From contig CANJIU010000003.1 in assembly GCA_947474365.1 (NCBI GenBank), forward strand, positions 62,001-126,000: a DNA stretch of 64,000 nt, read 5' to 3'. The stretch's first letter is position 1. Each line of letters begins with the position of its first letter. Both the position numbers and the translations under genes were made by a program. A model generated the notes under the pieces. It was given only the letters and a program-made list of their open reading frames with translations, did no database searches and was not told where the DNA came from. Below are positions 1-64,000 of the stretch, piece by piece. The DNA is from Opitutia bacterium. Lineage in GTDB: Bacteria; Verrucomicrobiota; Verrucomicrobiia; Opitutales; Opitutaceae.

Positions 1-135
1 GCCGTAGCCCATGTCGTCGGCGAGAATGAAGACAATGTTGGGTCGCGCGCCGGTGGCGGCGAACGCCGACGAAGCGATCGACAATATCAGGGCCAGGGCG
101 GGCAGGGTGGACGCGAAGAAAGGAGTGCGTTTCAT
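1..135 (-). CDS. Sulfatase, N-terminal 45 residues (cut by window edge)
   Basis: Reading the minus strand from an ATG at 135 gives a hydrophobic signal peptide (MKRTPFFAS...SAFA) followed by RPNIVFILADDMGYG. This is the start of the sulfatase (alkaline phosphatase superfamily) catalytic domain; the two Asp residues of ADD are calcium ligands in the family. The rest, including the formylglycine site, lies beyond the left edge, so the specific activity cannot be judged. The product should be exported and would hydrolyse sulfate esters on a glycan, like the other three sulfatases in this window. It is encoded on the same strand as the downstream-lying D,D-carboxypeptidase gene (start 1761), whose stop codon is 61 bases from this start, so co-transcription is possible. 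Confidence 0.85.
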   Translation of the reverse strand, partial: MKRTPFFASTLPALALILSIASSAFAATGARPNIVFILADDMGYG

Positions 136-195
136 AGGGGGCGGCCGGGACTACAGCATAGTCTCGCCCGCCGCGTCGAGCCCGCCGACGTCCGC

Positions 196-1761
196 TCAAA
201 GCCCGTCGTAGATGATTTCGCACAGCCGGCCCAATGTGCGGCCTTCGCGGACCGTGTCGCTGCCTTTGTTCAGGTGCGTCAGGTTCACAAACATCGCGAA
301 CGTCAGTTTCCGGCCCGTTGAGGTCGTCATGTATCCCGCCAGCGCCTTGCTCGTGAGGAGGAAGCGGCCGTTCATCGTGTTCTCCCACGACAGAGTGCCG
401 GTCTTGGCGTGGACCTTGCCGCGCGCCGGACTGTTCGGGTCGACCACGCTGGCCAGCGTTCCGTCGACGCCGATCACCGGCAGCGCGGATTCGTATACCG
501 CGAAATCGGGCCGAGTGGTCATGTAACGCAGGAGCTGCACCGTCGCCCGTGGCGTCGTATAATCGCTGCGCGCGCCGCCGGCACCGCCGCCGAATGAGAT
601 CGTGTCCACGTCGATCCTTGCCCGAGCGAGGAAGTCATGCTGCAGGTGCAGTCCGTCGGCCAACGTGCGCCGGCCGTTTTTCGCTGCGACGAGCAACGGC
701 AGCGTGCTGGCATGAAGGTTGTGGCTGACCTTGAGGATCAATTTGGCCTCCTCGCGAAACGGCGCCGAGGTCAGGTGCGCCACGCGCTCCGACGCCTGGT
801 AGTTGTCCCGGGCGGGCAGCAGTTCGCCGCGATTTGCGGCGAGCGGCGAGGCATCGACGGCTACACCAGCGCGGCCGAGGGCCTCGATGAAAAGCGCCCG
901 GGCAAACGCGGCCGCGTCGGGGACCTCCGCCACGCGCAAGAGAGGTTTGCTCCCGATGGCGACGCGGCCGCGCACGACGATTCGGCCGGGCGCAGGAGCC
1001 GTGATTTGGATCCGCGGATCCTGGCCGCTCACGCTGGTCTCCACCTTGGCGTCGACGGTGATGGCGCTCGTCTTCGGTCGCCAATCCACCGTGGCCGGAG
1101 CACCGGCGGCGCCCGGCGTAATCAGAAAATCGATCACGTTGTCGTTGACGACGATGGCGGTCAGCTGCGACGGGCCACTGCCGGTGCTCTCGGCCTTGTC
1201 GAAGAGCCGGTCGTCGATCAGCACGTCCCCTCGCAGGCGCTTGACGCCCGCCGCGGCGACTTGGCGGGCGAGGTCGTTCAGTCCGGCGAGCGGATCGGGC
1301 TCGGTCAGCTCGCCCAGCGTCGAGCCGTTGGCGTAGGTGTGGTCGACATCCTTGAAGACAATCCGGCCGTCGGCCCCCGCGCGCCCGCCGAGAGTGAGAT
1401 CACCCTGAGCCACGAGGATCAGGTCGCCGGTCAGTTCGCCGGTCGTACTCAGTTTTCCCCGACGGTAGACGGGCGTCTCGAAACGATGCTCCGAGCCGAA
1501 GGTGTCGAGGGCGCTCGCGACGGTGTAGAGCTTCGTGGTCGAGGCGGGCGCGAAGAGCTTGTCGGCGTTGTGTTCGTGGAGGACGACGCCGTTTTCCTGA
1601 TCGACGAGGAGCAGCCCCCAATGGGCGTGCTTGTAGTCCGGTCCGTCGATGACCTCGTTGAGCCGCGCGGCGAGCGTGGGTGTCGCGGCGGGGGACGGCC
1701 GGGAGAGAGCGAGGCTGGCCGACAGGATCAGGGCGACGTGAACAAAGCGGGTGGGATTCAT
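196..1761 (-). CDS. dacB: D-alanyl-D-alanine carboxypeptidase/endopeptidase, PBP4 (peptidase S13) family
   Basis: The 521-residue product is a low-molecular-weight penicillin-binding protein that trims or cleaves peptidoglycan stem peptides in the periplasm. All three active-site motifs are visible: STTK at about residues 74-77 (nucleophile Ser74), SHN at about 346, and KTG at about 453. A signal peptide (MNPTRFVHVALILSASLALS) supports the ATG at 1761; the frame stays open 132 bases further upstream, but that stretch has no export signal and is rich in Arg and Pro. The long insertion between the STTK and SxN motifs is normal for the S13 family. The gene is divergent from the PhoD-like gene at 1892, with about 130 bases between the two starts. 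No unusual residues were seen. Housekeeping cell-wall function is likely, with no apparent link to the polysaccharide genes. Confidence 0.88.
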   Translation of the reverse strand: MNPTRFVHVALILSASLALSRPSPAATPTLAARLNEVIDGPDYKHAHWGLLLVDQENGVVLHEHNADKLFAPASTTKLYTVASALDTFGSEHRFETPVYRRGKLSTTGELTGDLILVAQGDLTLGGRAGADGRIVFKDVDHTYANGSTLGELTEPDPLAGLNDLARQVAAAGVKRLRGDVLIDDRLFDKAESTGSGPSQLTAIVVNDNVIDFLITPGAAGAPATVDWRPKTSAITVDAKVETSVSGQDPRIQITAPAPGRIVVRGRVAIGSKPLLRVAEVPDAAAFARALFIEALGRAGVAVDASPLAANRGELLPARDNYQASERVAHLTSAPFREEAKLILKVSHNLHASTLPLLVAAKNGRRTLADGLHLQHDFLARARIDVDTISFGGGAGGARSDYTTPRATVQLLRYMTTRPDFAVYESALPVIGVDGTLASVVDPNSPARGKVHAKTGTLSWENTMNGRFLLTSKALAGYMTTSTGRKLTFAMFVNLTHLNKGSDTVREGRTLGRLCEIIYDGL

Positions 1762-1891
1762 GGGGTGGATGATTGGCGTGGCCCGGACCGGACGAGGCAA
1801 GCCGGTTTCGTTTGGGCCAGTGGGCCATATTCCGTTGCGTCCAATCGTGGCCTTGCACCGCAGGACCTGAGCGCCATCAGTTTCTCCACCC

Positions 1892-3388
1892 ATGAACGTT
1901 CTTAACCCTTCCTTTCCGCCGGGGATTCGAAAAATCCCGGCGTTCGCCGCGTTGCTTGCGATGTTCGCGCTGGTTTTCGGAGCCTTGCAGGCGGCGCCCG
2001 TTTACCAGGGCAACGGTATCAAAATCGGTGAAGTGACCGCCGACTCCGCCATCGTCTGGACGCGGCTGACGATCGCGCCCGAAGGGAATTGGAGCGGCGC
2101 CGCATTTATCGAGCCGGTGCTCCCCGAGGGACAGAAGCCCGGGTTGGGGAATTTCGATTGGCGCGTGCAATTGCCCAAGGGCCGCACCGTGGCCGACATG
2201 GCGGGCGCATTGCCCGGCGCGGCGGGCGAGGTGCGCGTGACCCTGAAATCGGCGGCCGATGGCGCTCCGCTGGTAAAGCCCTGGACGCCGGTGCGCGCCC
2301 AGCGCGACTTCACGCAGCAATTCGAATTCGCGAAGCTGCGCGCGGGCACGCGTTACGAAGTCACGGTGGAATCGCGCGACCCGGCCGGTGCCGCCGGTGC
2401 GACGGTGCGTGGGGCGTTTCGCACCGCACCGGCTGCCGATGCGGTCGCTCCGGTGAACTTCGCCGTCGTCACATGCGGCGACTACCCGCGGCGCGATGAT
2501 CCGGCGAACGGCCACAAAATCTACGCCTCGATGCGCCGGCTGGCGCCCGACTTCATGGTCCACACCGGCGACGTCGAATACTACGACAAGGCCGACCCGT
2601 GGGCGAACTCGCCGGTGCTCGCGCGCTTCAAGTGGAATCGGATTTATGCGCTGCCGTTCCAGCGGGAGTTTCATCGCGAGACGGCGGCGTTCTTCATGTA
2701 CGACGATCATGACATCCTGCGCAACGACTGCTGGCCGGGCATGACCTTCGGCGAGCTGACGTTTGACGAGGGCGTGAAGATTTTTCACGAGCAGACTCCG
2801 AGCGGGCCGGCGCCGTACCGCACCGTCCGCTACGGACGCGACCTGCAGATCTGGATCGTGGAGGGACGCGTTGCGCGCAGCGCCAACACCGATCCCGACG
2901 GTCCAAACAAGACGATTTGGGGCGCCGCCCAGAAAGCCTGGTTTTACAAGACGGTCGCGGCGTCGGACGCGACGTTCAAGGTCGTCCTCACCCCAACCCC
3001 GATCGTCGGGCCCGATCGCGGCACGAAAAACGACAATCTGGCGAACGAGGGTTTCAAGACTGAAGGGAACGAGATTCGGAAGTTTGTCGGCGCCCAGCCC
3101 AACATGGTCGTCATCACCGGCGATCGTCACTGGCAGTATCATTCCGTCGATCCGAAGACGGGCACGCGGGAATTCGGCTGCGGTCCGTCGTCCGACGTCC
3201 ATGCTGGCGGTTATTCGCCCCAGCCTGGGGATGAGGCGGTACAGAAATTTTTCCGACTCAAGGGCGGTTTCATTACAGTCTTGGTGGAGCGCAAGGCCGG
3301 TGCGCCGGTCATGCTGGTGCGGCACCACGACGTCGATGGGTCCGTGGTGCTGGCGACACCGATCGCTCCGGCGAAGGTGGCGCGCTGA
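1892..3388 (+). CDS. PhoD-like alkaline phosphatase/phosphodiesterase
   Basis: The 498-residue product starts with a signal peptide (hydrophobic stretch at about residues 17-33) and the PhoD N-terminal beta domain (GEVTADSAIVWTRL at about 46-59). The metallophosphatase core follows, with VHTGDVEYYD, MYDDHD and ITGDRHWQYHS supplying the expected Asp and His metal ligands. PhoD-family enzymes hydrolyse phosphomonoesters or diesters outside the cytoplasm, usually with calcium and iron. The sequence lacks the Tat RR motif of classical Bacillus PhoD and probably uses Sec. It is convergent with the sulfatase at 3486 and divergent from dacB. Substrate is unknown; some family members are annotated from sequence only, so the call is to family level. 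Confidence 0.85.
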   Translation: MNVLNPSFPPGIRKIPAFAALLAMFALVFGALQAAPVYQGNGIKIGEVTADSAIVWTRLTIAPEGNWSGAAFIEPVLPEGQKPGLGNFDWRVQLPKGRTVADMAGALPGAAGEVRVTLKSAADGAPLVKPWTPVRAQRDFTQQFEFAKLRAGTRYEVTVESRDPAGAAGATVRGAFRTAPAADAVAPVNFAVVTCGDYPRRDDPANGHKIYASMRRLAPDFMVHTGDVEYYDKADPWANSPVLARFKWNRIYALPFQREFHRETAAFFMYDDHDILRNDCWPGMTFGELTFDEGVKIFHEQTPSGPAPYRTVRYGRDLQIWIVEGRVARSANTDPDGPNKTIWGAAQKAWFYKTVAASDATFKVVLTPTPIVGPDRGTKNDNLANEGFKTEGNEIRKFVGAQPNMVVITGDRHWQYHSVDPKTGTREFGCGPSSDVHAGGYSPQPGDEAVQKFFRLKGGFITVLVERKAGAPVMLVRHHDVDGSVVLATPIAPAKVAR

Positions 3389-3436
3389 TCGCGCGATCAC
3401 CCTGGCGACGCTCCGACCCGGAGCGGCATTAACCCG

Positions 3437-3454
3437 CGCGACGGGGGAGTCGCG
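3437..3454. repeat. Hairpin in convergent intergenic gap
   Basis: A perfect 6-bp stem (CGCGAC / GTCGCG) with a G-rich 6-base loop lies between two convergent stop codons (3388 and 3486). A second small stem (CGCTCCG / CGGAGCG) precedes it near 3409-3425. There is no T-tract, so it is not a standard intrinsic terminator. The sequence around it resembles one at 34857-34910 (shared GGGACGCGAC core on the opposite strand). Confidence 0.4.
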
Positions 3455-3485
3455 TCCCAAGGGATTCTGCCGACTGTTTGCGGGC

Positions 3486-5339
3486 CTATTTCCGCAGCGT
3501 CAGCGTGACCTGCCGCATGTCCATCACCGTCTTCCCGACGATTTGCGGGGCGCGCAGCGTGAGCAGGCCGCGGCCCTTATCGAGACGCATCGTGCCGAGG
3601 TTGAGGAGATGGAACTCCTTCATCTTCGATTCGGCGGCGGGGCGCGGGATCGTGTCCTGATTGGTGTAGAGCGGCGGGTCCCAGCCGGGCGTGACTTTGC
3701 CGGCGAGCTTTTGTCCGTTGAAGCTCAGCTCGATGGTGGAGCCGGCGTCGGGCAGCGGGCAGGTGTAATCGATCGCGACATCGTAGTTTCCGGTCGTGTG
3801 CACCTCGATGTCCCAGGTAATCGAGTCGTCGGCCTTCGACCAATTGACGAAGTAGGAGCTGTTGGGCGCACTCGCGCTGCGCTGGATGCCGCCGTGGGGG
3901 AGTCCGTCGCGGGCGGGAAGCGGCGACATCGGAAATTCGGTGTAGCCGACAGGATAGGGACGATCGTCGGGCGGCAGGCCGCCGATTTTTGCGGCCTTCG
4001 CCTTGTTCTTTCCCTTGGCAGGACCTGCGGCCGCGGGGGCCTCGTCGGTCGAGCCGAGGACGTCCTTGCGCCACGCCGTTACCGCCTGAGAGAGTCGCGC
4101 GGCAACTTCGGGACGCTCGGCGGCGATGTCGCGCTGCTGGCCAGGATCGGCCACCATGTCGTAGAGGGAGCCGCGGCTGTCGAGGCGATAGCCCGTGTTC
4201 CGCACGCTCACGTTGCCGTTTTGGTGCGAGAAAATCATCCGGTCCGGCCAGGCTCCACCACCGCCGAACAGCAGCGGCGAGATGTCTTTTCCGTCGAGGG
4301 GCTTGGTTCCCACGCGAGAAATGCCGGCGAGCGTTGTGAGTGTGGGCAGCAGATCGATCGCGCCGGCGATCTCCCGCACGGTCGAGGCGGGTTTGATCCG
4401 GCCGGGCCAGCGGATGAAGAACGGCACGCGCACGCCGCCTTCGTCGGTCGTGGCTTTCTTGCCCTTCATGCCGCCGTTCCAGCGAAACGTGTTCGGGCCG
4501 TTGTCGGAAAAATAGATGACGATCGTGTTGTCCGCGAGTTTGAGCTCGTCGAGGCGGCGCAGGACGCGGCCGACGTTGTAGTCGAGGTTCTCGGTCATCG
4601 CGAGGACGCAGCGCGTGATTTCGAGGTTCTCCTCGCTGCCCTCGACGCCGCGTTGCGTGATCGGCTTGCTCTTGAAGCGTTGCCAAAACTCATCCGGCAC
4701 CGCGAAAGGCGAGTGGGGGATGTTGTACGGGATGTAGCAGAAGAAGGGCTGCTGTTGGTTTTTTTCGATGAACGCGATCGCGTGACTGGTGATGTCGTCG
4801 GCGAGAAAGCCCTTTCCGCGCACGCGCTGGCCGTTGTGCTCCAGCGGAGGATTGAAGTACTCGCCCCAGTGTCCAGAGGTGAACCCGTAGTACTCGTCGA
4901 TGCCGCGGGCATTGGGGTGATACGGCCACTGGCTGCCGTTGTGCCACTTGCCGAATGCACCCGTCGCGTAGCCTGCCGCCTTGAACGCCTCGGGCAGCGT
5001 CCGCTCGTCGAGGTTCAGGCGTTCCTGGCCGGCGGAGGTCCCGCGCACTCCACCGCGCGGATGATAACGACCGGTGAGCATCTCGGCCCGCGTGGGCGAG
5101 CAGACCGGGCACACATAAAAACGATCGAGGGTCGCGCCGTCGCGCGCCAGCGAGTCGATGGACGGCGTGCGGAGTTGCGTGTTGCCGGTCGCGCCGAGGT
5201 CGCCCCAGCCCTGATCGTCGGCGAGGAGGATGACGATGTTGGGCGGCCGCGACGTCGCGGCGGAGGAAATGGCCGCGAGCCCGACAACGAGCGCGCACGC
5301 CAGCAGGCGGGGAAAACGGGAGAGAAGGGGAAGCGACAT
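3486..5339 (-). CDS. Secreted sulfatase with C-terminal accessory beta domain
   Basis: The 617-residue product has a signal peptide (residues 1-28), then RPPNIVILLADDQGWGDLG, the start of the type I sulfatase fold. The formylglycine site is CSPTR with the modifiable Cys at about residue 80, followed by a typical MLTGRY. FGKWHNG and FFCYIPYNIPHSP are further family blocks. The catalytic part ends near residue 450; a Lys/Ala-rich linker (about 460-480) leads to a C-terminal region of about 140 residues that looks like a beta-sandwich carbohydrate-binding-like domain (IEVHTTGNYDVAIDY...TIELSFNGQKL). The ATG at 5339 is chosen because the signal peptide begins there, although the frame is open to 5438. 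Activity needs a formylglycine-generating or anaerobic sulfatase-maturating enzyme, not found in this window. Substrate is unknown, probably a sulfated polysaccharide. Confidence 0.9.
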   Translation of the reverse strand: MSLPLLSRFPRLLACALVVGLAAISSAATSRPPNIVILLADDQGWGDLGATGNTQLRTPSIDSLARDGATLDRFYVCPVCSPTRAEMLTGRYHPRGGVRGTSAGQERLNLDERTLPEAFKAAGYATGAFGKWHNGSQWPYHPNARGIDEYYGFTSGHWGEYFNPPLEHNGQRVRGKGFLADDITSHAIAFIEKNQQQPFFCYIPYNIPHSPFAVPDEFWQRFKSKPITQRGVEGSEENLEITRCVLAMTENLDYNVGRVLRRLDELKLADNTIVIYFSDNGPNTFRWNGGMKGKKATTDEGGVRVPFFIRWPGRIKPASTVREIAGAIDLLPTLTTLAGISRVGTKPLDGKDISPLLFGGGGAWPDRMIFSHQNGNVSVRNTGYRLDSRGSLYDMVADPGQQRDIAAERPEVAARLSQAVTAWRKDVLGSTDEAPAAAGPAKGKNKAKAAKIGGLPPDDRPYPVGYTEFPMSPLPARDGLPHGGIQRSASAPNSSYFVNWSKADDSITWDIEVHTTGNYDVAIDYTCPLPDAGSTIELSFNGQKLAGKVTPGWDPPLYTNQDTIPRPAAESKMKEFHLLNLGTMRLDKGRGLLTLRAPQIVGKTVMDMRQVTLTLRK

Positions 5340-5482
5340 GGGAGTAAGCGTGAGGACGGAGTTTCGCGCCGCCGAGGGATTCGTCAACGGGGCAGTCGGC
5401 CTCGTCGGCGGGCTTGCAGGTATCGTCGGTCCGGTCACGCTTGCGACTGCATCGGACTTCCCCCCGCCCCGCCTATAACTCC

Positions 5483-6196
5483 ATGAAACGCTCCCTCGTA
5501 CTGTTGCCCCTTCTCGCCTGGTCGTCGCTCCTCGCCGCAGAGGATCTCGGCCGGATCATTTTCCAGGACGATTTTTCGCGCAACGAATCGCAGGAGAAAA
5601 CCGACGAGCCGGGCAACGGCTGGGGCACCAACAGCAAGAGCCGCGCGAAGGGCAACAAGCAGGTCGATCTCCGTGACGGCGCGATGTACATCTATATCAG
5701 TCCCGAGGCGGATCACGCGGTATCCGTCACGCAGGCGGCCGAGTTCACCAACGGGGCGGTCGCGATGCGCTTCCGGCTCGACGACGCCAAGGACAGCCTC
5801 GGGCTGGATTTTGCCGATGCGCAGTGCAAGGAGGTTCACGCCGGGCATCTGTTCGCCGCGCGCGTCAGTCCCAAACAAGTTCTGCTGCAGGACCTGAAAA
5901 CGGGCGGCATGCGGCTCGACATCCACACGGCCCGGCAGGCGAAGAAAAAGCTGACGGACGAGCAGGAGCAGGCGCTCAAGGGTAAGCAGAAGGCGGTGAC
6001 CCGCGCGATCGAGATCGGCAAGTGGCACGACCTGCTCGTGAAGGTGGCGGGTGATGAATTGTCGGTGACGATCGACGGCCAGTTTGTCGGCAGCTTCAAG
6101 TCGCCCGGGATTGCGCATCCCACGAAGCGCATGCTGCGTCTCGCCGTCCCGCGCAACGCCGTGGTTGATGACGTGAAGATCTGGCGGAAGGAGTGA
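5483..6196 (+). CDS. Secreted LamG/DUF1080-like protein of unknown function
   Basis: The 237-residue product begins with a clear signal peptide (MKRSLVLLPLLAWSSLLAAE). The remainder reads as a single concanavalin-like beta-sandwich: IIFQDDFSRNE near the start, WHDLLVKVAGDELSVTIDGQFVG near residues 175-200, and a closing DDVKIWRKE. That closing pattern is common in DUF1080/LamG-type domains of verrucomicrobia and planctomycetes. A charged segment (KKKLTDEQEQALKGKQK, near 150-170) interrupts the fold. It is divergent from the sulfatase at 5339, with 143 bases between start codons, so a shared promoter region is likely. No catalytic motif was recognised; glycan binding or hydrolysis is an inference from the fold. 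Confidence 0.7.
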   Translation: MKRSLVLLPLLAWSSLLAAEDLGRIIFQDDFSRNESQEKTDEPGNGWGTNSKSRAKGNKQVDLRDGAMYIYISPEADHAVSVTQAAEFTNGAVAMRFRLDDAKDSLGLDFADAQCKEVHAGHLFAARVSPKQVLLQDLKTGGMRLDIHTARQAKKKLTDEQEQALKGKQKAVTRAIEIGKWHDLLVKVAGDELSVTIDGQFVGSFKSPGIAHPTKRMLRLAVPRNAVVDDVKIWRKE

Positions 6197-6223
6197 CGGC
6201 GCGGCGCGCCTGGTGTTCCGCTC

Positions 6224-7180
6224 TTACGGCGGCGGACCGCGCTTCTTGCCTTTTGGTCCGCCCGGCCCACCCGGGCCGCCAGGACCGCCAGGACCGCCGC
6301 GGCGCGAGAAACTCGCATCGGGTGTGCCGCGAAAGGCGCGCGGCACGAAGGGAAAGTCCTCCGTCAGCACGTAGTGAAACGTGCCCTCGGGAAATTCCGG
6401 CGTGACGCCAAACCGGCCGCTGCATTCGTCGAGGTCACCGCTGCCGGCGACATATTCAAAATCCTCCTCGAAAATTCCGTCGTACGTGCCGCCCGGCTGG
6501 GATCGGGCGGTCGGGCGCGCGCCCTTTTTCAATTGGTAGCTGGATTTGAGGACGCGTAGGTTGCTGGCGGAGTCGCGGGCGGTGTCGTGCCCCCAAGGAC
6601 CGTAGATCGGAAATCCATCGGCCGCCCACCCGAGAAGTACGAGAGCGGGTTGGCCGCGGGAGAGCCGGGCGAGCAGCGCAATCGGGATTCCGTGGTAGTG
6701 ATAGGCGCCGTTGGGCTGCACGTGTGCGTTGTTGGCGTCGAGTCCGAGGGAAAACCCTTCGCCTTTGGCGTCGTAGTGCCAGCCGGATTGCCGGTCGTTG
6801 TGCCAGTATTCGGCCGTGCCGGGATCGAAGAGCACGCCGTTGACGGCGATCCCAAACGGCTGGGCCGGCAACGGCGTGGGTCGGGCGTTGACGACCGGCC
6901 GCAGTGGCACGGAGTAGCGGTAGGATTGTGCGGCGATGCGGTGCGGATTGTTGGCGTTGGGAAAGCGGCCTGTCGCGTGGTCCGGCAGCCCGTTGGCGCG
7001 AATCACGCGGCGGTCACCCTCGATCGTGAACGTGGCCTGCGTCTCTCCTGGCGCCGGCTCCGTGGCGGGGACGACCGTGACGTCGGTGCGCTGGGTCGCC
7101 TGATGATTGGGATGCGCCGCCAACGGGACGGGCGCAAACGTGACGGCGAGGAGGCCCGCGACGGAGAGGAAATTTCGCAT
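6224..7180 (-). CDS. YHYH-domain secreted protein with Gly-Gly-Pro tail
   Basis: The 318-residue product has a signal peptide (MRNFLSVAGLLAVTFAPVPLAA) and a central YHYH motif at about residues 160-163 (NGAYHYHGIP), the signature of the YHYH family (PF14240), whose biochemical role is not established. The blocks GWAADGFPIYGPWG, GTYDGIFEEDFEYV and LDECSGRFGVTPEFP match the usual layout of that family. The C-terminus is low complexity: four GGP repeats encoded by near-identical 9-base units at about 6262-6300, then GKKRGPPP. The ATG at 7180 is the only start followed by an export signal; the open frame continues far upstream without one. It is convergent with the gene ending at 6196 and divergent from the PQQ-type gene at 7367. 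Confidence 0.8.
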   Translation of the reverse strand: MRNFLSVAGLLAVTFAPVPLAAHPNHQATQRTDVTVVPATEPAPGETQATFTIEGDRRVIRANGLPDHATGRFPNANNPHRIAAQSYRYSVPLRPVVNARPTPLPAQPFGIAVNGVLFDPGTAEYWHNDRQSGWHYDAKGEGFSLGLDANNAHVQPNGAYHYHGIPIALLARLSRGQPALVLLGWAADGFPIYGPWGHDTARDSASNLRVLKSSYQLKKGARPTARSQPGGTYDGIFEEDFEYVAGSGDLDECSGRFGVTPEFPEGTFHYVLTEDFPFVPRAFRGTPDASFSRRGGPGGPGGPGGPGGPKGKKRGPPP

Positions 7181-7366
7181 GCGTGCTTGGACGTCGGGAT
7201 ACTCCCAGAAGTTTACGATTCTTGGATGCCGGTTGGAAAAAGTGGACGAAGGCGCCGGGCCTGCCCTCGCGCAATGCTTCGTTAGGGTTGCGCTGCGATT
7301 TAGGCCGGGGCAATGTTGCCCGCTCCCACCGACTGCGACACCTGTCTGTTCTCTTTTCCATTTCCC

Positions 7367-8689
7367 ATGACCCTTCCGGCGTCTGTTTGTCCGCTCGTTT
7401 GCCTCCTCTGCCTGGTGTCGCATTCGGAACGTCCCGCCCGCGCGGACGACTGGCCGCAGTGGCGCGGGCCGCAACGCGACGGTGTCTGGCGGGAAACGGG
7501 CCTCATCGACACGTTTGCCAGCGCGGACCTGACGCCCGCGTGGACGGCGAAGATCGGGCCCGGCTACAGCGGACCCACCGTGACTGCGGACTCCGTTTTC
7601 CTCACTGATCGGGTGAATGCCCCGGAGCAGCAGGAGCGCATCTTGTGCTTCGATCGGAAGGACGGCCGGCCACGGTGGGCGCACGCCTACCCGTGCGTGT
7701 ATCGTGACATCGACTACGCCCTCGGGCCTCGGGCGGCCGTGACGGTCGTGGACGGGCGCGCGTTCGCCTACGGCGCGATGGGCCACGCGCACGCGCTCAA
7801 CGCCGCGGACGGCCGCGTGCTCTGGGCGCGGGATTTGGCGGCTGAGTACCACGTGAACATCAACGTCTGGGCGGTGAGCGCGGCGCCACTCGTGGTGGGC
7901 GATTTGGTGATCTACCAGGTCGGGGCCCAGCCCGGGGCGTGTCTCGTCGCCTTCGATGTCGCCACCGGCAAGGAGCGTTGGCGCGCAATCGACGACAAGG
8001 CGTCCTATTCCTCGCCGCGTCTCGTCCGGTTGGAAAATCGTGACGTCGTGCTGGCGTGGACGGCGCAACGGATCGCCTGCCTCGAGCCGGCGACGGGAAA
8101 CGTCCTCTGGCAGGTGCCGTACCAGCGGGCCAAGATGATCCTCAATGTGGGTGATCCGATTTTGGATGAAACGAAGCGGACGCTCTTTCTCAGCGCCTTT
8201 TACGACGGGGCGGTGTGCTACGACCTGAAACCGGATTTCGCGCCGCCGGAGTTGCGCTGGAAGCGCGCCGGAGTCAGCGAGCGCAAGACGGACGCCCTGC
8301 ACAGCATCATCATGACGCCGTTCATCCGGGATGGATACGTCTACGGAATCGACAGCTACGGCGAGATGCGCTGCCTGAACCTGGCGAACGGCGACCGGGT
8401 GTGGGAGGACACCACGTTGCTGGCGAACGGCCGTTGGGCGACAGCGTATTTTGTGCAGAACGGCGACCGCACCTGGATTACGACGGAGAAGGGCGAAATC
8501 GTCATCGCCCGCCTGACGCCGAAGGGCTTCGAGCGGATCAGCAGCGCGAAATTCATCACGCCGGAAACGGCGTTGCGCGGACGGAACCATCCGGTCGCAT
8601 GGTCGCATCCCGCGTACGCGCATCGGAGTCTATTCGCGCGGAATGATTCCCAATTGATCTGCATTCCACTCGAGACGGTCCGCCGGTAG
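7367..8689 (+). CDS. Secreted PQQ-type (BamB-like) beta-propeller protein
   Basis: The 440-residue product has a signal peptide, then DDWPQWRGPQRDGVW, the typical opening of PQQ-like repeat proteins of verrucomicrobia and planctomycetes. Repeated blade signatures are visible: FDRKDGRPRWAHAY, LNAADGRVLWARDL, FDVATGKERWRAID, LEPATGNVLWQVPY and LNLANGDRVWEDT, each ending in a Trp that docks into the propeller. No PQQ-binding or dehydrogenase active-site residues could be identified, so a structural or binding role in the periplasm is more likely than quinoprotein dehydrogenase activity. It ends 43 bases before the receptor gene at 8733 on the same strand, suggesting co-transcription. Confidence 0.8.
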   Translation: MTLPASVCPLVCLLCLVSHSERPARADDWPQWRGPQRDGVWRETGLIDTFASADLTPAWTAKIGPGYSGPTVTADSVFLTDRVNAPEQQERILCFDRKDGRPRWAHAYPCVYRDIDYALGPRAAVTVVDGRAFAYGAMGHAHALNAADGRVLWARDLAAEYHVNINVWAVSAAPLVVGDLVIYQVGAQPGACLVAFDVATGKERWRAIDDKASYSSPRLVRLENRDVVLAWTAQRIACLEPATGNVLWQVPYQRAKMILNVGDPILDETKRTLFLSAFYDGAVCYDLKPDFAPPELRWKRAGVSERKTDALHSIIMTPFIRDGYVYGIDSYGEMRCLNLANGDRVWEDTTLLANGRWATAYFVQNGDRTWITTEKGEIVIARLTPKGFERISSAKFITPETALRGRNHPVAWSHPAYAHRSLFARNDSQLICIPLETVRR

Positions 8690-8732
8690 CGTTCTCCGGC
8701 GGCGTTCGGCCGCTCCCTTTTCCCCACTCCTG

Positions 8733-11705
8733 ATGAATTTCGCCCAGTTGCGTTCCATTTTCGCGTTCTGGTTCGCCCGTTCCCTTCCCCGGGTCGCAGC
8801 GGCGGGGCTGCTTGTGCTGAGCGGCGCCGCACCGCCTGCAGTGGCGGCCGTGGCTGAGTCGGCGACGATTTCAGGCACGGTCAGCAACGCCGGCACCGGG
8901 TACCTGCTCGAAGGCGCCCGGGTGGACTTCCCCGGTCTTGATCGCACCGTCTTTGCGGATCACACCGGCCGTTTCGTTCTGGCTGGTGTTCCGGCTGGCA
9001 CGCACGAAATCGTCGCGAGCTACACCGGGCTTGATCCTGTGCGGGCCGCCGTGACGGTCGGCGGCGGCGACCGCCTCACGCGCGACTTCGACCTGACGGC
9101 GACCGTTTACAAAATGTCGGCCTTCACCGTCAGCGGGGAGCGGGAAGGCACGGCCGCGGCGATCACCGCGCAGCGTAACGCCGAGAACGTCAAGAATGTC
9201 GTCGCAATGGACACCTACGGCAACCTGCCCAACATGAATGCGACCGAACTCGCGCTCCGCCTGCCCGGTGTCGCGGGCATTCCCGGCGATGAAGTCGTCG
9301 AGGGCGTCACGATTCGCGGGATGAGCCTCGGGCTGAACACCATCACCATCGACGGTGGAATGATGTCGAGTTTTCAGGCCATGACGCGGCAGACGCGGAT
9401 GACCGCCTTCACCGGCGCGATGTTCGAACAGCTGGAATTGATCAAAGGTCACACGCCCGACCGGGGGGCGGACTCACTCGGCGGCACGATTAATTTCAAG
9501 ACTCGCTCGCCGCTCGGCATGCGGGAAAAACGCCGCATCACGTACCAATTGTCTGCCCGCGTGGCGCCGGCGTTCACCGAACAGATTCCGCTGCGGCGCG
9601 ATCATCCGAGCCATCCCCTGTTCAACGCCTCTTATCAGGAGGTGTTCGGCGTCTTTGGTGGCGGGCGCAACCTCGGGGTCGCGGTCAACCTCTTCTACAG
9701 TGAAAACGTCTTCGGAAATTTTCGTGCGACCCGCGATTTTGAAAACACGCTGGCGACGCCTGCCTACCTGTGGGACTACCGCACCGAGGACAATTTCAAC
9801 AACCGCAAGCAGGCGAGCGTGAGCACGAAGGTCGACTACCGGCTTTCGCCGGCTGCGAAGCTCACGCTCAACCTGATCGCCAACGACGCCTTCGAGCCGG
9901 CGCGTCGGCGCTACACCACGCGGGCCTTCACGAACCAGACGGCACCGAACGCGACGACCTCGGGTGTCGTCCCCGGTTACACGGATCGCATCACGCAGGT
10001 CCGTCCGGTGGCCACCTCCATCATCGACGTGACGTCCACCCTCGCGCAGCGTTTTCAGCGGCTGCGGCACGCGGACCTGGGCGCCGAGCATGAATTTGGG
10101 CCGCTGGCGATCGACTACGCGGCGCTGGTGAGCCGGACACGTTACAGTATCGGCAACGACGACGGAGCGATCGTCAACCGGGTGACGAACGTCGGCTGGA
10201 TCCTCGATCGCACGTCCTCGGATCTCTACCCGCGGTTCGTGCAGACCGCCGGGGCCGACATCACGAATCCCGCCAGTTATCGTCCCGCGCCTACCGCCCT
10301 CAGCAGCAACAAGGGGATTCAAAACGAGCACCTCGTGAAGGATCTTCGCGGCAATGTCACCTACCAGCTGCCGGTCGATTCGTTTTCCGTCGCGCTCAAG
10401 GTCGGCGGCCAGTGGCGTCGGCAGACGGTGACGGATGCCGATGACCGGCGGCGCTGGAATTACACCGGCACGGCGCCGCTTGCGAGTGATCCGACGATCG
10501 TTACATGGGATCAGCTCAAGACCGGTCGGCGTATTCCCTCCTGGGACTTTGCCCAGTACATGCAGGATGGCGAACCGGTATCACCGGCGTTGTGGCGCGA
10601 GGATCTCTACTACGCCCAGATGCAGAAATACACGCTCTCGCGCAGTGTGACCGAGACGGTGACCGCCGGCTACGTGATGACCCGGGGAAAAGTCGGTGCG
10701 ACCGGGTTCCTGGCCGGGGTGCGTACCGAAGAGACCGATACGAACAGCCACGGCTGGGTGCGGGCGCGCGTTGCCAGCACGGCGGCGCAGCAGGCGGCCG
10801 ACCCGGTGGGCGCCGCCCTGCGCGACTACGCGAACAACCGGCGGGTGATCGACGGCACGTACACGAAGTCGTTTCCGAGCGTCCATCTGAACCGCAACCT
10901 CACCCGCGATCTGAAGGCGCGCCTGAGCTGGACGACGAGTTTTGGCCGGCCACCGCTGACGAACGCCGTGCCCAACGAGACGCCGAGCGAGGCGAACCAG
11001 ACGCTCACCGTCAGCAACCCGGCCCTCCTGCCCCAAACAGCCGTGAACTGGGACGCCACCCTCGAATATTACTTCGAGCCGGCCGGCGCGTTCTCCGTCG
11101 GCTGGTTCAACAAGAAGATCAGAGACTACATCGTGACGGGAATCAATTCCGGCACGGTGGCGACCGGCGCGAACAACGGTTACAACGGCGATTACGGCGG
11201 CTTCACGCTGCTTTCCTCCGCCAACGCCGGCACCGCCTACGTGAACGGTTGGGAGTTCAGCTACGTGCAACAGCTCAGGTTCCTGCCTGGCCTGCTGGGC
11301 GGATTGAGTCTCAACGCCAACTACACTCTCCTCAACACGCACGGCGATTTCGGGGGCGCGATCAACCTCGGCAACGGCCAAATCCCGCGGTTCATCCCGC
11401 GGACCGGCAACGTCAGCCTGTCGTGGCGCCATCGCTCGTTCAGCACCCGGGTGCTCTACAATTTCACCGGCGATTATCCCGAAGCTTACTCCATCGCCAC
11501 GATCGCCCGGAACCGCTTCGTGATGCGGCGCGAAATCGTCAACCTCGGTTTTGCCTACGAGGTGCGGCCCAACCTTAGCCTGACGTGCGATGTCGCGAAC
11601 CTCACCAATGCGCCGCAGAAAATCTACCGTGGGATTCCGGATCAGCTCGACACGGAGATCATCCTGGGAACGACGATCACGGTCGGCATCCAGGGCCGGT
11701 TCTAA
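8733..11705 (+). CDS. TonB-dependent receptor with N-terminal carboxypeptidase-regulatory-like domain
   Basis: This 990-residue outer-membrane receptor has a signal region up to about residue 38, a carboxypeptidase-regulatory-like domain (ISGTVSNAGTGYLLEGARV...DHTGRFVLAGVPAGTHEI, about 45-125), the short motif MSAFTVSGEREG, then a plug domain (about 150-265, with VVEGVTIRGMSLGLNTITIDG and DSLGGTINFKTRSP). The rest is a 22-strand barrel ending in Phe, as expected for outer-membrane insertion. It imports a ligand, probably an oligosaccharide, using TonB energy. No SusD partner is nearby. It probably shares a transcript with the PQQ-type gene 43 bases upstream. Substrate cannot be read from the sequence. 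Confidence 0.9.
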   Translation: MNFAQLRSIFAFWFARSLPRVAAAGLLVLSGAAPPAVAAVAESATISGTVSNAGTGYLLEGARVDFPGLDRTVFADHTGRFVLAGVPAGTHEIVASYTGLDPVRAAVTVGGGDRLTRDFDLTATVYKMSAFTVSGEREGTAAAITAQRNAENVKNVVAMDTYGNLPNMNATELALRLPGVAGIPGDEVVEGVTIRGMSLGLNTITIDGGMMSSFQAMTRQTRMTAFTGAMFEQLELIKGHTPDRGADSLGGTINFKTRSPLGMREKRRITYQLSARVAPAFTEQIPLRRDHPSHPLFNASYQEVFGVFGGGRNLGVAVNLFYSENVFGNFRATRDFENTLATPAYLWDYRTEDNFNNRKQASVSTKVDYRLSPAAKLTLNLIANDAFEPARRRYTTRAFTNQTAPNATTSGVVPGYTDRITQVRPVATSIIDVTSTLAQRFQRLRHADLGAEHEFGPLAIDYAALVSRTRYSIGNDDGAIVNRVTNVGWILDRTSSDLYPRFVQTAGADITNPASYRPAPTALSSNKGIQNEHLVKDLRGNVTYQLPVDSFSVALKVGGQWRRQTVTDADDRRRWNYTGTAPLASDPTIVTWDQLKTGRRIPSWDFAQYMQDGEPVSPALWREDLYYAQMQKYTLSRSVTETVTAGYVMTRGKVGATGFLAGVRTEETDTNSHGWVRARVASTAAQQAADPVGAALRDYANNRRVIDGTYTKSFPSVHLNRNLTRDLKARLSWTTSFGRPPLTNAVPNETPSEANQTLTVSNPALLPQTAVNWDATLEYYFEPAGAFSVGWFNKKIRDYIVTGINSGTVATGANNGYNGDYGGFTLLSSANAGTAYVNGWEFSYVQQLRFLPGLLGGLSLNANYTLLNTHGDFGGAINLGNGQIPRFIPRTGNVSLSWRHRSFSTRVLYNFTGDYPEAYSIATIARNRFVMRREIVNLGFAYEVRPNLSLTCDVANLTNAPQKIYRGIPDQLDTEIILGTTITVGIQGRF

Positions 11706-11730
11706 AGTCGCGATCGACGCGTGCCCGCGA

Positions 11731-13791
11731 TCAGTTCCGGATCAGAAACAAGGCGTCCTTCGGCGCGAGCTCGATGGTTCCGGTGACGCGCGCGCCGTTG
11801 TTGACGGCGGTGTCCTGCGATGGCGTCGCCTGGAGGCGGCGGAACGACTTCCCGGGAAACAGGGCCGCGAGGTCAAACGCCTGCGGATGCAGCGACGGGT
11901 TCGCCAGGACGAGTCCGTGTTCGAATTCACGCAGCATCGTGTCGGCCGCGGCGTGGATCGTGAGGGCGGAAATCCAAACCGGTTCGCCGGACTCGAAGGT
12001 CAGTTCAAGGTCCACCGACGGTGCGTTCACGTCGCTGAAATAAAACGTGGAGGTGAAGTCGCGCGGGTTAACCCAGGACATGAATCGTCGCGATTCCGCT
12101 TCCGTGCTGGCGCCGCCGGCGGGACGCAAGGCGGCATGGACGAGTCGCGCCCGCTCCGGTACGCTGGTCTTCACGGGATCGGCCCGGGCGCGGAGTGTCA
12201 CCAGCAATTCTGGTCCGGCCGTGGCGATGCCGCGGAGGAGAACGGTGATCTTGTCGGCCCCGGGCGCGCGGGCGACCAGCTTCACCGCGTTCCCGTCCGT
12301 GGCGATGACAGCGTCCGGCCCTGAAAGCAGGGGAGCGAGAGCCGGCCCGGTAGCGCGTATCCGGTTTTCCGCCCGCTGGCCGAGATGGATTGACGGTCCG
12401 GTCGGCTGGCCGAGCCAGCCCGTGCGGTGTGCGGTGCCGGCGACAAGTTCATCCCAGACGGCCGGATTGCGCCGCGATCCGCCGGGGGGAACCTGCACAT
12501 AGGTAAACGCCGAATCGGTCAGCACGGCGGCGGCGATCACCAGACGGTGAATGTTGAAGCCGACCTCCGCCTGTTTCGGATCGGTTGGGCCGACGGCCGG
12601 CTCGGTGAACTTGTGGTTGATGTAGTTGAAGGCGGGTGCGCGACTGTTGGCGGTCCAGAACGTGTGGCGGTTCAGCCCGCCGGACCAGTCGTTGATCTCC
12701 TTGTCCTGCAGGTGCGGCCATCCCTCGCTCTCGATCCCGTTGAGCACGCCAAACGCGCGCTGCTGGTTTTCGTTTTTGAACGAGCCGTCCGCGAGGATGA
12801 GTTTGTTTTCACCGAGCGCGGTCCGCAGCTGGCGGCAAAATGCCACGACGCCGTTGCCGTACACATTCACGCCGCCGATGATCCCGTTGTCGCGCTTGCC
12901 GTCGCCGTCGCAATCCGGTCCGCGGGCCTTGCGCGCCCGGGCGCCGGTCGGTTCGTCGAACATCACGTCGAACTCCAGCCCGTCGAAGGCGGCGAGTGGA
13001 CCGTGGGGGCCGAGCAATTCGGCGAGATGCGCCGCCGCGATGTCGCCGCAGGTGCGGCCCTGCGCGTCGCGGGGACACGTTGTCGCGTAATTGTAGGCCC
13101 AGAGCAGATGCGAGTCCTTGCCCCAGGGGCCCTCGGAAACATGTGCGGCCGCATAGGCCTGTCCGGCGGAGAATGCCCGCGGGGCGGTGCCAAATGCGCC
13201 ACGTTTGACGCGCAGCGTCTTCGCGCGCCGGTCAACGGCCAGGAGCTGGACCTGCTCGCATTGCGTCCAGTCCGGCCGGCCGTTGGCGTCGAGCGCGCAA
13301 AGGGCAACATCGTCGTTGGAGTTCTTGTACCGCCCGCCGCCGACCTCGAAGAGCGTGGGATCGGCCACGGTGATCACGGTCTCATCGGCGGTCGCGGCGA
13401 CACCGGTGGTGACGGTGGTGCCATTGTGATGGAGCCAGTGGCCGGCGAAAAATCGCTGCCCTTCGAAACGGGGATCGCGGGCGTTGCCGTTGCAGTGAAG
13501 CAACACGGCCTGACCGGGATGGGTCGATTTGAAACGGCTGAAGAACTCCACGTTGGCGCCGCGTCCCGGCACCTCCTCGTCGAGCGCCTTGCCCATGATC
13601 CCCATGAGTCCGTCGAATTCACGGCTCCACGTCTCATAGCTCGTGGCCGCGTAGGCGCGTTCCGACAGGCGGAAGAAAAAAGCCCTCGGATATCCGGCGG
13701 ACAGGAGCTGGAGCGGAGCCTCCGCTGCCGCGCCACTAACGGGGAGCCCGAGGAGAGCGAGGAGCAGCGCGGCGAACGAAAGGCGTCTCAT
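11731..13791 (-). CDS. Secreted protein of unknown function, possible glycoside-hydrolase-like barrel
   Basis: I do not recognise the family. The 686-residue product has a signal peptide (MRRLSFAALLLALLGLPVSGAAA). The N-terminal two thirds contain FDGLEFDVMFDEP with acidic residues in a strand-like context, DCDGDGKRDNGIIGG, which looks like a calcium-binding or dockerin-like Asp loop, and ADGSFKNENQQRAFGVLNGIESEGWP, resembling the strand ends of a TIM barrel such as those of uncharacterised GH-like proteins. The last 200 residues appear to be beta-rich (VDLELTFESGEPVWISALTIHAAA). The ATG at 13791 is set by the signal peptide. It is convergent with the receptor ending at 11705. A role in polysaccharide processing is an inference from context and export only. 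Confidence 0.65.
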   Translation of the reverse strand: MRRLSFAALLLALLGLPVSGAAAEAPLQLLSAGYPRAFFFRLSERAYAATSYETWSREFDGLMGIMGKALDEEVPGRGANVEFFSRFKSTHPGQAVLLHCNGNARDPRFEGQRFFAGHWLHHNGTTVTTGVAATADETVITVADPTLFEVGGGRYKNSNDDVALCALDANGRPDWTQCEQVQLLAVDRRAKTLRVKRGAFGTAPRAFSAGQAYAAAHVSEGPWGKDSHLLWAYNYATTCPRDAQGRTCGDIAAAHLAELLGPHGPLAAFDGLEFDVMFDEPTGARARKARGPDCDGDGKRDNGIIGGVNVYGNGVVAFCRQLRTALGENKLILADGSFKNENQQRAFGVLNGIESEGWPHLQDKEINDWSGGLNRHTFWTANSRAPAFNYINHKFTEPAVGPTDPKQAEVGFNIHRLVIAAAVLTDSAFTYVQVPPGGSRRNPAVWDELVAGTAHRTGWLGQPTGPSIHLGQRAENRIRATGPALAPLLSGPDAVIATDGNAVKLVARAPGADKITVLLRGIATAGPELLVTLRARADPVKTSVPERARLVHAALRPAGGASTEAESRRFMSWVNPRDFTSTFYFSDVNAPSVDLELTFESGEPVWISALTIHAAADTMLREFEHGLVLANPSLHPQAFDLAALFPGKSFRRLQATPSQDTAVNNGARVTGTIELAPKDALFLIRN

Positions 13792-13892
13792 ACACGATGG
13801 CGGCGAACGATCGCCTCCGCCGCGAGCGTGGCCCAAGGGGCGGACGCCAGCAAGGGTGTTGTTCCGCGAAGGCGAATACCGGGTGCATCTGC

Positions 13893-13958
13893 GAGTTGTG
13901 GCCGTGTAGCCGGCCCGGGGACGGCGACACCGGCTACATTTGCGAGTGGCGACAACTC
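13893..13958. other. Long imperfect inverted repeat between genes
   Basis: Arms GAGTTGT...GTAGCCGG (13893-13899, 13906-13913) and CCGGCTAC...ACAACTC (13930-13937, 13952-13958) can fold into an interrupted hairpin. A partial direct repeat (CATCTGCGAGTTG / CATTTGCGAGTGG) overlaps it. It lies upstream of the start at 13791 and downstream of the receptor stop at 14044, so it could be a leader, attenuator or remnant repeat. No function is shown. Confidence 0.4.
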
Positions 13959-14004
13959 GGAGAGGCACCAACGAATACCCGCGCGCCGCCGTGACGAAGC
14001 GGAG

Positions 14005-14035
14005 CGGGAGCGCGGGCGGCCCGCCCGCACTCCCG
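14005..14035 (-). terminator. GC-rich hairpin after receptor gene (possible terminator)
   Basis: CGGGAG-C-GCGGGCGG pairs with CCGCCCGC-A-CTCCCG, a stem of about 14 bp with one mismatch and almost no loop. It begins 9 bases after the stop of the minus-strand receptor gene. There is no T-run after it on that strand, so termination efficiency is uncertain. Confidence 0.4.
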
Positions 14036-14043
14036 GAGAAGGA

Positions 14044-17000
14044 TCAAAACGTGCCCTTCACGCCGAAGGTCCAGAGCGAGCCGGCCTGCTCGCGGCTGCG
14101 GAACTGCGCGTAGGAGGGCGTGAGCGGGCCCTCGATCTCGCGCTGATCGGGGGTGTCGTTGATATTGCGCAGGGTGAAGTAGACCCCGATCCGGCTTGTG
14201 ATCGAGTACTCGCCGAGAACGTCGATGAACACGCGCGACGACTGCCAGTTGAACGTGCCCGGTCCAATGCTCGCTCCGGTGACTTCGCCGAGCCGGTTCT
14301 TGCTTTGGTGGCTGACGTTGAGCCGGAGGTTGTAGCGTTCGCGGACGAGCGCGACGCCGCCGTTGATCCGGCGCGGGATGTAGCCGTTGAAGTTGGCGGC
14401 GGCCGGGCCCTGCGTCCGCTGCACGGCAGCGTTGGCAAACACATTCACGCCGCGCGCCCAGCTGGGCAGAAACGTGAGCGCCTGCTTGTAGCTGACGTCG
14501 ACGCCCGACATGCGCACCGTCGAATCGATGTTGTACTGCGTCGCGACGTCGTACGCGCCGTAGGTCTGGGCATCGAGTCCGTAAAGGGCGAGAAACTCCG
14601 GCGTGGCCCGGAAGAGGGTGTCGCCGAAAAAGTTTTCGAATTCGCGGCGGTAGGCGCCAACCGTAACCTGTCCGACGCCCTCGAAATAATATTCGAGCCG
14701 GGCGCTGATGGATTTCGCCGTCCAAGGCTTGATGCCGGCGTTGTTTACGGCAATCCGGTTGGTGGGGCTCGGGGCGGCCGAGTCGTCCGGCAGCGAGAGC
14801 CCGCCGGCATATTGGTCGAAATTGGGTCGGCCGAGCGACTGGAAATATGCTGCGCGGGCGATCAGGTTTTCCCGGAGGTTGAAGCTGGCGTTGAGGCTGG
14901 GGAACCAGCGCAAGTATTCCTTCTCCACCTTGGCACCGCGGTCGATCACAGTGAGCTGCGAAACGCCGAGCGCGTTGCTCGCCGGCACAATCAGCGACGG
15001 CGCGCCGTTGGCTAGAATCACCTTTCCACTGGCGTCGCGGCGGAAATTGCGCGTGCGGTCGGTCAGCGGGCCCTCGGCATCGACATTGGTCTGTTCCGCG
15101 CGGACGCCGCCGACGAGCTTCAACCGGCGATCGATCAAGGCCAGGTCGCCGCGGACGTAGCCCGAAGAAATCAGTTCCTGGGCGTGCTTGGAGCCGCTCG
15201 TCTCGGACAGGTACTTTGCGTTCTGATCGAGAGTGAACTGATTCGGTGTGGCGACGTAGGCGTCCCAGAGCTTGATGTTGTCGACCCATTGCACCTTGGG
15301 GAAGCCGTAGGGCATTGGGCGTTGCGAGTATCCCGGGGCGAAGAATCGCGCCGCGCCGTCGTCGTTGCCGACGGGGGTCGTGCTTGCCCGGCCGTCGGCC
15401 CCGACAAACTGGTAGTTGAAATTCGCCTGGCGCTGGTCGCGCTCGTCCTGTCGGAAATCGACGCCGGTTTTCAGGGTGAACGGCAGTGGGCCGGCGAATT
15501 CGCGCTGCGCGCTGGCGTTGGCACCCTTCTGGATGTCGTAGGTCGAGACCGGATTGGACGTGCCCTGCGTGACGACGTAATTGTTGATGTTATACGGATC
15601 GAGCGGCACCCCGGCGGCGTCGGTCACCGTGATGGTGTTCGGACGCAGGTAGAAGATGTCGGCGAAGGAGATCGTGGCGCCGGATCGCTGCGCGGTGGTG
15701 TTGCTGAAGTAGCCCTTGTCGGTGGCGCGAAACGTATTCCACCCCCGTGAGAAGCCGACACCTGCGTCCATTTTCCACACAGGGCCGTCGTGCCGCCAGA
15801 CGAGCGACGGAGTGGCGGTGGAGTTCGTGCGGTCGCGGTAGACGTTTCCGAGCTGCACGTTGCCCTGACCGGCGGCGCCACGGGTGAAGGTCGGCGAGAA
15901 ATTGCCCGGCAGGACGCTCGTGATGCTGTAGGTGATCGTGCGGTTCAGCACCAGGAAATCGATGAAGTAGTGCTGATAGGAGAAGGAGAGCCGGTCGTTC
16001 TGGGAGAGGCGGTAGTCGATCGTCGCCCCGAGCGAGCTGCGGGCCGCCTTCTTCGTGCCGTCGCGCACGGCGGTCTGGGTGAGATACGGCTGATCCGGCG
16101 TGGTGTGGGGAAAGGCGGCGCCGTTGGTCGCGGCCTGAACGCCGCGCCACGCGTTCTGGATGAATTTCTCCTTGGTGCCGTTGTCGGAGTGGCCGCCGGA
16201 GAGCGTGAAACCGAAATTTTTGTTGACCGGCCGGATGTAGGAAAAATCGAAACCGGGTTTCACTTTTCGGGTGTTGGCCTCGAAGGGCCCAGGCGACGGC
16301 CGGAGGTCGCGTTCATCATCGCGCATCATGAGATAGGCGCTGAATTTGAATTCGGGACGGGAGCGCTCAAACGCACTGCGAGGGATCATGTTGACGGTCC
16401 CGCCAAGTGCCATGCCCGGCGACTCCGGTGTCGGCGAGTAGGACACCTCGATGCGCGACGTCGCGCTGATCGAGGTCATATCCATCTGCGCCGCGCGGGC
16501 CGTGCCGTTGCCGCCGCCCGCGCTCGCCAGGTTGAATCCGTTGACCAAGATCGGGACGTTGTCTGAAGGCACGCCGTTGATCTGAATGCCGCGGGCGAGC
16601 GCGCCGGCCTCGTACTCGATGCTGATGCCGGGCATGAATTTCAGAAATTCGCCCACGCTGCCTTCGGCGACATTGCCGAACTCGTCGGTCGAAACGACGC
16701 TCTTGGTGTTGGGTGCGAAACGCTGCTCGTTGATCGCGATCGCCGCGCCGGTCATCTCGCGCGAGGTGCTGACGAGAAACTCGGAGAGCTTCACAATTTC
16801 GCCCTCCCGCGTGGCCCCCGGGCGGTCGGGCAGAGGGGAAAGTTTGAAGTCCAGCATGGCAGTCTGCCCAGCGGAGACGGTGACAGAGCTCGTTTGTACG
16901 ATGCGGCCGGTGGAAAACGCCTTTACCCGGACCGAGCCTGGCGGGACGTTGGTGAGGCGGTAGAAGCCGGCGGTATCGGTGAAGGTCTCCAACCCGGTGC

Positions 17001-17163
17001 CCTCGACAGTGACGCGGGCACGTTCGAGGTATTCACCATTGATGGGATTGACGACGCGGCCCTCGACGGTGGCGGTGGCATCGGCGGCGCGGGTGACGGA
17101 AGGACAGGACGCCGCGAGGGCGACGATGAAGGGCAATAGGATGACGACGGGGAATTGTTTCAT
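14044..17163 (-). CDS. TonB-dependent receptor with carboxypeptidase-regulatory-like domain
   Basis: The 1039-residue product has a signal peptide (MKQFPVVILLPFIVALAAS), a regulatory-like domain (VEGRVVNPINGEYLERARV...TDTAGFYRLTNVPPGSVRVKA, about 30-110), a conserved linker motif EIVKLSEFLVSTSREM, then a plug (about 150-270, with GIQINGVPSDNVPILVNGF and GMALGGTVNMIPRSAF). The barrel ends in LWTFGVKGTF with a terminal Phe. The start is taken at the ATG at 17163, which precedes the export signal. An insertion sequence sits 127 bases upstream in the same orientation and may have altered the promoter; before that insertion the next gene upstream would have been the AraC-type regulator. The substrate is unknown. 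Confidence 0.9.
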   Translation of the reverse strand: MKQFPVVILLPFIVALAASCPSVTRAADATATVEGRVVNPINGEYLERARVTVEGTGLETFTDTAGFYRLTNVPPGSVRVKAFSTGRIVQTSSVTVSAGQTAMLDFKLSPLPDRPGATREGEIVKLSEFLVSTSREMTGAAIAINEQRFAPNTKSVVSTDEFGNVAEGSVGEFLKFMPGISIEYEAGALARGIQINGVPSDNVPILVNGFNLASAGGGNGTARAAQMDMTSISATSRIEVSYSPTPESPGMALGGTVNMIPRSAFERSRPEFKFSAYLMMRDDERDLRPSPGPFEANTRKVKPGFDFSYIRPVNKNFGFTLSGGHSDNGTKEKFIQNAWRGVQAATNGAAFPHTTPDQPYLTQTAVRDGTKKAARSSLGATIDYRLSQNDRLSFSYQHYFIDFLVLNRTITYSITSVLPGNFSPTFTRGAAGQGNVQLGNVYRDRTNSTATPSLVWRHDGPVWKMDAGVGFSRGWNTFRATDKGYFSNTTAQRSGATISFADIFYLRPNTITVTDAAGVPLDPYNINNYVVTQGTSNPVSTYDIQKGANASAQREFAGPLPFTLKTGVDFRQDERDQRQANFNYQFVGADGRASTTPVGNDDGAARFFAPGYSQRPMPYGFPKVQWVDNIKLWDAYVATPNQFTLDQNAKYLSETSGSKHAQELISSGYVRGDLALIDRRLKLVGGVRAEQTNVDAEGPLTDRTRNFRRDASGKVILANGAPSLIVPASNALGVSQLTVIDRGAKVEKEYLRWFPSLNASFNLRENLIARAAYFQSLGRPNFDQYAGGLSLPDDSAAPSPTNRIAVNNAGIKPWTAKSISARLEYYFEGVGQVTVGAYRREFENFFGDTLFRATPEFLALYGLDAQTYGAYDVATQYNIDSTVRMSGVDVSYKQALTFLPSWARGVNVFANAAVQRTQGPAAANFNGYIPRRINGGVALVRERYNLRLNVSHQSKNRLGEVTGASIGPGTFNWQSSRVFIDVLGEYSITSRIGVYFTLRNINDTPDQREIEGPLTPSYAQFRSREQAGSLWTFGVKGTF

Positions 17164-17280
17164 GGAATTGGGGGCCAACACGACGACGAGGGGAATCCGC
17201 GAATCCGGAGGGAATGCAGGAAAGGGGCGCGCGTATCGTGCGCTTTGCGGGGAAAACTTCCAGCATTGTTTTGCCGTGGA

Positions 17281-17289
17281 AACGGCGAG
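17281..17289. repeat. Left target-site duplication candidate of the insertion sequence
   Basis: AACGGCGAG directly abuts the left inverted repeat. It matches 8 of 9 bases of ATCGGCGAG on the other side (19492-19500). Because both flanks continue with GGGGCGC-like sequence, the exact IS edge is ambiguous by a few bases. Confidence 0.5.
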
Positions 17290-17316
17290 GGGCGCATCTG
17301 CCGATTGGCGGTGATT
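17290..17316. repeat. Left terminal inverted repeat of the insertion sequence
   Basis: The 27-base sequence beginning GGGCGCATCTGCCGATTGG is the reverse complement of 19465-19491 except for one A/G difference in the middle (CCGATTGG versus CCGGTTGG). It is the likely transposase binding and cleavage end. Confidence 0.85.
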
Positions 17317-17317
17317 C

Positions 17318-18562
17318 TCAGTTCCAGAGATAGCGATCGTCGTTGTTGCGGAAGAGGACGGCGAGACCGAGCAGGTTGGAGAGGCCGGGGCGCTGCCAAA
17401 ACTGGCCGCTGCAGCGGAAGCGGCGCTGGAGTTGCGCGCCAAGCGATTCAACGGCTCCGCTGCCAATGGGAGCGCCGGCGCGATGGATTGCTTTGTAGTT
17501 CATGTGCTTTTCGTGAGTCTTGAAGTAGTTGGCTTCACGCTCGATGAGTTGCTGCGTTTCAGCGCTGCGCGGGGAGGTAGCTGTGATGAGTTCTTGGAGC
17601 CGGCGGACGACTCGGGCCTGCCCGCCATGGCGCAGGCGATGAAGCAGTGTTTCAACCCACGCGGTGGTCTGGGGAGTTTGGTCGCCGTAAAGCGCGCGGC
17701 CGACGGCCCACAGGTGCTCACTGGCATGATGGAAGTCGAGGGTCTTGACCGCATCGTGGAAACGATCTGCGGCGAGGTCCCACAGCCAGACGGCGCCGTC
17801 CATGACGAGGTAGACGACTTTGGCTCGGCCGAGGCCGCGCCGTCTGGCCTCGGTCTGGACGGCGGCGCCGAAGTCCACCGGAGCGGTCTGCGGCGGGCAG
17901 GCGACGATAAATTTTTCCAGCAGCAGCCCCCGGCCGCTGGCTTTCTCGGCGCGTTGTTCGAGCCGGTAGATGACCGCCGATTTGATTTCATGCCAGGCGA
18001 TGCGCTCGGGCGCTTTTTTGCGCGGCGAAGCGCCCCAATCCGGGCCGCGTTCGCGCGCCATCCATCCGTCCATCATGATCACCAGACTGAACTCGGGCTC
18101 GCGGGCCGGGACCGCTGCACTCGGCAGATTCGTGGCCTGGGCCACCGCGCCGCAGGACTGGACGTGTTGGTGGATGAGATCGTCGCTGACCGGGCTGCCC
18201 CAGCGCTGGGCCATCGCCGCCGCACGTTCATAGGAGCCGACGGCCGTGGCGGTGTAGCAGACCCGCGCCTCCAGTTCGGGACTCACCCGCTGGTAAGCGG
18301 CCAGGCCCCAGACCGTGCGCGCCGGGCAGACGACTTGGTCCAACCCTGCGCTGTAACCGTGGCGCACGCGCAGTGCGACGATGCCGGCCACGGTGTGCAG
18401 TTGCAGGTCACGCCAGCGGGTGTCGCGCAAGGGCCGGCCGCTTTGCGGACAGACCTGCTCCAACGCGTTGGCCGCTTGCTGTAATTTTTCCTCCAGCCGG
18501 CGACGCGTCCATTCGCGGCCTTCGGCGAGCACCGCCTGTTCGATTTCGCGCAAGGTGTTCAT
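17318..18562 (-). CDS. ISKra4-like family transposase
   Basis: The 414-residue product is intact. Candidate catalytic acidic residues are Asp165 in VIMMDGWMA, Asp255 in YLVMDGAVWLWD and Glu372 in IGSGAVESLG, in the right order and spacing for a DDE transposase. FHHASEHLW and the C-terminal IHRAGAPIGSGAVES with RFRCSGQFWQ are features shared by ISKra4 and related transposases. It catalyses excision and insertion of the element using the flanking 27-bp repeats. The start codon ATG at 18562 overlaps the stop of the DUF4338 gene (ATGA), indicating translational coupling. The frame remains open further upstream within the DUF4338 gene, but that is the shadow of the other frame. Confidence 0.88.
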   Translation of the reverse strand: MNTLREIEQAVLAEGREWTRRRLEEKLQQAANALEQVCPQSGRPLRDTRWRDLQLHTVAGIVALRVRHGYSAGLDQVVCPARTVWGLAAYQRVSPELEARVCYTATAVGSYERAAAMAQRWGSPVSDDLIHQHVQSCGAVAQATNLPSAAVPAREPEFSLVIMMDGWMARERGPDWGASPRKKAPERIAWHEIKSAVIYRLEQRAEKASGRGLLLEKFIVACPPQTAPVDFGAAVQTEARRRGLGRAKVVYLVMDGAVWLWDLAADRFHDAVKTLDFHHASEHLWAVGRALYGDQTPQTTAWVETLLHRLRHGGQARVVRRLQELITATSPRSAETQQLIEREANYFKTHEKHMNYKAIHRAGAPIGSGAVESLGAQLQRRFRCSGQFWQRPGLSNLLGLAVLFRNNDDRYLWN

Positions 18563-19470
18563 CGGCCGTCGCCTCGCAGTCGATACAGATAGATATCCTT
18601 GATTGGCACGCTCAGGCCGTGGTGGCGATCCTGCCGGCTGCGGCCGCGGGTCTGGCCTACGCAGCGCCAGTTCGCCGCCCGATAACAGGTCCCGCGAAAG
18701 CGATCCCGCTCCACGAAAGTCTCCAGCCAGCGCAAACCGTGGCCGTATTTTTCCCGCCAGTCCGCGTCGATCCGCCGGGCCACCGCGCCGAGCAGATGAC
18801 TGGCCAGGTGCGGCACCTCCACCCACGGCAGAATGAGGAAGCGCGTGTTGTTGGCCACTTCGGGGAGTCGCGCGGGTCGCTCCACCGCGCTCCAGCCCAG
18901 TTCGCGATCGCGGGGTGCGCAGCGCCAAGCCGGCGCGCCAAACAGGAGGCAGGCCAGGTCGCGGCCCTGCGCATCGCGCGCCAAATACCCCACATTCTCT
19001 CCAACCACCCGCAGCCCGAGATAGTGGTAGCGATCAAGATAGAAGGCCCATTGCCGGGCCTCGGCCGTGCCCGCTTGGACCAAATCGACTCTCACCGACC
19101 CAAGTTGCTGGAATGAACTGCCCCACGGCCTCGGGGCGTGCCAGCCAGCGGGCTCACGCACCACCCGCGGCCCTCGCCGCTTCGCCAAACGCAGCGCCGG
19201 CAACGTGATTTTTCCTTGCTGCTCCAGTTTCAGTAAGAAGCTGCGTGCCGCAAAATCCTTGATTCGCTGCCGCTCGTCCCGCCAGTGCCAGATCGCACAA
19301 AGTTCGCGCGCAATCCGCTTTCGGCTCCACTGCGGGTACCGGAGAATCCAACTCCGCAGCCACTCAATTTCCTCTGTTCCCACCCAGCGGCCTTGGATGC
19401 ATTGTCGCGCTTCCACGCTGTGCAGCTTGGGCGGAAAAATCTGGTAGTCCAGCGAAATCGTAAAAATCAC
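18559..19470 (-). CDS. DUF4338 (DruA-like) protein carried by the insertion sequence
   Basis: The product of about 303 residues matches the DUF4338 family, whose named member is DruA of the Druantia anti-phage system. Recognisable blocks are an N-terminal HTH-like region (SRKRIARELCAIW...LLKLEQQGKITLP, about 49-92), YLDRYHYLGLRVVGE (about 144-158), LACLLFGAPAW, NNTRFLILPWV (about 207-217), LASHLLG, LETFVERDRFRGTCYRAANW and a final VGQTRGRSRQD. No ATG is present near the start: the options are GTG at 19470 (used here) or TTG at 19476, both inside the right inverted repeat. It is coupled to the transposase by ATGA. No DruB-E genes are nearby, so it is unlikely to act as a Druantia system here; an accessory role in transposition, such as DNA binding at the ends, is an inference. 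Confidence 0.82.
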   Translation of the reverse strand: MIFTISLDYQIFPPKLHSVEARQCIQGRWVGTEEIEWLRSWILRYPQWSRKRIARELCAIWHWRDERQRIKDFAARSFLLKLEQQGKITLPALRLAKRRGPRVVREPAGWHAPRPWGSSFQQLGSVRVDLVQAGTAEARQWAFYLDRYHYLGLRVVGENVGYLARDAQGRDLACLLFGAPAWRCAPRDRELGWSAVERPARLPEVANNTRFLILPWVEVPHLASHLLGAVARRIDADWREKYGHGLRWLETFVERDRFRGTCYRAANWRCVGQTRGRSRQDRHHGLSVPIKDIYLYRLRGDGR

Positions 19471-19491
19471 CGCCAACCGGCAGATGCGCCC
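19465..19491. repeat. Right terminal inverted repeat of the insertion sequence
   Basis: This is the partner of 17290-17316, with 26 of 27 bases complementary. It contains the possible GTG and TTG start codons of the DUF4338 gene, so transposase binding here could repress its own operon. Confidence 0.85.
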
Positions 19492-19500
19492 ATCGGCGAG
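19492..19500. repeat. Right target-site duplication candidate
   Basis: ATCGGCGAG follows the right inverted repeat directly and matches AACGGCGAG at 17281-17289 in 8 of 9 bases. Confidence 0.5.
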
Positions 19501-19611
19501 GGGCGCTTCGCCGTTTCCGCCGGGCCGAGGCGAGGGAAGGCGCGGATGAAACGTCGCCGACGTTAGTGGGCTCGTGGCAGGCGAATCTTCCGGTCCGTTT
19601 TCGTTCCGTGC

Positions 19612-20586
19612 TCAACGCGCTGTCGTTCGTGCGGCCAGCGGCGGCTTCAGGATCGTTCGGCGCCAGACGGTCGGGGGCACCTTGGCAAAGGCCTTGAAGG
19701 CGCGGCAAAAGTCGCTGGTGCAGGTGAAGCCGCATTCGTCGGCAATGGTGTCGAGCTTGAGTTTCGTCTCGGTCATCATGCGCATCCCCTTTTCGATTTG
19801 GATCCGGCGAAACACCCGGGCCGGCCGTTCGCGGAGCACGCGTTTGAACATCCGGCGCAGTGTGCTGGGTGAGACATGGACCTCGCGCGCCACCTCCACG
19901 ATTGACGGATTGGCGCGCACGTGATCGCCGTACCACGTGATCGCGCTGTCCACGGAACGCTCGGCATCGCCCTCTACGGCCAAAGTTTTCGCCTGCGGAA
20001 GTTTTCGCAGCACGAGCAGGGTGAGTTCGATCAGCGCGGCCTGGAAAACCAGGTGACTCAAATTGTTTGGCTTTTGGAAGTCGGGCTGCAGTTGCCGGGC
20101 GAGGGCGGTCAGGCGCTCGCATTCCGCGGGTTTGAGCGTGACGGCAAATTGCCCTTGGTCGCGCAAGGCGGACTGGAGCGCCGCCGGCACCGAGCCGAAG
20201 TGAAACACCGCCACGTGGGCACGGCGCCTGCCGTCGCCCGCCCAGGTATGCATGCTACCGGGTGCGGACACCCACAGGGTCGTTTCCGTCAGCGGAGGAC
20301 GGGCGGTGTCGGGGACGAGCGGCGCACATCGCCCCTGCACCACGGCGAAGAATTCCCAATTCATCCGTTTCAGCGGTGCGATCGGATACAGGCCGAACTG
20401 GCGGGGACCGATCCCGAGGTATCGCAACATGGCGTGAACGGTAGATGCCGAGTCGGGGGTGTAAAGCATCCCGAATGGGGAGTGGTGGCTGTGCGTGGAA
20501 TCGCATGCCGGCTGGCGTGGCCCGCAGGAGACGGGCCGTTTGGCGTGGGGCGATCTGCTCGTTTTTGTATGAAGGTTGACTGCCAT
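19612..20586 (-). CDS. AraC-family transcriptional regulator
   Basis: The 324-residue product has an N-terminal cupin-like sensing region (NWEFFAVVQGRCAPLVP at about 75-91, AHVAVFHFGSVP at about 123-134) and a C-terminal double helix-turn-helix (about 225-315). The HTH part contains SIVEVAREVHVSPSTLRRMFKR and LDTIADECGFTCTSDFCRAFK followed by VPPTVWRR, the standard AraC layout. It is probably a sugar- or metabolite-responsive activator. The gene is divergent from the receptor gene at 20692 with about 105 bases between starts, so that receptor is the likeliest target. An alternative start at Met40 (20469) would remove a poorly structured basic N-terminus; I cannot decide between them because neither has a clear ribosome binding site. 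Confidence 0.88.
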   Translation of the reverse strand: MAVNLHTKTSRSPHAKRPVSCGPRQPACDSTHSHHSPFGMLYTPDSASTVHAMLRYLGIGPRQFGLYPIAPLKRMNWEFFAVVQGRCAPLVPDTARPPLTETTLWVSAPGSMHTWAGDGRRRAHVAVFHFGSVPAALQSALRDQGQFAVTLKPAECERLTALARQLQPDFQKPNNLSHLVFQAALIELTLLVLRKLPQAKTLAVEGDAERSVDSAITWYGDHVRANPSIVEVAREVHVSPSTLRRMFKRVLRERPARVFRRIQIEKGMRMMTETKLKLDTIADECGFTCTSDFCRAFKAFAKVPPTVWRRTILKPPLAARTTAR

Positions 20587-20691
20587 CCCACTGTCGTCTG
20601 ACGTGCGGACCTGTTACGCTTGAAGCCAATGTTCCGAATCCGGACGCAGGACCCTTCTGCATCCGACCCTACGTACGTTTTTCAGACCCCT

Positions 20692-23600
20692 ATGCATCAC
20701 CAAAACCGCACCCTCGTCCCACTGCTCATGGCGGCGGGTTTTGCCTCGCTGCTCCCTGCGGCGCGGGCCCAGCAAAAAACGGCGCCTGCTCCGGCTGCCA
20801 ATTCCTCCGACAAGAAGGAGGAGGTCGTTCTGCTCTCGCCCTTCACGGTCGCATCCGAGGCCGACCGGGGCTACCAGGCCCTCAACACGCTTTCGGGCAC
20901 CCGGCTGAATTCCAAACTCGAGGACCTGGGCGCCTCGATCACCGTCGTGACCAAGCAGCAGATGCAGGACATGGCCGTGCTGGATTTGAACGACGTGTTC
21001 CTCTACGAGGCGAGCACTGAGGGCACGGGCAATTATACCCAGTTTACCCCGAACCGCACCGGCGGCATCATCGATGGTACGGCCAATGACCCTGCAACCG
21101 CCAACCGCATCCGCGGCGTCGGCAGCCCGATCAGCGGCAGTGGCGTGAACATCGCCGTGGGGAATTTCTCGAGCAACAACAAGATCCCGATGGACACGTA
21201 CAACATCGATGCGGTCGAGATCTCGCGCGGTCCGAACTCGAACCTCTTCGGCTTGGGCGCGGCCGCCGGCACGGTCAATCTGGTCCCGTCGAAGGCCAAC
21301 CTCCTCCGCAGCAGCACCGGCACGACGGTGCGTGCTGACAGCGAGGGCGGCCATCGTTTCACGATCGACGTGAACCGACCGATCATCGAGGACAAGTTTG
21401 CCCTCCGTTTCGCCGCGGTTGATGAGTCAAAGGGTTTCACGCGCCAACCGGCCGAGGAGCAGATCCGGCGCTATTTCGGCGCGATCCAAATCCGGCCGTT
21501 CAACCAGACCACGATCAACGCGTCCTTCGAGAAGTACGAGAATTTCTACCGCCGGCCGAACTCCGTCACCCCGCGCGACACCACTTACGAGTGGAAGGCC
21601 TCCGGCCAGCCGACGTTTGATCCGACGACCCAGATCGTGACGTTTGCCAACGGCACCCGCTCCGGCCCCTATGCGGTCACGAACGAAAACACGCTCCTGC
21701 CTCCCGGCCTGATGGCCGGCAACAGCTACGGCCGGCTCAACGCCTGGTTCGACCAGAACGGGCTGCAGACCATCACCGTGGGCCGCACGGCCACCGCGAT
21801 CACGACGGGAATTCCCTCGCCCTACACCGCGAACACGAATGTGCGCTACATCCAGACCGGCACCGACATCATGCGGCGCAAGGCGAATCCGTTCCCGCTG
21901 TTCTTCGCGCCGGGCCTGGCGGACAAGTCGATCTATGACTGGTCCAACACCAACTTTGTGTCCGCCAATTTCGGCCAGGACAACGCTTCGACCCTGCGGG
22001 TCGAAGCGGAGCAGGTCCTGCTGAAGACGAATTCCAACCTGATCGCGGCGCGCGCGGGTGTCATGTACCAGAAGTTCAATCGCTTCAGCCGGAGCATGAT
22101 CGACAACACCGACACCGTGCTCTACGTCGACGTGAACTCCAAACTGCTCGACGGCCGGGCCAACCCGAATTTCCTCCGGCCCTTTGTCGAGGCGGTCGGT
22201 CCGTTCGACACCAACAATCTCGAGATCAACGACACCCAAAATGCCGACCTCGCGTATCAGTTCACCCCGCACAATCTGCCGGGCTGGCTATCGTGGATCG
22301 GCACGCAGCGTCTGGCCGCGCACGGCGAGGTCAATCGCAACACCACGGAAAACTACACCTACGGCAACTGGGTCGCCTCGGACAACCCATGGGTGAACCG
22401 CGCCAACCGCGTGGCGGCGACCCAGCTCTCGCAACGTTATTACATCGGCGACAATCAGGGACAGAACGTCGACTTCGGTCCCTCGACGCAGCGCGACATC
22501 ACCGGGCGGCAGAATCTCTACTGGTTCAACAACCTCACCGGACAGTGGGTCAATGAGCCGATGGAAATCGGCGCGCTCGGCCGCACCGCCACGGGCAGGG
22601 CGCGGGGTGAACTCCGGACGTTGTCGTTTACCGGCCAGAGCTACTTCCTTAGCGATCGCCTGATCACCACGGTCGGTTTTCGTCGGGATCGACGTCGCAC
22701 CCGCAGCTCTGGCACCGCGCAGGTCAACCCGGCCACCGGCCTCGTGACGTATGAAAACTACAATGTCTGGGGGCCGTGGACCGACGACGCGGTCGGTCCG
22801 TTGGGTGAGGCGACGCGCGCCTCCCAACGCGGCGACACCAAGACCTATGGTGCGGTTGTTCGCCCGATGCCCTGGTTGAACCTCTATTACAACCGCTCCG
22901 ACAGCTTCTTCCCGCAGGTCGTCCGCTACGCGATGGACCTGAACGGCGTGCTGCCCAACGCCAAGGGCGAGGGCAAGGACTACGGCATCAGCTTCACCGC
23001 GCTCCAGGGCAAGCTGAGCGTCAAGTTGAACCGCTACGAAACCAAGGAACTGGGCAGCCGCGCCGGCGAGGTGGGTACGATTGGCAACCGGACGTTCCGC
23101 CTGGAGGGGCGCCAGGAGGCGAACGGCATCCGCGATGCGAACGGTTTCTACCCATGGGCGCTGAATCTTTCCAATCAGCGTTTCGCGGCCCAGGGCATCA
23201 CGCCCACCGCCGCCCAGTCCAACGCCGCCGTGGCAAAGATCATGGGTGTGACGGACGATTGGATGACGACGTTCCTCACCGCCGGCCTTGCGCAGCCGCA
23301 GACGAACGGCCTCTCCGACGTCGTGTCGAAGGGGTATGAACTTGAGGCGACCTACAATCCGACGAAGAACTGGCGGATCAAGTTCACCGGCGCGCAACAG
23401 GTCGCGATCGACTCGCGGATTGGCAACGAGATGTTTGATTACTGGCAGTCGCGTCTTCCCACCTGGACCACGGCCAAGGACGATCAGGGCCGGCTTTGGT
23501 GGAACACCGTTCCGGCGCTCGGCGGCGACACACCTGAGACCGCGTATTACAACAACCTGATTTCGCCGTATCTCTTCAGTGTTGCCAATGTGGGCAAGCC

Positions 23601-24012
23601 CCGCACCCAGGTCCGCAAATATCGCTGGAACACCGTGACGAACTACACGTTCACCGAGGGCATGCTGAAGAACTTCAACGTGGGTGGCGCGGTCCGCTGG
23701 GAGGACAAGGGCTCGATCGGCTTCCTCGGCGCCGCCCCCTCGAAGATCCCCGGCAACTTCCAAGGCGTAATCCTAGAGCTGGATCCGAACAAGCCCGTCT
23801 ACGATCCGTCGCGCTTCTATTTCGACGCGTCGGTCGGATACCGGATGCGGCTCTTCAACGACAAGATTCGCGCCAACTTCCAGTTGAACGTGCGCGACGT
23901 GTTTGAAGGCGGCCGGTTGCAGGCGGTGGGAGCAAATCCCGACCGCTCAATCTACGCCTGGCGCATCGTCGATCCGCGCCGGTTCATCCTGAGCGCGTCG
24001 TTCGACCTGTGA
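20692..24012 (+). CDS. TonB-dependent receptor, LSPF type, AraC-linked
   Basis: The 1106-residue receptor has a signal peptide (MHHQNRTLVPLLMAAGFASLL...ARA), then VVLLSPFTVASEADRGYQA, a short conserved motif seen in many Opitutaceae receptors, followed directly by the plug (about 65-215: SITVVTKQQMQDM, VEISRGPNSNLFG, AGTVNLVPSKA). The barrel ends in ILSASFDL. There is no carboxypeptidase-regulatory domain. It is strongly similar to the receptor at 38725 throughout (shared YQAxNTLSGTRLNxKLEDLG, ADxxxxPNSNxFG, RIKF, and the SFDL end), so the two are paralogues. The ATG at 20692 precedes the export signal; the frame extends to 20620. A perfect intrinsic terminator follows at 24046. Ligand unknown. 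Confidence 0.9.
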   Translation: MHHQNRTLVPLLMAAGFASLLPAARAQQKTAPAPAANSSDKKEEVVLLSPFTVASEADRGYQALNTLSGTRLNSKLEDLGASITVVTKQQMQDMAVLDLNDVFLYEASTEGTGNYTQFTPNRTGGIIDGTANDPATANRIRGVGSPISGSGVNIAVGNFSSNNKIPMDTYNIDAVEISRGPNSNLFGLGAAAGTVNLVPSKANLLRSSTGTTVRADSEGGHRFTIDVNRPIIEDKFALRFAAVDESKGFTRQPAEEQIRRYFGAIQIRPFNQTTINASFEKYENFYRRPNSVTPRDTTYEWKASGQPTFDPTTQIVTFANGTRSGPYAVTNENTLLPPGLMAGNSYGRLNAWFDQNGLQTITVGRTATAITTGIPSPYTANTNVRYIQTGTDIMRRKANPFPLFFAPGLADKSIYDWSNTNFVSANFGQDNASTLRVEAEQVLLKTNSNLIAARAGVMYQKFNRFSRSMIDNTDTVLYVDVNSKLLDGRANPNFLRPFVEAVGPFDTNNLEINDTQNADLAYQFTPHNLPGWLSWIGTQRLAAHGEVNRNTTENYTYGNWVASDNPWVNRANRVAATQLSQRYYIGDNQGQNVDFGPSTQRDITGRQNLYWFNNLTGQWVNEPMEIGALGRTATGRARGELRTLSFTGQSYFLSDRLITTVGFRRDRRRTRSSGTAQVNPATGLVTYENYNVWGPWTDDAVGPLGEATRASQRGDTKTYGAVVRPMPWLNLYYNRSDSFFPQVVRYAMDLNGVLPNAKGEGKDYGISFTALQGKLSVKLNRYETKELGSRAGEVGTIGNRTFRLEGRQEANGIRDANGFYPWALNLSNQRFAAQGITPTAAQSNAAVAKIMGVTDDWMTTFLTAGLAQPQTNGLSDVVSKGYELEATYNPTKNWRIKFTGAQQVAIDSRIGNEMFDYWQSRLPTWTTAKDDQGRLWWNTVPALGGDTPETAYYNNLISPYLFSVANVGKPRTQVRKYRWNTVTNYTFTEGMLKNFNVGGAVRWEDKGSIGFLGAAPSKIPGNFQGVILELDPNKPVYDPSRFYFDASVGYRMRLFNDKIRANFQLNVRDVFEGGRLQAVGANPDRSIYAWRIVDPRRFILSASFDL

Positions 24013-24045
24013 TTTGATTCGAAGCGCGCGCCGCGACGCTTCATC

Positions 24046-24077
24046 AAAAGGGGCCGGCATCGCGCCGGCCCCTTTTT
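24046..24077 (+). terminator. Strong intrinsic terminator
   Basis: A perfect 13-bp stem AAAAGGGGCCGGC / GCCGGCCCCTTTT with loop ATCGC ends in a five-T run. It lies 34 bases after the receptor stop, separating it from the DUF1080 gene. Being A-tract/T-tract symmetric, it could work in both directions. Confidence 0.93.
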
Positions 24078-24113
24078 CGTGTCCGTCGTTTCGACCGTTT
24101 TCGCCTCCGCCCC

Positions 24114-24833
24114 ATGAAGTCCTCCCCTTTGCTCTTCCCGTTATTTGCCGCATTCGTGTTGGCCGTGGCCGCCCGCGCCGCCGATCCGAAACCCAACCAA
24201 CTTTCCGCCAACGAAAAGGCAGCGGGCTGGCGCCTGCTCTTCAACGGGACCTCGCTCGACGGCTGGCGCGGTTTTAAGCAATCGGGGCCGCCCGCTTCTG
24301 GCTGGGAAATCAAGGATGGCGTCCTCACCTGCGTGAAGGGCGGCAAGGGCGGGGACATCATTACGCGGGAGCAATTCGACGATTTCGAGCTGTCGTGGGA
24401 ATGGAGCATGCCGCCCAAGTCGAACAACGGCGTGAAGTACTTCATCACCGAATCGCGCCCCGGCACGGGAGCCGTGGGGCATGAGTATCAGATGATCGAC
24501 GACACGCTGGTCCACGGCGACGATCGTTCCAGCACCGGTTCCTTCTACCTTGTGGTGGCGCCCAATGCCAAAAAGAAGGTGAAGCCGTTCGGCGAATGGA
24601 ATCAGTCCCGCGTCATCGTGCAGGGGAATCGCGTCGAGCACTGGCTCAATGGCGAAAAGGTCGTGAGCTACGAAGCGGGCAGCCCGGCGATTTTGGAGCA
24701 GGTCGCGAAAACCAAGTTCAAGGGAGTTCCGGGTTTCGGCACGAAGATCCGCGGCCACCTCCTGCTCACGTACCACAACGATGAGTGCCGTTTTCGGAAT
24801 GTGAAGGTGCGGGAAATCAAACCCGTGAAATAG
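24114..24833 (+). CDS. DUF1080 (3-keto-disaccharide hydrolase domain) secreted protein
   Basis: The 239-residue product has a signal peptide (MKSSPLLFPLFAAFVLAVAARA) and one DUF1080 domain. Typical blocks are GWRLLFNGTSLDGWRGF (about 38-55), GWEIKDGVLTC, DFELSWEWSMPPKSNNGVKYF, GHEYQMIDD and a closing CRFRNVKVREI. Proteins of this family (PF06439) are concanavalin-like; some have been shown to act on 3-keto-glycosides, and many are secreted in verrucomicrobia and planctomycetes. The gene stands alone after a terminator and before the receptor at 24982. A 3-keto-glycoside role would need an oxidoreductase partner, which is not seen here. Confidence 0.85.
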   Translation: MKSSPLLFPLFAAFVLAVAARAADPKPNQLSANEKAAGWRLLFNGTSLDGWRGFKQSGPPASGWEIKDGVLTCVKGGKGGDIITREQFDDFELSWEWSMPPKSNNGVKYFITESRPGTGAVGHEYQMIDDTLVHGDDRSSTGSFYLVVAPNAKKKVKPFGEWNQSRVIVQGNRVEHWLNGEKVVSYEAGSPAILEQVAKTKFKGVPGFGTKIRGHLLLTYHNDECRFRNVKVREIKPVK

Positions 24834-24905
24834 GCCGGGCTCCCAACTCTCTTCCCATTCCAAGTTAGATCTTGGCTCCCGGGGCGAATTCGGCGCCACT
24901 GATGG

Positions 24906-24948
24906 CGGGGCTGCGGCCCCGGCCGGCGAATTTGGCCTTCTTCGCCGG
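24906..24948 (+). other. Two adjacent hairpins in receptor leader
   Basis: CGGGGC/GCCCCG (24906-24921) and CCGGCGAA/TTCGCCGG (24923-24948, 10-base loop) form consecutive stems 34 bases before the receptor start at 24982. No T-run follows, so they could shape the leader RNA rather than terminate transcription. Confidence 0.35.
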
Positions 24949-24981
24949 TTACCTTCCACCCCTCTGTAGTTACCCCGACCC

Positions 24982-27900
24982 ATGAATCGATCCGCCATCC
25001 TGCCTTGGTTGAGCGCGTCCCTCGCGGTTACGCTCGCCTCCTCGCTGTCCGCCCAAGTCGCCCCGGCCAACGTGTCCGCCTCGCCGGCGAACGCGCGCAA
25101 GGACGAGACGATTGTATTGTCACCCTTCCAGGTCGGTGCCGACACCGAGCACGGCTATCAGTCCACGGCGGTTTTGCAGGGCGGTCGCGGTCGGATCGAC
25201 CTCGCCGACGTGGCCGGGCAGGTGCAGGTTTTCACCAAGGACTTTCTCGACGACATCGGGGCTACGACGACCGACGAGGCATTTCTCTTTTCGGCGACCA
25301 CACAGACCTACTTCGACAATGTGAACGGCAGTGGCGACAACCGACCCGGATCGCGCAACACTGCCGACGATTCCGGCAATTCGCGTGGCCTCGGCAACGT
25401 CGACAAGACGCGGAATTACTTCCGCACCACCATCGAGCCCGATTCCTACAACACCGAGCGGTTCAGCCTCGTGAGCGGGGCCAATGCGGTGCAGTTCGGA
25501 CTCGGCGGTTCAGCCGGCACGGCCGAAAGCACCTCGGCTCGCGCCAACCTCACCCAGAATCGGCAGAAACTCGGGCTGCGCATGGACAGCTATGGCTCCG
25601 AGCGCACCGTGTTCGACGTGAGCCAGGTCATCCTCCCGAAGAAACTCGCGGTCCGGGCCATCGCCCTGCGCGAGAACAAGGAGTACTTCATCCAGCCCGG
25701 CTACGACGACACCCGCCGCGCCTTCGTCACCACGACGTATCAGCCGTTTAAGAACACGACGATTCGCCTTGAGGGCGAATACGTTCACCGCCGCGACGCC
25801 CGTCCGCCGACCACGATGGCCCGGGACAACGGCTATATGTACTGGCGGGCCACCCAAAACGCAGGCAATCCCCAGGCCTACCTCAATCGCGCCGCCACCG
25901 CCGCCACCGCGGGCCGTCCGGCCGCGCCGACCTTCCTACTCGCCGATGGCACGTCCCGCGCCTACGCGTTCAGCGCCAAGACCGCGCTCTTTGTTTTTCC
26001 GCAGAACTCCGTGCCGAACTTCACGGGCCTCCAGGACGTCCGGAACACGGTGGTGGTGAACATCGGCGACGGCGCCGGGGTCGCCGGCAACACGGAGACC
26101 TTGATGGACCCCGGCCTGCCGTGGAATTCCAACGCCGCCGGCTGGTCGCGCTACAATTTCCGCCGCAGCCGCAACGTCACCGGCACGATCGAGCAGCGGC
26201 TCGGGCGCAACACGTATGCCGAGATTGGTTATTCCTATGAGTTCTACCGCAACCAGACGGCCCAGCTGTTTCACAGCAACGCCTGGGATGTGCTGGTCGA
26301 CATCAACCGGTTCTTGCCCGACGGCGCCACGCCCAATCCGCTTTACGGCCACCCCTTCGTCGAGTCGAACAACCAGGCGGGCCAGGGCAATTGGGCGGAT
26401 TTCAAGGTCTACCAATACCGGGCGGTTCTCACCCACGAATGGAATCCGACGCGCAACGCGGGTTGGACCCGGCATCTTGGCCGGCATCAACTCGGGTTCT
26501 TCAGCAGCTACGAAGACTCCGCGACCTACACGCTCGCCCAGCTGCGCTACCTCATCATCGGGAAACCGGGCTTCTTGTCGGCGGCCGCCCAGGCCAATCC
26601 GCTGGTGCCGGAGCGCGCGCTCCATATGCGCTACTACCTGCCGACGTTCGGCAGCACCAAGGATCCGCGCGAGTACGGCGTCGCGGCGCCCACCGCTTAC
26701 GGCGACATCATGGAGACGCTGTGGTTTCCGATGGCCAACGGGGAACGCTTCGGCGTCAGCGCGTTTGAAAATCCCATCGGCGACGTTGGCACCGCCCCTT
26801 CGGCGAATCATCTTCAGCGCGGCTCGCTCGCGGGGAGCACGTCGAGCAGTTTCCTGAGCAATCACGTCGTCGCCAATGTGGGCGCGCGCTACGATCGCGT
26901 GCGCAATTCGAACTTCGGCGCGTTCCAACCGATCCTGGCTGAAACGCCCTTCACCGCGCAGAACCCGCTCGGCACCGGATTCCGGGCGTATGACGAATTT
27001 CGCGGCAAGGAACCGCCGTCCGTCTGGACGCCGTATCGCTCCGCCACGCGCGTGAATTACGGTTTCATCGTGCGACCGCCCTGGGTCGGAAGGTGGATCG
27101 CCTTCGGCTACGATTATTCGCGCAACGCCTCCCTCAACGAGGTGGCGGTCGTCCGCGACGTGAACGGTGCGGTCGTGGAGCCCAACTACGGCGAATCCCA
27201 CGAATACAGCGTTCGCTTCCGGCTCCTCGAGGATCGGCTCAACCTGAAGGTGAATTATTTCAATTCTCTGAACCGCAACACGACACTCGCGGACAGCGGG
27301 CTGCGTCAGAACCTGATCAATTTCGAGCAGCAGTTGCTCGTGAACGACCCGACCTATGCGATCAACCCGCTCTTCAAGGAGTCGCTCAATCCGGCGGCGG
27401 CCGACTTCCGCCTTCCGGGCGATCGCAACAGCAAGGGCATCGAGGCTGAACTCACCTTCAACCCGACGCCAAACTGGCGGCTCTTCTGGAACCTCGGCCG
27501 CACCGAAACGGAAATTGACGACCTCTCCACCCAGCCTTGGTGGGATTACATCGAGAAGAAGCTCACGGTCTGGAAGGCCTACAAGGGCAACTGGTCCACC
27601 GCTCCGTATCTCAACAATCAGACGGTCGAGGCGGCGTTCAATTCGCTGATTCAGGGCCCGATCGATGATATCCAGGCGAGCCTCGGCAATCCGGGCGGGA
27701 ACTCCCAGACCTGGCGTTCAAATCTCGTCGCCACGCGGAGCTTCACGACCGGCCGCCTCAAGGGCGCTTCGACGAGTGTGAATTTCCGCTACCGCGGTCC
27801 GTCCATCATCGGGTTCGCCAACAAAGTCGACGCCAAGGGCAAGGTCCGGATCGACCGCGATCATGAGTACAAGTCGGATGGTTACGTGCTCACCGGCCTG

Positions 27901-28080
27901 ATGGCCAATTACCGGTTCCGGGCTCCCGGCAATACGGCGTGGCGCGTGCAGCTCAACGTCAACAACGTGTTCAACACCGAGCGGGTCTTCCTCACCCGCA
28001 CGTACGCCAACGGCCTCCCGCGCAATTACGGCCGGCAGGCGGGACGGGAATTCCTGCTGTCGGTGGATATCGAGCGCTAG
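24982..28080 (+). CDS. TonB-dependent receptor, LSPF type
   Basis: The 1032-residue product has a signal peptide (MNRSAILPWLSASLAVTLASSLSA), the motif TIVLSPFQVGADTEHGYQ, and a plug (about 70-200, with DIGATTTDEAFLF, SLVSGANAVQFGLGGSAGT). The barrel is of normal length. The last residues are SVDIER, so the usual terminal Phe/Tyr/Trp signal for outer-membrane insertion is replaced by a charged tail, which is unusual among the receptors here. It shares the LSPF-type motif with the receptors at 20692 and 38725 but is more divergent from them than they are from each other. Its ligand is unknown. The putative toxin-antitoxin pair lies 104 bases downstream. Confidence 0.9.
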   Translation: MNRSAILPWLSASLAVTLASSLSAQVAPANVSASPANARKDETIVLSPFQVGADTEHGYQSTAVLQGGRGRIDLADVAGQVQVFTKDFLDDIGATTTDEAFLFSATTQTYFDNVNGSGDNRPGSRNTADDSGNSRGLGNVDKTRNYFRTTIEPDSYNTERFSLVSGANAVQFGLGGSAGTAESTSARANLTQNRQKLGLRMDSYGSERTVFDVSQVILPKKLAVRAIALRENKEYFIQPGYDDTRRAFVTTTYQPFKNTTIRLEGEYVHRRDARPPTTMARDNGYMYWRATQNAGNPQAYLNRAATAATAGRPAAPTFLLADGTSRAYAFSAKTALFVFPQNSVPNFTGLQDVRNTVVVNIGDGAGVAGNTETLMDPGLPWNSNAAGWSRYNFRRSRNVTGTIEQRLGRNTYAEIGYSYEFYRNQTAQLFHSNAWDVLVDINRFLPDGATPNPLYGHPFVESNNQAGQGNWADFKVYQYRAVLTHEWNPTRNAGWTRHLGRHQLGFFSSYEDSATYTLAQLRYLIIGKPGFLSAAAQANPLVPERALHMRYYLPTFGSTKDPREYGVAAPTAYGDIMETLWFPMANGERFGVSAFENPIGDVGTAPSANHLQRGSLAGSTSSSFLSNHVVANVGARYDRVRNSNFGAFQPILAETPFTAQNPLGTGFRAYDEFRGKEPPSVWTPYRSATRVNYGFIVRPPWVGRWIAFGYDYSRNASLNEVAVVRDVNGAVVEPNYGESHEYSVRFRLLEDRLNLKVNYFNSLNRNTTLADSGLRQNLINFEQQLLVNDPTYAINPLFKESLNPAAADFRLPGDRNSKGIEAELTFNPTPNWRLFWNLGRTETEIDDLSTQPWWDYIEKKLTVWKAYKGNWSTAPYLNNQTVEAAFNSLIQGPIDDIQASLGNPGGNSQTWRSNLVATRSFTTGRLKGASTSVNFRYRGPSIIGFANKVDAKGKVRIDRDHEYKSDGYVLTGLMANYRFRAPGNTAWRVQLNVNNVFNTERVFLTRTYANGLPRNYGRQAGREFLLSVDIER

Positions 28081-28184
28081 TCCACTGCGTGGGAAAGACT
28101 CTGCGATGTCGTGACGGCGAACCACCGTCTGCAAACCGCGGTCGCTCCACTTGACTCAAGTCATCCGTCCGCAAAACTTCCACC

Positions 28185-28376
28185 ATGTCTCGCACCGAAC
28201 TTAGATCCATCGTCGATCGCTGCAAACCGGCTGATCAGCGATATCTGCTCGCTTACCTGCGCACGAAAGACCCCGAGTTCCGTCGCAAGATCTCGACGGC
28301 GGACCGTGAACTGGAGACGGGACCGAAGGTTCGCCTCCGCTCCACCCGGCGCGGCCTGGTCCGAGTCGCTTCCTAG
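28185..28376 (+). CDS. Small protein, putative antitoxin of a two-gene module
   Basis: The 63-residue protein (TELRSIVDRCKPADQRYLLAYLRTKDPEF in its first half) is predicted to be helical and charged, with a basic C-terminal tail (VRLRSTRRGLVRVAS). Its size and its helix-rich N-terminus resemble addiction-module antitoxin components. The stop codon TAG is directly followed by the ATG of the next gene, so the two are translated together. I do not recognise a named family; the antitoxin reading depends on the neighbour. Confidence 0.45.
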   Translation: MSRTELRSIVDRCKPADQRYLLAYLRTKDPEFRRKISTADRELETGPKVRLRSTRRGLVRVAS

Positions 28377-28640
28377 ATGAATCCAATCCGGCCCTACGAA
28401 ATCGTCGCTCCGATGACGGTTTACGAGGTGCTGCGGACATTGTCCCGGAGTGACCGGAGACGGACGGAAGAATTTCCTGGGAAACTGACGCGACATCCCT
28501 CAACCCGCGGGGATTTTGAGTGCCCCGCGGAGGATGGTCGAGTTCATCAGGCGAAAACGCTGGGAAACATCCTCGTCTCCTACTGGCCCGATCATTTCGC
28601 CCGCGAGATCCGTCTGACCGGAATCGAGCGGGTCGAATAG
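28377..28640 (+). CDS. Small protein, putative RelE/ParE-like toxin
   Basis: The 87-residue protein has the order expected of a RelE/ParE-type toxin: two basic helices (VYEVLRTLSRSDRRRTEEF) then strands (GDFECPAEDGRVHQAKTLG, NILVSYWPDHFAREIRLTGIERV). The Asp-His-Ala/Arg-Glu-Ile-Arg ending strand is similar to YafQ/RelE-like folds. It begins immediately after the upstream stop. An internal ATG at 28413 is a possible shorter start. The family call is from pattern only; no catalytic residues can be assigned with certainty. Confidence 0.45.
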   Translation: MNPIRPYEIVAPMTVYEVLRTLSRSDRRRTEEFPGKLTRHPSTRGDFECPAEDGRVHQAKTLGNILVSYWPDHFAREIRLTGIERVE

Positions 28641-28715
28641 CCGCCCGTGCCGCCGTACCGGGAGCCTCGATCCCCCGCTGCACCTCCTACGCCCTGCTCT
28701 CCGTTGCCCTCAAAG

Positions 28716-30449
28716 ATGCCACAAGCCACTCCTTTTTCCCGCCGCGATTTCCTCCTCTCCTCTGCCGCCGCCGTTTCGCTCTCCACCCTGGGCGCACGCG
28801 GCGCCGACAACCCGGCCGACGAGGTGCTGCGCTCTCTCGTCCGCGCCAATGACGAGAGCATCCCGCGGCTGCTCGCCCAGCAGGAACGCCGCGCGGGCCA
28901 CCGATGGATCGGCGGTATCCCAAACGAACACGCCATCCACACTGTCGCCGGCACCAACGGCTTCGTTGCCGCTCTCGCCGCCGCGACGTGCGCGCCGGGC
29001 TCGAAATACTACAAGTCGGAGGAACTGGTGGAGCCGATGCGCGCCGGCATCCGTTACCTGCTCAAGGCGCAGCACGCCGACGGCACGATTGATCTGTATT
29101 CGACCAATTTTCACTCGACGCCCGACCTGGCCTTCATCCTCGAGGGGTCGTGTCCCGCCTGCCTGCTCCTGCGAGCCAGCCCGACGCCGGCGGTCTCGGC
29201 CCTCGCGACGGAACTCGGTACGTTTATCACCCGAGGCGGCGCAGCCCTCGTCCGCGGCGGGGTGCATACCCCCAACCATCGCTGGGTGGTCTGCGCGGCG
29301 CTCGCCTGGGTGAACTCGCTGTTTCCGGATGCGAAGTATGTGGCGCGGGTCGAACAGTGGCTGGCCGAGACGATCGACATCGATCCCGACGGACAATTCA
29401 CGGAGAAAAGCACGACGGTGTATTCGCCGATCGTCGATCGCGCGCTGCTGACGGTGGCGCGGCTGCTGCACCACCCGGAACTTTACGAGCCGGTGCGCCG
29501 GAACCTCGAGATGACGCTCTACTACGTGCATCCCGACGGCGAGGTCGTCACCGAGGCATCGCGGCGGCAGGATCGCTACCAGCGCGGCAGCATGGCGCGT
29601 TATTACTATTCGTATCGCACGCTGGCCCTGCGCGACGGCAATGGCCGCTTCGCCGCGATGTGCCGGCAAATCGAGCGCAGTATCGCGCCGCGTCACCCGG
29701 GCGAATTGGCGGTTTATCTCACCGAACCGGACTTTGGCCGATCGCTTCCGCCGGATGCGCCGTTGCCGACCGACTACGCGAAATATTTCCGCCACTCGGG
29801 TGTTGCGCGGATTCGGCGCGGGGCTGCGAGCGGCACGATTCTCGGAGGCAACACGACCCTCTTTTCCTTTCGCCGGGGAGCGGCGGCGCTCGAGGCGGTG
29901 CGGTTTGCCACGGCATTTTTCGGCAAAGGGCAGTTCACCTCCGACACGCTCGAGTTGGTCGACGGCCGCTACGTGCTGCGGCAGGAACTCGACGGGCCGT
30001 ATTTCCAGCCGCTCAGTCGGGAGCAGATTGCGGCGGGCGACCACCTGAAGATGGCGCCGAACGGCACGCTCGCACCGAACAGCAAATCGTTCCGTGCGCG
30101 CTCGGATGTGCAGACCCTTGAGGCGGTGGTCGCGATTTCGGAAACCGGCGGAAAATTTGAACTGGCATTTTCGATTCGCGGCACGGCCGAGGTCCCGGTG
30201 GCAATCGAGCTGGCGTTTCGCCACGGTGGCGAGTTGCACGGGGTCGAGGCGGTTCGTGGTCTCAAGGACGCGTGCCTCCTGCGCACCGGCATCGGCCGCT
30301 TTGTGGCGGGTGGTGACACGATCGAATTTGGCCCCGGCCGCGCGGACCACACCTACACCCAGGTGCGCGGGGCGCTGCCGAAGTGGGACGGGCAGAGTGT
30401 CTACCTCACAGGGGTGACGCCGTTTGAACTCACGTTGAAAATTTCATGA
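28716..30449 (+). CDS. Tat-exported polysaccharide-lyase-like protein
   Basis: The 577-residue product begins with a twin-arginine signal (SRRDFLLSSAAAVSLS), so it is exported folded. The first 330 residues are helix-rich and contain HTPNHRWVVCAALAWV (about 185-200) and YYYSYRTLAL (about 308-317), which resemble the active-site region of alpha/alpha-toroid lyases. The remainder is beta-rich (RIRRGAASGTILGGNTTLFSFRRG, ELAFRHGGELHG), as in heparinase II/III-type proteins. I infer cleavage of an acidic, perhaps sulfated, polysaccharide, but no family was confirmed. Its TGA overlaps the ATG of the sulfatase gene at 30446, so the two are co-translated, which supports a joint role in sulfated glycan breakdown. 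Confidence 0.65.
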   Translation: MPQATPFSRRDFLLSSAAAVSLSTLGARGADNPADEVLRSLVRANDESIPRLLAQQERRAGHRWIGGIPNEHAIHTVAGTNGFVAALAAATCAPGSKYYKSEELVEPMRAGIRYLLKAQHADGTIDLYSTNFHSTPDLAFILEGSCPACLLLRASPTPAVSALATELGTFITRGGAALVRGGVHTPNHRWVVCAALAWVNSLFPDAKYVARVEQWLAETIDIDPDGQFTEKSTTVYSPIVDRALLTVARLLHHPELYEPVRRNLEMTLYYVHPDGEVVTEASRRQDRYQRGSMARYYYSYRTLALRDGNGRFAAMCRQIERSIAPRHPGELAVYLTEPDFGRSLPPDAPLPTDYAKYFRHSGVARIRRGAASGTILGGNTTLFSFRRGAAALEAVRFATAFFGKGQFTSDTLELVDGRYVLRQELDGPYFQPLSREQIAAGDHLKMAPNGTLAPNSKSFRARSDVQTLEAVVAISETGGKFELAFSIRGTAEVPVAIELAFRHGGELHGVEAVRGLKDACLLRTGIGRFVAGGDTIEFGPGRADHTYTQVRGALPKWDGQSVYLTGVTPFELTLKIS

Positions 30450-32002
30450 CGCCCAAGCTTGCCCTGTTCGCCGCCATCGCCGGCCTCGGATTGGCTCCGT
30501 GCCTCTCCGCCGCCCAGCAAACGCGCCCCAACATTCTCTTCATTCTCGCCGACGACATGGGAGTGGGCGATGTGTCGGCGCTCAATCCGAAGAGCGCGTG
30601 GAAGACGCCGAACCTCGATCGGCTCGCACGCGAAGGCACAGCGTTCACCGACGCCCACTCCTCGTCCGGTGTCTGCACGCCGACGCGTTACACGCTGCTG
30701 ACCGGGCGCTACTCGTGGCGCAGCCGGTTGAAGAAGGGCGTGCTGGTGGGTTACAGCGCGAGCCTGATCGAACCGGGCCGGCTTACGCTCCCGGGTTTCC
30801 TGCGTGCGCAGGGCTACGCGACGGCGATGTTCGGCAAGTGGCATCTTGGCGTTGATTTCGCGAAGAGCGGCCCGTTGCCCGAGGACGTCGACTACACGAA
30901 GCCGTTTGGTGGTGGCCCGACCGCGCACGGCTTCGATCGTTTCTTCGGGCTCAGCGCGTCGCTCGACATGCCGCCCTACGTGTGGCTTGAAAATGATCGC
31001 GTCACGCGGGCGCCGACCGGCACCGTCGGCGACAGTCCCGCGCCGAAGTTGTGGCGTGCCGGCCCGATCGGCCCCGACTTCAAGATGGAGGAGGTCCAGC
31101 CGCGGTTGATCGAAAAAACGATCGCGCACCTGAGTGAGCGGGCGGCGGCGAAGGACGGCAAACCGTTCTTCATCTATCTCGCGCTCGCCGCGCCGCACAC
31201 GCCGACCTTGCCGACGAAGGAGTTCGCAGGGAAAACGCCGTCGCTGTATGGAGACTTTGTCCTGCAAATTGACGCGGACGTCGGCAAGCTGCTGGCGGCG
31301 CTGGAAAAGCACGGCCTCGCGAAAGACACGCTGGTGGTTTTCACGTCCGACAACGGATTCGCGCCGGCGGCCGACATCCCGAAACATCGCGACTTCGGCC
31401 ACGATCCGAGCGGCGGATTTCGCGGGGTGAAATCGGATGCGTTCGAGGGCGGGCATCACGTTCCTTTTATCGTCCGGTGGCCGGGCGTGACGCCCGCGGG
31501 TGGGCGCTGCGCCGATGTCGTCGGGCAGCTCGATTTCTTCGCCACCTGTGCGGAACTGCTCGGGGCGAAACTGCCGGAGGACGCGGCCGTGGACAGTTCG
31601 AGCATGCTTGCGCTGTTGCGCGGGCAGCCGTCGCCGCCAACGCGCCGGCAGGCGCTCGTGCACCACTCGGCGGACGGGGAGTTCGCGATCCGGGAAGGGA
31701 ATTGGAAACTGCTGCTGTGCCCCGGCTCGGGCGGCTGGAGTCCGCCCACGCGTTCACCGTCCCCGTGGACGCAGCCGAACGTCGATGATTTCACCGGGCT
31801 GCCGCCGTTTCAGCTCTATGATATGGCAACCGATCCGGTGGAGAAAAAGAACGTCGCCACCCAGCACCCGGAAATTGTGCAGCGACTCGGTGCGCTGATG
31901 CGCTCCTACATCGAGCGCGGCCGATCGACACCCGGCCCCACGCTGGTCAACGCCCCGGGCCCGTGGCCACAAACCGCGTGGATGAACGAATTTGGCCGGT
32001 AA
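30446..32002 (+). CDS. Secreted arylsulfatase-type sulfatase
   Basis: The 518-residue product has a signal peptide and then RPNILFILADDMGVGDV. The formylglycine motif is CTPTR with the modified Cys at about residue 77, followed by YTLLTGRYSWR. FGKWHLG (about 131-137), VFTSDNG (about 307-313) and DSSSML are further sulfatase S1 family blocks. It overlaps the lyase-like gene by four bases and precedes the toroid-like gene by 25 bases, so the three form an operon. It probably desulfates the oligosaccharides released or bound by its neighbours. The S1 subfamily, and thus the linkage, cannot be assigned by eye. Confidence 0.9.
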   Translation: MTPKLALFAAIAGLGLAPCLSAAQQTRPNILFILADDMGVGDVSALNPKSAWKTPNLDRLAREGTAFTDAHSSSGVCTPTRYTLLTGRYSWRSRLKKGVLVGYSASLIEPGRLTLPGFLRAQGYATAMFGKWHLGVDFAKSGPLPEDVDYTKPFGGGPTAHGFDRFFGLSASLDMPPYVWLENDRVTRAPTGTVGDSPAPKLWRAGPIGPDFKMEEVQPRLIEKTIAHLSERAAAKDGKPFFIYLALAAPHTPTLPTKEFAGKTPSLYGDFVLQIDADVGKLLAALEKHGLAKDTLVVFTSDNGFAPAADIPKHRDFGHDPSGGFRGVKSDAFEGGHHVPFIVRWPGVTPAGGRCADVVGQLDFFATCAELLGAKLPEDAAVDSSSMLALLRGQPSPPTRRQALVHHSADGEFAIREGNWKLLLCPGSGGWSPPTRSPSPWTQPNVDDFTGLPPFQLYDMATDPVEKKNVATQHPEIVQRLGALMRSYIERGRSTPGPTLVNAPGPWPQTAWMNEFGR

Positions 32003-32027
32003 CTCCGCAGCTGTTGACCATCGAACG

Positions 32028-33692
32028 ATGCGGGTGCTGCGGTACGGATTGATCGGGATTTCGCTGGCGATCGTTTCGGTCCTGGCGGTGCTCCGCTTCA
32101 CGTCGCTGGGCACTCAGCTGCTCGGCTCGGCCCGCGCGCAGGAGTTTTCGCTGCCCGCGGGCAACCTCGGGGTGCCGCACGAACGCGCGATGGTCTGGAA
32201 CGCGCGCTCCGCCTTTGCCGAGGAGATTCAGCAGACGTGGGCGGCCAAACCCCTCGGCGACTGGCAAAAGGCCGGCAAGGGAAATGCCCCGCGCGTGTTG
32301 CTGGCGCGACTGGTCACGCGCACGAGGCTGGCGGAGACGAATGATTTCCTGCGGGCGTTGCGACCCTGGGGAAACAGCGGGTCGCGTTGGGCGCTCCACC
32401 CGGACGGTGACTATGATTTCACGCTCGCGGTCCTGACCGCGATCCTGTGGCTGCGGGGTGATGATCCCGATACGCTGTTCCCCACCACCCGCGACCATTT
32501 GCTTCACACACTGCTGACCGAAGACGGGGACCGTTTTCGCGCCACGGTGCCCCGGTCCCTTGGCATCGTGAACGAAACTGAGAATCATATCCTGATGACC
32601 GAGGGATCGCGTTATCTGAAAAACCGCTGGCTGCAGACCCACGGCAACGCGGCGGCGCGCTACGACAATGTGGCCAACGGCATGGAGGAAAAGCTGCTGG
32701 CATTTCTCCGCGAGCTGAAGACCAACGGACTCTACGAATTCAATTCGCAGCCGTATATCGGCTACACGATCACTGCGCTGCTCAATCTGGAGGCATTTGC
32801 GGCTGAGCCTGTCCGCCTCGCCGCCCGCGATGTGCTCGATTATCTAAACTGGACCTACGCCCTCGGGAGCTACCGGCTGCGGCACTATCCGCCGTTTCGC
32901 CGTCGTTACGAATACGCGGCAGCGACCTCGCTGACGTTGGGCTATCAGAGCGCTTTCATGAAGACGTGGCTGGGTTATGCGCCGACACCCCTCGAAATGA
33001 CCGCCCTGGGAAAGGGAGGCGATGTCCACGCGCTCTTCGGAGCCTGTCTGCCCTATCGCCCGCCTGACCAGGTGGTGAGCTTGCTGCTCGACAAGGGCCG
33101 GGGTTACTTCGCGCAACTGGGTCACGGGCCGGGCGCCAGTCCGGAGATCTATTCCGCGGGGTCGCGTTTTCTGCTCGGGGCCGGCGGCGCGCATCGCGGT
33201 GAACGAGCCAACGTCATCGCTCGGCCGATTACGCTGCTGCTCGACGATGACGCCAGTGAGCTGGCGGATGTTTTTCATCTAGTGGGACCGGGAGGTGATT
33301 TTCGGCACTGGAACAATACCGGTGTGGAGCGAAATTTTGCCTGTGCGGCGGGTCCGGTCCACGTGCCGTCCGGTTTTTCCGCCGTGCGGCAAAGAGGCGA
33401 CTGGCGGATTTTTGTTGTTCGGCCTGGGCTCACGGTCGCGATCCACTCGACACCCTCCCGGGGGCTGCTCGCGGTTTTTCCGAACCGTGATCCTGACGAC
33501 GTGTTGCGGGGCATCTTGGAAAATAATTCCGATTCGGCCGCGCTGTCGCACCGCTTCCGATTTCCCAACGGACCGACGCTCACGTACGATCTCGCCGCAC
33601 CGATGGACCGGTGGGTGATGATATCCCGTGACGGCCGGATGCTGGACCGGGAGTACGACCGTTGGCCGTTGCTGGCCGGTTGGTTCGATTGA
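32028..33692 (+). CDS. Membrane-anchored toroid-like protein of unknown function
   Basis: I do not recognise this family. The 554-residue product has one N-terminal membrane segment (YGLIGISLAIVSVLAVLRF, about 5-23). The middle is helix-rich with TENHILMTEGSRYLKNRW (about 185-202), reminiscent of the Asn-His pairs in alpha/alpha-toroid glycan lyases, and GYTITALLNLEAFA. The C-terminal quarter is beta-rich (HVPSGFSAVRQRGDWRIFVV). The ATG at 32028 is 25 bases after the sulfatase stop. The operon position suggests a role in handling the same glycan. No catalytic residue can be assigned, so the toroid idea is an inference from pattern. Confidence 0.6.
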   Translation: MRVLRYGLIGISLAIVSVLAVLRFTSLGTQLLGSARAQEFSLPAGNLGVPHERAMVWNARSAFAEEIQQTWAAKPLGDWQKAGKGNAPRVLLARLVTRTRLAETNDFLRALRPWGNSGSRWALHPDGDYDFTLAVLTAILWLRGDDPDTLFPTTRDHLLHTLLTEDGDRFRATVPRSLGIVNETENHILMTEGSRYLKNRWLQTHGNAAARYDNVANGMEEKLLAFLRELKTNGLYEFNSQPYIGYTITALLNLEAFAAEPVRLAARDVLDYLNWTYALGSYRLRHYPPFRRRYEYAAATSLTLGYQSAFMKTWLGYAPTPLEMTALGKGGDVHALFGACLPYRPPDQVVSLLLDKGRGYFAQLGHGPGASPEIYSAGSRFLLGAGGAHRGERANVIARPITLLLDDDASELADVFHLVGPGGDFRHWNNTGVERNFACAAGPVHVPSGFSAVRQRGDWRIFVVRPGLTVAIHSTPSRGLLAVFPNRDPDDVLRGILENNSDSAALSHRFRFPNGPTLTYDLAAPMDRWVMISRDGRMLDREYDRWPLLAGWFD

Positions 33693-33694
33693 GA

Positions 33695-34666
33695 TCAGCG
33701 GGGGAGATGCGCGCGGAGAAAGGCGACGGCTTTCTCTTGAGCCGCCTCGATGAGGGCGCGATCGGCGCCGGCGTAACCGTGTTCCCCGCCGGGGATGACG
33801 ATCAGTTGGTGTTCGACGCCCGCTCGCTTAAACTGCGCCGCCATTGCCCGCGGGAGGGCGACCGGGACATCCGAATCGTTTTCGCCGTGGATGAGCAGCG
33901 TGGGCGGAAACTCGCGGGTGACATTCCGTTCCGGAAGATAGGGGAGGAATTTTTCCGCTTCCGTTTTCGGGTCCCAGCCGGAGATAGCTTTGGGCCATTG
34001 GCCGTGCGTGCGGAGGAAGGCGTTGAACGCGCCGCCGTCACCTGCCCGATCGGCGGCGTTGGCGACAGGAGGTCCGGAAACCTGTTTCCAGGCCTCGGCC
34101 TCGGTGAGCTCGGTGCGGTGGTGTTTTGGGCTGGCGCTCGTCTGCTGCTGCCACGGACCGACGAGGTCGCCGTAACTGCTCTCCGCCACGATCGCGAACG
34201 GGCGGGGTCGCACCTGGGTTCCGGAAACCAACGCCAGATAGCCGCCGGCGGAGGCCCCGGCGGCGGCGACGCTTTGTGGGTCCGCCCCAAACAAACCGGG
34301 TCCCTTTTCGCGTACCCAGCGGAAGGCGTCGACAATGTCCGCGACGATGTGTGGCAGCTTGGTTTCGGGAGCGAGTCGGTAATCGATCGAGACAACGATG
34401 AACCCGGCCGCCAGATATTGGTCCAGGATGCGCGGCGGTTTATCCAACTTGGCGCGGCCGCCGTTGATCAGCGAACCGCCGTGGATGTAGACGACGACCG
34501 GATGGGATGAAGGTGCGGAGCCGGGACGGTAAACGTCGGCCTTGATCGCGAGCGTGCCGACGGTCTTGTAGGTATAGGTATCCGGGGTCGGTGGCGGCTC
34601 GGCGGCCAAAAGGTGAAGGTGCAGAAACGCTCCAAGCAGGAACCGGGCTCCGGGAAAAGAATTCAT
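33695..34666 (-). CDS. Secreted alpha/beta-hydrolase (esterase/lipase HSL-type)
   Basis: The 323-residue product has a signal peptide (MNSFPGARFLLGAFLHLHLLAA). The oxyanion-hole motif is HGG at about 62-64 and the nucleophile elbow is GASAGG (Ser about 139). The acid is Asp264 or Asp266 in GENDSDVP and the His is about 296 in GEHGY. The arrangement matches carboxylesterases of the BD-FAE/HSL type, which often remove acetyl or other acyl groups from plant or algal polysaccharides. The start at 34666 is chosen for the signal peptide; the frame is open to 34759. It is convergent with the toroid-like gene, with its stop 3 bases away. Confidence 0.85.
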   Translation of the reverse strand: MNSFPGARFLLGAFLHLHLLAAEPPPTPDTYTYKTVGTLAIKADVYRPGSAPSSHPVVVYIHGGSLINGGRAKLDKPPRILDQYLAAGFIVVSIDYRLAPETKLPHIVADIVDAFRWVREKGPGLFGADPQSVAAAGASAGGYLALVSGTQVRPRPFAIVAESSYGDLVGPWQQQTSASPKHHRTELTEAEAWKQVSGPPVANAADRAGDGGAFNAFLRTHGQWPKAISGWDPKTEAEKFLPYLPERNVTREFPPTLLIHGENDSDVPVALPRAMAAQFKRAGVEHQLIVIPGGEHGYAGADRALIEAAQEKAVAFLRAHLPR

Positions 34667-34856
34667 CGTGGGGCAGTTGATTTCCGCCGTCAGGATGGAC
34701 GGCCCAAGTCGTCGATGGCGAGGGCGCGTTCGAACGCAGAACCGGGCTGGAGTGAGCACGTGAAAATCCCGCAGGGGGTTGCTTCAGGTGGGGCACAGCC
34801 GACCTTTTTTTAAATGCGAATAATACCATCGACTGCGACCAAGAGATTACTGGAGC

Positions 34857-34898
34857 GGCGACGCCCCCGTCGCCGGAGCAACGTGATCGGGGCGTCGC
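34857..34898. repeat. Nested inverted repeats in a 393-base gap
   Basis: The gap 34667-35059 holds no gene. Within it GGCGACG-CCCC-CGTCGCC (34857-34874) forms a hairpin, and the alternative pairing GCGACGCCCC (34858-34867) with GGGGCGTCGC (34889-34898) is a 10-bp perfect repeat. A similar GGGACGCGAC sequence is near 3437-3458, suggesting a dispersed REP-like element. Outside this the gap holds an A/T-rich patch (34785-34830) but nothing else recognisable. Confidence 0.5.
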
Positions 34899-35059
34899 GT
34901 CCCCAGTGTTCAGAGATTGAGATGAACCCCTTCAGGCGGAGAATCCGCATTGCCAACCGGGGACTTCCCACGTGTAGGTGATTGGGGTTGCCACGACGAT
35001 TGCGCGCGATTCAACCGAGCGCTGCACACCCACGACGTGGCTGCCTTCGCCTACTCCAA

Positions 35060-36031
35060 ATGACGCGTCAGGAATTCTTGAGTACGATGGTGGTCGGTGC
35101 CGCGGTTGCCTCGCGGCTGGTTGCCGCCGCGCCGGTGCGTCGGATTGGGGCCCTGCTTCAGGACAACGCGCCCAGTCGTGCCAGCCTCGCGGTCTTCCAA
35201 CAGCGGTTGCGCGAACTTGGTTGGGTGGACGGAGAGAATCTCCAGTTCGAAATCCGCTGGGCGGGTGACGACAGTCCGAAGGCGCGCTCGCTCGCTGCCG
35301 AACTCGTCGGCGCTCGTCCCGACGTGATCTTCGCCCAAGGCACCGGCAGCATGGTCGCGCTTCTGCGCCACGCAACGACCGTCCCCGTCGTTTTTGTGCA
35401 GATCACGGATCCCATGAAGGCCGGATTTGTGAAGGATCTGGAGCGGCCCGGCGGCCAGGTCACGGGCTTCGCTAACTTTGGTTCCGATGTTGCAGGCATC
35501 CGCGTCCGATTGCTCCGGGAGTTTGCCCCCAAGCTGCAGCGGCTCTTCGTGGTTCGCGATGAAGCCTACCCGTCGCCACCCGGTCTCTGGCAGGAGACAG
35601 AAACGGTCGCCGACGAACTCAAGCTCCCGCTGCTCAACGCAGGAATCCGCGAGGCGAGCGAACTGGCGCCGGCGATTGCCAAATTCAGCGCGGAGCCGAA
35701 CGGGGGACTGGTCGTGTTTTCGGATCCCTTCACCAACGCCGAGTCTGTGCGCATCACGGAATTGGCGATTCAACACCGCTTGCCGTCCGTCTATTCGCTC
35801 GCCTCCTTCGCTGAAAACGGCGGGCTGCTTTCTTACGGGATAGACCTCCGGGCGATGTGGCGGTCAGCAGCAGATTACGTCGACCGGATTCTCCACGGAA
35901 CAAAGGCCGGCGAGCTGCCAGTGCGTACCCCCGAGGTGCCGGAGATTGCGGTCAATTTGAAGACCGCCCGGGCCATCGGTCTCTCCGTGCCGGACAATGT
36001 GCGATCGCGCGCCACACGCGTGATCGAATGA
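35060..36031 (+). CDS. ABC transporter substrate-binding protein (TrpX-type)
   Basis: The 323-residue product has an N-terminal export signal (FLSTMVVGAAVASRLVAA) and then a periplasmic binding fold of the ABC_sub_bind type (PF04392): RIGALLQDNAP, FQQRLRELGWVDGENLQFEIRWA (about 43-65), ARPDVIFAQGT, VFVQITDPMKAGFVKDLERPGGQVTGF. Relatives bind small molecules such as aromatic amino acids. No permease or ATPase gene is adjacent, so it is an orphan here. The ATG at 35060 sits at the start of the export signal; there is no strong ribosome binding site. It starts after the 393-base gap and is transcribed toward the sulfatase at 36141. Substrate unknown. Confidence 0.8.
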   Translation: MTRQEFLSTMVVGAAVASRLVAAAPVRRIGALLQDNAPSRASLAVFQQRLRELGWVDGENLQFEIRWAGDDSPKARSLAAELVGARPDVIFAQGTGSMVALLRHATTVPVVFVQITDPMKAGFVKDLERPGGQVTGFANFGSDVAGIRVRLLREFAPKLQRLFVVRDEAYPSPPGLWQETETVADELKLPLLNAGIREASELAPAIAKFSAEPNGGLVVFSDPFTNAESVRITELAIQHRLPSVYSLASFAENGGLLSYGIDLRAMWRSAADYVDRILHGTKAGELPVRTPEVPEIAVNLKTARAIGLSVPDNVRSRATRVIE

Positions 36032-36140
36032 CCCTCAGATGGTTCAGCCCGGTGCTTCGCTCGGGCCGAAAGTCATGATTTGCGTCGGGCGGTGGACTCG
36101 TCAGGGGTAACGCAGATCCTGGTCAACACCTGCACCCATC

Positions 36141-37574
36141 ATGAAATTCCCCTCCCTTGGCGGCACGAACCGTTCACTCGCGCAGCTGATTTTCGGTCTG
36201 ATTTGCGTGTCGGTCGGCACCCTAGCCTCCGCCGCGCCGGCCGCGAAGCCCAACTTCATTTTCATTCTCGCGGACGACCTCGGCTGGACGTGCCTGTCGC
36301 AGCGGATGGACGACCGCGTGCCGAATTCGCACAGCGACTTTCACGAGACGCCAGCGCTGGAGCGGCTCGCGCGCCGTGGGATGCGTTTCACGAACGGCTA
36401 CGCGCCCGACGCCCTCTGTTGCCCGACGCGGCGGAGCATCCAGTTCGGGCAGACGCCGACGCGGCAGGGTGATGAGCGGTTTCCGAAAAACTACGACCCC
36501 GTGGCGCATCCGCGCCTGACCATTCCCAAGATGCTGAAGGCGGCCAACGCGCGTTATCGCACGGCGCATTATGGAAAATGGGACCTGCGGGCGGGGATCT
36601 TTCCGGAGGACCTCGGCTACGACGAGAGCGACGGCAACACCGGCAACAACAACGGTGACGTCTCCTCGGACAAGGATTCGAAGTGGACGACCCATTACCT
36701 GAACAAGGATCCGAAGCGCATCGGAACGCTGACCGAGCGTGCGCTGAGTTTTGTCCGGCGCAATCACGCCGCCGGCACGCCGTTTTATCTGCAGCTCTCG
36801 CATTACGCCACGCACGTCGACATCCAGTCGAAGGAGGAGACGTTCGAAAAATACTCCGCCAAGCCGAAGGGGCGCATTCATTCCAACCCAGCGTGGGCGG
36901 CGATGCTGGAGGATTTGGACACGGGCATCGGGCGGTTGCTGGACGAAGTGGAAAAGCTCGGGCTCTCGGATCGCACGTATGTGATCTTCATGGCGGACAA
37001 CGGTGCGGCTGAATTCGTGCCGCCGGTGAAAAACAAGATGGATCACCCCTCGGCATTCCCGGTGCCGCCGCGCAACTTCCCGCTGAGGGGCGGAAAATGG
37101 GTGCTGTACGAGGGCGGCATTCGCGTGCCGTTTTTGGTGAGCGGCCCGGGAGTGCGAGCCGGAGGCCAGAGTGATGTGCCCGTGGCCGGCTGGGATTTGC
37201 TGCCGACGCTGGCGGACCTCGCGGGCTACGCGCAACCGCTGCCGACGGATCTGGATGGCGGAAGTTTTCGTCCGCTGTTCGCGAACGGCTCGGGTCGGGT
37301 GGCGCGGCCGCAGGAGTCATTGATCTTTCACCGCTACGCCAACGCCACTCCGCACACCGTGCTGCGGGTGGGCGACTACAAGCTGATCAAGATTTGGAAA
37401 GCGGACAAATTGGAGCTCTACAACCTGAAGGATGATTTGGGTGAGACGACCGATCTGGCGGCGAAGCTGCCGCAGAAGACGGAGGAGATGCGCGTGAAGT
37501 TGATGGAGCGTTTGAAGCAGGTCGACGCCGAGGTCCTGCACGGCTACGGTTCGGGGAAGAAAGCGGAGGACTGA
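36141..37574 (+). CDS. Secreted sulfatase with CCPTR active site
   Basis: The 477-residue product has a signal peptide (residues 1-35), then KPNFIFILADDLGWT. The formylglycine site is C-C-P-T-R with the modified residue expected at Cys93 and the second Cys at 94, as in the CCPSR of glucosamine-6-sulfatase-type enzymes. Further blocks are FYLQLSHYATHVDIQSKEETFEKY (about 214-237) and FMADNGAAEFVPPV. The gene is convergent with the LacI-type regulator (10 bases between stops). Together with the sulfatases at 1-135, 3486 and 30446 it forms a rich desulfation set. Regulation is not visible. Confidence 0.9.
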   Translation: MKFPSLGGTNRSLAQLIFGLICVSVGTLASAAPAAKPNFIFILADDLGWTCLSQRMDDRVPNSHSDFHETPALERLARRGMRFTNGYAPDALCCPTRRSIQFGQTPTRQGDERFPKNYDPVAHPRLTIPKMLKAANARYRTAHYGKWDLRAGIFPEDLGYDESDGNTGNNNGDVSSDKDSKWTTHYLNKDPKRIGTLTERALSFVRRNHAAGTPFYLQLSHYATHVDIQSKEETFEKYSAKPKGRIHSNPAWAAMLEDLDTGIGRLLDEVEKLGLSDRTYVIFMADNGAAEFVPPVKNKMDHPSAFPVPPRNFPLRGGKWVLYEGGIRVPFLVSGPGVRAGGQSDVPVAGWDLLPTLADLAGYAQPLPTDLDGGSFRPLFANGSGRVARPQESLIFHRYANATPHTVLRVGDYKLIKIWKADKLELYNLKDDLGETTDLAAKLPQKTEEMRVKLMERLKQVDAEVLHGYGSGKKAED

Positions 37575-37583
37575 GGCGAAAGC

Positions 37584-38615
37584 TCAGACGGGTGGAATCG
37601 GGTTTCTCCGCAGCGTCGGCCCATCGACCCACCGGCCTCCGACCATGATGGTGCGGGCGCCGGCGGGGAGGCCGCGCTCGTTGCGCAGGACCAAGGGGAC
37701 GAGTGTTTCCACGGCCACGACGCCCTGCAGCTCAGGCTGCAAATCGAGACCGGCGCAGGCGCGGGTGCGCTCGTTCCAGTTGAGATTCAGGTAGCCGGTG
37801 TCGGCCGGTACGCGGACGCCGGCGCGCTGGAGCCAGCTCACCGCCTTGTCGATGTGTCCGATCACGACGTCCGGCCGGTGCTCCCGATGCCACGCGAGAA
37901 AGGCGGGCGGGGTGATGACGCTGTCGACGAGGGAAGGAACCGTGCCGATGCCGCCCTGGTTCTCCTGAAAAGAGCGGAATGCCGCGGTCCATTTGTGGAT
38001 GATGCGTTCGTCGCGAAAGCGTTCGATGAAGAAACCGACGTGGCGGTAGCCGAGGGTGCGCAGCCGGAAAAGGGCGTCGGTGAGGGTCAGGTGATGATCG
38101 AGCACGACCGTGTGTTGGACTAGCGGGGTGGAGCCGTAGTCGATTTCCACCGAGGCGAAATTGTGCCAGGGGAAGCCGGACGCGGCATCGGTCGGCCGCG
38201 AGAAGAGAAAAATCACGCCCTGCACGCCGCGGGCGTGGAGGACCCGGCCGAGGTCCGCCGCGGATGCCTCGCCGGGGCCAAGGCGAAACACGCCGAGTTG
38301 GAAGCCGAGCTCGCGGGCCCGGGCCGCCGCAGCGCGGAGGATGCGCTGTTGGACGGGGCGGAGGCGCGGTTGTTCGGGTGAGGGCACGTGGACGGCGGCG
38401 AGATTGCCGACGAACCTCGCGGTGCGTTCCGAACGCACGTGGGTCATGAGCGCGCCGACGAGCTGGTTCCGCTGATAGCCGATTTGGCGTGCCTTCTTCT
38501 GCACCTGCGCCCGGGTGTCGGCGTGCACGCTCGGATGGCCGGAGAGAGCGCGGGAGGCGGTGGCGAGACCCACGTCGCAGAGCCGGGCGAGATGGCGGAG
38601 AGTGGTCTTGGGCAT
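37584..38615 (-). CDS. LacI/GalR-family transcriptional regulator
   Basis: The 343-residue product has the N-terminal LacI helix-turn-helix (TLRHLARLCDVGLATASRALSG, about 4-26) and hinge helix region (TRAQVQKKARQIGYQRN), followed by a periplasmic-binding-like sensor (HARGVQGVIFLFSRPTD; HVGFFIERFRDERI). LacI regulators respond to sugars or sugar acids and usually repress. The start is ATG at 38615, directly preceded by a 17-bp palindrome (38619-38635) that looks like the operator. The gene is divergent from the receptor at 38725, so repression of both is likely. It may also control the acid-sugar genes further downstream. The frame is open to 38786, but the HTH begins at the chosen start. Confidence 0.92.
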   Translation of the reverse strand: MPKTTLRHLARLCDVGLATASRALSGHPSVHADTRAQVQKKARQIGYQRNQLVGALMTHVRSERTARFVGNLAAVHVPSPEQPRLRPVQQRILRAAAARARELGFQLGVFRLGPGEASAADLGRVLHARGVQGVIFLFSRPTDAASGFPWHNFASVEIDYGSTPLVQHTVVLDHHLTLTDALFRLRTLGYRHVGFFIERFRDERIIHKWTAAFRSFQENQGGIGTVPSLVDSVITPPAFLAWHREHRPDVVIGHIDKAVSWLQRAGVRVPADTGYLNLNWNERTRACAGLDLQPELQGVVAVETLVPLVLRNERGLPAGARTIMVGGRWVDGPTLRRNPIPPV

Positions 38616-38618
38616 AGG

Positions 38619-38635
38619 AATGGAACGCTTCCATT
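38619..38635. promoter_or_regulatory. Palindromic operator, likely for the LacI-type regulator
   Basis: AATGGAA-CGC-TTCCATT is a perfect 7-bp inverted repeat around a CGC centre. Its position 4 bases from the regulator start codon and 90 bases before the receptor start fits autoregulation plus repression of the divergent receptor. The symmetry and the central CG are typical of LacI-family operators. Binding is inferred from location only. Confidence 0.75.
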
Positions 38636-38724
38636 TTTGGGAACATGACTTCACGGGCACAAGCTGTTTGCCTCGGTTGTCCGTGCGGCTCCACCGGGGT
38701 TGCGCGGATGATCTGACCTCCACC

Positions 38725-41700
38725 ATGAAAAATCCCCGTTTCCCGCTCCGCTCCGCCCTGTTCCTCCTTGGCGCCGCCGCTTCCACCCCGGCGCAGACCT
38801 TGCCTCCGGCCGCGGGCGTGCGACCGGCCGCCGAGGCGAAGGACGAGACCGTGCTGCTCTCGCCGTTTCAAGTCGTGGCGGAAGACCGCGGCTACCAGGC
38901 GTTCAACACCCTCTCGGGCACCCGGCTCAACACCAAGCTCGAGGACCTCGGCTCGTCCATCACGGTGGTGACCAAGCAGCAGCTGATCGACACGGCGGCG
39001 ATCGACATCAACGACGTCTTCCTCTACGAGGCGAACACGGAGGGCAGCGGCAATTTCACGCAGCTCAACACCAACCGCACCGGCGGCGTGCAGGACAACG
39101 TCTCGGCTGATCCGCAGACCGCGAACCGCATCCGGGGCATCGGCGGCGCCGGCGCTTCCGGCACGGGTGTGAACACCAATTCCACCTTCGGTGCCAACAC
39201 CTCGATCGGGAATTTCGCCAGCAACGCCAAGATTCCGCTCGACCTCTACAACATCGATTCGGTCGAAATCAACCGCGGGCCCAACTCCAACATCTTCGGC
39301 ATCGGCAATAGCGCCGGGTCCGTCAATCTCGTCCCCACCCAGGCCAATCCGACCCGGGCAATCTCGGGGTTCACGTTTCGCCTGGACAACTTCGGCGGCC
39401 GCCGCGAGAGCCTCGATCTCAACCGTCCGCTGATCGCGAGCAAACTCGCGCTGCGGATCGCGGCCGTGGACGACACCAAGGGCTTCACCCGCAAGCCCTC
39501 CACGGAACGCATCCGGCGCGGCCAGATCTCGTTTCTCGCCCGCCCGTTTCCCAACACCACGATCACCGGCAGCGCCGAGCGCTACACCGACTTCGCCCGG
39601 CGCCCCAATTATCTGACGCCGCGCGACGCGATTTCGGAATGGGTCTCCTCCGGAAAACCCTCGTGGGATCCGACCACGCAGATCGTCACGCGCAACGGCG
39701 TGCGTTCCGGTCCGTTTCCCGTCGCGCAGGACGCCAATCTGCCCGCCGGCCTCATGACCGCCGCGACCAACTTGTCCGGCCGCCTCTCCGCGTGGATCGA
39801 AAACAGCGACGTGAAATTTTTCACCCAAAACCAGCTCGGCAATCCGATCACGACCGGCACGCCCACGCCCTACACGGCCAACAGCGCCGTGCGTTACCTG
39901 GAGAGCGGCACGTTTCTGATTCGCAACAAGGGCGGGCTCTTCCCGCTCTACATCGCGCCGGCGATCAAGGACAAATCGATCTACGACTGGTCTTCGATCA
40001 ACTCGTCCGCCGCCAACCACACCATCGACTCCGCCAACACCTACCGTCTCGAAGTGGAACACTATTTCCTGCGGACGCCCCAGCATGTGCTGGCCGCCCG
40101 CGCCGGCTGGTTCCGGCAGGAGTTTTCCCGCACGCAGTATCAGTTTATCGATAACACCGACTCCGTCCTCTACGTCGACGTGAACGAGAAGCTCCTCGAC
40201 GGCCGGCCCAATCCGTATTTCCAGCGGCCTTATATCCAGGCCGTCACCCCGCTGCGCGGCATCACGCCGGAAATTGGCGACACGCAGAACGCCGACCTCG
40301 CCTATCAGTTCGTGCCGAAAAACGCGCCCGGGTGGCTCGCGTGGATCGGCCAGCAGCGCCTCGGACTCCACGGCGAAACCCGCCGCAGCGACACCACCAG
40401 TTTCCGCGACGCCGAGACGGTCTTCAGCATGACAGGGTGGGCCGCCGCGAACAACCAGGGTGTCGGTGTCGGCCGCGCGGCGGTGCAACGGTATTACGTC
40501 GGCGACACGCAGGGGACGAACATCGACTACGGTCCGTCACCCATCCGCGACATCACGGGGCCGCGCACGCTCACGTGGTTCAACAACCTCACCGGCCAGT
40601 GGGTCAACGAAGCCACCACCATCGCCGATCTGCCGATCACGGGCACCAACAGCACGCGCGTGGAAGTGCGCACGCTCAGTGCCACGCTGCAGAGCTTCTT
40701 CCTCAACGACCGCGTCGTCGTCACCTCGGGCCTTCGCCGCGATCGCCAGCGCACCCGCCAGTCAAACGGCAACGCGTTCGACCCCGCGCGCGGCGTCATC
40801 ACCAACGACGGACTGAAAATCTGGAATCCATGGGTTGACCAAAGCGGTGACACCAAGACCTACGGCGCGGTGGTCAAGCCCCTGCGCTGGCTGAACGTGT
40901 TCTACAACCACTCCGACAGTTTTGCCCCGGCACCGTCGTTGCAGACGCTCTTCGGCGATCCGCTGCCCAATCCCAAGGGCACGGGCAAGGACTACGGCGT
41001 CAGTTTCACCGCGCTCGACAACAAGCTCAGCGTGAAAATCAACCGCTATCAGGCGAATGACCTCAACTCCCGCGGCAATGAGGCCGGCACGATCGGTCAG
41101 CGCACGCTGCGTCTCGAAGGGCGCGTGAACAACGGCACCAACTTCGGTTTCGCGCTCCGGCCGTGGGCGGAGAATCTCGCGCGGAGCCGCTTTGCGAGGC
41201 AGGGCATCACGCCCAGCGCCGCCCAGGTGCTCACCGCCACCGCCGGGATCATGGGGATGCCCGAGTCGTGGCTCGCCCGCCTCGGCGACAACATCACCGG
41301 CCTCAGCACGGACGGACTCACGGACGTCACGTCGCGCGGCTATGAAGTCGAGGTCACGTACAATCCGACGCGCAACTGGCGGATCAAGTTCAACGTCGCC
41401 CAGCAGCAGGCGATCGATGCGAACATCGCGCCCGATGAACAGAATTATTGGACCGCGCGTCTGCCCGTGTGGACGACGCTCAAGGATGACAACGGCCAAC
41501 TCTGGTGGACTTCCATCGCCACGACGAACCTGTCCGGCACCGTGAACAACGCGAAGGACTACTACCTCACGCAATTGCTCGCGCCGTACGCGCTGGCGGT
41601 CGCCAACCAGGGCAAGCCGCGCAGCCAGGTGCGCGAGTGGCGTTGGAACGCGCTCACAAACTACACGTTTTCCGAGGGAAAGCTGAAAGGGTTCGGTGTC

Positions 41701-42015
41701 GGCGGCGCCGTGCGCTGGCAGGACAAGGCTGCGATCGGATTCCTGGGCGCAGCGCCGGAGACGGACGGCGTCGTCCGCTCGCTCGATGCCAACAAGCCGG
41801 TGTTTGACCGGGCGCGCTTTGCCGTGGATCTCTCGGCGAGCTACGGTTTCCACCTTTTCAAGGACCGTGTCCGCGCCAGGGTGCAGCTCAATGTCCGCGA
41901 CGTGCTGGAAAACGGCCGCCTGCAGAAGGTCGCCGTCAATCCCGATGGCTCCACCTACGCCTACCGCATCATCGATCCGCGGCAGTTCATCCTCAGCACT
42001 TCGTTCGATCTCTGA
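38725..42015 (+). CDS. TonB-dependent receptor, LSPF type, LacI-linked
   Basis: The 1096-residue product has a signal peptide (MKNPRFPLRSALFLLGAAAST), then DETVLLSPFQVVAEDRGYQA and the plug (about 60-215: SITVVTKQQLIDT, VEINRGPNSNIFGIGNSAG). It ends in ILSTSFDL. It is a clear paralogue of the receptor at 20692, with the same domain order and long stretches of similarity. The ATG at 38725 is set by the signal peptide. The LacI operator lies 90 bases upstream of the start, so uptake by this receptor is likely induced by the ligand of that regulator. The ligand is probably an oligosaccharide or acid sugar processed by the downstream enzymes. Confidence 0.9.
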   Translation: MKNPRFPLRSALFLLGAAASTPAQTLPPAAGVRPAAEAKDETVLLSPFQVVAEDRGYQAFNTLSGTRLNTKLEDLGSSITVVTKQQLIDTAAIDINDVFLYEANTEGSGNFTQLNTNRTGGVQDNVSADPQTANRIRGIGGAGASGTGVNTNSTFGANTSIGNFASNAKIPLDLYNIDSVEINRGPNSNIFGIGNSAGSVNLVPTQANPTRAISGFTFRLDNFGGRRESLDLNRPLIASKLALRIAAVDDTKGFTRKPSTERIRRGQISFLARPFPNTTITGSAERYTDFARRPNYLTPRDAISEWVSSGKPSWDPTTQIVTRNGVRSGPFPVAQDANLPAGLMTAATNLSGRLSAWIENSDVKFFTQNQLGNPITTGTPTPYTANSAVRYLESGTFLIRNKGGLFPLYIAPAIKDKSIYDWSSINSSAANHTIDSANTYRLEVEHYFLRTPQHVLAARAGWFRQEFSRTQYQFIDNTDSVLYVDVNEKLLDGRPNPYFQRPYIQAVTPLRGITPEIGDTQNADLAYQFVPKNAPGWLAWIGQQRLGLHGETRRSDTTSFRDAETVFSMTGWAAANNQGVGVGRAAVQRYYVGDTQGTNIDYGPSPIRDITGPRTLTWFNNLTGQWVNEATTIADLPITGTNSTRVEVRTLSATLQSFFLNDRVVVTSGLRRDRQRTRQSNGNAFDPARGVITNDGLKIWNPWVDQSGDTKTYGAVVKPLRWLNVFYNHSDSFAPAPSLQTLFGDPLPNPKGTGKDYGVSFTALDNKLSVKINRYQANDLNSRGNEAGTIGQRTLRLEGRVNNGTNFGFALRPWAENLARSRFARQGITPSAAQVLTATAGIMGMPESWLARLGDNITGLSTDGLTDVTSRGYEVEVTYNPTRNWRIKFNVAQQQAIDANIAPDEQNYWTARLPVWTTLKDDNGQLWWTSIATTNLSGTVNNAKDYYLTQLLAPYALAVANQGKPRSQVREWRWNALTNYTFSEGKLKGFGVGGAVRWQDKAAIGFLGAAPETDGVVRSLDANKPVFDRARFAVDLSASYGFHLFKDRVRARVQLNVRDVLENGRLQKVAVNPDGSTYAYRIIDPRQFILSTSFDL

Positions 42016-42083
42016 GCCATCCGCTGCGACGGAGGCGTTTGCCGCTTGGCCCTTCGGCGCATCCTCCCCATGGACGGTCACCC

Positions 42084-42153
42084 GTGGCCGCGAGCGCCAG
42101 CGAGTGGAGGCTCGTCGCGTTTTCCCGGTCCACTCGCTGGCGCTCGCAGCCAC
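42084..42153. repeat. 25-bp near-perfect inverted repeat (REP-like)
   Basis: Arms at 42084-42108 and 42129-42153 (GTGGCYGCGAGCGCCAGCGAG core) match in 24 of 25 positions around a 20-base loop. It lies after the receptor stop and before the beta-helix gene. It resembles REP-type repeats found between genes in verrucomicrobial and planctomycete genomes (from memory). It may stop transcription or stabilise the mRNA 3' end; no T-run is present. Confidence 0.8.
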
Positions 42154-42271
42154 GAGTCGGTGGAGTGCTGACGATATTCCTACCGGCATTCGACCGATAC
42201 GCCGCCTGACTTCGCGACGCTGATTGAAAAAGTTTGAGTCTTTCGATGGCCAACGCAGCGTTCGCGGGATC

Positions 42272-44044
42272 ATGGAATCCCCCCGTGCGGCCGCGGTCAT
42301 CCCGCCGGCCCAACGAAAATCCGCGGTTGTGCTGGTCCCGCCGTGCCTCGTGCGTGCCGTCGTCTTCGCCGCGGGCGTGGTGAAGCATGCAAGGGTCGGT
42401 GCGCTTGGGTTGGTGCTCACGGGCGTCTCTCTGGCCGCGGTGGCTCCCGACGTCGGACCTCGTTCCCGGTCGGTCGATCTATCCGCCTACGCCGATGTCC
42501 GCTATGTGGATGCCGTCCATGGCGACAATGTCACGGGTGACGGCTCCCGCGAAAAACCCTGGGCGTCACTGCTGCACGCGCTCGAGCGCATCGGCACCCC
42601 GGCAGCGGGCCGGCGCGCCGCGCTGCTGGTGGCGGCGGGTCGATATTCGCCGCCGACGTTCGCGCTCAAGCCGCGGGTCGACCTCTTCGGGGGCTTCGCC
42701 TCGTTCGCCGGGGCCGCGATGGCGCGCGACGTCTCTACGCACGCCACGGTGCTCGACGGCGGCGAGGTGCAGCGGATCGCGCTCGGCGCGGACGACGTAC
42801 GTGTCGACGGGTTTCACTTCGTGCGCGGGCGGGTGCGCGGCAAGGGTGCGGCGTTGTATTGCGACGGCGTGTCGCCAACGATCACGAACTGTGTCTTCCG
42901 ACAGAACCGCACGCAGAGTCCGCAGCCGTGGGCGCCTGCGCAGCTGCACGAGACCGCACACGATGGCGGCGCGGTCTTTGTCACGAACGGCGCCGCGCCG
43001 CGGATCGAGCACTGTCTCTTCTACGACAACACCACGGAATGCGGCCGGGGCGCCGCACTTGCCGCTGACCGTCGGGCGGCACCGCGGATCATTGCCTGTG
43101 TCTTTGCCAACAACCGCAGCGGGCTCGACGATCCCCTGCGCAGCAGCGACGGCGGGGCAATTTCGTTTTTCGATCGATCTGCTGGCGAGGTGAGCGGCTG
43201 CGTGATTTCCGCCAACGTGTCGCTCACGCGCAACGATGCGGGCGGGATTTTTCTCGCGCTCTGGTCCGCGCCGCGGATTGCCGACAATGTCTTCGCGGCC
43301 AACGATGGCGGGGACGACGCGGGCGCCCTCTTCATCGGCGGTCAGGAGCATCGCTACGGCGTGCCGCTCGATCCGTATCCCCCGGCGGGGGCGTTTCACG
43401 TGCTCGTCGAGCGCAATGTCTTTGTCGGCAATACCAACTCCGCGAAGAATTCCGGCGCGATGCGCGTGACGATGGAGTCGCGTGCGACGTTTCGGGACAA
43501 CGTGATCACGGAAAACCAGGGCGGGTTTTATCTCCAACGCTCCGAGATTACCGCCGAACGCAACACGGTGTGGCAGGACTGGCGTTTCGTGGAGGACAAG
43601 CCTTCGCTCGGGCCGAGCCGGCTCGTGGGCAATATCCTCCGGGGGCCGTTGGACGGCCGGGTTGAGGCGCGCGCGACGCTCGTCCGCAACATGTCGGAAC
43701 CAGCGGCCGGCGGAAGTGACTCGATTGCAGTGGCCGACGTTTTCGAAAACGACGGCGTCGAGGGAAAGATCGCCGGCGTGCGTTTTGACGCCGTGACGTC
43801 GACGACCGTGATCACCGTGAGTGCGGACCTTCCGGCAGCAAGCCTGGCGGGACGGCCCGTTGGCCTGGGCAAGGGCAAAAACCCGCAGTGGCGGGTGATC
43901 CAGCGGGCCAGCGCCCGGGAGATCGTGGTGTGGGGCCGGCTGGAGGCGGAGACCAAGGCCGCCACGGATTTCACGGTGCTGCGGACTTTTTCCCTGAAAC
44001 CGGATGCGCCGGCCGGTATCGGCGCACGGGTGAGTGCCAAGTAA
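42272..44044 (+). CDS. Exported right-handed beta-helix protein (pectate-lyase-like fold)
   Basis: The 590-residue product has a hydrophobic N-terminal region (about 20-60) and then a YVDAVHGDNVTGDGSREKPW motif, the usual opening of DUF1565/parallel-beta-helix proteins. A long series of short repeats follows, each with Asn/Gly turns: NCVFRQNRT, HCLFYDNTT, ACVFANNRS, GCVISANVS, NVFAANDGG, NVFVGNTNS, NVITENQGG. Such helices are common in polysaccharide lyases and hydrolases acting on pectin-like or acidic glycans, but no catalytic cluster could be assigned. The ATG at 42272 is used; a TTG at 42224 is possible. The gene ends one base before the aldolase gene at 44046. Confidence 0.75.
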   Translation: MESPRAAAVIPPAQRKSAVVLVPPCLVRAVVFAAGVVKHARVGALGLVLTGVSLAAVAPDVGPRSRSVDLSAYADVRYVDAVHGDNVTGDGSREKPWASLLHALERIGTPAAGRRAALLVAAGRYSPPTFALKPRVDLFGGFASFAGAAMARDVSTHATVLDGGEVQRIALGADDVRVDGFHFVRGRVRGKGAALYCDGVSPTITNCVFRQNRTQSPQPWAPAQLHETAHDGGAVFVTNGAAPRIEHCLFYDNTTECGRGAALAADRRAAPRIIACVFANNRSGLDDPLRSSDGGAISFFDRSAGEVSGCVISANVSLTRNDAGGIFLALWSAPRIADNVFAANDGGDDAGALFIGGQEHRYGVPLDPYPPAGAFHVLVERNVFVGNTNSAKNSGAMRVTMESRATFRDNVITENQGGFYLQRSEITAERNTVWQDWRFVEDKPSLGPSRLVGNILRGPLDGRVEARATLVRNMSEPAAGGSDSIAVADVFENDGVEGKIAGVRFDAVTSTTVITVSADLPAASLAGRPVGLGKGKNPQWRVIQRASAREIVVWGRLEAETKAATDFTVLRTFSLKPDAPAGIGARVSAK

Positions 44045-44045
44045 T

Positions 44046-45038
44046 ATGAACGTAATTTCAAATTCTCCGTGGGGGGCGACGCGTCGCGTCCACCAAATCG
44101 CCATCGTGGTTTTGCTGGGCGTCGCTTCACTTTTCGCGGCCGACCCCACGCCGAAGCGCGTCAACAAGGCCATCGAACTCCTGCAGGCGGGTCAGCCCGT
44201 TTATTATGACTACGGTCGCGGCGGCGCGGAGGAGGGGAGGGCGGCGGCGAAAACGTGGGCGGATATTTTGATGTACGACATGGAGGGAGCAGCGATGGAT
44301 TTCACGTTGCTCCGTGCCTTCATGAAGGCGCTTGCCGACGCGGGCCCGACGGCGAGCGGCCACCGCACCCCGGCGGTCATCGTTACCTTGCCGCTCTATG
44401 GACTCGATGCCGATGTCGTGCGCACGAACCACTGGATGATTCAGCAGGCGCTGGCCTGCGGCATTCACGGCCTGCACATCTGTCACGCGCGCAACCCCGC
44501 GGCGGTCGCGATGTTCATCCGCGCGGCGCGTTACGAGATTCACAAGCAAGGCGTCGGCCAGGGGCTCGAGGAGGGCCTGCGGATGTTCGGCACCCACGAA
44601 TTTGCCTCTGGTATCTGGGGCGTGACGGGGAAGGACTATTACGGAATTGCTGATGTCTGGCCGCTCAACCCCAAGGGTGAGCTGATCATCGGAGTGAAGA
44701 TCGAGGATCACGTGGGTCTGCCGAACACGGAGCAGATCGTACGGGTGCCGGGCTTGATTTTCGCGGAGTGGGGGCCTCGCGACACGAGTTATTCGAACGG
44801 GTTCATGGATGTCGCTTTCGACTACGGGCGGAAGCCGGGCGTGGTGGAGCCGGCGCCGTTGAAAGCCGCGGCGGACCGCGTGATCGCGGCAGGCAAGGCG
44901 GCGAAGGTCTTCATTCTCGACAACGCACGTCCCGAGTCGATCGTACCGCAACTCGACGCCGGAATCATGATCATCGCCGGCGGCATCAAGGAAGTTGCGG
45001 AGATTGGCCGAAAGCACACTAAGCGCACGATGCCATGA
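44046..45038 (+). CDS. Exported HpcH/HpaI-family aldolase
   Basis: The 330-residue product has the HpcH/HpaI fold. YDYGRGGAEEG and DILMYDMEGAAMD are early, followed by IIGVKIEDHVG (metal-ligand Glu about 220) and AEWGPRDTSYS, the counterpart of the family motif IGPNDLS (Asp about 246). The enzymes cleave or form 2-keto acids by retro-aldol reaction with a divalent metal. Unusually the protein starts with an apparent signal or anchor (WGATRRVHQIAIVVLLGVASLFAA, about 9-32), so it may act outside the cytoplasm. The gene begins one base after the beta-helix stop and belongs to the acid-sugar locus. Substrate unknown. Confidence 0.85.
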   Translation: MNVISNSPWGATRRVHQIAIVVLLGVASLFAADPTPKRVNKAIELLQAGQPVYYDYGRGGAEEGRAAAKTWADILMYDMEGAAMDFTLLRAFMKALADAGPTASGHRTPAVIVTLPLYGLDADVVRTNHWMIQQALACGIHGLHICHARNPAAVAMFIRAARYEIHKQGVGQGLEEGLRMFGTHEFASGIWGVTGKDYYGIADVWPLNPKGELIIGVKIEDHVGLPNTEQIVRVPGLIFAEWGPRDTSYSNGFMDVAFDYGRKPGVVEPAPLKAAADRVIAAGKAAKVFILDNARPESIVPQLDAGIMIIAGGIKEVAEIGRKHTKRTMP

Positions 45039-45121
45039 CGGGCGCGGGGAGCAGGACGGGATACGGCGGTGGCCGAACCACTCTTGCCGCCGTTCGATGA
45101 CCTCGTTGGCCTGTTGAATTC

Positions 45122-46267
45122 ATGAACACTGTGATCCTCCAACAGCCCAAGCGGGTGTTTTTCGGACCGGGCTGCGCGCAACGCACCGTCGACGAATTTG
45201 CCGCCGCGGGCCGCAAACGCATCTACGTGGTGTCGAGTCCGACGGCCGCACGGCTCAACCAGGCGCTGGTCGAGGCGTGGCGCGCGGGCGGGGCGGTTGT
45301 GGAGGTCAACGACGCCGTCAGCCGTGAGCCGGAGATTGCGCTCTACGAAGCGGTCGTGGCGGGTGCGCGGGCGTTTGGACCCGACGCGGTGGTGGGCCTG
45401 GGTGGTGGCAGTCCGCTCGACGTCGCCAAGCTGGTCGCGGCTCTGCTCGATGGCCGGCAGGCAGTCCGCGAGGTCTTTGGCATCGGCAACCTGCGCGGCC
45501 GAGCCGTGTATCTCGCGTGCATCCCGACGACGGCGGGCACGGGCAGCGAAGTTTCCCCCAACTCCGTCCTGATCGACGAGAACGAGAAGGTGAAGAAGGG
45601 TGTGATCAGCCCGTACCTGGTGCCGGACGCGGCGTTTCTCGATCCGGCGCTGACCGCGTCAGTGTCGCCGGCCGTGACGGCCGCAGTCGGAATCGACGCG
45701 CTCGTCCACTGCATGGAAGGTTATGCGAACAAGGCCGCACATCCGGCCGTCGACGTCTACGCGTTGGAAGGGATTCGCCGGATCGGTCGCAGCATCTGCA
45801 CCGCGGTGGCGCACGGCGACGACCTCGCGGCTCGCACGGAAGTGATGCTCGGTGCGTATTATGGCGGACTTTGCCTCGGGCCGGTCAACACGGCGGCGGT
45901 GCACGCACTCTCGGCGCCGCTCGGGGGTGAGTATCGGATCGCGCATGGAGTGGCGAATTCGCTCCTGATGCCGCATGTGTTCCGGTTCAACCTGCCCGCA
46001 ATGCCGGAGCGCTATGCGGACATCGCGACCGCGCTCGGCGTGCCCGCCGCCGAAACCCCGCTCGCCACCGCAGAGGCGGGATTGCAACGGCTGGTCGAGT
46101 TGTCGCGGGCCTGTGGCGTGCCGCAACGGCTTCGCGACGTGAATATCCCGGCGGCGGATTTGCCGCGCCTCGCGCAGGAGGCGTCAAAGATCCAGCGGCT
46201 CCTGAAAAACAATCCACGTCCGGTCACGGCGGCGGATGCGCTGGCGATTTACGAGCAGGCGTTTTGA
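45122..46267 (+). CDS. Iron-containing alcohol dehydrogenase
   Basis: The 381-residue product is a group III (iron-dependent) alcohol dehydrogenase. The NAD-binding GGGSPLDVAK motif is at about 94-103. Metal ligands are Asp192, His196, His261 and His275, in the expected spacing. PTTAGTGSE near 135-143 is the family signature. It oxidises or reduces an alcohol/carbonyl using NAD(P). Placed between the aldolase and the PdxA-type dehydrogenase, it may reduce the aldehyde or act on a hydroxy acid of the same pathway. No export signal is present, so it is cytoplasmic. The gene is 83 bases after the aldolase gene. Confidence 0.92.
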   Translation: MNTVILQQPKRVFFGPGCAQRTVDEFAAAGRKRIYVVSSPTAARLNQALVEAWRAGGAVVEVNDAVSREPEIALYEAVVAGARAFGPDAVVGLGGGSPLDVAKLVAALLDGRQAVREVFGIGNLRGRAVYLACIPTTAGTGSEVSPNSVLIDENEKVKKGVISPYLVPDAAFLDPALTASVSPAVTAAVGIDALVHCMEGYANKAAHPAVDVYALEGIRRIGRSICTAVAHGDDLAARTEVMLGAYYGGLCLGPVNTAAVHALSAPLGGEYRIAHGVANSLLMPHVFRFNLPAMPERYADIATALGVPAAETPLATAEAGLQRLVELSRACGVPQRLRDVNIPAADLPRLAQEASKIQRLLKNNPRPVTAADALAIYEQAF

Positions 46268-46291
46268 AACGTCGAACGACGCTCCTTCTTC

Positions 46292-47356
46292 ATGTCCTCT
46301 GCGAAACCGATTCTTGCTGTCACCCTGGGAGACGCCGCCGGCAGCGGTCCTGAATTGATCGCCAAGGCCCTGGTCGACCCCGAGGTGCGCGCCGTGTGCC
46401 GGCCGGTGGTGATCGGGGACGCCGCCGTGCTGGAAGCGGCTCTCGCGATCACGCGGGTGCCGGCCGCAGTGCATCGAATCGGCGGGATGGGTGAAATCGC
46501 GGACGTACCGCTGGTCATCGACGTGATCGACTTGAAGAATGTGGATCTCGCCCGACTGGAGCGCGGCCGGATCAACGCACTCACGGGGCGCGCGGCTTAC
46601 GAGTCGATTCGGCGCGCGGTCGAGCTGACGCTGGCGGGCGACGCGCAGGCGGTCGTGACGTCAGCGATCAACAAAGCGGCGCTGCACGCAGCGGGTTTTC
46701 TTTACGACGGACACACCGAGCTGCTGGCCGAGCTGTGCGGAAAGCCGAAGGTTACCATGATGCTCGTCGCGGGCAAACTGCGTGTCTGCCACGTGAGCAC
46801 GCATGTTTCTCTGGCGAAGGCGATCGAGCGTGTGCGGCCGGAGCGGATCCTCCAGGTGGTGCAGCTCGCGCACGACGGAGTGCGGCAACTCGGCGTCGAG
46901 TCGCCGCACATCGCTCTCGCCGGTCTGAACCCTCATGCCGGCGAGGGCGGGCTCTTTGGCACCGAGGAAATCGAGTACATCATGCCCGCGGTCGAGGAGG
47001 CGAACCGCCGCGGCTTCCGCGTGAGCGGACCGTTCGCCGGCGACACCGTTTTCTTCCGGACGCTGCAGGGCGAATTCGACTGTGCAATCGCGATGTATCA
47101 TGATCAGGGACACGTGGCGGCGAAGATGCTCGGCATCTGGCAGGGCGTGAACGTGACGCTCGGGTTGCCGATCATCCGGACCTCGGTGGAGCACGGCACG
47201 GATTTCGCCAACGCGGGCAAGGGCACGGGCGATCCGCGCAGCTTGGTGCAGGCGTTGAAGCTGGCGGCGGTGATGGCGGGGCATCGGAACCGCGCCGCAC
47301 CAAAACCCAATGTGCCGCCAACAGGCGCGGCGGGCGCAGAGGCAACCCGGCCGTGA
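46292..47356 (+). CDS. PdxA2-type 4-phospho-acid-sugar dehydrogenase
   Basis: The 354-residue product belongs to the PdxA family. GDAAGSGPEL (about 13-22) is the nucleotide/phosphate motif and the metal-binding His residues are visible in YDGHTELLAE, GLNPHAGEGGLFG and AMYHDQGHVAAK. Classical PdxA acts on 4-hydroxythreonine 4-phosphate in pyridoxal phosphate synthesis, while PdxA2 paralogues oxidise D-threonate or D-erythronate 4-phosphate and release CO2 to give dihydroxyacetone phosphate. The DUF1537 kinase gene two genes downstream supports the PdxA2 role. Its last codons overlap the GTG start of the next gene (GTGA). The short Ala/Pro-rich C-terminal tail is not typical. Confidence 0.88.
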   Translation: MSSAKPILAVTLGDAAGSGPELIAKALVDPEVRAVCRPVVIGDAAVLEAALAITRVPAAVHRIGGMGEIADVPLVIDVIDLKNVDLARLERGRINALTGRAAYESIRRAVELTLAGDAQAVVTSAINKAALHAAGFLYDGHTELLAELCGKPKVTMMLVAGKLRVCHVSTHVSLAKAIERVRPERILQVVQLAHDGVRQLGVESPHIALAGLNPHAGEGGLFGTEEIEYIMPAVEEANRRGFRVSGPFAGDTVFFRTLQGEFDCAIAMYHDQGHVAAKMLGIWQGVNVTLGLPIIRTSVEHGTDFANAGKGTGDPRSLVQALKLAAVMAGHRNRAAPKPNVPPTGAAGAEATRP

Positions 47357-49899
47357 AGCCACGGATCATTCTTTGCGTTCTTTGCGCCTTTTTTCCGCTG
47401 TCAGAATTGGCGGCCGAAACCGTCGCGCTCTGGCTTTTTGACGAGCAGGTCGGGGTGTATCCGAGTTCCGTGCTCAACGACGCGGGCCCGGGCAGCCTGT
47501 TTCTCATTCTCGGGCGGGGCGCGGAAATCGGGCCGGGAAAATTCGGCAACGCGCTCCGGCCGATTCCGCCCGCGCCACTGGCCATCACCGCGCGCGACGC
47601 TGGCTCCGACGCCGACAGTGGAGGCGGGGCGGTGACCTTTGGCTTGCGTCCGCCGCCTACGCTCGCGGGCCGGACGCAGCCGCCGTTGACGTGGGCGAAC
47701 GCGCATTTTGCGGCGATGTTCACCAATGGTGACACCCACCTGCGGCGCGCGCCGTTTGCCAACGCGACCGACTCCCGGCTCAACCTCGGCAAGGGTGATT
47801 GGACCATCGAGTGCTGGCTGCAACTGGCGCGCGCCGGTGAAGCAGAGGGTGTGATTTTCGAAATCGGCGCCGGACCGCGGGGCGAAAATGAACTCGTAAC
47901 CCGATTCAGCGCGCTCCCGGGAGAAAACGCGTTTGCGCTGACCCACCTCGCCCCGATGTCACCGGCGCCGTCGGGCGCGGTGACGAAACGCGTCGAGTTT
48001 CCGAATCCCGACGGGCCGCCGGCGGGGAGCGCGAGCGTGGAGACGGTTACGCTGCCGCTCGGTGGTGGAGACCTGCCACGCGAGATTTGGTTTCATGTCG
48101 CGCTCGTCCACACCGGCGAGACGGGAGAACTCCGGCTCTTCATCGACGGAAAAAACCGCGCCGTGGCGTGGACGAATATCGTGGCGCTGCCCCACGGTGA
48201 CGAGGCGTATGTCTCGATCGGCCGCGACGGGCAGTGGGGGCGGCCGTTGGCCGGTGCGATCGATGAACTGCGGGTGAGTGACGCCGCCGTGTATGCCGCC
48301 GAATTTGCGCCTCCAGCGAGTTTTTCGCGGATGCACAATGGCGCGCGTCTGGTCGTCCCGCCGGTCGCGGGGCTGCCGCTGTTGTTTGGCGTACAGGCGC
48401 CGCCGGCCGCGATCGTCGACCTCGGTGCGCGGCGGCATCTCCTGCTCGACGGCGCGCTGCTCGCCCACAGCGAAAAACTGTCCTTCACCGCACATCCGCC
48501 GCGTGTCGCGGAGCCGGTATTCGAGGGCAGCGGCTGGATTTCGGTCGTCGACGCGGGACCGGAGGACATCCGGCTCTACGCCAACGGGCCGGACAACACC
48601 CTCGCGGTGTTTGTGTCGCAGGACGGGGTGAAATTCTCCGCGCCGGACCTCGGCCGCGGCGAGTTTCGGGGCCGGAAGAACATCGTCGTCACCGATCCGG
48701 CGAGCGTCGGCACGGTGTTCATCGACCGCAACGGACCGCCGGACGAACGCTGGAAAATCGTGAGCGGCCTGCGGCAGCGCGGCGGGATCTTCGTGTACAC
48801 GTCGGCGGACGGCTTGGCCTGGCGGCGGCATGAGGCGGCGTCGCTGCCGTTCTGGGCCGGTTCGGCCGTGAACGTCTTCTACGATGATCAGCGGCAGCGC
48901 TACCTGATTCACAACCGCACCGACTATTATCGTACGCCGGCGGGCAGCACGAACCGCAAGTCGGTCCTGACCGAGGTGGCTGATTTGCTCGCGCCGTGGC
49001 CGTTCCGGCCGGTGACCGCGGAGATGACGCGGGCGGCGACGGCACGCGGGGAATTTACGCATGCCGGCGAGTTGGATCCGTGGTGGCTCGACAACGGCCC
49101 GCTCGCTCCCGGCGGGTTCGGACTCGAGTATCCGGTCGCGTTTCAAGCCGATCCCTCGATCGATCCGGTGGCCACGGACGTCTACAATACGCGGGCACAG
49201 AAATATCCCTGGGCCGAGGATGCCTACGTGGCGTTTCCGCTGTTTTTCTTTCACTACCATCGCGACGGCCCGCCGCAGCGGCAGGTGCTCGGGGATCCCG
49301 GGCAGGAGCGCGGCTCGGGTCTGGTGGAAACACAGCTGGCCGTGAGCCGCGACGGGCTGGCGTGGACGCGTTACCCGCGGCCGGCGTATGTGGGAATCGG
49401 ATATGAGAACGGTTATCCCGTCCGCCGCTCCTACGTCGGCTCCGGGATGATCCGCCGGGGCCGCGAGCTCTGGCAGTATTCCTACACGCGCTCGTCGTAT
49501 CACGACGCGCATGCGAAGAAGGCGCCGGCCCCGGATGTGATACACCGATTGGTGCAGCGGGTGGACGGCTTTGTTTCCCTCGACGCGCCGTACACCGGCG
49601 GAACGTTCACGACGCGTCCGCTGCGTTTTACCGGCAACCGGCTCGTGCTCAACGTCGACACCGACGCGGCGGGCTTTGCGCAGATTGGTTTCGTCGATGA
49701 GCGAGGCGCCCAGATTCCGGGCTTCTCGATCGACGACTGCGTGTATGTGAACGGCGACGAGATCGACTATGAGGTGCAGTGGCTGGGCCGGGATGGCGTG
49801 CCCACGGCGGACCTGTCGTCACTGGCCGGGCGCGCGGTGCAGGTGGTGGCGCGGATGCGCGGCACGAGTCTTTATGCGCTGCAATTCGTTCAACGCTGA
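47353..49899 (+). CDS. Exported LamG plus propeller-like protein (putative glycosidase)
   Basis: The 848-residue product starts with GTG at 47353, overlapping the PdxA2 gene stop. A signal peptide (MKPRIILCVLCAFFPLSELAA) leads into a LamG/concanavalin-like domain (about 140-310: GDWTIECWLQLA, LRLFIDGKNRAVAW, GAIDELRVSDAAVYAAEF). The second half has repeated beta-blade patterns (LAVFVSQDGVKFSAPDLG, GGIFVYTSADGLAWRRHE, TQLAVSRDGLAWTRYPRPA) similar to five-bladed propeller glycosidases such as GH32 or GH43-like families, but the catalytic acids are not assigned. It is likely to process an extracellular carbohydrate feeding the acid-sugar pathway. The function is inferred. Confidence 0.65.
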   Translation: MKPRIILCVLCAFFPLSELAAETVALWLFDEQVGVYPSSVLNDAGPGSLFLILGRGAEIGPGKFGNALRPIPPAPLAITARDAGSDADSGGGAVTFGLRPPPTLAGRTQPPLTWANAHFAAMFTNGDTHLRRAPFANATDSRLNLGKGDWTIECWLQLARAGEAEGVIFEIGAGPRGENELVTRFSALPGENAFALTHLAPMSPAPSGAVTKRVEFPNPDGPPAGSASVETVTLPLGGGDLPREIWFHVALVHTGETGELRLFIDGKNRAVAWTNIVALPHGDEAYVSIGRDGQWGRPLAGAIDELRVSDAAVYAAEFAPPASFSRMHNGARLVVPPVAGLPLLFGVQAPPAAIVDLGARRHLLLDGALLAHSEKLSFTAHPPRVAEPVFEGSGWISVVDAGPEDIRLYANGPDNTLAVFVSQDGVKFSAPDLGRGEFRGRKNIVVTDPASVGTVFIDRNGPPDERWKIVSGLRQRGGIFVYTSADGLAWRRHEAASLPFWAGSAVNVFYDDQRQRYLIHNRTDYYRTPAGSTNRKSVLTEVADLLAPWPFRPVTAEMTRAATARGEFTHAGELDPWWLDNGPLAPGGFGLEYPVAFQADPSIDPVATDVYNTRAQKYPWAEDAYVAFPLFFFHYHRDGPPQRQVLGDPGQERGSGLVETQLAVSRDGLAWTRYPRPAYVGIGYENGYPVRRSYVGSGMIRRGRELWQYSYTRSSYHDAHAKKAPAPDVIHRLVQRVDGFVSLDAPYTGGTFTTRPLRFTGNRLVLNVDTDAAGFAQIGFVDERGAQIPGFSIDDCVYVNGDEIDYEVQWLGRDGVPTADLSSLAGRAVQVVARMRGTSLYALQFVQR

Positions 49900-49905
49900 T
49901 CTCCG

Positions 49906-51024
49906 GTGAAAGCCTATTTCCTGGCCGACGATTTGAGTGGGGCGCTGGACGCCGCCGCGGCGTTCCATCATGCGGGCCGGCGTGTGCGCATCGTGCTCTC
50001 CGCCATCGACTGGAGTGCGTCCGAAGACGAGGTGGTGGGTGTGACCACCGAGACGCGAAATGCGTCGCCGCTGGTGGCGGCTGGCATCGTCGAAACGACC
50101 ATCGCCCACGGCCGGGCACAGGGGGCGCGGCTGGTTTACAAGAAAATCGATTCGACGGTGCGCGGACCGGTCGCGGCGGAAATTGGCGCCCTCGCGCGGC
50201 AAATGCCGGGCACGCGCATCCTATTCACGCCGGCCAATCCCGGCGTGGGTCGGACGGTGCGCGACGGAGTTTTGCTCGTGCGGGGCGTGCCGGTGCACGA
50301 AACGGAATTTGCCCGCGACCCGGTGAGCCCGGTAACGGAGAGTGACCTCCGCCGGCTGCTCGGCGACGCGGGCGGACCGGGGCTGCTCGTGGCGGATGCC
50401 GTGAGCGAAGCAGATTTGTCAGACGCCGTGGCCCGCATGGTGGCGGCGGGTGGAGAGTGGGTGGCGGTCGGCTCGGGCGCGCTGGCTCGGCCGGTCGCAG
50501 CGCTCGGTCGACGCCGTGAGCGTGTGGCGACGATGGTGGAAACTCCGCCGTTTCCCGCCGGCCCGGTGCTGTTACTCTGCGGGAGTGCCCATGCCGGAAA
50601 CCGTGCCCAGGCGGCGGCGCTGGCGCGGGAGCGCGGGGTGCCGGTGCATGAGCTGAGAATTTCCGAACCCTCCGCGGCGGTTGCCTCCGCCATCGCCAGC
50701 CTGCAACGCGCCGGGGGCGCCATCGTGATGGCCGAGGATGCGAGACGCGACAGCGCCATGATGCTGCGGGCCCTCGCCGAGGCCACGCGGGAGATTGTTG
50801 CGGCCACGGGTGCGAACCGCCTGTTTGTCACGGGAGGTGAAACGGCGTTCGCCATCAGCCGCGAATTGGGTTTCGGCACGCTGGAGTTTCGTGCGGAATT
50901 GGAGTCGGGCCTGAGTCTTTCGCGGGCGTCGACGGCGCGCGGGCCTCTGCTTCTGGCGATCAAGCCAGGCGGCTTCGGCACCGCTGACTGCTGGGTGCGG
51001 GCATGGGACGCGCTCCGGGCGTGA
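49906..51024 (+). CDS. DUF1537 four-carbon acid sugar kinase
   Basis: The 372-residue product has the DUF1537 signatures: ADDLSGALD (about 7-15, acid-sugar binding), KKIDSTVRGPV (about 79-89), FTPANPGVGRTVRDG (about 107-121), LFVTGGETAF and IKPGGFG near the C-terminus (nucleotide binding). Known members (DtnK, OtnK, DenK) phosphorylate D-threonate, L- or D-erythronate-type acids at the 4-position. With the PdxA2-type enzyme in the same cluster this predicts conversion of a C4 acid to dihydroxyacetone phosphate. The start is GTG at 49906, 6 bases after the previous stop. It is somewhat shorter than typical members (about 420). A hairpin terminator follows. Confidence 0.88.
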   Translation: MKAYFLADDLSGALDAAAAFHHAGRRVRIVLSAIDWSASEDEVVGVTTETRNASPLVAAGIVETTIAHGRAQGARLVYKKIDSTVRGPVAAEIGALARQMPGTRILFTPANPGVGRTVRDGVLLVRGVPVHETEFARDPVSPVTESDLRRLLGDAGGPGLLVADAVSEADLSDAVARMVAAGGEWVAVGSGALARPVAALGRRRERVATMVETPPFPAGPVLLLCGSAHAGNRAQAAALARERGVPVHELRISEPSAAVASAIASLQRAGGAIVMAEDARRDSAMMLRALAEATREIVAATGANRLFVTGGETAFAISRELGFGTLEFRAELESGLSLSRASTARGPLLLAIKPGGFGTADCWVRAWDALRA

Positions 51025-51055
51025 CCGAATCGTTGCATGCCGCGAATTGCGTCGG

Positions 51056-51092
51056 GGAGGCGGAGGGGAAACGGTCGCCTCCGTCTTTGTTT
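51056..51092 (+). terminator. Probable intrinsic terminator after the acid-sugar cluster
   Basis: GGAGGCG / CGCCTCC (51056-51082) or the alternative CGGAGG / CCTCCG (51061-51083) forms a hairpin followed by TCTTTGTTTC. It lies 32 bases after the kinase stop. The T-rich tail is interrupted, so strength is moderate. Confidence 0.6.
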
Positions 51093-51188
51093 CAAAATTG
51101 ACACCGATCCGTTTTAACCGTCGCCTTTGCCGCCCCCTCTCCCTGTAACTCCACGCGCATTTGCGTGCGCCTACCCTTCTGGATTATC

Positions 51189-54044
51189 ATGAATGTTCCC
51201 AAGCTCACCCCTGATCTCATGCGTGCGGCGATGTTCTCCGCGTTGTTTGGCGCGGCCGCCTTGCCGCTGCGCGCCGGCGACATCGTCGGCCGTGCGTCTG
51301 ATGTGAATACGGGCGGTTACCTCCCCGGCGTGGCCATTGAGGTCGTCGGCCGGAATCTTAGCGCGGTGAGCGACTCCGAGGGCCGCTATCGGATTTCGAA
51401 TGTCCCGCCGGGGCCGCAGCAGATTCGGGCGAGCTCGGTCGGGTATGAAGCGGCGAGCGCGTCGGTAACGGTGCCGGCGACGGGCGACGTCACGACCGAC
51501 CTCAACCTTGGCGGCGAGGTGCAGAAACTCTCCGCGTTCAAGGTCGAGGGTTATCGCGAGGGCCGTTCGCGCGCGCTGCAGCAGAAGCGCACGGCGGACA
51601 ACGTCATGGATCTCGTTTCCGCGGACTCCGTGGGTAATCTGCCCGATCGCAACGTGGCGGAAGCGGTGGCCCGCCTTCCCGGGCTGAGCATGCTGCTCGA
51701 CCAGGGCGAAGGTCGCTACGTGAGCATCCGCGGCGCCGAGCCGAACCTCAACCAGGTGATGATGGATGGTGCCACGATGGCGGCACCCGGCGGCACGCGT
51801 CTGGGCCGTGCCGTGCCGTTGGACACCCTGAGTGCTGGCCAGGTCTCATCCATCGAGGTGGTCAAGAGCGTGACGCCCGACATGGATGCCAATGCGGTCG
51901 GCGGTTCGTTGAATCTCAAATCTGCCAGCGCGTTTGATCGGCGCTCGCGGTTCCTCGCGGGTTCGATTTCCGGCAATCGCAACGGCAACACCGACAAGAA
52001 CAACCTGTCGGCGCAGGTGAGCTACTCGGATCTGTTCGGTCCGCAGAACCAGTGGGGCCTGGCCGCGAGCGTCAGCTACGACAAACGCGACTACCAAAAC
52101 GAGTGGGCCCAGTTTGGCTGGTCGAGCGTCACCATCGCGGGGAATCAGATGTATCTCCCGAACGATTTCGAAATCAAACCCGAGTGGGGCTCAAAGACCC
52201 GCCAGGGAGTGACGCTCAATCTGGAGTTTCGTCCGGATGCCAACACGCAATTTTATCTGCGTCCGGGTTACTCGCACACAATCAACCCTGAGAACCGGTT
52301 CGAGGTCATTTACAGTCCCAACACCGCCGCGACCAACGTTACGCTCACCGGGCCGCGTGCGGGCACCTTTAATGCCGGCAACCGCTCCGAGCGCCGCGCC
52401 TTCCGCTATCGCCTCGATCAGGATCTCACCAACCTGAACGGCGGCTTCAAGAAGGTGATCGGCCCCTTCACGATCGAGCCGATGGCCACCTACTCGCATG
52501 CCAAGGAGGATCGCCCGTACACGACGGACCGCGAGTTTCGCAACGCGACCGGCGCCACCGGGCCAATCAGCTTTGACCTGGGAAATTCCTTCGTTCCGGT
52601 GCGCTGGGACGTCAACCCGGCCGTCGACGTGCCGGCGAATTATCCGCTGCGCCGCACGCGGGATGATTTTGGCATCGTGGAGGAGAAAATCTACACGGCC
52701 AAGGTGGACGTTCGCTGGGACACGCCCTCGCTCGCCGGATTCCCCGGCTTCCTGAAGTCCGGCTTCAAGTTCCTGAAACGCGATCGGGTCACGGATCTAG
52801 AGTCGCGGCGGCTCACCCCGGTCGGAACGTGGAACCTCGGCCAGACCGGCGCCCAGCTGCCCGCGGTTTCGGTCTACAACGGACGCTACTCGAGCCTCTT
52901 CCTGCCCAACATCGAGGCGATCGACAAATTCATCGGCGCCAATCCCGCGCTCGTGACACACGATCTCGCGGGCGAATCGACCAACTCGATCGAGGACGAT
53001 TACCAGATCAACGAGTACATCTACTCCGCCTATGGCATGGGCCGGATCAAGATCAACGACCTGAGCCTGCTCGCCGGCGTCCGCTGGGAGCGGACGAGCG
53101 CCACCATCCGCGCGGTCGAGGAGCGCACGGTCGGCAATACGTTGCCCGTGAGAATTCCGAATTCGGGTGTTACCAACTACGACAAGTTTTTCCCCAACCT
53201 GCAGGGCGTCTACCGCTTCACCGATCAGCTCCAGCTCCGGGCGGCGTACACCCAGACGATCGGGCGGCCCGCCTACGAGGACGCCCGTTCGCTCGCCGTC
53301 TTCAACTACTCGTCGATTCTCAATCCGCTCAATCCCCAGTTCGGCAACACCGGGAGCGTGACCGTGGGCAATCCGACGCTGAAGCCCTACGGAGCGAAGA
53401 GTTACGATGTGTCGCTCGAATGGTATGCGAAGAAGGGGGGCGGCGTCTTTTCGCTCGCGGCCTTCCGGAAGGACATCGCGAATCCGATCTACACGTTCGT
53501 CGAGACGAAGCTCAACACAGTCTACAGCGGAGTGGGGCTCCAGTCCCTTTCCTTCTCCAGCAAACTTAACGGCACCAGCGGTCGGATCTCGGGGGTCGAG
53601 TTCAACGTCCATCAGCCGTTCCGGTTCCTGCCGTCGCCGTTTGACGGCTTTGGCATCGACGGCAATCTCACCGTCATCAGCTCGAGCGAGATTATCCCGA
53701 CGCGGCCCGGCGAAGACATCCCGTTTGTGCGCCAGCCGGGCAAAATCAGGAACTTCACCCTGTTTTACGAAAAATTCGGCGTGTCCGCTCGCATCGCGTA
53801 CTCCTACGTCAATACGCGCATCGACACCCTCGGCACGAACCTGCTCAACGACCGCTACAATGTCGCCCGCGGGCAATACGACGCCCAGGTCAGCTACCGC
53901 ATCAACAGCCACTACTCCGTCACCGCAGCGGTGCGCAACCTCACCCGTGAGCCCGATGAGTTGAGTTACGGCATCAAGTATCTCGTGCAGTCGAGCCGGT
54001 TGCTCGATCGCGACTACAAGGTCGGGATCAACTTCAACTACTGA
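51189..54044 (+). CDS. TonB-dependent receptor with carboxypeptidase-regulatory-like domain (Caulobacter/Xanthomonas type)
   Basis: The 951-residue product has a signal peptide, a regulatory-like domain (VGRASDVNTGGYLPGVAIEVVG...SEGRYRISNVPPGPQQIRA, about 30-105), the link motif VQKLSAFKVEGYREG, and a plug with RALQQKRTADNVMDLVSADSVGN and VSIRGAEPNLNQVMMDG (about 130-255). SIEVVKSVTPDMDANAVGGSLNLK matches TonB-dependent receptors of the TIGR01782 type. It ends in YKVGINFNY with a terminal Tyr. The start at the ATG 51189 is preferred over 51165. It has its own promoter region after the kinase-cluster terminator. The ligand is unknown. Confidence 0.9.
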   Translation: MNVPKLTPDLMRAAMFSALFGAAALPLRAGDIVGRASDVNTGGYLPGVAIEVVGRNLSAVSDSEGRYRISNVPPGPQQIRASSVGYEAASASVTVPATGDVTTDLNLGGEVQKLSAFKVEGYREGRSRALQQKRTADNVMDLVSADSVGNLPDRNVAEAVARLPGLSMLLDQGEGRYVSIRGAEPNLNQVMMDGATMAAPGGTRLGRAVPLDTLSAGQVSSIEVVKSVTPDMDANAVGGSLNLKSASAFDRRSRFLAGSISGNRNGNTDKNNLSAQVSYSDLFGPQNQWGLAASVSYDKRDYQNEWAQFGWSSVTIAGNQMYLPNDFEIKPEWGSKTRQGVTLNLEFRPDANTQFYLRPGYSHTINPENRFEVIYSPNTAATNVTLTGPRAGTFNAGNRSERRAFRYRLDQDLTNLNGGFKKVIGPFTIEPMATYSHAKEDRPYTTDREFRNATGATGPISFDLGNSFVPVRWDVNPAVDVPANYPLRRTRDDFGIVEEKIYTAKVDVRWDTPSLAGFPGFLKSGFKFLKRDRVTDLESRRLTPVGTWNLGQTGAQLPAVSVYNGRYSSLFLPNIEAIDKFIGANPALVTHDLAGESTNSIEDDYQINEYIYSAYGMGRIKINDLSLLAGVRWERTSATIRAVEERTVGNTLPVRIPNSGVTNYDKFFPNLQGVYRFTDQLQLRAAYTQTIGRPAYEDARSLAVFNYSSILNPLNPQFGNTGSVTVGNPTLKPYGAKSYDVSLEWYAKKGGGVFSLAAFRKDIANPIYTFVETKLNTVYSGVGLQSLSFSSKLNGTSGRISGVEFNVHQPFRFLPSPFDGFGIDGNLTVISSSEIIPTRPGEDIPFVRQPGKIRNFTLFYEKFGVSARIAYSYVNTRIDTLGTNLLNDRYNVARGQYDAQVSYRINSHYSVTAAVRNLTREPDELSYGIKYLVQSSRLLDRDYKVGINFNY

Positions 54045-54153
54045 GACGCGCCGCGTCGGGAGTTGGCGGGGAAAAAATGCCCGCGCCGGCGTGCGTGTGC
54101 GCGAGCGCGCCGGCTGGGCGGAGCATTACCCGCTCCAGACCGCGATGGCGTGA

Positions 54154-54276
54154 TCAAGCTGGATTCTGCGCCGCCCGTTCTACTCGCCGGTTGAGTTGAA
54201 CTGGCACGTGAAGGCGCGGCAGCGGTATTATTTCCCGCTGCAGGGCGACCCGCGCTTCGAGGCGCTGCTCAACGAC
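54154..54276 (+). pseudogene. Remnant of a coding sequence
   Basis: After an in-frame stop at 54151, a short coherent stretch (YSPVELNWHVKARQRYYFPL, then QGDPRFEALLND) reads like the C-terminus of a TPR or kinase-associated protein, where DPRFEALLND is frequent. It is followed directly by an intergenic repeat. The rest of the gene is missing. It could also be a chance open frame. Confidence 0.3.
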
Positions 54277-54292
54277 TCGTATCATACCGGTC

Positions 54293-54380
54293 GTCCGTAT
54301 CTTTTTGACCGTTGTCATTGGGAGGTGCGCGAAGCGCGCCGTGGCCGATCCAGCTCGATTGCATCGGCGCTACGCTTCTC
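54293..54380. repeat. Interspersed palindromic repeat, copy 1 (degraded)
   Basis: The stretch containing CATTGGGAGGTGCGCGAAGC and later CGGCGCTACGCTTCTCG resembles the widespread CATTGCGAG...CTCGCAATG type of interspersed hairpin. It aligns with 54819-54914 over about 85 bases. Its right end is eroded: the final GCAATGAC is absent. Confidence 0.7.
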
Positions 54381-54455
54381 GGGATTTTCGCGGGGACCGG
54401 AGCCAGACCCGGCTTACGTGACGTTCAAAGCCGTTGCGATATCCGTCCGATATCG

Positions 54456-54525
54456 CTGCGATAGTTCTGCGATAGATAGCCCTATATCGCAGAATCATCG
54501 AGGGAACATCGCGAGGATATCGCAG
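54456..54525. repeat. Cluster of CTGCGATA / TATCGCAG inverted repeats
   Basis: CTGCGATA occurs at 54456-54463 and 54467-54474, and its complement TATCGCAG at 54485-54492 and 54518-54525, giving two nested palindromes within 70 bases. Two GATATC sites adjoin it. The array could bind a dimeric protein or fold as RNA. No gene is close enough to assign a target. Confidence 0.5.
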
Positions 54526-54818
54526 CGGATAACAGGGGCACGGCGCGCGGTTTGCCAGCGGCCGGGGGTGGCCTGGGGTGCCCCGCGAGCTCTACCCGTT
54601 CACCGTTATCCTGTTTTACCCGTGCAACTTACACTACATCCTGCCTTCACGAGTGTCCGCTGTCAGCGACACGACGGACGACGTGATTTATCGCCAAGTC
54701 GGCGATTAGGGGATCGGGCAAGGTCGTCCCCAGGCGCGGAATTGCGACTGGATGCCGGCGCAGATGGCGCAATGCGAACGATTTGCCCAGGCGGTGGACT
54801 ACGCGCGCACTACCCAAC

Positions 54819-54914
54819 GCCCGTACCTTTTTGACCATTGCCATCGGCGAGGTGCGCGAAGCGCGCCGTGGCGACCCAGCTCGATTGCTTCGGCGCTGCG
54901 CTTCTCGCAATGAC
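54819..54914. repeat. Interspersed palindromic repeat, copy 2 (nearly complete)
   Basis: This copy begins at CGCCCGTACC, contains GAGGTGCGCGAAGCGCGCC, and ends in CTTCTCGCAATGAC. Its two halves are roughly inverse of each other (CATTGC...GCAATG), as in MITE- or REP-like elements. It lies between the remnant region and the nitrilase operon. The interval 54045-55136 otherwise holds no convincing gene. Confidence 0.7.
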
Positions 54915-55136
54915 AGTCTCGTGATCAAGGGGCGTTGGCATTACAAAGCACAACGCGCCGCTGTTTTGATGGCGTTGCCGACTTGGAATCTCCACCAGGC
55001 GCGGGTGGCAAACGCGTCGGCGGCCTCGGCCGGCCTTTTCCGTTTGCCGCCGTGGTTCCCATCGTGTGTTTGGTGGTGTCGGCTCTTCCCGGGGTCCCGC
55101 CGGTCAGACGCCGCAAAGCCCCAACGCCTCCACCCC

Positions 55137-56003
55137 ATGCGCCCAACGCTCCTCGCCGTTTTTCTGTGGTTCATCCTGTCTGTGGCGGCGGCCTCCGAGG
55201 GGAGCTTCAAGGTCGCCGCCCTGAAGGTCATGCCGGTCACCGGCGACCCGGCGGCCAATTACGCCACGTTTGAACGGCTCGCCCGGCAGGGCGCGGCGGC
55301 GGGGGCGCGGCTGATCGTGACGCCGGAGTGTTACCTCGACGGATACATGGGCAATCCCAAGTTCACACCCGGGATGACGCGCGAGAAATTACCCGGCGTG
55401 GCCGAAGCGATCGACGGCCCGTGGGTGAGGAAGGCGCGCGCGCTCGCCCGAGAGCTGAAAGTCCACGTGCTCTTCGGCTTTTCGGAACTCCGCGGGGGCA
55501 AGGTCTACAACACGATCTCAATCCTGGCGCCCGACGGTTCGCTCGCCGGCCGTTATGCAAAATCACATATCGGGGGCGGCGAGCTGTACGAGGCCGGCAA
55601 CGAGCTGCCCGTGTTTGAGACCGCGCTGGGGAAGATGGGCATCCTGATCTGCTTCGATCGGCAGCCGCCGGAGAACGCCCGCACGCTCACGTTGAAAGGG
55701 GCGCAATTCATCGTCGTTCCCGCCTATGGCCGGAAGAGCACGCCGACCGACGAAGACATCCTGATGCGCGCGCGTTCCCAGGAAAACGGCGTCTATGTCA
55801 TCTACACCAGCCCGTACAATGCGTTCGTCGCCGACCCGGTGGGCGAGATGGTTTCGCAGGTCCGTGACGAGGTCGATGGGCTGATGCTGGCCGACATCGT
55901 CCTGGATCAGCGAATACACGACCGGCACGCGTTGCAGAATCGTCGCCCGGAGATGTACGGGCAGTTGACCGCCAAACCGTTGGAAAAGACAAAGTCACCG
56001 TGA
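55137..56003 (+). CDS. Exported carbon-nitrogen hydrolase (nitrilase family), first of pair
   Basis: The 288-residue product has a signal peptide (MRPTLLAVFLWFILSVAAAS) and a nitrilase-fold domain. The catalytic triad is Glu64 (VTPECYLDGY), Lys142 (GRYAKSHIG) and Cys172 (ILICFDRQPPE). Family members hydrolyse amides, carbamoyl groups or nitriles; the specificity cannot be read here. The ATG at 55137 is selected because it starts the signal peptide; the frame is open upstream into a repeat. Its stop is 25 bases before the second nitrilase gene, so both are probably one operon. Export is unusual for this family. Confidence 0.85.
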   Translation: MRPTLLAVFLWFILSVAAASEGSFKVAALKVMPVTGDPAANYATFERLARQGAAAGARLIVTPECYLDGYMGNPKFTPGMTREKLPGVAEAIDGPWVRKARALARELKVHVLFGFSELRGGKVYNTISILAPDGSLAGRYAKSHIGGGELYEAGNELPVFETALGKMGILICFDRQPPENARTLTLKGAQFIVVPAYGRKSTPTDEDILMRARSQENGVYVIYTSPYNAFVADPVGEMVSQVRDEVDGLMLADIVLDQRIHDRHALQNRRPEMYGQLTAKPLEKTKSP

Positions 56004-56028
56004 GCGCCCACCGCACCTCCGAACGCCG

Positions 56029-56958
56029 ATGAATCGACCAATCTTGGGGAGAATAATGACGGTCCTGTTCGCCCTGGTGGGCCTTGGGATCGCCTGCGGC
56101 CAGGCGTCGGTGCCTCTGGCGGCCGGCGCGCCCGGCGGAACGTTGCGCGTCGCCGTGGTGCAGATACGTTCCGGACCCGACCTTCGCGCCAATGTGGCCA
56201 AGATTAATGCGCGTCTGGCCGAGTGCGCCGCCCGGCGTGCGGAGATCGCGGTGTTTCCAGAGTGCGCGGTGTCGAGCTATGCGAAGGAGGCGATCCTGGC
56301 CCTGAAGCCGGACGCGCTGGCAGCCGCCGAAAAAGAAATCGCCGCGGCGTGCCGCGCTCATGGCATCGCGACCATCGTGGGAGTGCCGCAGCTCCGCGAC
56401 GGTCGCTGGTTCAATTGCGCGCTGATCATCGATCGTCGCGGCGAGGTGATCGGCCGTTACGACAAAGTCCACCTCGCCGGGCAGGACCTGCAGTGGAATT
56501 GTGTCGGCGGCACCGGCCTGCCCCCGGTGTTTTCGATCGGCGGCACGCGGGCCTCGGTGATCATCTGCCACGACAGCCGTTACCCGGAGCTCTGTCGTTT
56601 GCCGGTCATCGCGGGAGCGCGCGTCGTCTTTTATCTTTCGTTCGAGGCGGCGCTGGTAAAGGAGAGCAAGATGGTGCCCTACCGGGCCCAGGTGCAGGCG
56701 CGGGCGGTGGAGAACAATGTGTTTCTCGTCCATGCGAACGCACCGGCCGACGATCTGCGCACGGGGTCGCATGGCCAGAGCCGAATCGTGGGGCCGGACG
56801 GCAACCTCCTGCAGGAGGCGTCGCAACTGCAGGAGGAAGTGCTCGTGGCGGACCTCGACCTGAAGGAGGCGACCGCGAAATGGGCGCTCGATTCGCTCAA
56901 CGGTCCGCAGGCCGAGTGGTGGCGGGCGGCGCTCAAGGACGTCCCGCGGCTGCCATGA
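56029..56958 (+). CDS. Exported carbon-nitrogen hydrolase (nitrilase family), second of pair
   Basis: The 309-residue product starts with a signal peptide (TVLFALVGLGIACGQA, about 11-26; the Cys at 23 is a weak lipobox candidate). The triad is Glu78 (VFPECAVSSY), Lys146 (RYDKVHLAG) and Cys180 (VIICHDSRYPE). It differs from its neighbour in length and in the residues around the catalytic Cys, so substrates may differ. Together they form an operon of exported amide or nitrile hydrolases. No partner transporter is close. The substrate is unknown. Confidence 0.85.
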   Translation: MNRPILGRIMTVLFALVGLGIACGQASVPLAAGAPGGTLRVAVVQIRSGPDLRANVAKINARLAECAARRAEIAVFPECAVSSYAKEAILALKPDALAAAEKEIAAACRAHGIATIVGVPQLRDGRWFNCALIIDRRGEVIGRYDKVHLAGQDLQWNCVGGTGLPPVFSIGGTRASVIICHDSRYPELCRLPVIAGARVVFYLSFEAALVKESKMVPYRAQVQARAVENNVFLVHANAPADDLRTGSHGQSRIVGPDGNLLQEASQLQEEVLVADLDLKEATAKWALDSLNGPQAEWWRAALKDVPRLP

Positions 56959-57342
56959 TGGTGGTTGGCACGTCTGGCGCATGAAACGGGGAATCGTTCG
57001 CGGCGCGACGGGATGGTTTGGGGAAATTTCCTCGTGCGGACTGCGTTCGCCAATTTCGATTGATCGGTCGTGTTTACCCATGAGCCAGAGGTATTGCGGA
57101 CCGCGAATTCTGACGTGGCATGCCCCGTGCAAAGTGAAACGCGTGCAAATGCTGTCGGTTGAAATGACGATGTCCCGGTTTACGGAGTTGGGCTGCGATT
57201 CCGCGGAGCGTGTGTCTCCGGGAGCTTTTTTCGGGAAACAACCGTCTTGCGCTCTTGGGTAGAACAAGGGCAAGGTTTCATAGTCCAATCTCAGTCCTGC
57301 GCCCCCGCCTCCACTAATTATCGTACGACTAATTCGCTTATT
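56959..57342. other. 384-base gap before the giant exported protein gene
   Basis: No convincing gene is present; the one frame open for about 93 codons (56981-57262) has no recognisable domain and atypical composition. The stretch next to the downstream start (57300-57342) is A/T-richer (TAATTATCGTACGACTAATT), consistent with a promoter region, but no specific element can be assigned. Confidence 0.5.
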
Positions 57343-60300
57343 ATGAAGATAATCCCTGCCCAGAAAACCTCGTTGTTTCAACGTCCGTCGCGATGGTCGC
57401 GACTGTTGGTCGTGACGTCCGCGCTGTTGTTGGGTGCAAGCGGGGCGTTCGCCCAGACCTACGGTGTCAGCACCTACGCCGGAGCGGCGTTTCAGGCCGC
57501 CAACACCGACACCGCCACCGGTCCCGCCACCGCCGCCCGTTTCAGCAGCCCGAAGGGCGTGGCGGTTGATGCGGCCGGCAATCTCTATGTCGCCGATTCC
57601 GTCAACGGCGCCATTCGGAAAATCGCCGTGACCACCGGTATCACCACGACGGTTGCGAGTGGATTCGTGAATCCGAGCGGCGTGGCGGTTGACACCGCGG
57701 GCGTTCTCTATGTCGCCGACACGGGCCGGCACCGGATCGCCAAGATTGTCGTCGGGGGAACCTCGACGACGGTAACAGTAATCGCAGGTGAGTCCGGGAC
57801 GACCACGGGCACCTCGGGACTCGTCGATAACGCGACCGGCACTGCGGCGCGTTTTTTCAATCCTTCCGGCATTGTCGTGAACGGCGCGGGAACGATCGCC
57901 TATGTCGCCGATACGGGTAACCACATCATCCGCCGAATCGATCTTACGACGAATGCGGTGACGACGATCGCAGGAACGGTGACGGGGACGACCACTCTTA
58001 CTGGCAACCCCGGGGTGGCCAACGGCAGTCCCGGCACCACGGCTTCGTTTACCAGCCCCTACGCCCTGGCGCTGAGTGGAGCGCTGATCTTTGTCGCCGA
58101 CCGCAACAATCACTCGATTCGCCAAATCGACACCTCGTCCTCCAACGCGGTCACGACCTTTGCCGGCACATCCGGCACGTCGGGCAGCACGGATTCCCCG
58201 GCGTTGTTTCGCAATCCTCAAGGCATTGCAGCCGACGCGGGTGGCATCTTGTTTGTGGCTGACGCCGGTAATTCGACGATCCGGCGCATCACGTCGACGG
58301 GTGCAGTCACCACCGTCGCCGGTGTGGCGGGTACGTTGGGCGTAACGGACGGATTGGGCACGGCATCGCGCTTCCAGACTCCCTTTGGCATCGCAGTACA
58401 CAGTTCCGGGGTGATTTACGTCGCGGACGCGGACAGCCAGAATATCCGGCGGCTCGCCCTCGCGACCGCGCCGACGATCGGGACAACGCTGGTCTCGACT
58501 CCTTCGGGCAATGCCGTGACTGCTGGAGGCAACATATCGCTGAACGCGACCATCAGCGGCAGCCCCGCTCCGACGGTGACGTGGCAGGTTCAACCCGCGG
58601 CCGGTGGCGGTTTCACGGCTCTGACGATTGCTGCTCCGTATAGCGTGAGCACGACCGGCACCACCGCGACCCTGACGATTACCGGGGCGACGGCGGCGCT
58701 CAATGGCAACCAGTACCGGGTGGTGGCGACCAACGGCGTCTTGCCCGACCCGGCTCCCAGTGCGGCACTCACCCTGACGGTCAATCAACCCCCGACGCTG
58801 GCAAATGCCACCACCACCGGAAATTTCACGATTGGGGTCAATGGGACGTTTACCTTCGTGGCCAACGGGTCGCCCGCGCCGGACCTCTCGATCCTGAGCG
58901 GAAATTATCCGGTCAACGCCGTGCTCACGCAGGTGAAGACAGCTGGAACGACAACCGGCACGGTCACGTGGTCGCCCTCGACGACGGAAGCTGCCTCCTC
59001 TCCCTATACGTTTGTGGTCAAGGCAAGCAATGGACTCGGGACTGATGCGACGCAGTCGTTTACTTTGACGGTGCTGACGGGCCCCTCGATCGCCACCCAC
59101 CCCGCCAATCAGGTCATTTCGCCGGGAGGTACGGCCACTTTCTCGGTGAACGCGACTTCAAACTCCGGCGCACTGACATACCAATGGCAGCGCCAGGGGG
59201 TTGGGACTTTGGGATTCTTCGCGTTGACCGACAATGGTCACTACACGGGTTCCGCTACGTCGACGCTGTCTGTATCCAGCATCGGGCTCTCGGAGAGCGG
59301 CGATCAATTCAGGGTGGTCGTTACCAGCGGCGCTGGCAACCCGGCCCAGTCCAATGTCGCGTCGCTCACGGTGACGCAGTCGCCTCAGATCACGAGTCTG
59401 AACAATGCGATCTTTGTCGAGGGACAAAACAACCAGTTCACGGTTCAGGCCACGGGTTCGCCGGCTCCGACGTTTTCGATCACCAGCGGTTCATTGCCGC
59501 CGAACATCAGCCTGCTCCCGAGCACCGGTGTGATTTCGGGCATTCCGGCCACAGGCGCGAGCGCGACGCCTCAATACGTCTTTACGGTCACGGCCAGCAA
59601 CGGGGTGTTCCCCGATTCGCAGCAGACCTTCACGCTGACCGTTTCGCCGACCGCGGCGATCCCTACGTTTACCACCCAGCCGGTCAGTGTCTCCGCCTCG
59701 CTTGGTCAGGCGATCACCTATTCTGTGGTGGTTACTGGCACGCCGACTCCGACGATTGTCTGGCAACGCCAGGCAGCCGGCTCGTTTGGCTTCATTGATT
59801 TGACGAACAATGTGACGTTCAGTGGCGTGAACACCCAGACTCTGGTCGTCACGAACCCCAGTTCCGGGATGAACGGCGACATCTTCCGCGCGGTGGCCAG
59901 CAGTACCAGCGGGATCGCGTACAGCAACGCGGCCACGCTCACGCTCGTCGTGGGCACCACTCTGTCAACGTTCGCCGGCCAACCGGGATTGCCTGGCGCC
60001 ATCGACGACGTCGGAACGGCTGCCCGTTTCAACACTCCGGCAAGCATTGCCACCGATGCCTCCGGTTCAATCTATGTCGCCGACACGACCAACCATGTCA
60101 TCCGGAAGATTACCTCGGCCGGTGTCGTGACGACACTCGCCGGCTTGGCGGGCGTCAGTGGCAGCACGGACGGTACGGGCACCGTGGCACGATTCAACGG
60201 GCCGGCAGGCATTGCCGTGAGCAGTCTTGGCACGGTCTACGTTGCCGACACATTCAATCACACGATTCGCGTTGTGAGCCCTCAGGGCGCTGTCACCACG

Positions 60301-63300
60301 CTGGCCGGTTCCGCCGGCCTTAACGGAGTTACGGACGCGGTTGGTGCCCTTGCCCGCTTCAATTATCCCTCGGGGGTGGCGGTCGATTTCTCCGGCACCG
60401 TCTACGTCGCAGATACTCTCAGCCATACGATTCGTCGGATTACGCCCGACGGCTCGGTGTCGCTTCTGGCCGGTTCGCCGGGAACGCGCGGTGCGGTCAA
60501 CGATTTTGGCAGCAACGCCCGCTTCGCTTCTCCCAACGCCCTCGCGATCGATAACAGCGGCAACATCTATGTGGCCGACTCCTTTAACCACGCCATCCGC
60601 CGCGTGACGACCTCGGGTCAGGTGACGACCTTCTCGGGTACCTTGGGCACGGTTGGCACGACCGACTCCCCTCCGCTCTACAACCAGCCGTCGGGCATCG
60701 CGGTGAACTCGAGTGGGGATGTTTTCGTGGCTGACACCTACAGCAACACGATCCGGCGGATCGCGGCTTCGACTGGTGTCGTCACGACGATTGCCGGTTT
60801 CCCCGGCGCTTCCGGTTCGGTTGACGGCATCGGCTCGGCGGCGCGCATGAGTCAGCCGTACGGAATCGCGGTGGACACCCTCGGTAACATCTATGTCGCC
60901 GACACGCGCAATCACACCATCCGCCGCAGCGGTACGGTTTCGGCCCCGCAGATCCAGACCCATCCGGTGTCCCGCGTTCTGCCGGCCGGCGGCAGCGCCA
61001 CGTTTACCGTCACTGCGACCGGCACTCCGCCCGCGTCGATCTTCCAATGGCAGCGGCAAGCGGCGGGAGTGGAGGGCTTCGTCAATCTGAACAACGACTC
61101 CGTGTATTCCGGCGTGACCACCGCGACACTGACGGTTGCGGCAATCACCAGTGAAATGAATGGCGATCAGTTCCGCGTGCAGGTGAGCAATCTCATCAGC
61201 CCCGACGCGGTTTCCAATGCGGCTGTGCTCACCGTTGGCGTTGCTCCGGTGTTCACGTCCACGAACAGCGCGACGGTGCGGGCGACAAATCCCTTGACCT
61301 TCACCGTGGCGGCGACGGGCACGCCGACTCCGACCTTCACGGCCATCGGTGTGCCGGCGTGGGCGACGTTCAATTCCGTCACCGGAGTTTTCAGCGGTAC
61401 TCCTCCCGACACGGCAGGCTCGCCCTTTACGATTACGTTCACGGCGGCCAACGGCCTCAGCGTAAATCAGACGTTTACCCTCACGGTCACGCCGGCGGTT
61501 CTTCCGCCGGTGATCACCGGGCAGCCCGCCAATGTGTCGATCGACCAGGGCCAGACGGCCACTTTCTCCGTGACCGCCACCGGCACCGCTCCCTTCAGTT
61601 ATCAATGGCGCCGCAACGGTCTGGTGGTGCCCGGCGCGACCGGCCCGACACTGTCCATCCCCGGCGCACAGCCGGCAAACGGTGGAACGTACTCGGTCAC
61701 CGTGCAAAACTCGGTTGGCAGCGTCGTCTCCAACGGGGCTTCGCTCGTGGTCAACACCGCTCCGGTCTTCGTCTCGCAGCCCCGCGCGCAAACGGCGTTG
61801 GCCGGCAGCACGGTGGTCTTCGCGGTCGAGGCGCTCGGTAGCACCAGCTTCAACTATCAATGGCGGAAGAACGGCATTTCGATTGCCGGAGCGATTGGTT
61901 CGACGTTTACCCTGACGACGGTCACCGCCTCCGATGTCGGCAGCTACGATGTGATCGTGTCCAATGCGCTCGGTCAGATCATCAGCAGTCTCGCGCAACT
62001 CACCGTCGTCACGGCGCCAGTCGCACCGGCGATCACCGTGCAGCCGGCCAATCGGACCGCGCTGCTGGGTGGTTCGACGACACTGACAGTGGCGGCGAGC
62101 GGCGCTCCGTCTCCCGGATACCAGTGGCGTCGTAACGGCGCGAACATCGCCAACGCCAACAACCCGAGCTTTGTCATTCCCAGCGTGCAGGCGAGCGACG
62201 CCGCCAGCTATGACGTGGTGGTGACCAATTCCGTGGGCAGCACCACTTCGAATGGCGCCATTCTGCGGGTGATCGCCCGCAGCTATGCCGGCTACTACTT
62301 CGGCACGTTCAGCAACAGCCTCGGAAGCTACGCCATCCTGGTGCGGGACGATAACACGGGAATCTTCCTTGGTTATCTTCCGGGTTCCGTCGCCCCGGTG
62401 ACGAACCTGAACATCTCGGTCAACGACTCCGGCCAGTTCGTCTTCGCCCAGAACGCGATCGCGGCGGCCACGGCTGCCTCGGCGGCGGCTGACGAGCCGG
62501 TGCGTGCGGCGGCGCTCGCTCCGGTGACGGTGAGCGGCACGATTGGAACCGACGGAACGATTTCCGGAACGATCCAGGGTGGAGCCAGCGCTTCGCTCTC
62601 GGGTTCGCGCGCCTCGGACACGGGTGCATCCCAATCCGTTTCAGGCTTCTACCAGATGGGCGCCAGCACCGGTGCGGCGACCACCATGGTGATTGCCGGC
62701 CCGGGCACCCAGGCGTTCTTCGTCACGCAATCCGGTGCGAACACCGACGGCGGTCTCGGAAGCGTGAATGCCAACGGCCAGATCAATATTGCAGGCAACC
62801 GTTCCGCGATCACGGCCACGATCAATCAATCCACCCGGGTCATCACCGGCACGTCAAGCGGCGCGATTGCGGCCACCTTGAATGGTGCCAGCGAGGCGGC
62901 CCTGGCAACCCAGCGCCTGGTGAACATCTCCAGTCGCGCCCGGGTGGGTACGGGTGATTCTGTGGCGATCGCGGGATTCGTCATCTCCGGCGAGGAGTCC
63001 AAGCCGGTGTTGATCCGCGCCGTCGGTCCGACCATTGGAGCTGCGCCGTTCAATGTCGGTGGGTCGCTCGCTGCGCCGCGTCTTGAACTGTTCCGTGGCA
63101 GCACGTCGCTCGCGGTCAACACCGGCATCGCCACCAATCGCGCGCCGATCGATGCGGCTGGGCTGCAGGCCGGTGCGTTCGCCCTGGGCACCTCCGGCGC
63201 CGACGCCGCGATGTTCATTACGTTGGCCCCTGGTAACTACACCGCCGTGGTCAGCAGCACGACCAACACCGCCGGTGTTGCGCTCGTTGAGGTCTACGAC

Positions 63301-63714
63301 CTCTCGACGCCCGCTGCCGGCCAGAAATTGCTCAATATCGCGACGCGCGCCGCCGCCGGCACGGGTGACAACACCCTCATCGCGGGATTTGTTGTTCCTC
63401 CGGGACCGTCAAAACGCGTGATCGTTCGGGCCGTCGGTCCGGGCCTGACACCGTTCGGTGTTGCCGGAGTACTCGCCCAGCCGACGCTGATTCTGCTCAA
63501 CGGTGCCGCGACTGTCGCCCAGAACACCAATTGGAGCACCTCGGCCGACGCGGCTGCGATCACCGCCGCTTCCGCTCAGGTGGGCGCCTTCGGCCTCGCG
63601 AACAACGATTCCGCGTTGATCGCGACGCTGGCGCCGGGCAATTACACCGCCCAGGTGCTGGGAGCGGGTGGCTCGACGGGTGTCGCGCTGATCGAAGTCT
63701 ACGAGTTGCCGTAA
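57343..63714 (+). CDS. Giant exported protein: two NHL propellers, Ig-like domains and a duplicated C-terminal domain
   Basis: The 2123-residue product has a signal peptide (VVTSALLLGASGAFAQ). Block A (about 40-375) holds six NHL-type repeats of form GxAxDxxGxxYVADxxxxxIRxI, enough for one six-bladed propeller. Immunoglobulin-like and putative-Ig domains follow (about 375-865, with YQWQR, SPAPTFSITSGSLPPNISL). Block B (about 870-1200) has six more NHL repeats. More Ig-like domains (about 1200-1643, with repeated YQWRRNG) lead to an Ala-rich beta region (1643-1855). Two copies of a domain of about 130 residues close the protein (about 1860-1990 and 1996-2123), each with RVGTGDxxxIAGFV, VRAVGP and LAPGNYTAxV...EVYxL. 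The role may be adhesion or glycan binding at the surface. An intrinsic terminator follows. Confidence 0.88.
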   Translation: MKIIPAQKTSLFQRPSRWSRLLVVTSALLLGASGAFAQTYGVSTYAGAAFQAANTDTATGPATAARFSSPKGVAVDAAGNLYVADSVNGAIRKIAVTTGITTTVASGFVNPSGVAVDTAGVLYVADTGRHRIAKIVVGGTSTTVTVIAGESGTTTGTSGLVDNATGTAARFFNPSGIVVNGAGTIAYVADTGNHIIRRIDLTTNAVTTIAGTVTGTTTLTGNPGVANGSPGTTASFTSPYALALSGALIFVADRNNHSIRQIDTSSSNAVTTFAGTSGTSGSTDSPALFRNPQGIAADAGGILFVADAGNSTIRRITSTGAVTTVAGVAGTLGVTDGLGTASRFQTPFGIAVHSSGVIYVADADSQNIRRLALATAPTIGTTLVSTPSGNAVTAGGNISLNATISGSPAPTVTWQVQPAAGGGFTALTIAAPYSVSTTGTTATLTITGATAALNGNQYRVVATNGVLPDPAPSAALTLTVNQPPTLANATTTGNFTIGVNGTFTFVANGSPAPDLSILSGNYPVNAVLTQVKTAGTTTGTVTWSPSTTEAASSPYTFVVKASNGLGTDATQSFTLTVLTGPSIATHPANQVISPGGTATFSVNATSNSGALTYQWQRQGVGTLGFFALTDNGHYTGSATSTLSVSSIGLSESGDQFRVVVTSGAGNPAQSNVASLTVTQSPQITSLNNAIFVEGQNNQFTVQATGSPAPTFSITSGSLPPNISLLPSTGVISGIPATGASATPQYVFTVTASNGVFPDSQQTFTLTVSPTAAIPTFTTQPVSVSASLGQAITYSVVVTGTPTPTIVWQRQAAGSFGFIDLTNNVTFSGVNTQTLVVTNPSSGMNGDIFRAVASSTSGIAYSNAATLTLVVGTTLSTFAGQPGLPGAIDDVGTAARFNTPASIATDASGSIYVADTTNHVIRKITSAGVVTTLAGLAGVSGSTDGTGTVARFNGPAGIAVSSLGTVYVADTFNHTIRVVSPQGAVTTLAGSAGLNGVTDAVGALARFNYPSGVAVDFSGTVYVADTLSHTIRRITPDGSVSLLAGSPGTRGAVNDFGSNARFASPNALAIDNSGNIYVADSFNHAIRRVTTSGQVTTFSGTLGTVGTTDSPPLYNQPSGIAVNSSGDVFVADTYSNTIRRIAASTGVVTTIAGFPGASGSVDGIGSAARMSQPYGIAVDTLGNIYVADTRNHTIRRSGTVSAPQIQTHPVSRVLPAGGSATFTVTATGTPPASIFQWQRQAAGVEGFVNLNNDSVYSGVTTATLTVAAITSEMNGDQFRVQVSNLISPDAVSNAAVLTVGVAPVFTSTNSATVRATNPLTFTVAATGTPTPTFTAIGVPAWATFNSVTGVFSGTPPDTAGSPFTITFTAANGLSVNQTFTLTVTPAVLPPVITGQPANVSIDQGQTATFSVTATGTAPFSYQWRRNGLVVPGATGPTLSIPGAQPANGGTYSVTVQNSVGSVVSNGASLVVNTAPVFVSQPRAQTALAGSTVVFAVEALGSTSFNYQWRKNGISIAGAIGSTFTLTTVTASDVGSYDVIVSNALGQIISSLAQLTVVTAPVAPAITVQPANRTALLGGSTTLTVAASGAPSPGYQWRRNGANIANANNPSFVIPSVQASDAASYDVVVTNSVGSTTSNGAILRVIARSYAGYYFGTFSNSLGSYAILVRDDNTGIFLGYLPGSVAPVTNLNISVNDSGQFVFAQNAIAAATAASAAADEPVRAAALAPVTVSGTIGTDGTISGTIQGGASASLSGSRASDTGASQSVSGFYQMGASTGAATTMVIAGPGTQAFFVTQSGANTDGGLGSVNANGQINIAGNRSAITATINQSTRVITGTSSGAIAATLNGASEAALATQRLVNISSRARVGTGDSVAIAGFVISGEESKPVLIRAVGPTIGAAPFNVGGSLAAPRLELFRGSTSLAVNTGIATNRAPIDAAGLQAGAFALGTSGADAAMFITLAPGNYTAVVSSTTNTAGVALVEVYDLSTPAAGQKLLNIATRAAAGTGDNTLIAGFVVPPGPSKRVIVRAVGPGLTPFGVAGVLAQPTLILLNGAATVAQNTNWSTSADAAAITAASAQVGAFGLANNDSALIATLAPGNYTAQVLGAGGSTGVALIEVYELP

Positions 63715-63749
63715 GCGGACCGGCTCACGCCTACGTTCTGAATTCTTCC

Positions 63750-63780
63750 AAACCCGGGGCCGCAAGCCCCGGGTTTTTTT
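63750..63780 (+). terminator. Strong intrinsic terminator
   Basis: A perfect 11-bp stem AAACCCGGGGC / GCCCCGGGTTT with loop CGCAA runs into a T-run to 63780. It is 36 bases after the giant gene's stop. The following 63781-63947 holds nothing recognisable. Confidence 0.93.
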
Positions 63781-63947
63781 GCGCTCAAATGGCCGACGGC
63801 TGCGGCGTAGTGGGATAAACCGCCTGCTCGACGGTGCGTTTCCGGCGGTGCAGTTGGATAAAAACGCCGTGACGTCGATTTCCTGTGTCAAACCCCGCTC
63901 GGGGCGCTTGCACCGTGCCGTCGGGCTGACCAACGTTTCCCATCCCC

Positions 63948-64000
63948 ATGAGCTCCTCTGCCTCTGCTCAATCAGAACCCAACAAGCTGCTCCGTACCCT
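63948..64000 (+). CDS. Start of a further gene (cut by window edge)
   Basis: An ATG at 63948 opens a frame reading MSSSASAQSEPNKLLRTL up to the window end. A Ser-rich start then NKLLRTL is seen in cytoplasmic N-termini of amino-acid permease-type transporters, but 17 residues are not enough to decide. The upstream terminator suggests a separate transcription unit. Confidence 0.4.
   Translation, partial: MSSSASAQSEPNKLLRT

Follow-up and report, generated by a model that had tools for sequence, protein, structure and literature searches.

An insertion sequence of an Opitutia bacterium pairs its transposase with a DUF4338 protein that resembles phage Mom

What does a protein of the DUF4338 family do beside the transposase of an insertion sequence (IS)? 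The question is raised by an element lying in the window, by which we mean the whole 64,000-nucleotide stretch of DNA that was analysed, from an Opitutia bacterium. One of the two genes of this element encodes a DUF4338 protein, a family that Pfam (PF14236) names after DruA of the Druantia defence system, and a passage of PMC7251935 describes DruA as a protein of unknown function.

We confirmed that positions 17290-19491 of the window form a genuine two-gene mobile element. A repeat search recovered a terminal repeat, GGGCGCATCTGCCGATTGGCGGTGATT, whose inverted copy at the opposite end matches it at 26 of 27 positions, and the sequences flanking the two ends are identical at eight of nine positions. 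The list of open reading frames leaves no room for anything beyond the two genes, which are joined through an ATGA stop-start overlap. These results bear out the anatomy put forward in a sequence-only reading of this DNA, namely 27-bp inverted repeats, an imperfect 9-bp duplication and two genes linked by ATGA. The source genome holds one complete copy; the other three matches in the genome came from the two ends of the element matching each other and from a 29-bp stretch on another contig. In itself, the element is ordinary as an IS. As to the site of insertion, the flanks suggest an inverted repeat there. The idea that the IS targets a repeated hairpin was set aside, the site pattern having no exact match in the genome.

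Table 1. Positions of the features of the element and its flanks, numbered along the window
Feature	Position	Strand	Details
Complete ISKra4-like insertion sequence	17290..19491	-	2202 bp; two minus-strand genes; defined by inverted repeats and flanks
Transposase-side terminal inverted repeat	17290..17316	+	27 bp; 26/27 complementary to 19465-19491
DUF4338-side terminal inverted repeat	19465..19491	-	27 bp
Target duplication, left copy (imperfect, 9 bp)	17281..17289	.	aacggcgag
Target duplication, right copy (imperfect, 9 bp)	19492..19500	.	atcggcgag
Stop-start overlap ATGA between DUF4338 and transposase genes	18559..18562	-	
DUF4338 gene, likely GTG start	18559..19416	-	PF14236; N-terminal helices and Mom-like GNAT domain
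ISKra4-like transposase gene	17318..18562	-	414 aa; NF033572 E 1.2e-53; MMDG (163), VMDGA (253), GAVES (369)
CTGGACT box	19446..19452	-	40 bp inside the DUF4338-side end, at the would-be -35 position

The proposed reading of the transposase as ISKra4-like was supported. The protein matched the ISKra4 profile NF033572 over nearly its full length with 182.8 bits, a score below the curated cut-off of 205, and we take its MMDG, VMDGA and GAVES stretches to be the catalytic acid region. L035, a second ISKra4 element of this genome, has GGGCGCATC ends, an exact 9-bp duplication and no DUF4338 gene, its transposase beginning within 49 bp of the element end. The terminal nonamer and the duplication length of 9 bp are common to both elements, so L035 supports the boundaries and the duplication length assigned to the window element. 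The two transposases are 34.8% identical over 399 residues, indicating that they do not belong to the same IS. L035 is therefore a different IS that has only the nonamer in common with the window element, rather than a copy of it with identical ends and a missing DUF4338 gene, and the pairing seen by the sequence-only reading stands. It also follows from L035 that DUF4338 is not generally needed by the ISKra4 family. When we inspected 30 ISKra4 loci from 145 genomes, taking roughly 1.5 kb of flanking sequence for each (less where a contig ended), a DUF4338 match was found in one, the window's own. Among ISKra4 elements, DUF4338 is a rare, optional part. Thus, for all its likeness to the family in transposase profile, ends and duplication length, the window element departs from it in a score under the cut-off and in the added gene before the transposase.

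For the product of that added gene, the search did not come back empty: the window protein matched PF14236 with an E value of 6.9e-26 and 91.5 bits, against a gathering score of 27. The longest reading frame spans 18559-19476 on the minus strand and opens with TTG at 19476. The GTG at 19416 is probably the start, because the shared sequence begins nearby, the longer frame is poorly predicted over its first 15 residues, and many relatives place an ATG there.

Next, we surveyed the surroundings of DUF4338 genes elsewhere. Scanning genome contigs with an alignment of seven sequences yielded 338 confirmed stretches, of which the best 80 were analysed. In 72 of the 80, a transposase that could be assigned to a family follows directly on the same strand, belonging to IS66 (59 loci), ISKra4-like (11), IS4 (1) or ISL3 (1); as these 80 loci are the closest relatives, this proportion is not a family-wide rate. 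Family names were assigned from representatives, and the remaining loci were placed by BLAST to the representatives; the IS66 count comprises 58 loci assigned by script and one (L127) by hand, in which the hit overlaps the last 72 bases of the open frame. One further locus, L109, has a putative downstream transposase that lacked HMM support, and a twin of it in L005 matched no model of NCBIfam (threshold E 1e-5) or Pfam (threshold E 1e-4). The remaining seven loci have no transposase: L106 and L117 run into a contig edge, in L110 the IS66 sequence is on the opposite strand only, L133 is a truncated locus, and L063, L091 and L132 have no match in the accepted place. As a less selected sample, 145 genomes of the phylum searched with Pfam gave 26 PF14236 matches over the cut-off, in 14 genomes, and none over the cut-off in 14 control genomes. 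Seventeen of the 26 adjoin or are fused to a recognised transposase, one adjoins an unrecognised putative one, and one (L018) has surroundings of a different kind; the other seven are truncated or lie at contig ends. In a plasmid collection, the window protein matched two of 72,556 records; on one of these two, according to an incomplete gene table, an integrase gene and an IS91 gene come after the DUF4338 gene, which has no transposase of its own. The proportion among the best 80 relatives, together with the fusions described below, upholds the earlier claim that DUF4338 is a partner of the transposase and not a chance neighbour.

IS66 elements, which encode TnpA, TnpB and TnpC, are the commonest partner of short DUF4338, although the window element is not one of them. 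DUF4338 is not known to belong to the IS66 gene set. Of the 80 loci, 23 also carry an IS66-type TnpB, which lies upstream of DUF4338 and on its strand in 17 and downstream on the opposite strand in six, indicating that DUF4338 is not a simple replacement of TnpA or TnpB. The idea of such a substitution was dropped on this ground.

In addition to being a neighbour, DUF4338 precedes transposase domains within single fused proteins, which are of IS701, Tn5 and ISAs1 type as judged by Pfam. L006 represents the IS701 type (DDE_5, with plasmid relatives named IS701), L008 the Tn5 type, and L028 the ISAs1 type by an NCBIfam match (E 1.2e-16) below the cut-off; in L028 a second frame seems, from its sequence, to carry the remaining transposase. 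Seven more fusions are of ISAs1 type by DDE_Tnp_1_assoc, as in L028; L013 has only DDE_Tnp_1. As neighbour or as fusion, DUF4338 is joined to at least six families: IS66, ISKra4, ISL3, IS4 (including the Tn5 type), ISAs1 and IS701.

Are such pairs mobile? Ends with exact 8-bp duplications enclose both genes in L075, L079, L081, L082 and L098 (IS66) and in L107 (ISL3). In L096 (ISKra4), ends again enclose both genes and an 11-bp direct repeat is present, and in L105 (IS4) the ends match at 23 of 24 positions with no duplication. Matching ends with no clear duplication were seen in several more, such as L066, L067, L084, L087, L111 and L121, and the end scan gave nothing convincing for many DUF4338 loci. 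The inverted repeats of L108, L114 and L133 resembled hairpins produced by assembly and were not counted as ends. In one genome, four copies of an ISAs1 fusion are 99.8-100% identical over about 1.9 kb; three have differing flanks and the fourth is interrupted by a contig start, and no duplication was identified for them. L107, L081 and L075 each have one full copy in their own genome, so the case for mobility is made by the ends, the duplications and the four copies of the ISAs1 fusion. L158, an IS66 remnant that shares its genome with L075, was rejected as a clean copy of that element without DUF4338, since it matches positions 1239-2452 of L075 only and its gene is broken.

We then placed 69 proteins, from the window and 68 loci, on a DUF4338 tree (11 of the 80 fell outside the length filter, and L142 was omitted). 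The partner label changes 11 times along the tree when unlinked rows are counted as a label, against a shuffled mean of 17.7, and seven times without them. Labels are thus more clustered than in shuffles, indicating that exchange was repeated but not free. Two IS66-linked proteins (L064 and L065) nest within an ISKra4-linked clade with a support of 98 by a quick method. DUF4338 is under purifying selection in the pairs tested, with dN/dS values of 0.08-0.32 in 13 chosen pairs, some of which share members. The corresponding transposase values were 0.13-0.31, except for 0.55 in L076/L079 and 1.12, with a doubtful frame, in L084/L077. The identity between the L084 and L077 transposases is low (28%), which may likewise reflect a wrong frame. 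Cumulatively, DUF4338 is a portable module that has exchanged partners repeatedly.

To what kind of protein does this module belong? An AlphaFold2 model of the window protein, built from the 69-sequence alignment, had a mean pLDDT of 89.3 and showed three N-terminal helices; the model, together with Pfam HTH_32 matches in seven of the 69 aligned members, suggests that these helices likely form a helix-turn-helix. Comparison of the C-terminal fold with the PDB gave 414 matches, 79 at E up to 0.001; the 50 listed are GNAT acyltransferases of other kinds than Mom, and the solved Mom structure 8bv8 is absent from those 50. No PDB sequence matched a DUF4338 profile at E up to 0.1. In the alignment, many of the polar residues vary little or not at all, which fits an enzyme. 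DUF4338 is already termed a GNAT domain in a passage of PMC10853773, and a tie to Mom, a DNA-modification protein of phage Mu, is our addition to that assignment.

Several comparisons point to this tie. Pfam Mom was matched by 33 of the 69 aligned members at E up to 0.1, the best at 4.7e-7. The window protein, which has no Pfam Mom match at that threshold, matched phrog_1384, a family of Mom-like DNA modification proteins, with an E value of 8.6e-4, and phrog_1384 was the only PHROGs match at E up to 0.01 for the four IS-linked DUF4338 proteins scanned. Comparison of the DUF4338 profile with one made from nine Mom proteins aligned 160 columns (E 4.8e-6, probability 86%), pairing the HY, R, S/T-F-x-D/E and GxxYxAxN residues of the two families. 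Mom (PF25680) and DUF4338 thus have a GNAT-type fold and many conserved residues in common. They differ in that DUF4338 adds the N-terminal helices, is encoded by ISs and is coupled to transposases, and in that not every Mom invariant is present (E98, L99 and G71, for example, are not retained); a Mom-like activity of DUF4338 is putative. To judge from these profiles, the protein looks more like the phage Mom DNA-modification enzyme than like DruA.

Because DUF4338 is coupled or fused to transposases of several unrelated kinds of element, it probably acts as a helper that different elements reuse in DNA transposition. We consider it likely that the protein takes part in transposition. With less assurance, we favour its description as an accessory transposition protein that would combine a DNA-binding helix-turn-helix with a Mom-type GNAT domain and be portable across transposase families. 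Translational coupling or fusion would allow DUF4338 to be made together with the transposase, the N-terminal helix-turn-helix would find and bind DNA, and the Mom-like GNAT domain would act on element or target DNA either by modifying it or as a structural subunit. By analogy with Mom, the protein might act through chemical modification of bases, a proposal we hold to be somewhat short of an even prospect; that it might act as a non-catalytic subunit that binds DNA or chooses targets is a possibility we rate a little below the middle ground as well, and with less conviction.

The latter possibility can be put in a stricter form, in which the protein performs no chemistry: its helix-turn-helix and a GNAT scaffold would bind target or end DNA and bring the transposase there. 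The N-terminal helices of the model and the fusions to three kinds of transposase, a natural arrangement for a DNA-binding domain, agree with such a role. So do the Tn5-type fusion L008, in which the HY pair is missing, and the alignment, in which the usual CoA-binding loop is not apparent by eye. However, HY, R, S/T, D/E, Y and N are conserved with Mom beyond what a scaffold would seem to need, and by eye we noticed no end motif common to the partner families. We regard recruitment by a chemically inert subunit as tentative and rather doubtful.

Could DUF4338 instead regulate its own expression? CTGGACT occurs upstream of DUF4338 in 42 of the 66 rows having the anchor residue, whereas no 7-mer exceeded 10 rows in 50 Markov shuffles. 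It usually lies 17 bases ahead of a -10-like stretch near the start codon; in the window element, no good -10 follows the box. The box may serve as an operator, as a -35 element or in both roles. Its partners are IS66, ISKra4-like and one unrecognised, and in 12 other rows, all IS66-linked and from a different DUF4338 clade, TGCGTTC stands at the same place. The recurrence of one box across partners, and of another box in the same position, would suit an autoregulator that binds CTGGACT at its own promoter and so limits transposition, a role compatible with the other readings. Yet the box occupies the position expected of a -35 element and may be no more than a promoter, as TAGACA-like sequences upstream of several ISAs1-type fusions also suggest; it could have been inherited along with the gene; and it is absent from IS4- and ISL3-linked rows and from some ISKra4-linked rows. 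On these grounds autoregulation appears unlikely.

Kinship with Mom also brings up protection, the role in phage Mu that the abstract of PMC6483171 states for Mom. DUF4338 could accordingly be a passenger that shields the element or the DNA of its host against restriction or other defences and has no part in transposition. Against this stand the direct fusions to transposases, the constant position just upstream of the transposase, and the fact that, in elements having both ends and duplications, the two genes occupy most of the length. A purely protective passenger is thus a distinctly improbable account.

The last question is whether DUF4338 can be equated with DruA, as the sequence-only reading had it. 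Part of the equation stood, both proteins belonging to PF14236; the rest did not. PADLOC DruA models gave nothing at E up to 1 for either protein of the window pair. L018 apart, they matched seven of 10 other DUF4338 proteins scanned, and the six IS-linked proteins among the seven were matched weakly (E 1.5e-6 to 0.04, L107 being the best). Two DruA proteins of Druantia type I, from plasmid loci, are about 410 aa long with a helicase gene downstream, and in a low-identity alignment most of the Mom-like residues kept by the IS proteins, HY, N-x-R and F-x-D/E among them, are missing. Together with L018 they form a separate branch on the tree (92/91) with long branches, and the PHROGs match of one of them is a family other than phrog_1384. 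Judged from these comparisons, 'DruA' is a poor label for the IS-linked protein. Capture by the IS of a stray DruA gene from a Druantia-type system, to which the strong match to a family named DruA and the PADLOC matches of some IS-linked relatives might point, is highly improbable given that the two genes fill an element with no Druantia partner gene such as the helicase, that PADLOC was blank on the window pair, and that the two DruA proteins differ at most conserved sites and sit on a branch of their own. The tree is compatible with the opposite course, in which DruA would derive from a transposition or transposon protein. As 17 of the 26 PF14236 matches over the cut-off in the phylum sample stand beside or are fused to recognised transposases, lone PF14236 matches should not be counted as Druantia.

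What is unusual here is the Mom-like module common to IS66, ISKra4, ISL3, IS4, ISAs1, IS701 and Tn5-type transposases, and in the open-licence literature we found no description of such a module shared by transposases. In the boldest form, which we consider speculative and more doubtful than not, ISs of many unrelated families would share a self-encoded Mom-like enzyme, coupled or fused to the transposase, that controls transposition through a chemical mark on the DNA of the element or its target, and DruA would be a degenerate offshoot of it. If the association is what it appears to be, one accessory module working across all these kinds of transposase would imply an undescribed common step in transposition, possibly involving DNA modification made by the ISs themselves. 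It would also offer a lead on the function of DruA, since its family would then be set beside Mom.

The sequences flanking the ISKra4-like insertion sequence (IS) in the window (17281-17289 and 19492-19518) suggest insertion into an inverted repeat (GGAAACGGCGA ... TCGCCGTTTCC) that may form a hairpin. A search of the window's genome for this pattern gave no exact match. A putative TonB-dependent-receptor-like gene apparently starts some 120 bp downstream of the IS, which also adjoins a putative AraC-like regulator gene; beyond the latter comes a second receptor-like gene. The insertion could have cut the first receptor-like gene off from its promoter, or that gene could be driven by the IS.

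Open reading frames around the window IS, with names as read from the sequence
Feature	Window position	Strand
Putative TonB-dependent-receptor-like gene	14044-17163	same as IS
Putative AraC-like regulator gene, adjoining the IS	19612-20586	-
Second putative TonB-dependent-receptor-like gene	20620-24012	+

Two more matches to PF14236 (DUF4338) were found in the window's genome (L024 on contig G000:C59 and L029 on G000:C64), one being an ISAs1-type fusion and the other being cut by a contig end. In 12 aligned rows of one DUF4338 clade (L122-L140), a TGCGTTC box stands in place of CTGGACT upstream of the DUF4338 gene. Nine of these rows have the IS66 gene tnpB upstream of DUF4338 and on its strand, and two have it downstream on the other strand; none was found in the remaining row.

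In Pseudomonas putida plasmid pKF715A (L162 6243-10143), the Druantia druA gene has a complete IS66 set (tnpA, tnpB, tnpC) immediately upstream. Another DUF4338 protein (L018 1294-2253, minus strand) groups with DruA on the tree; its gene adjoins a small putative nuclease-like gene, perhaps of phage type. As viral fold matches of the predicted DUF4338 structure (m89cb0053e2f6) include phage endonuclease-like and homing-endonuclease-named proteins, mobile nucleases may be further partners of the GNAT type seen in DUF4338.
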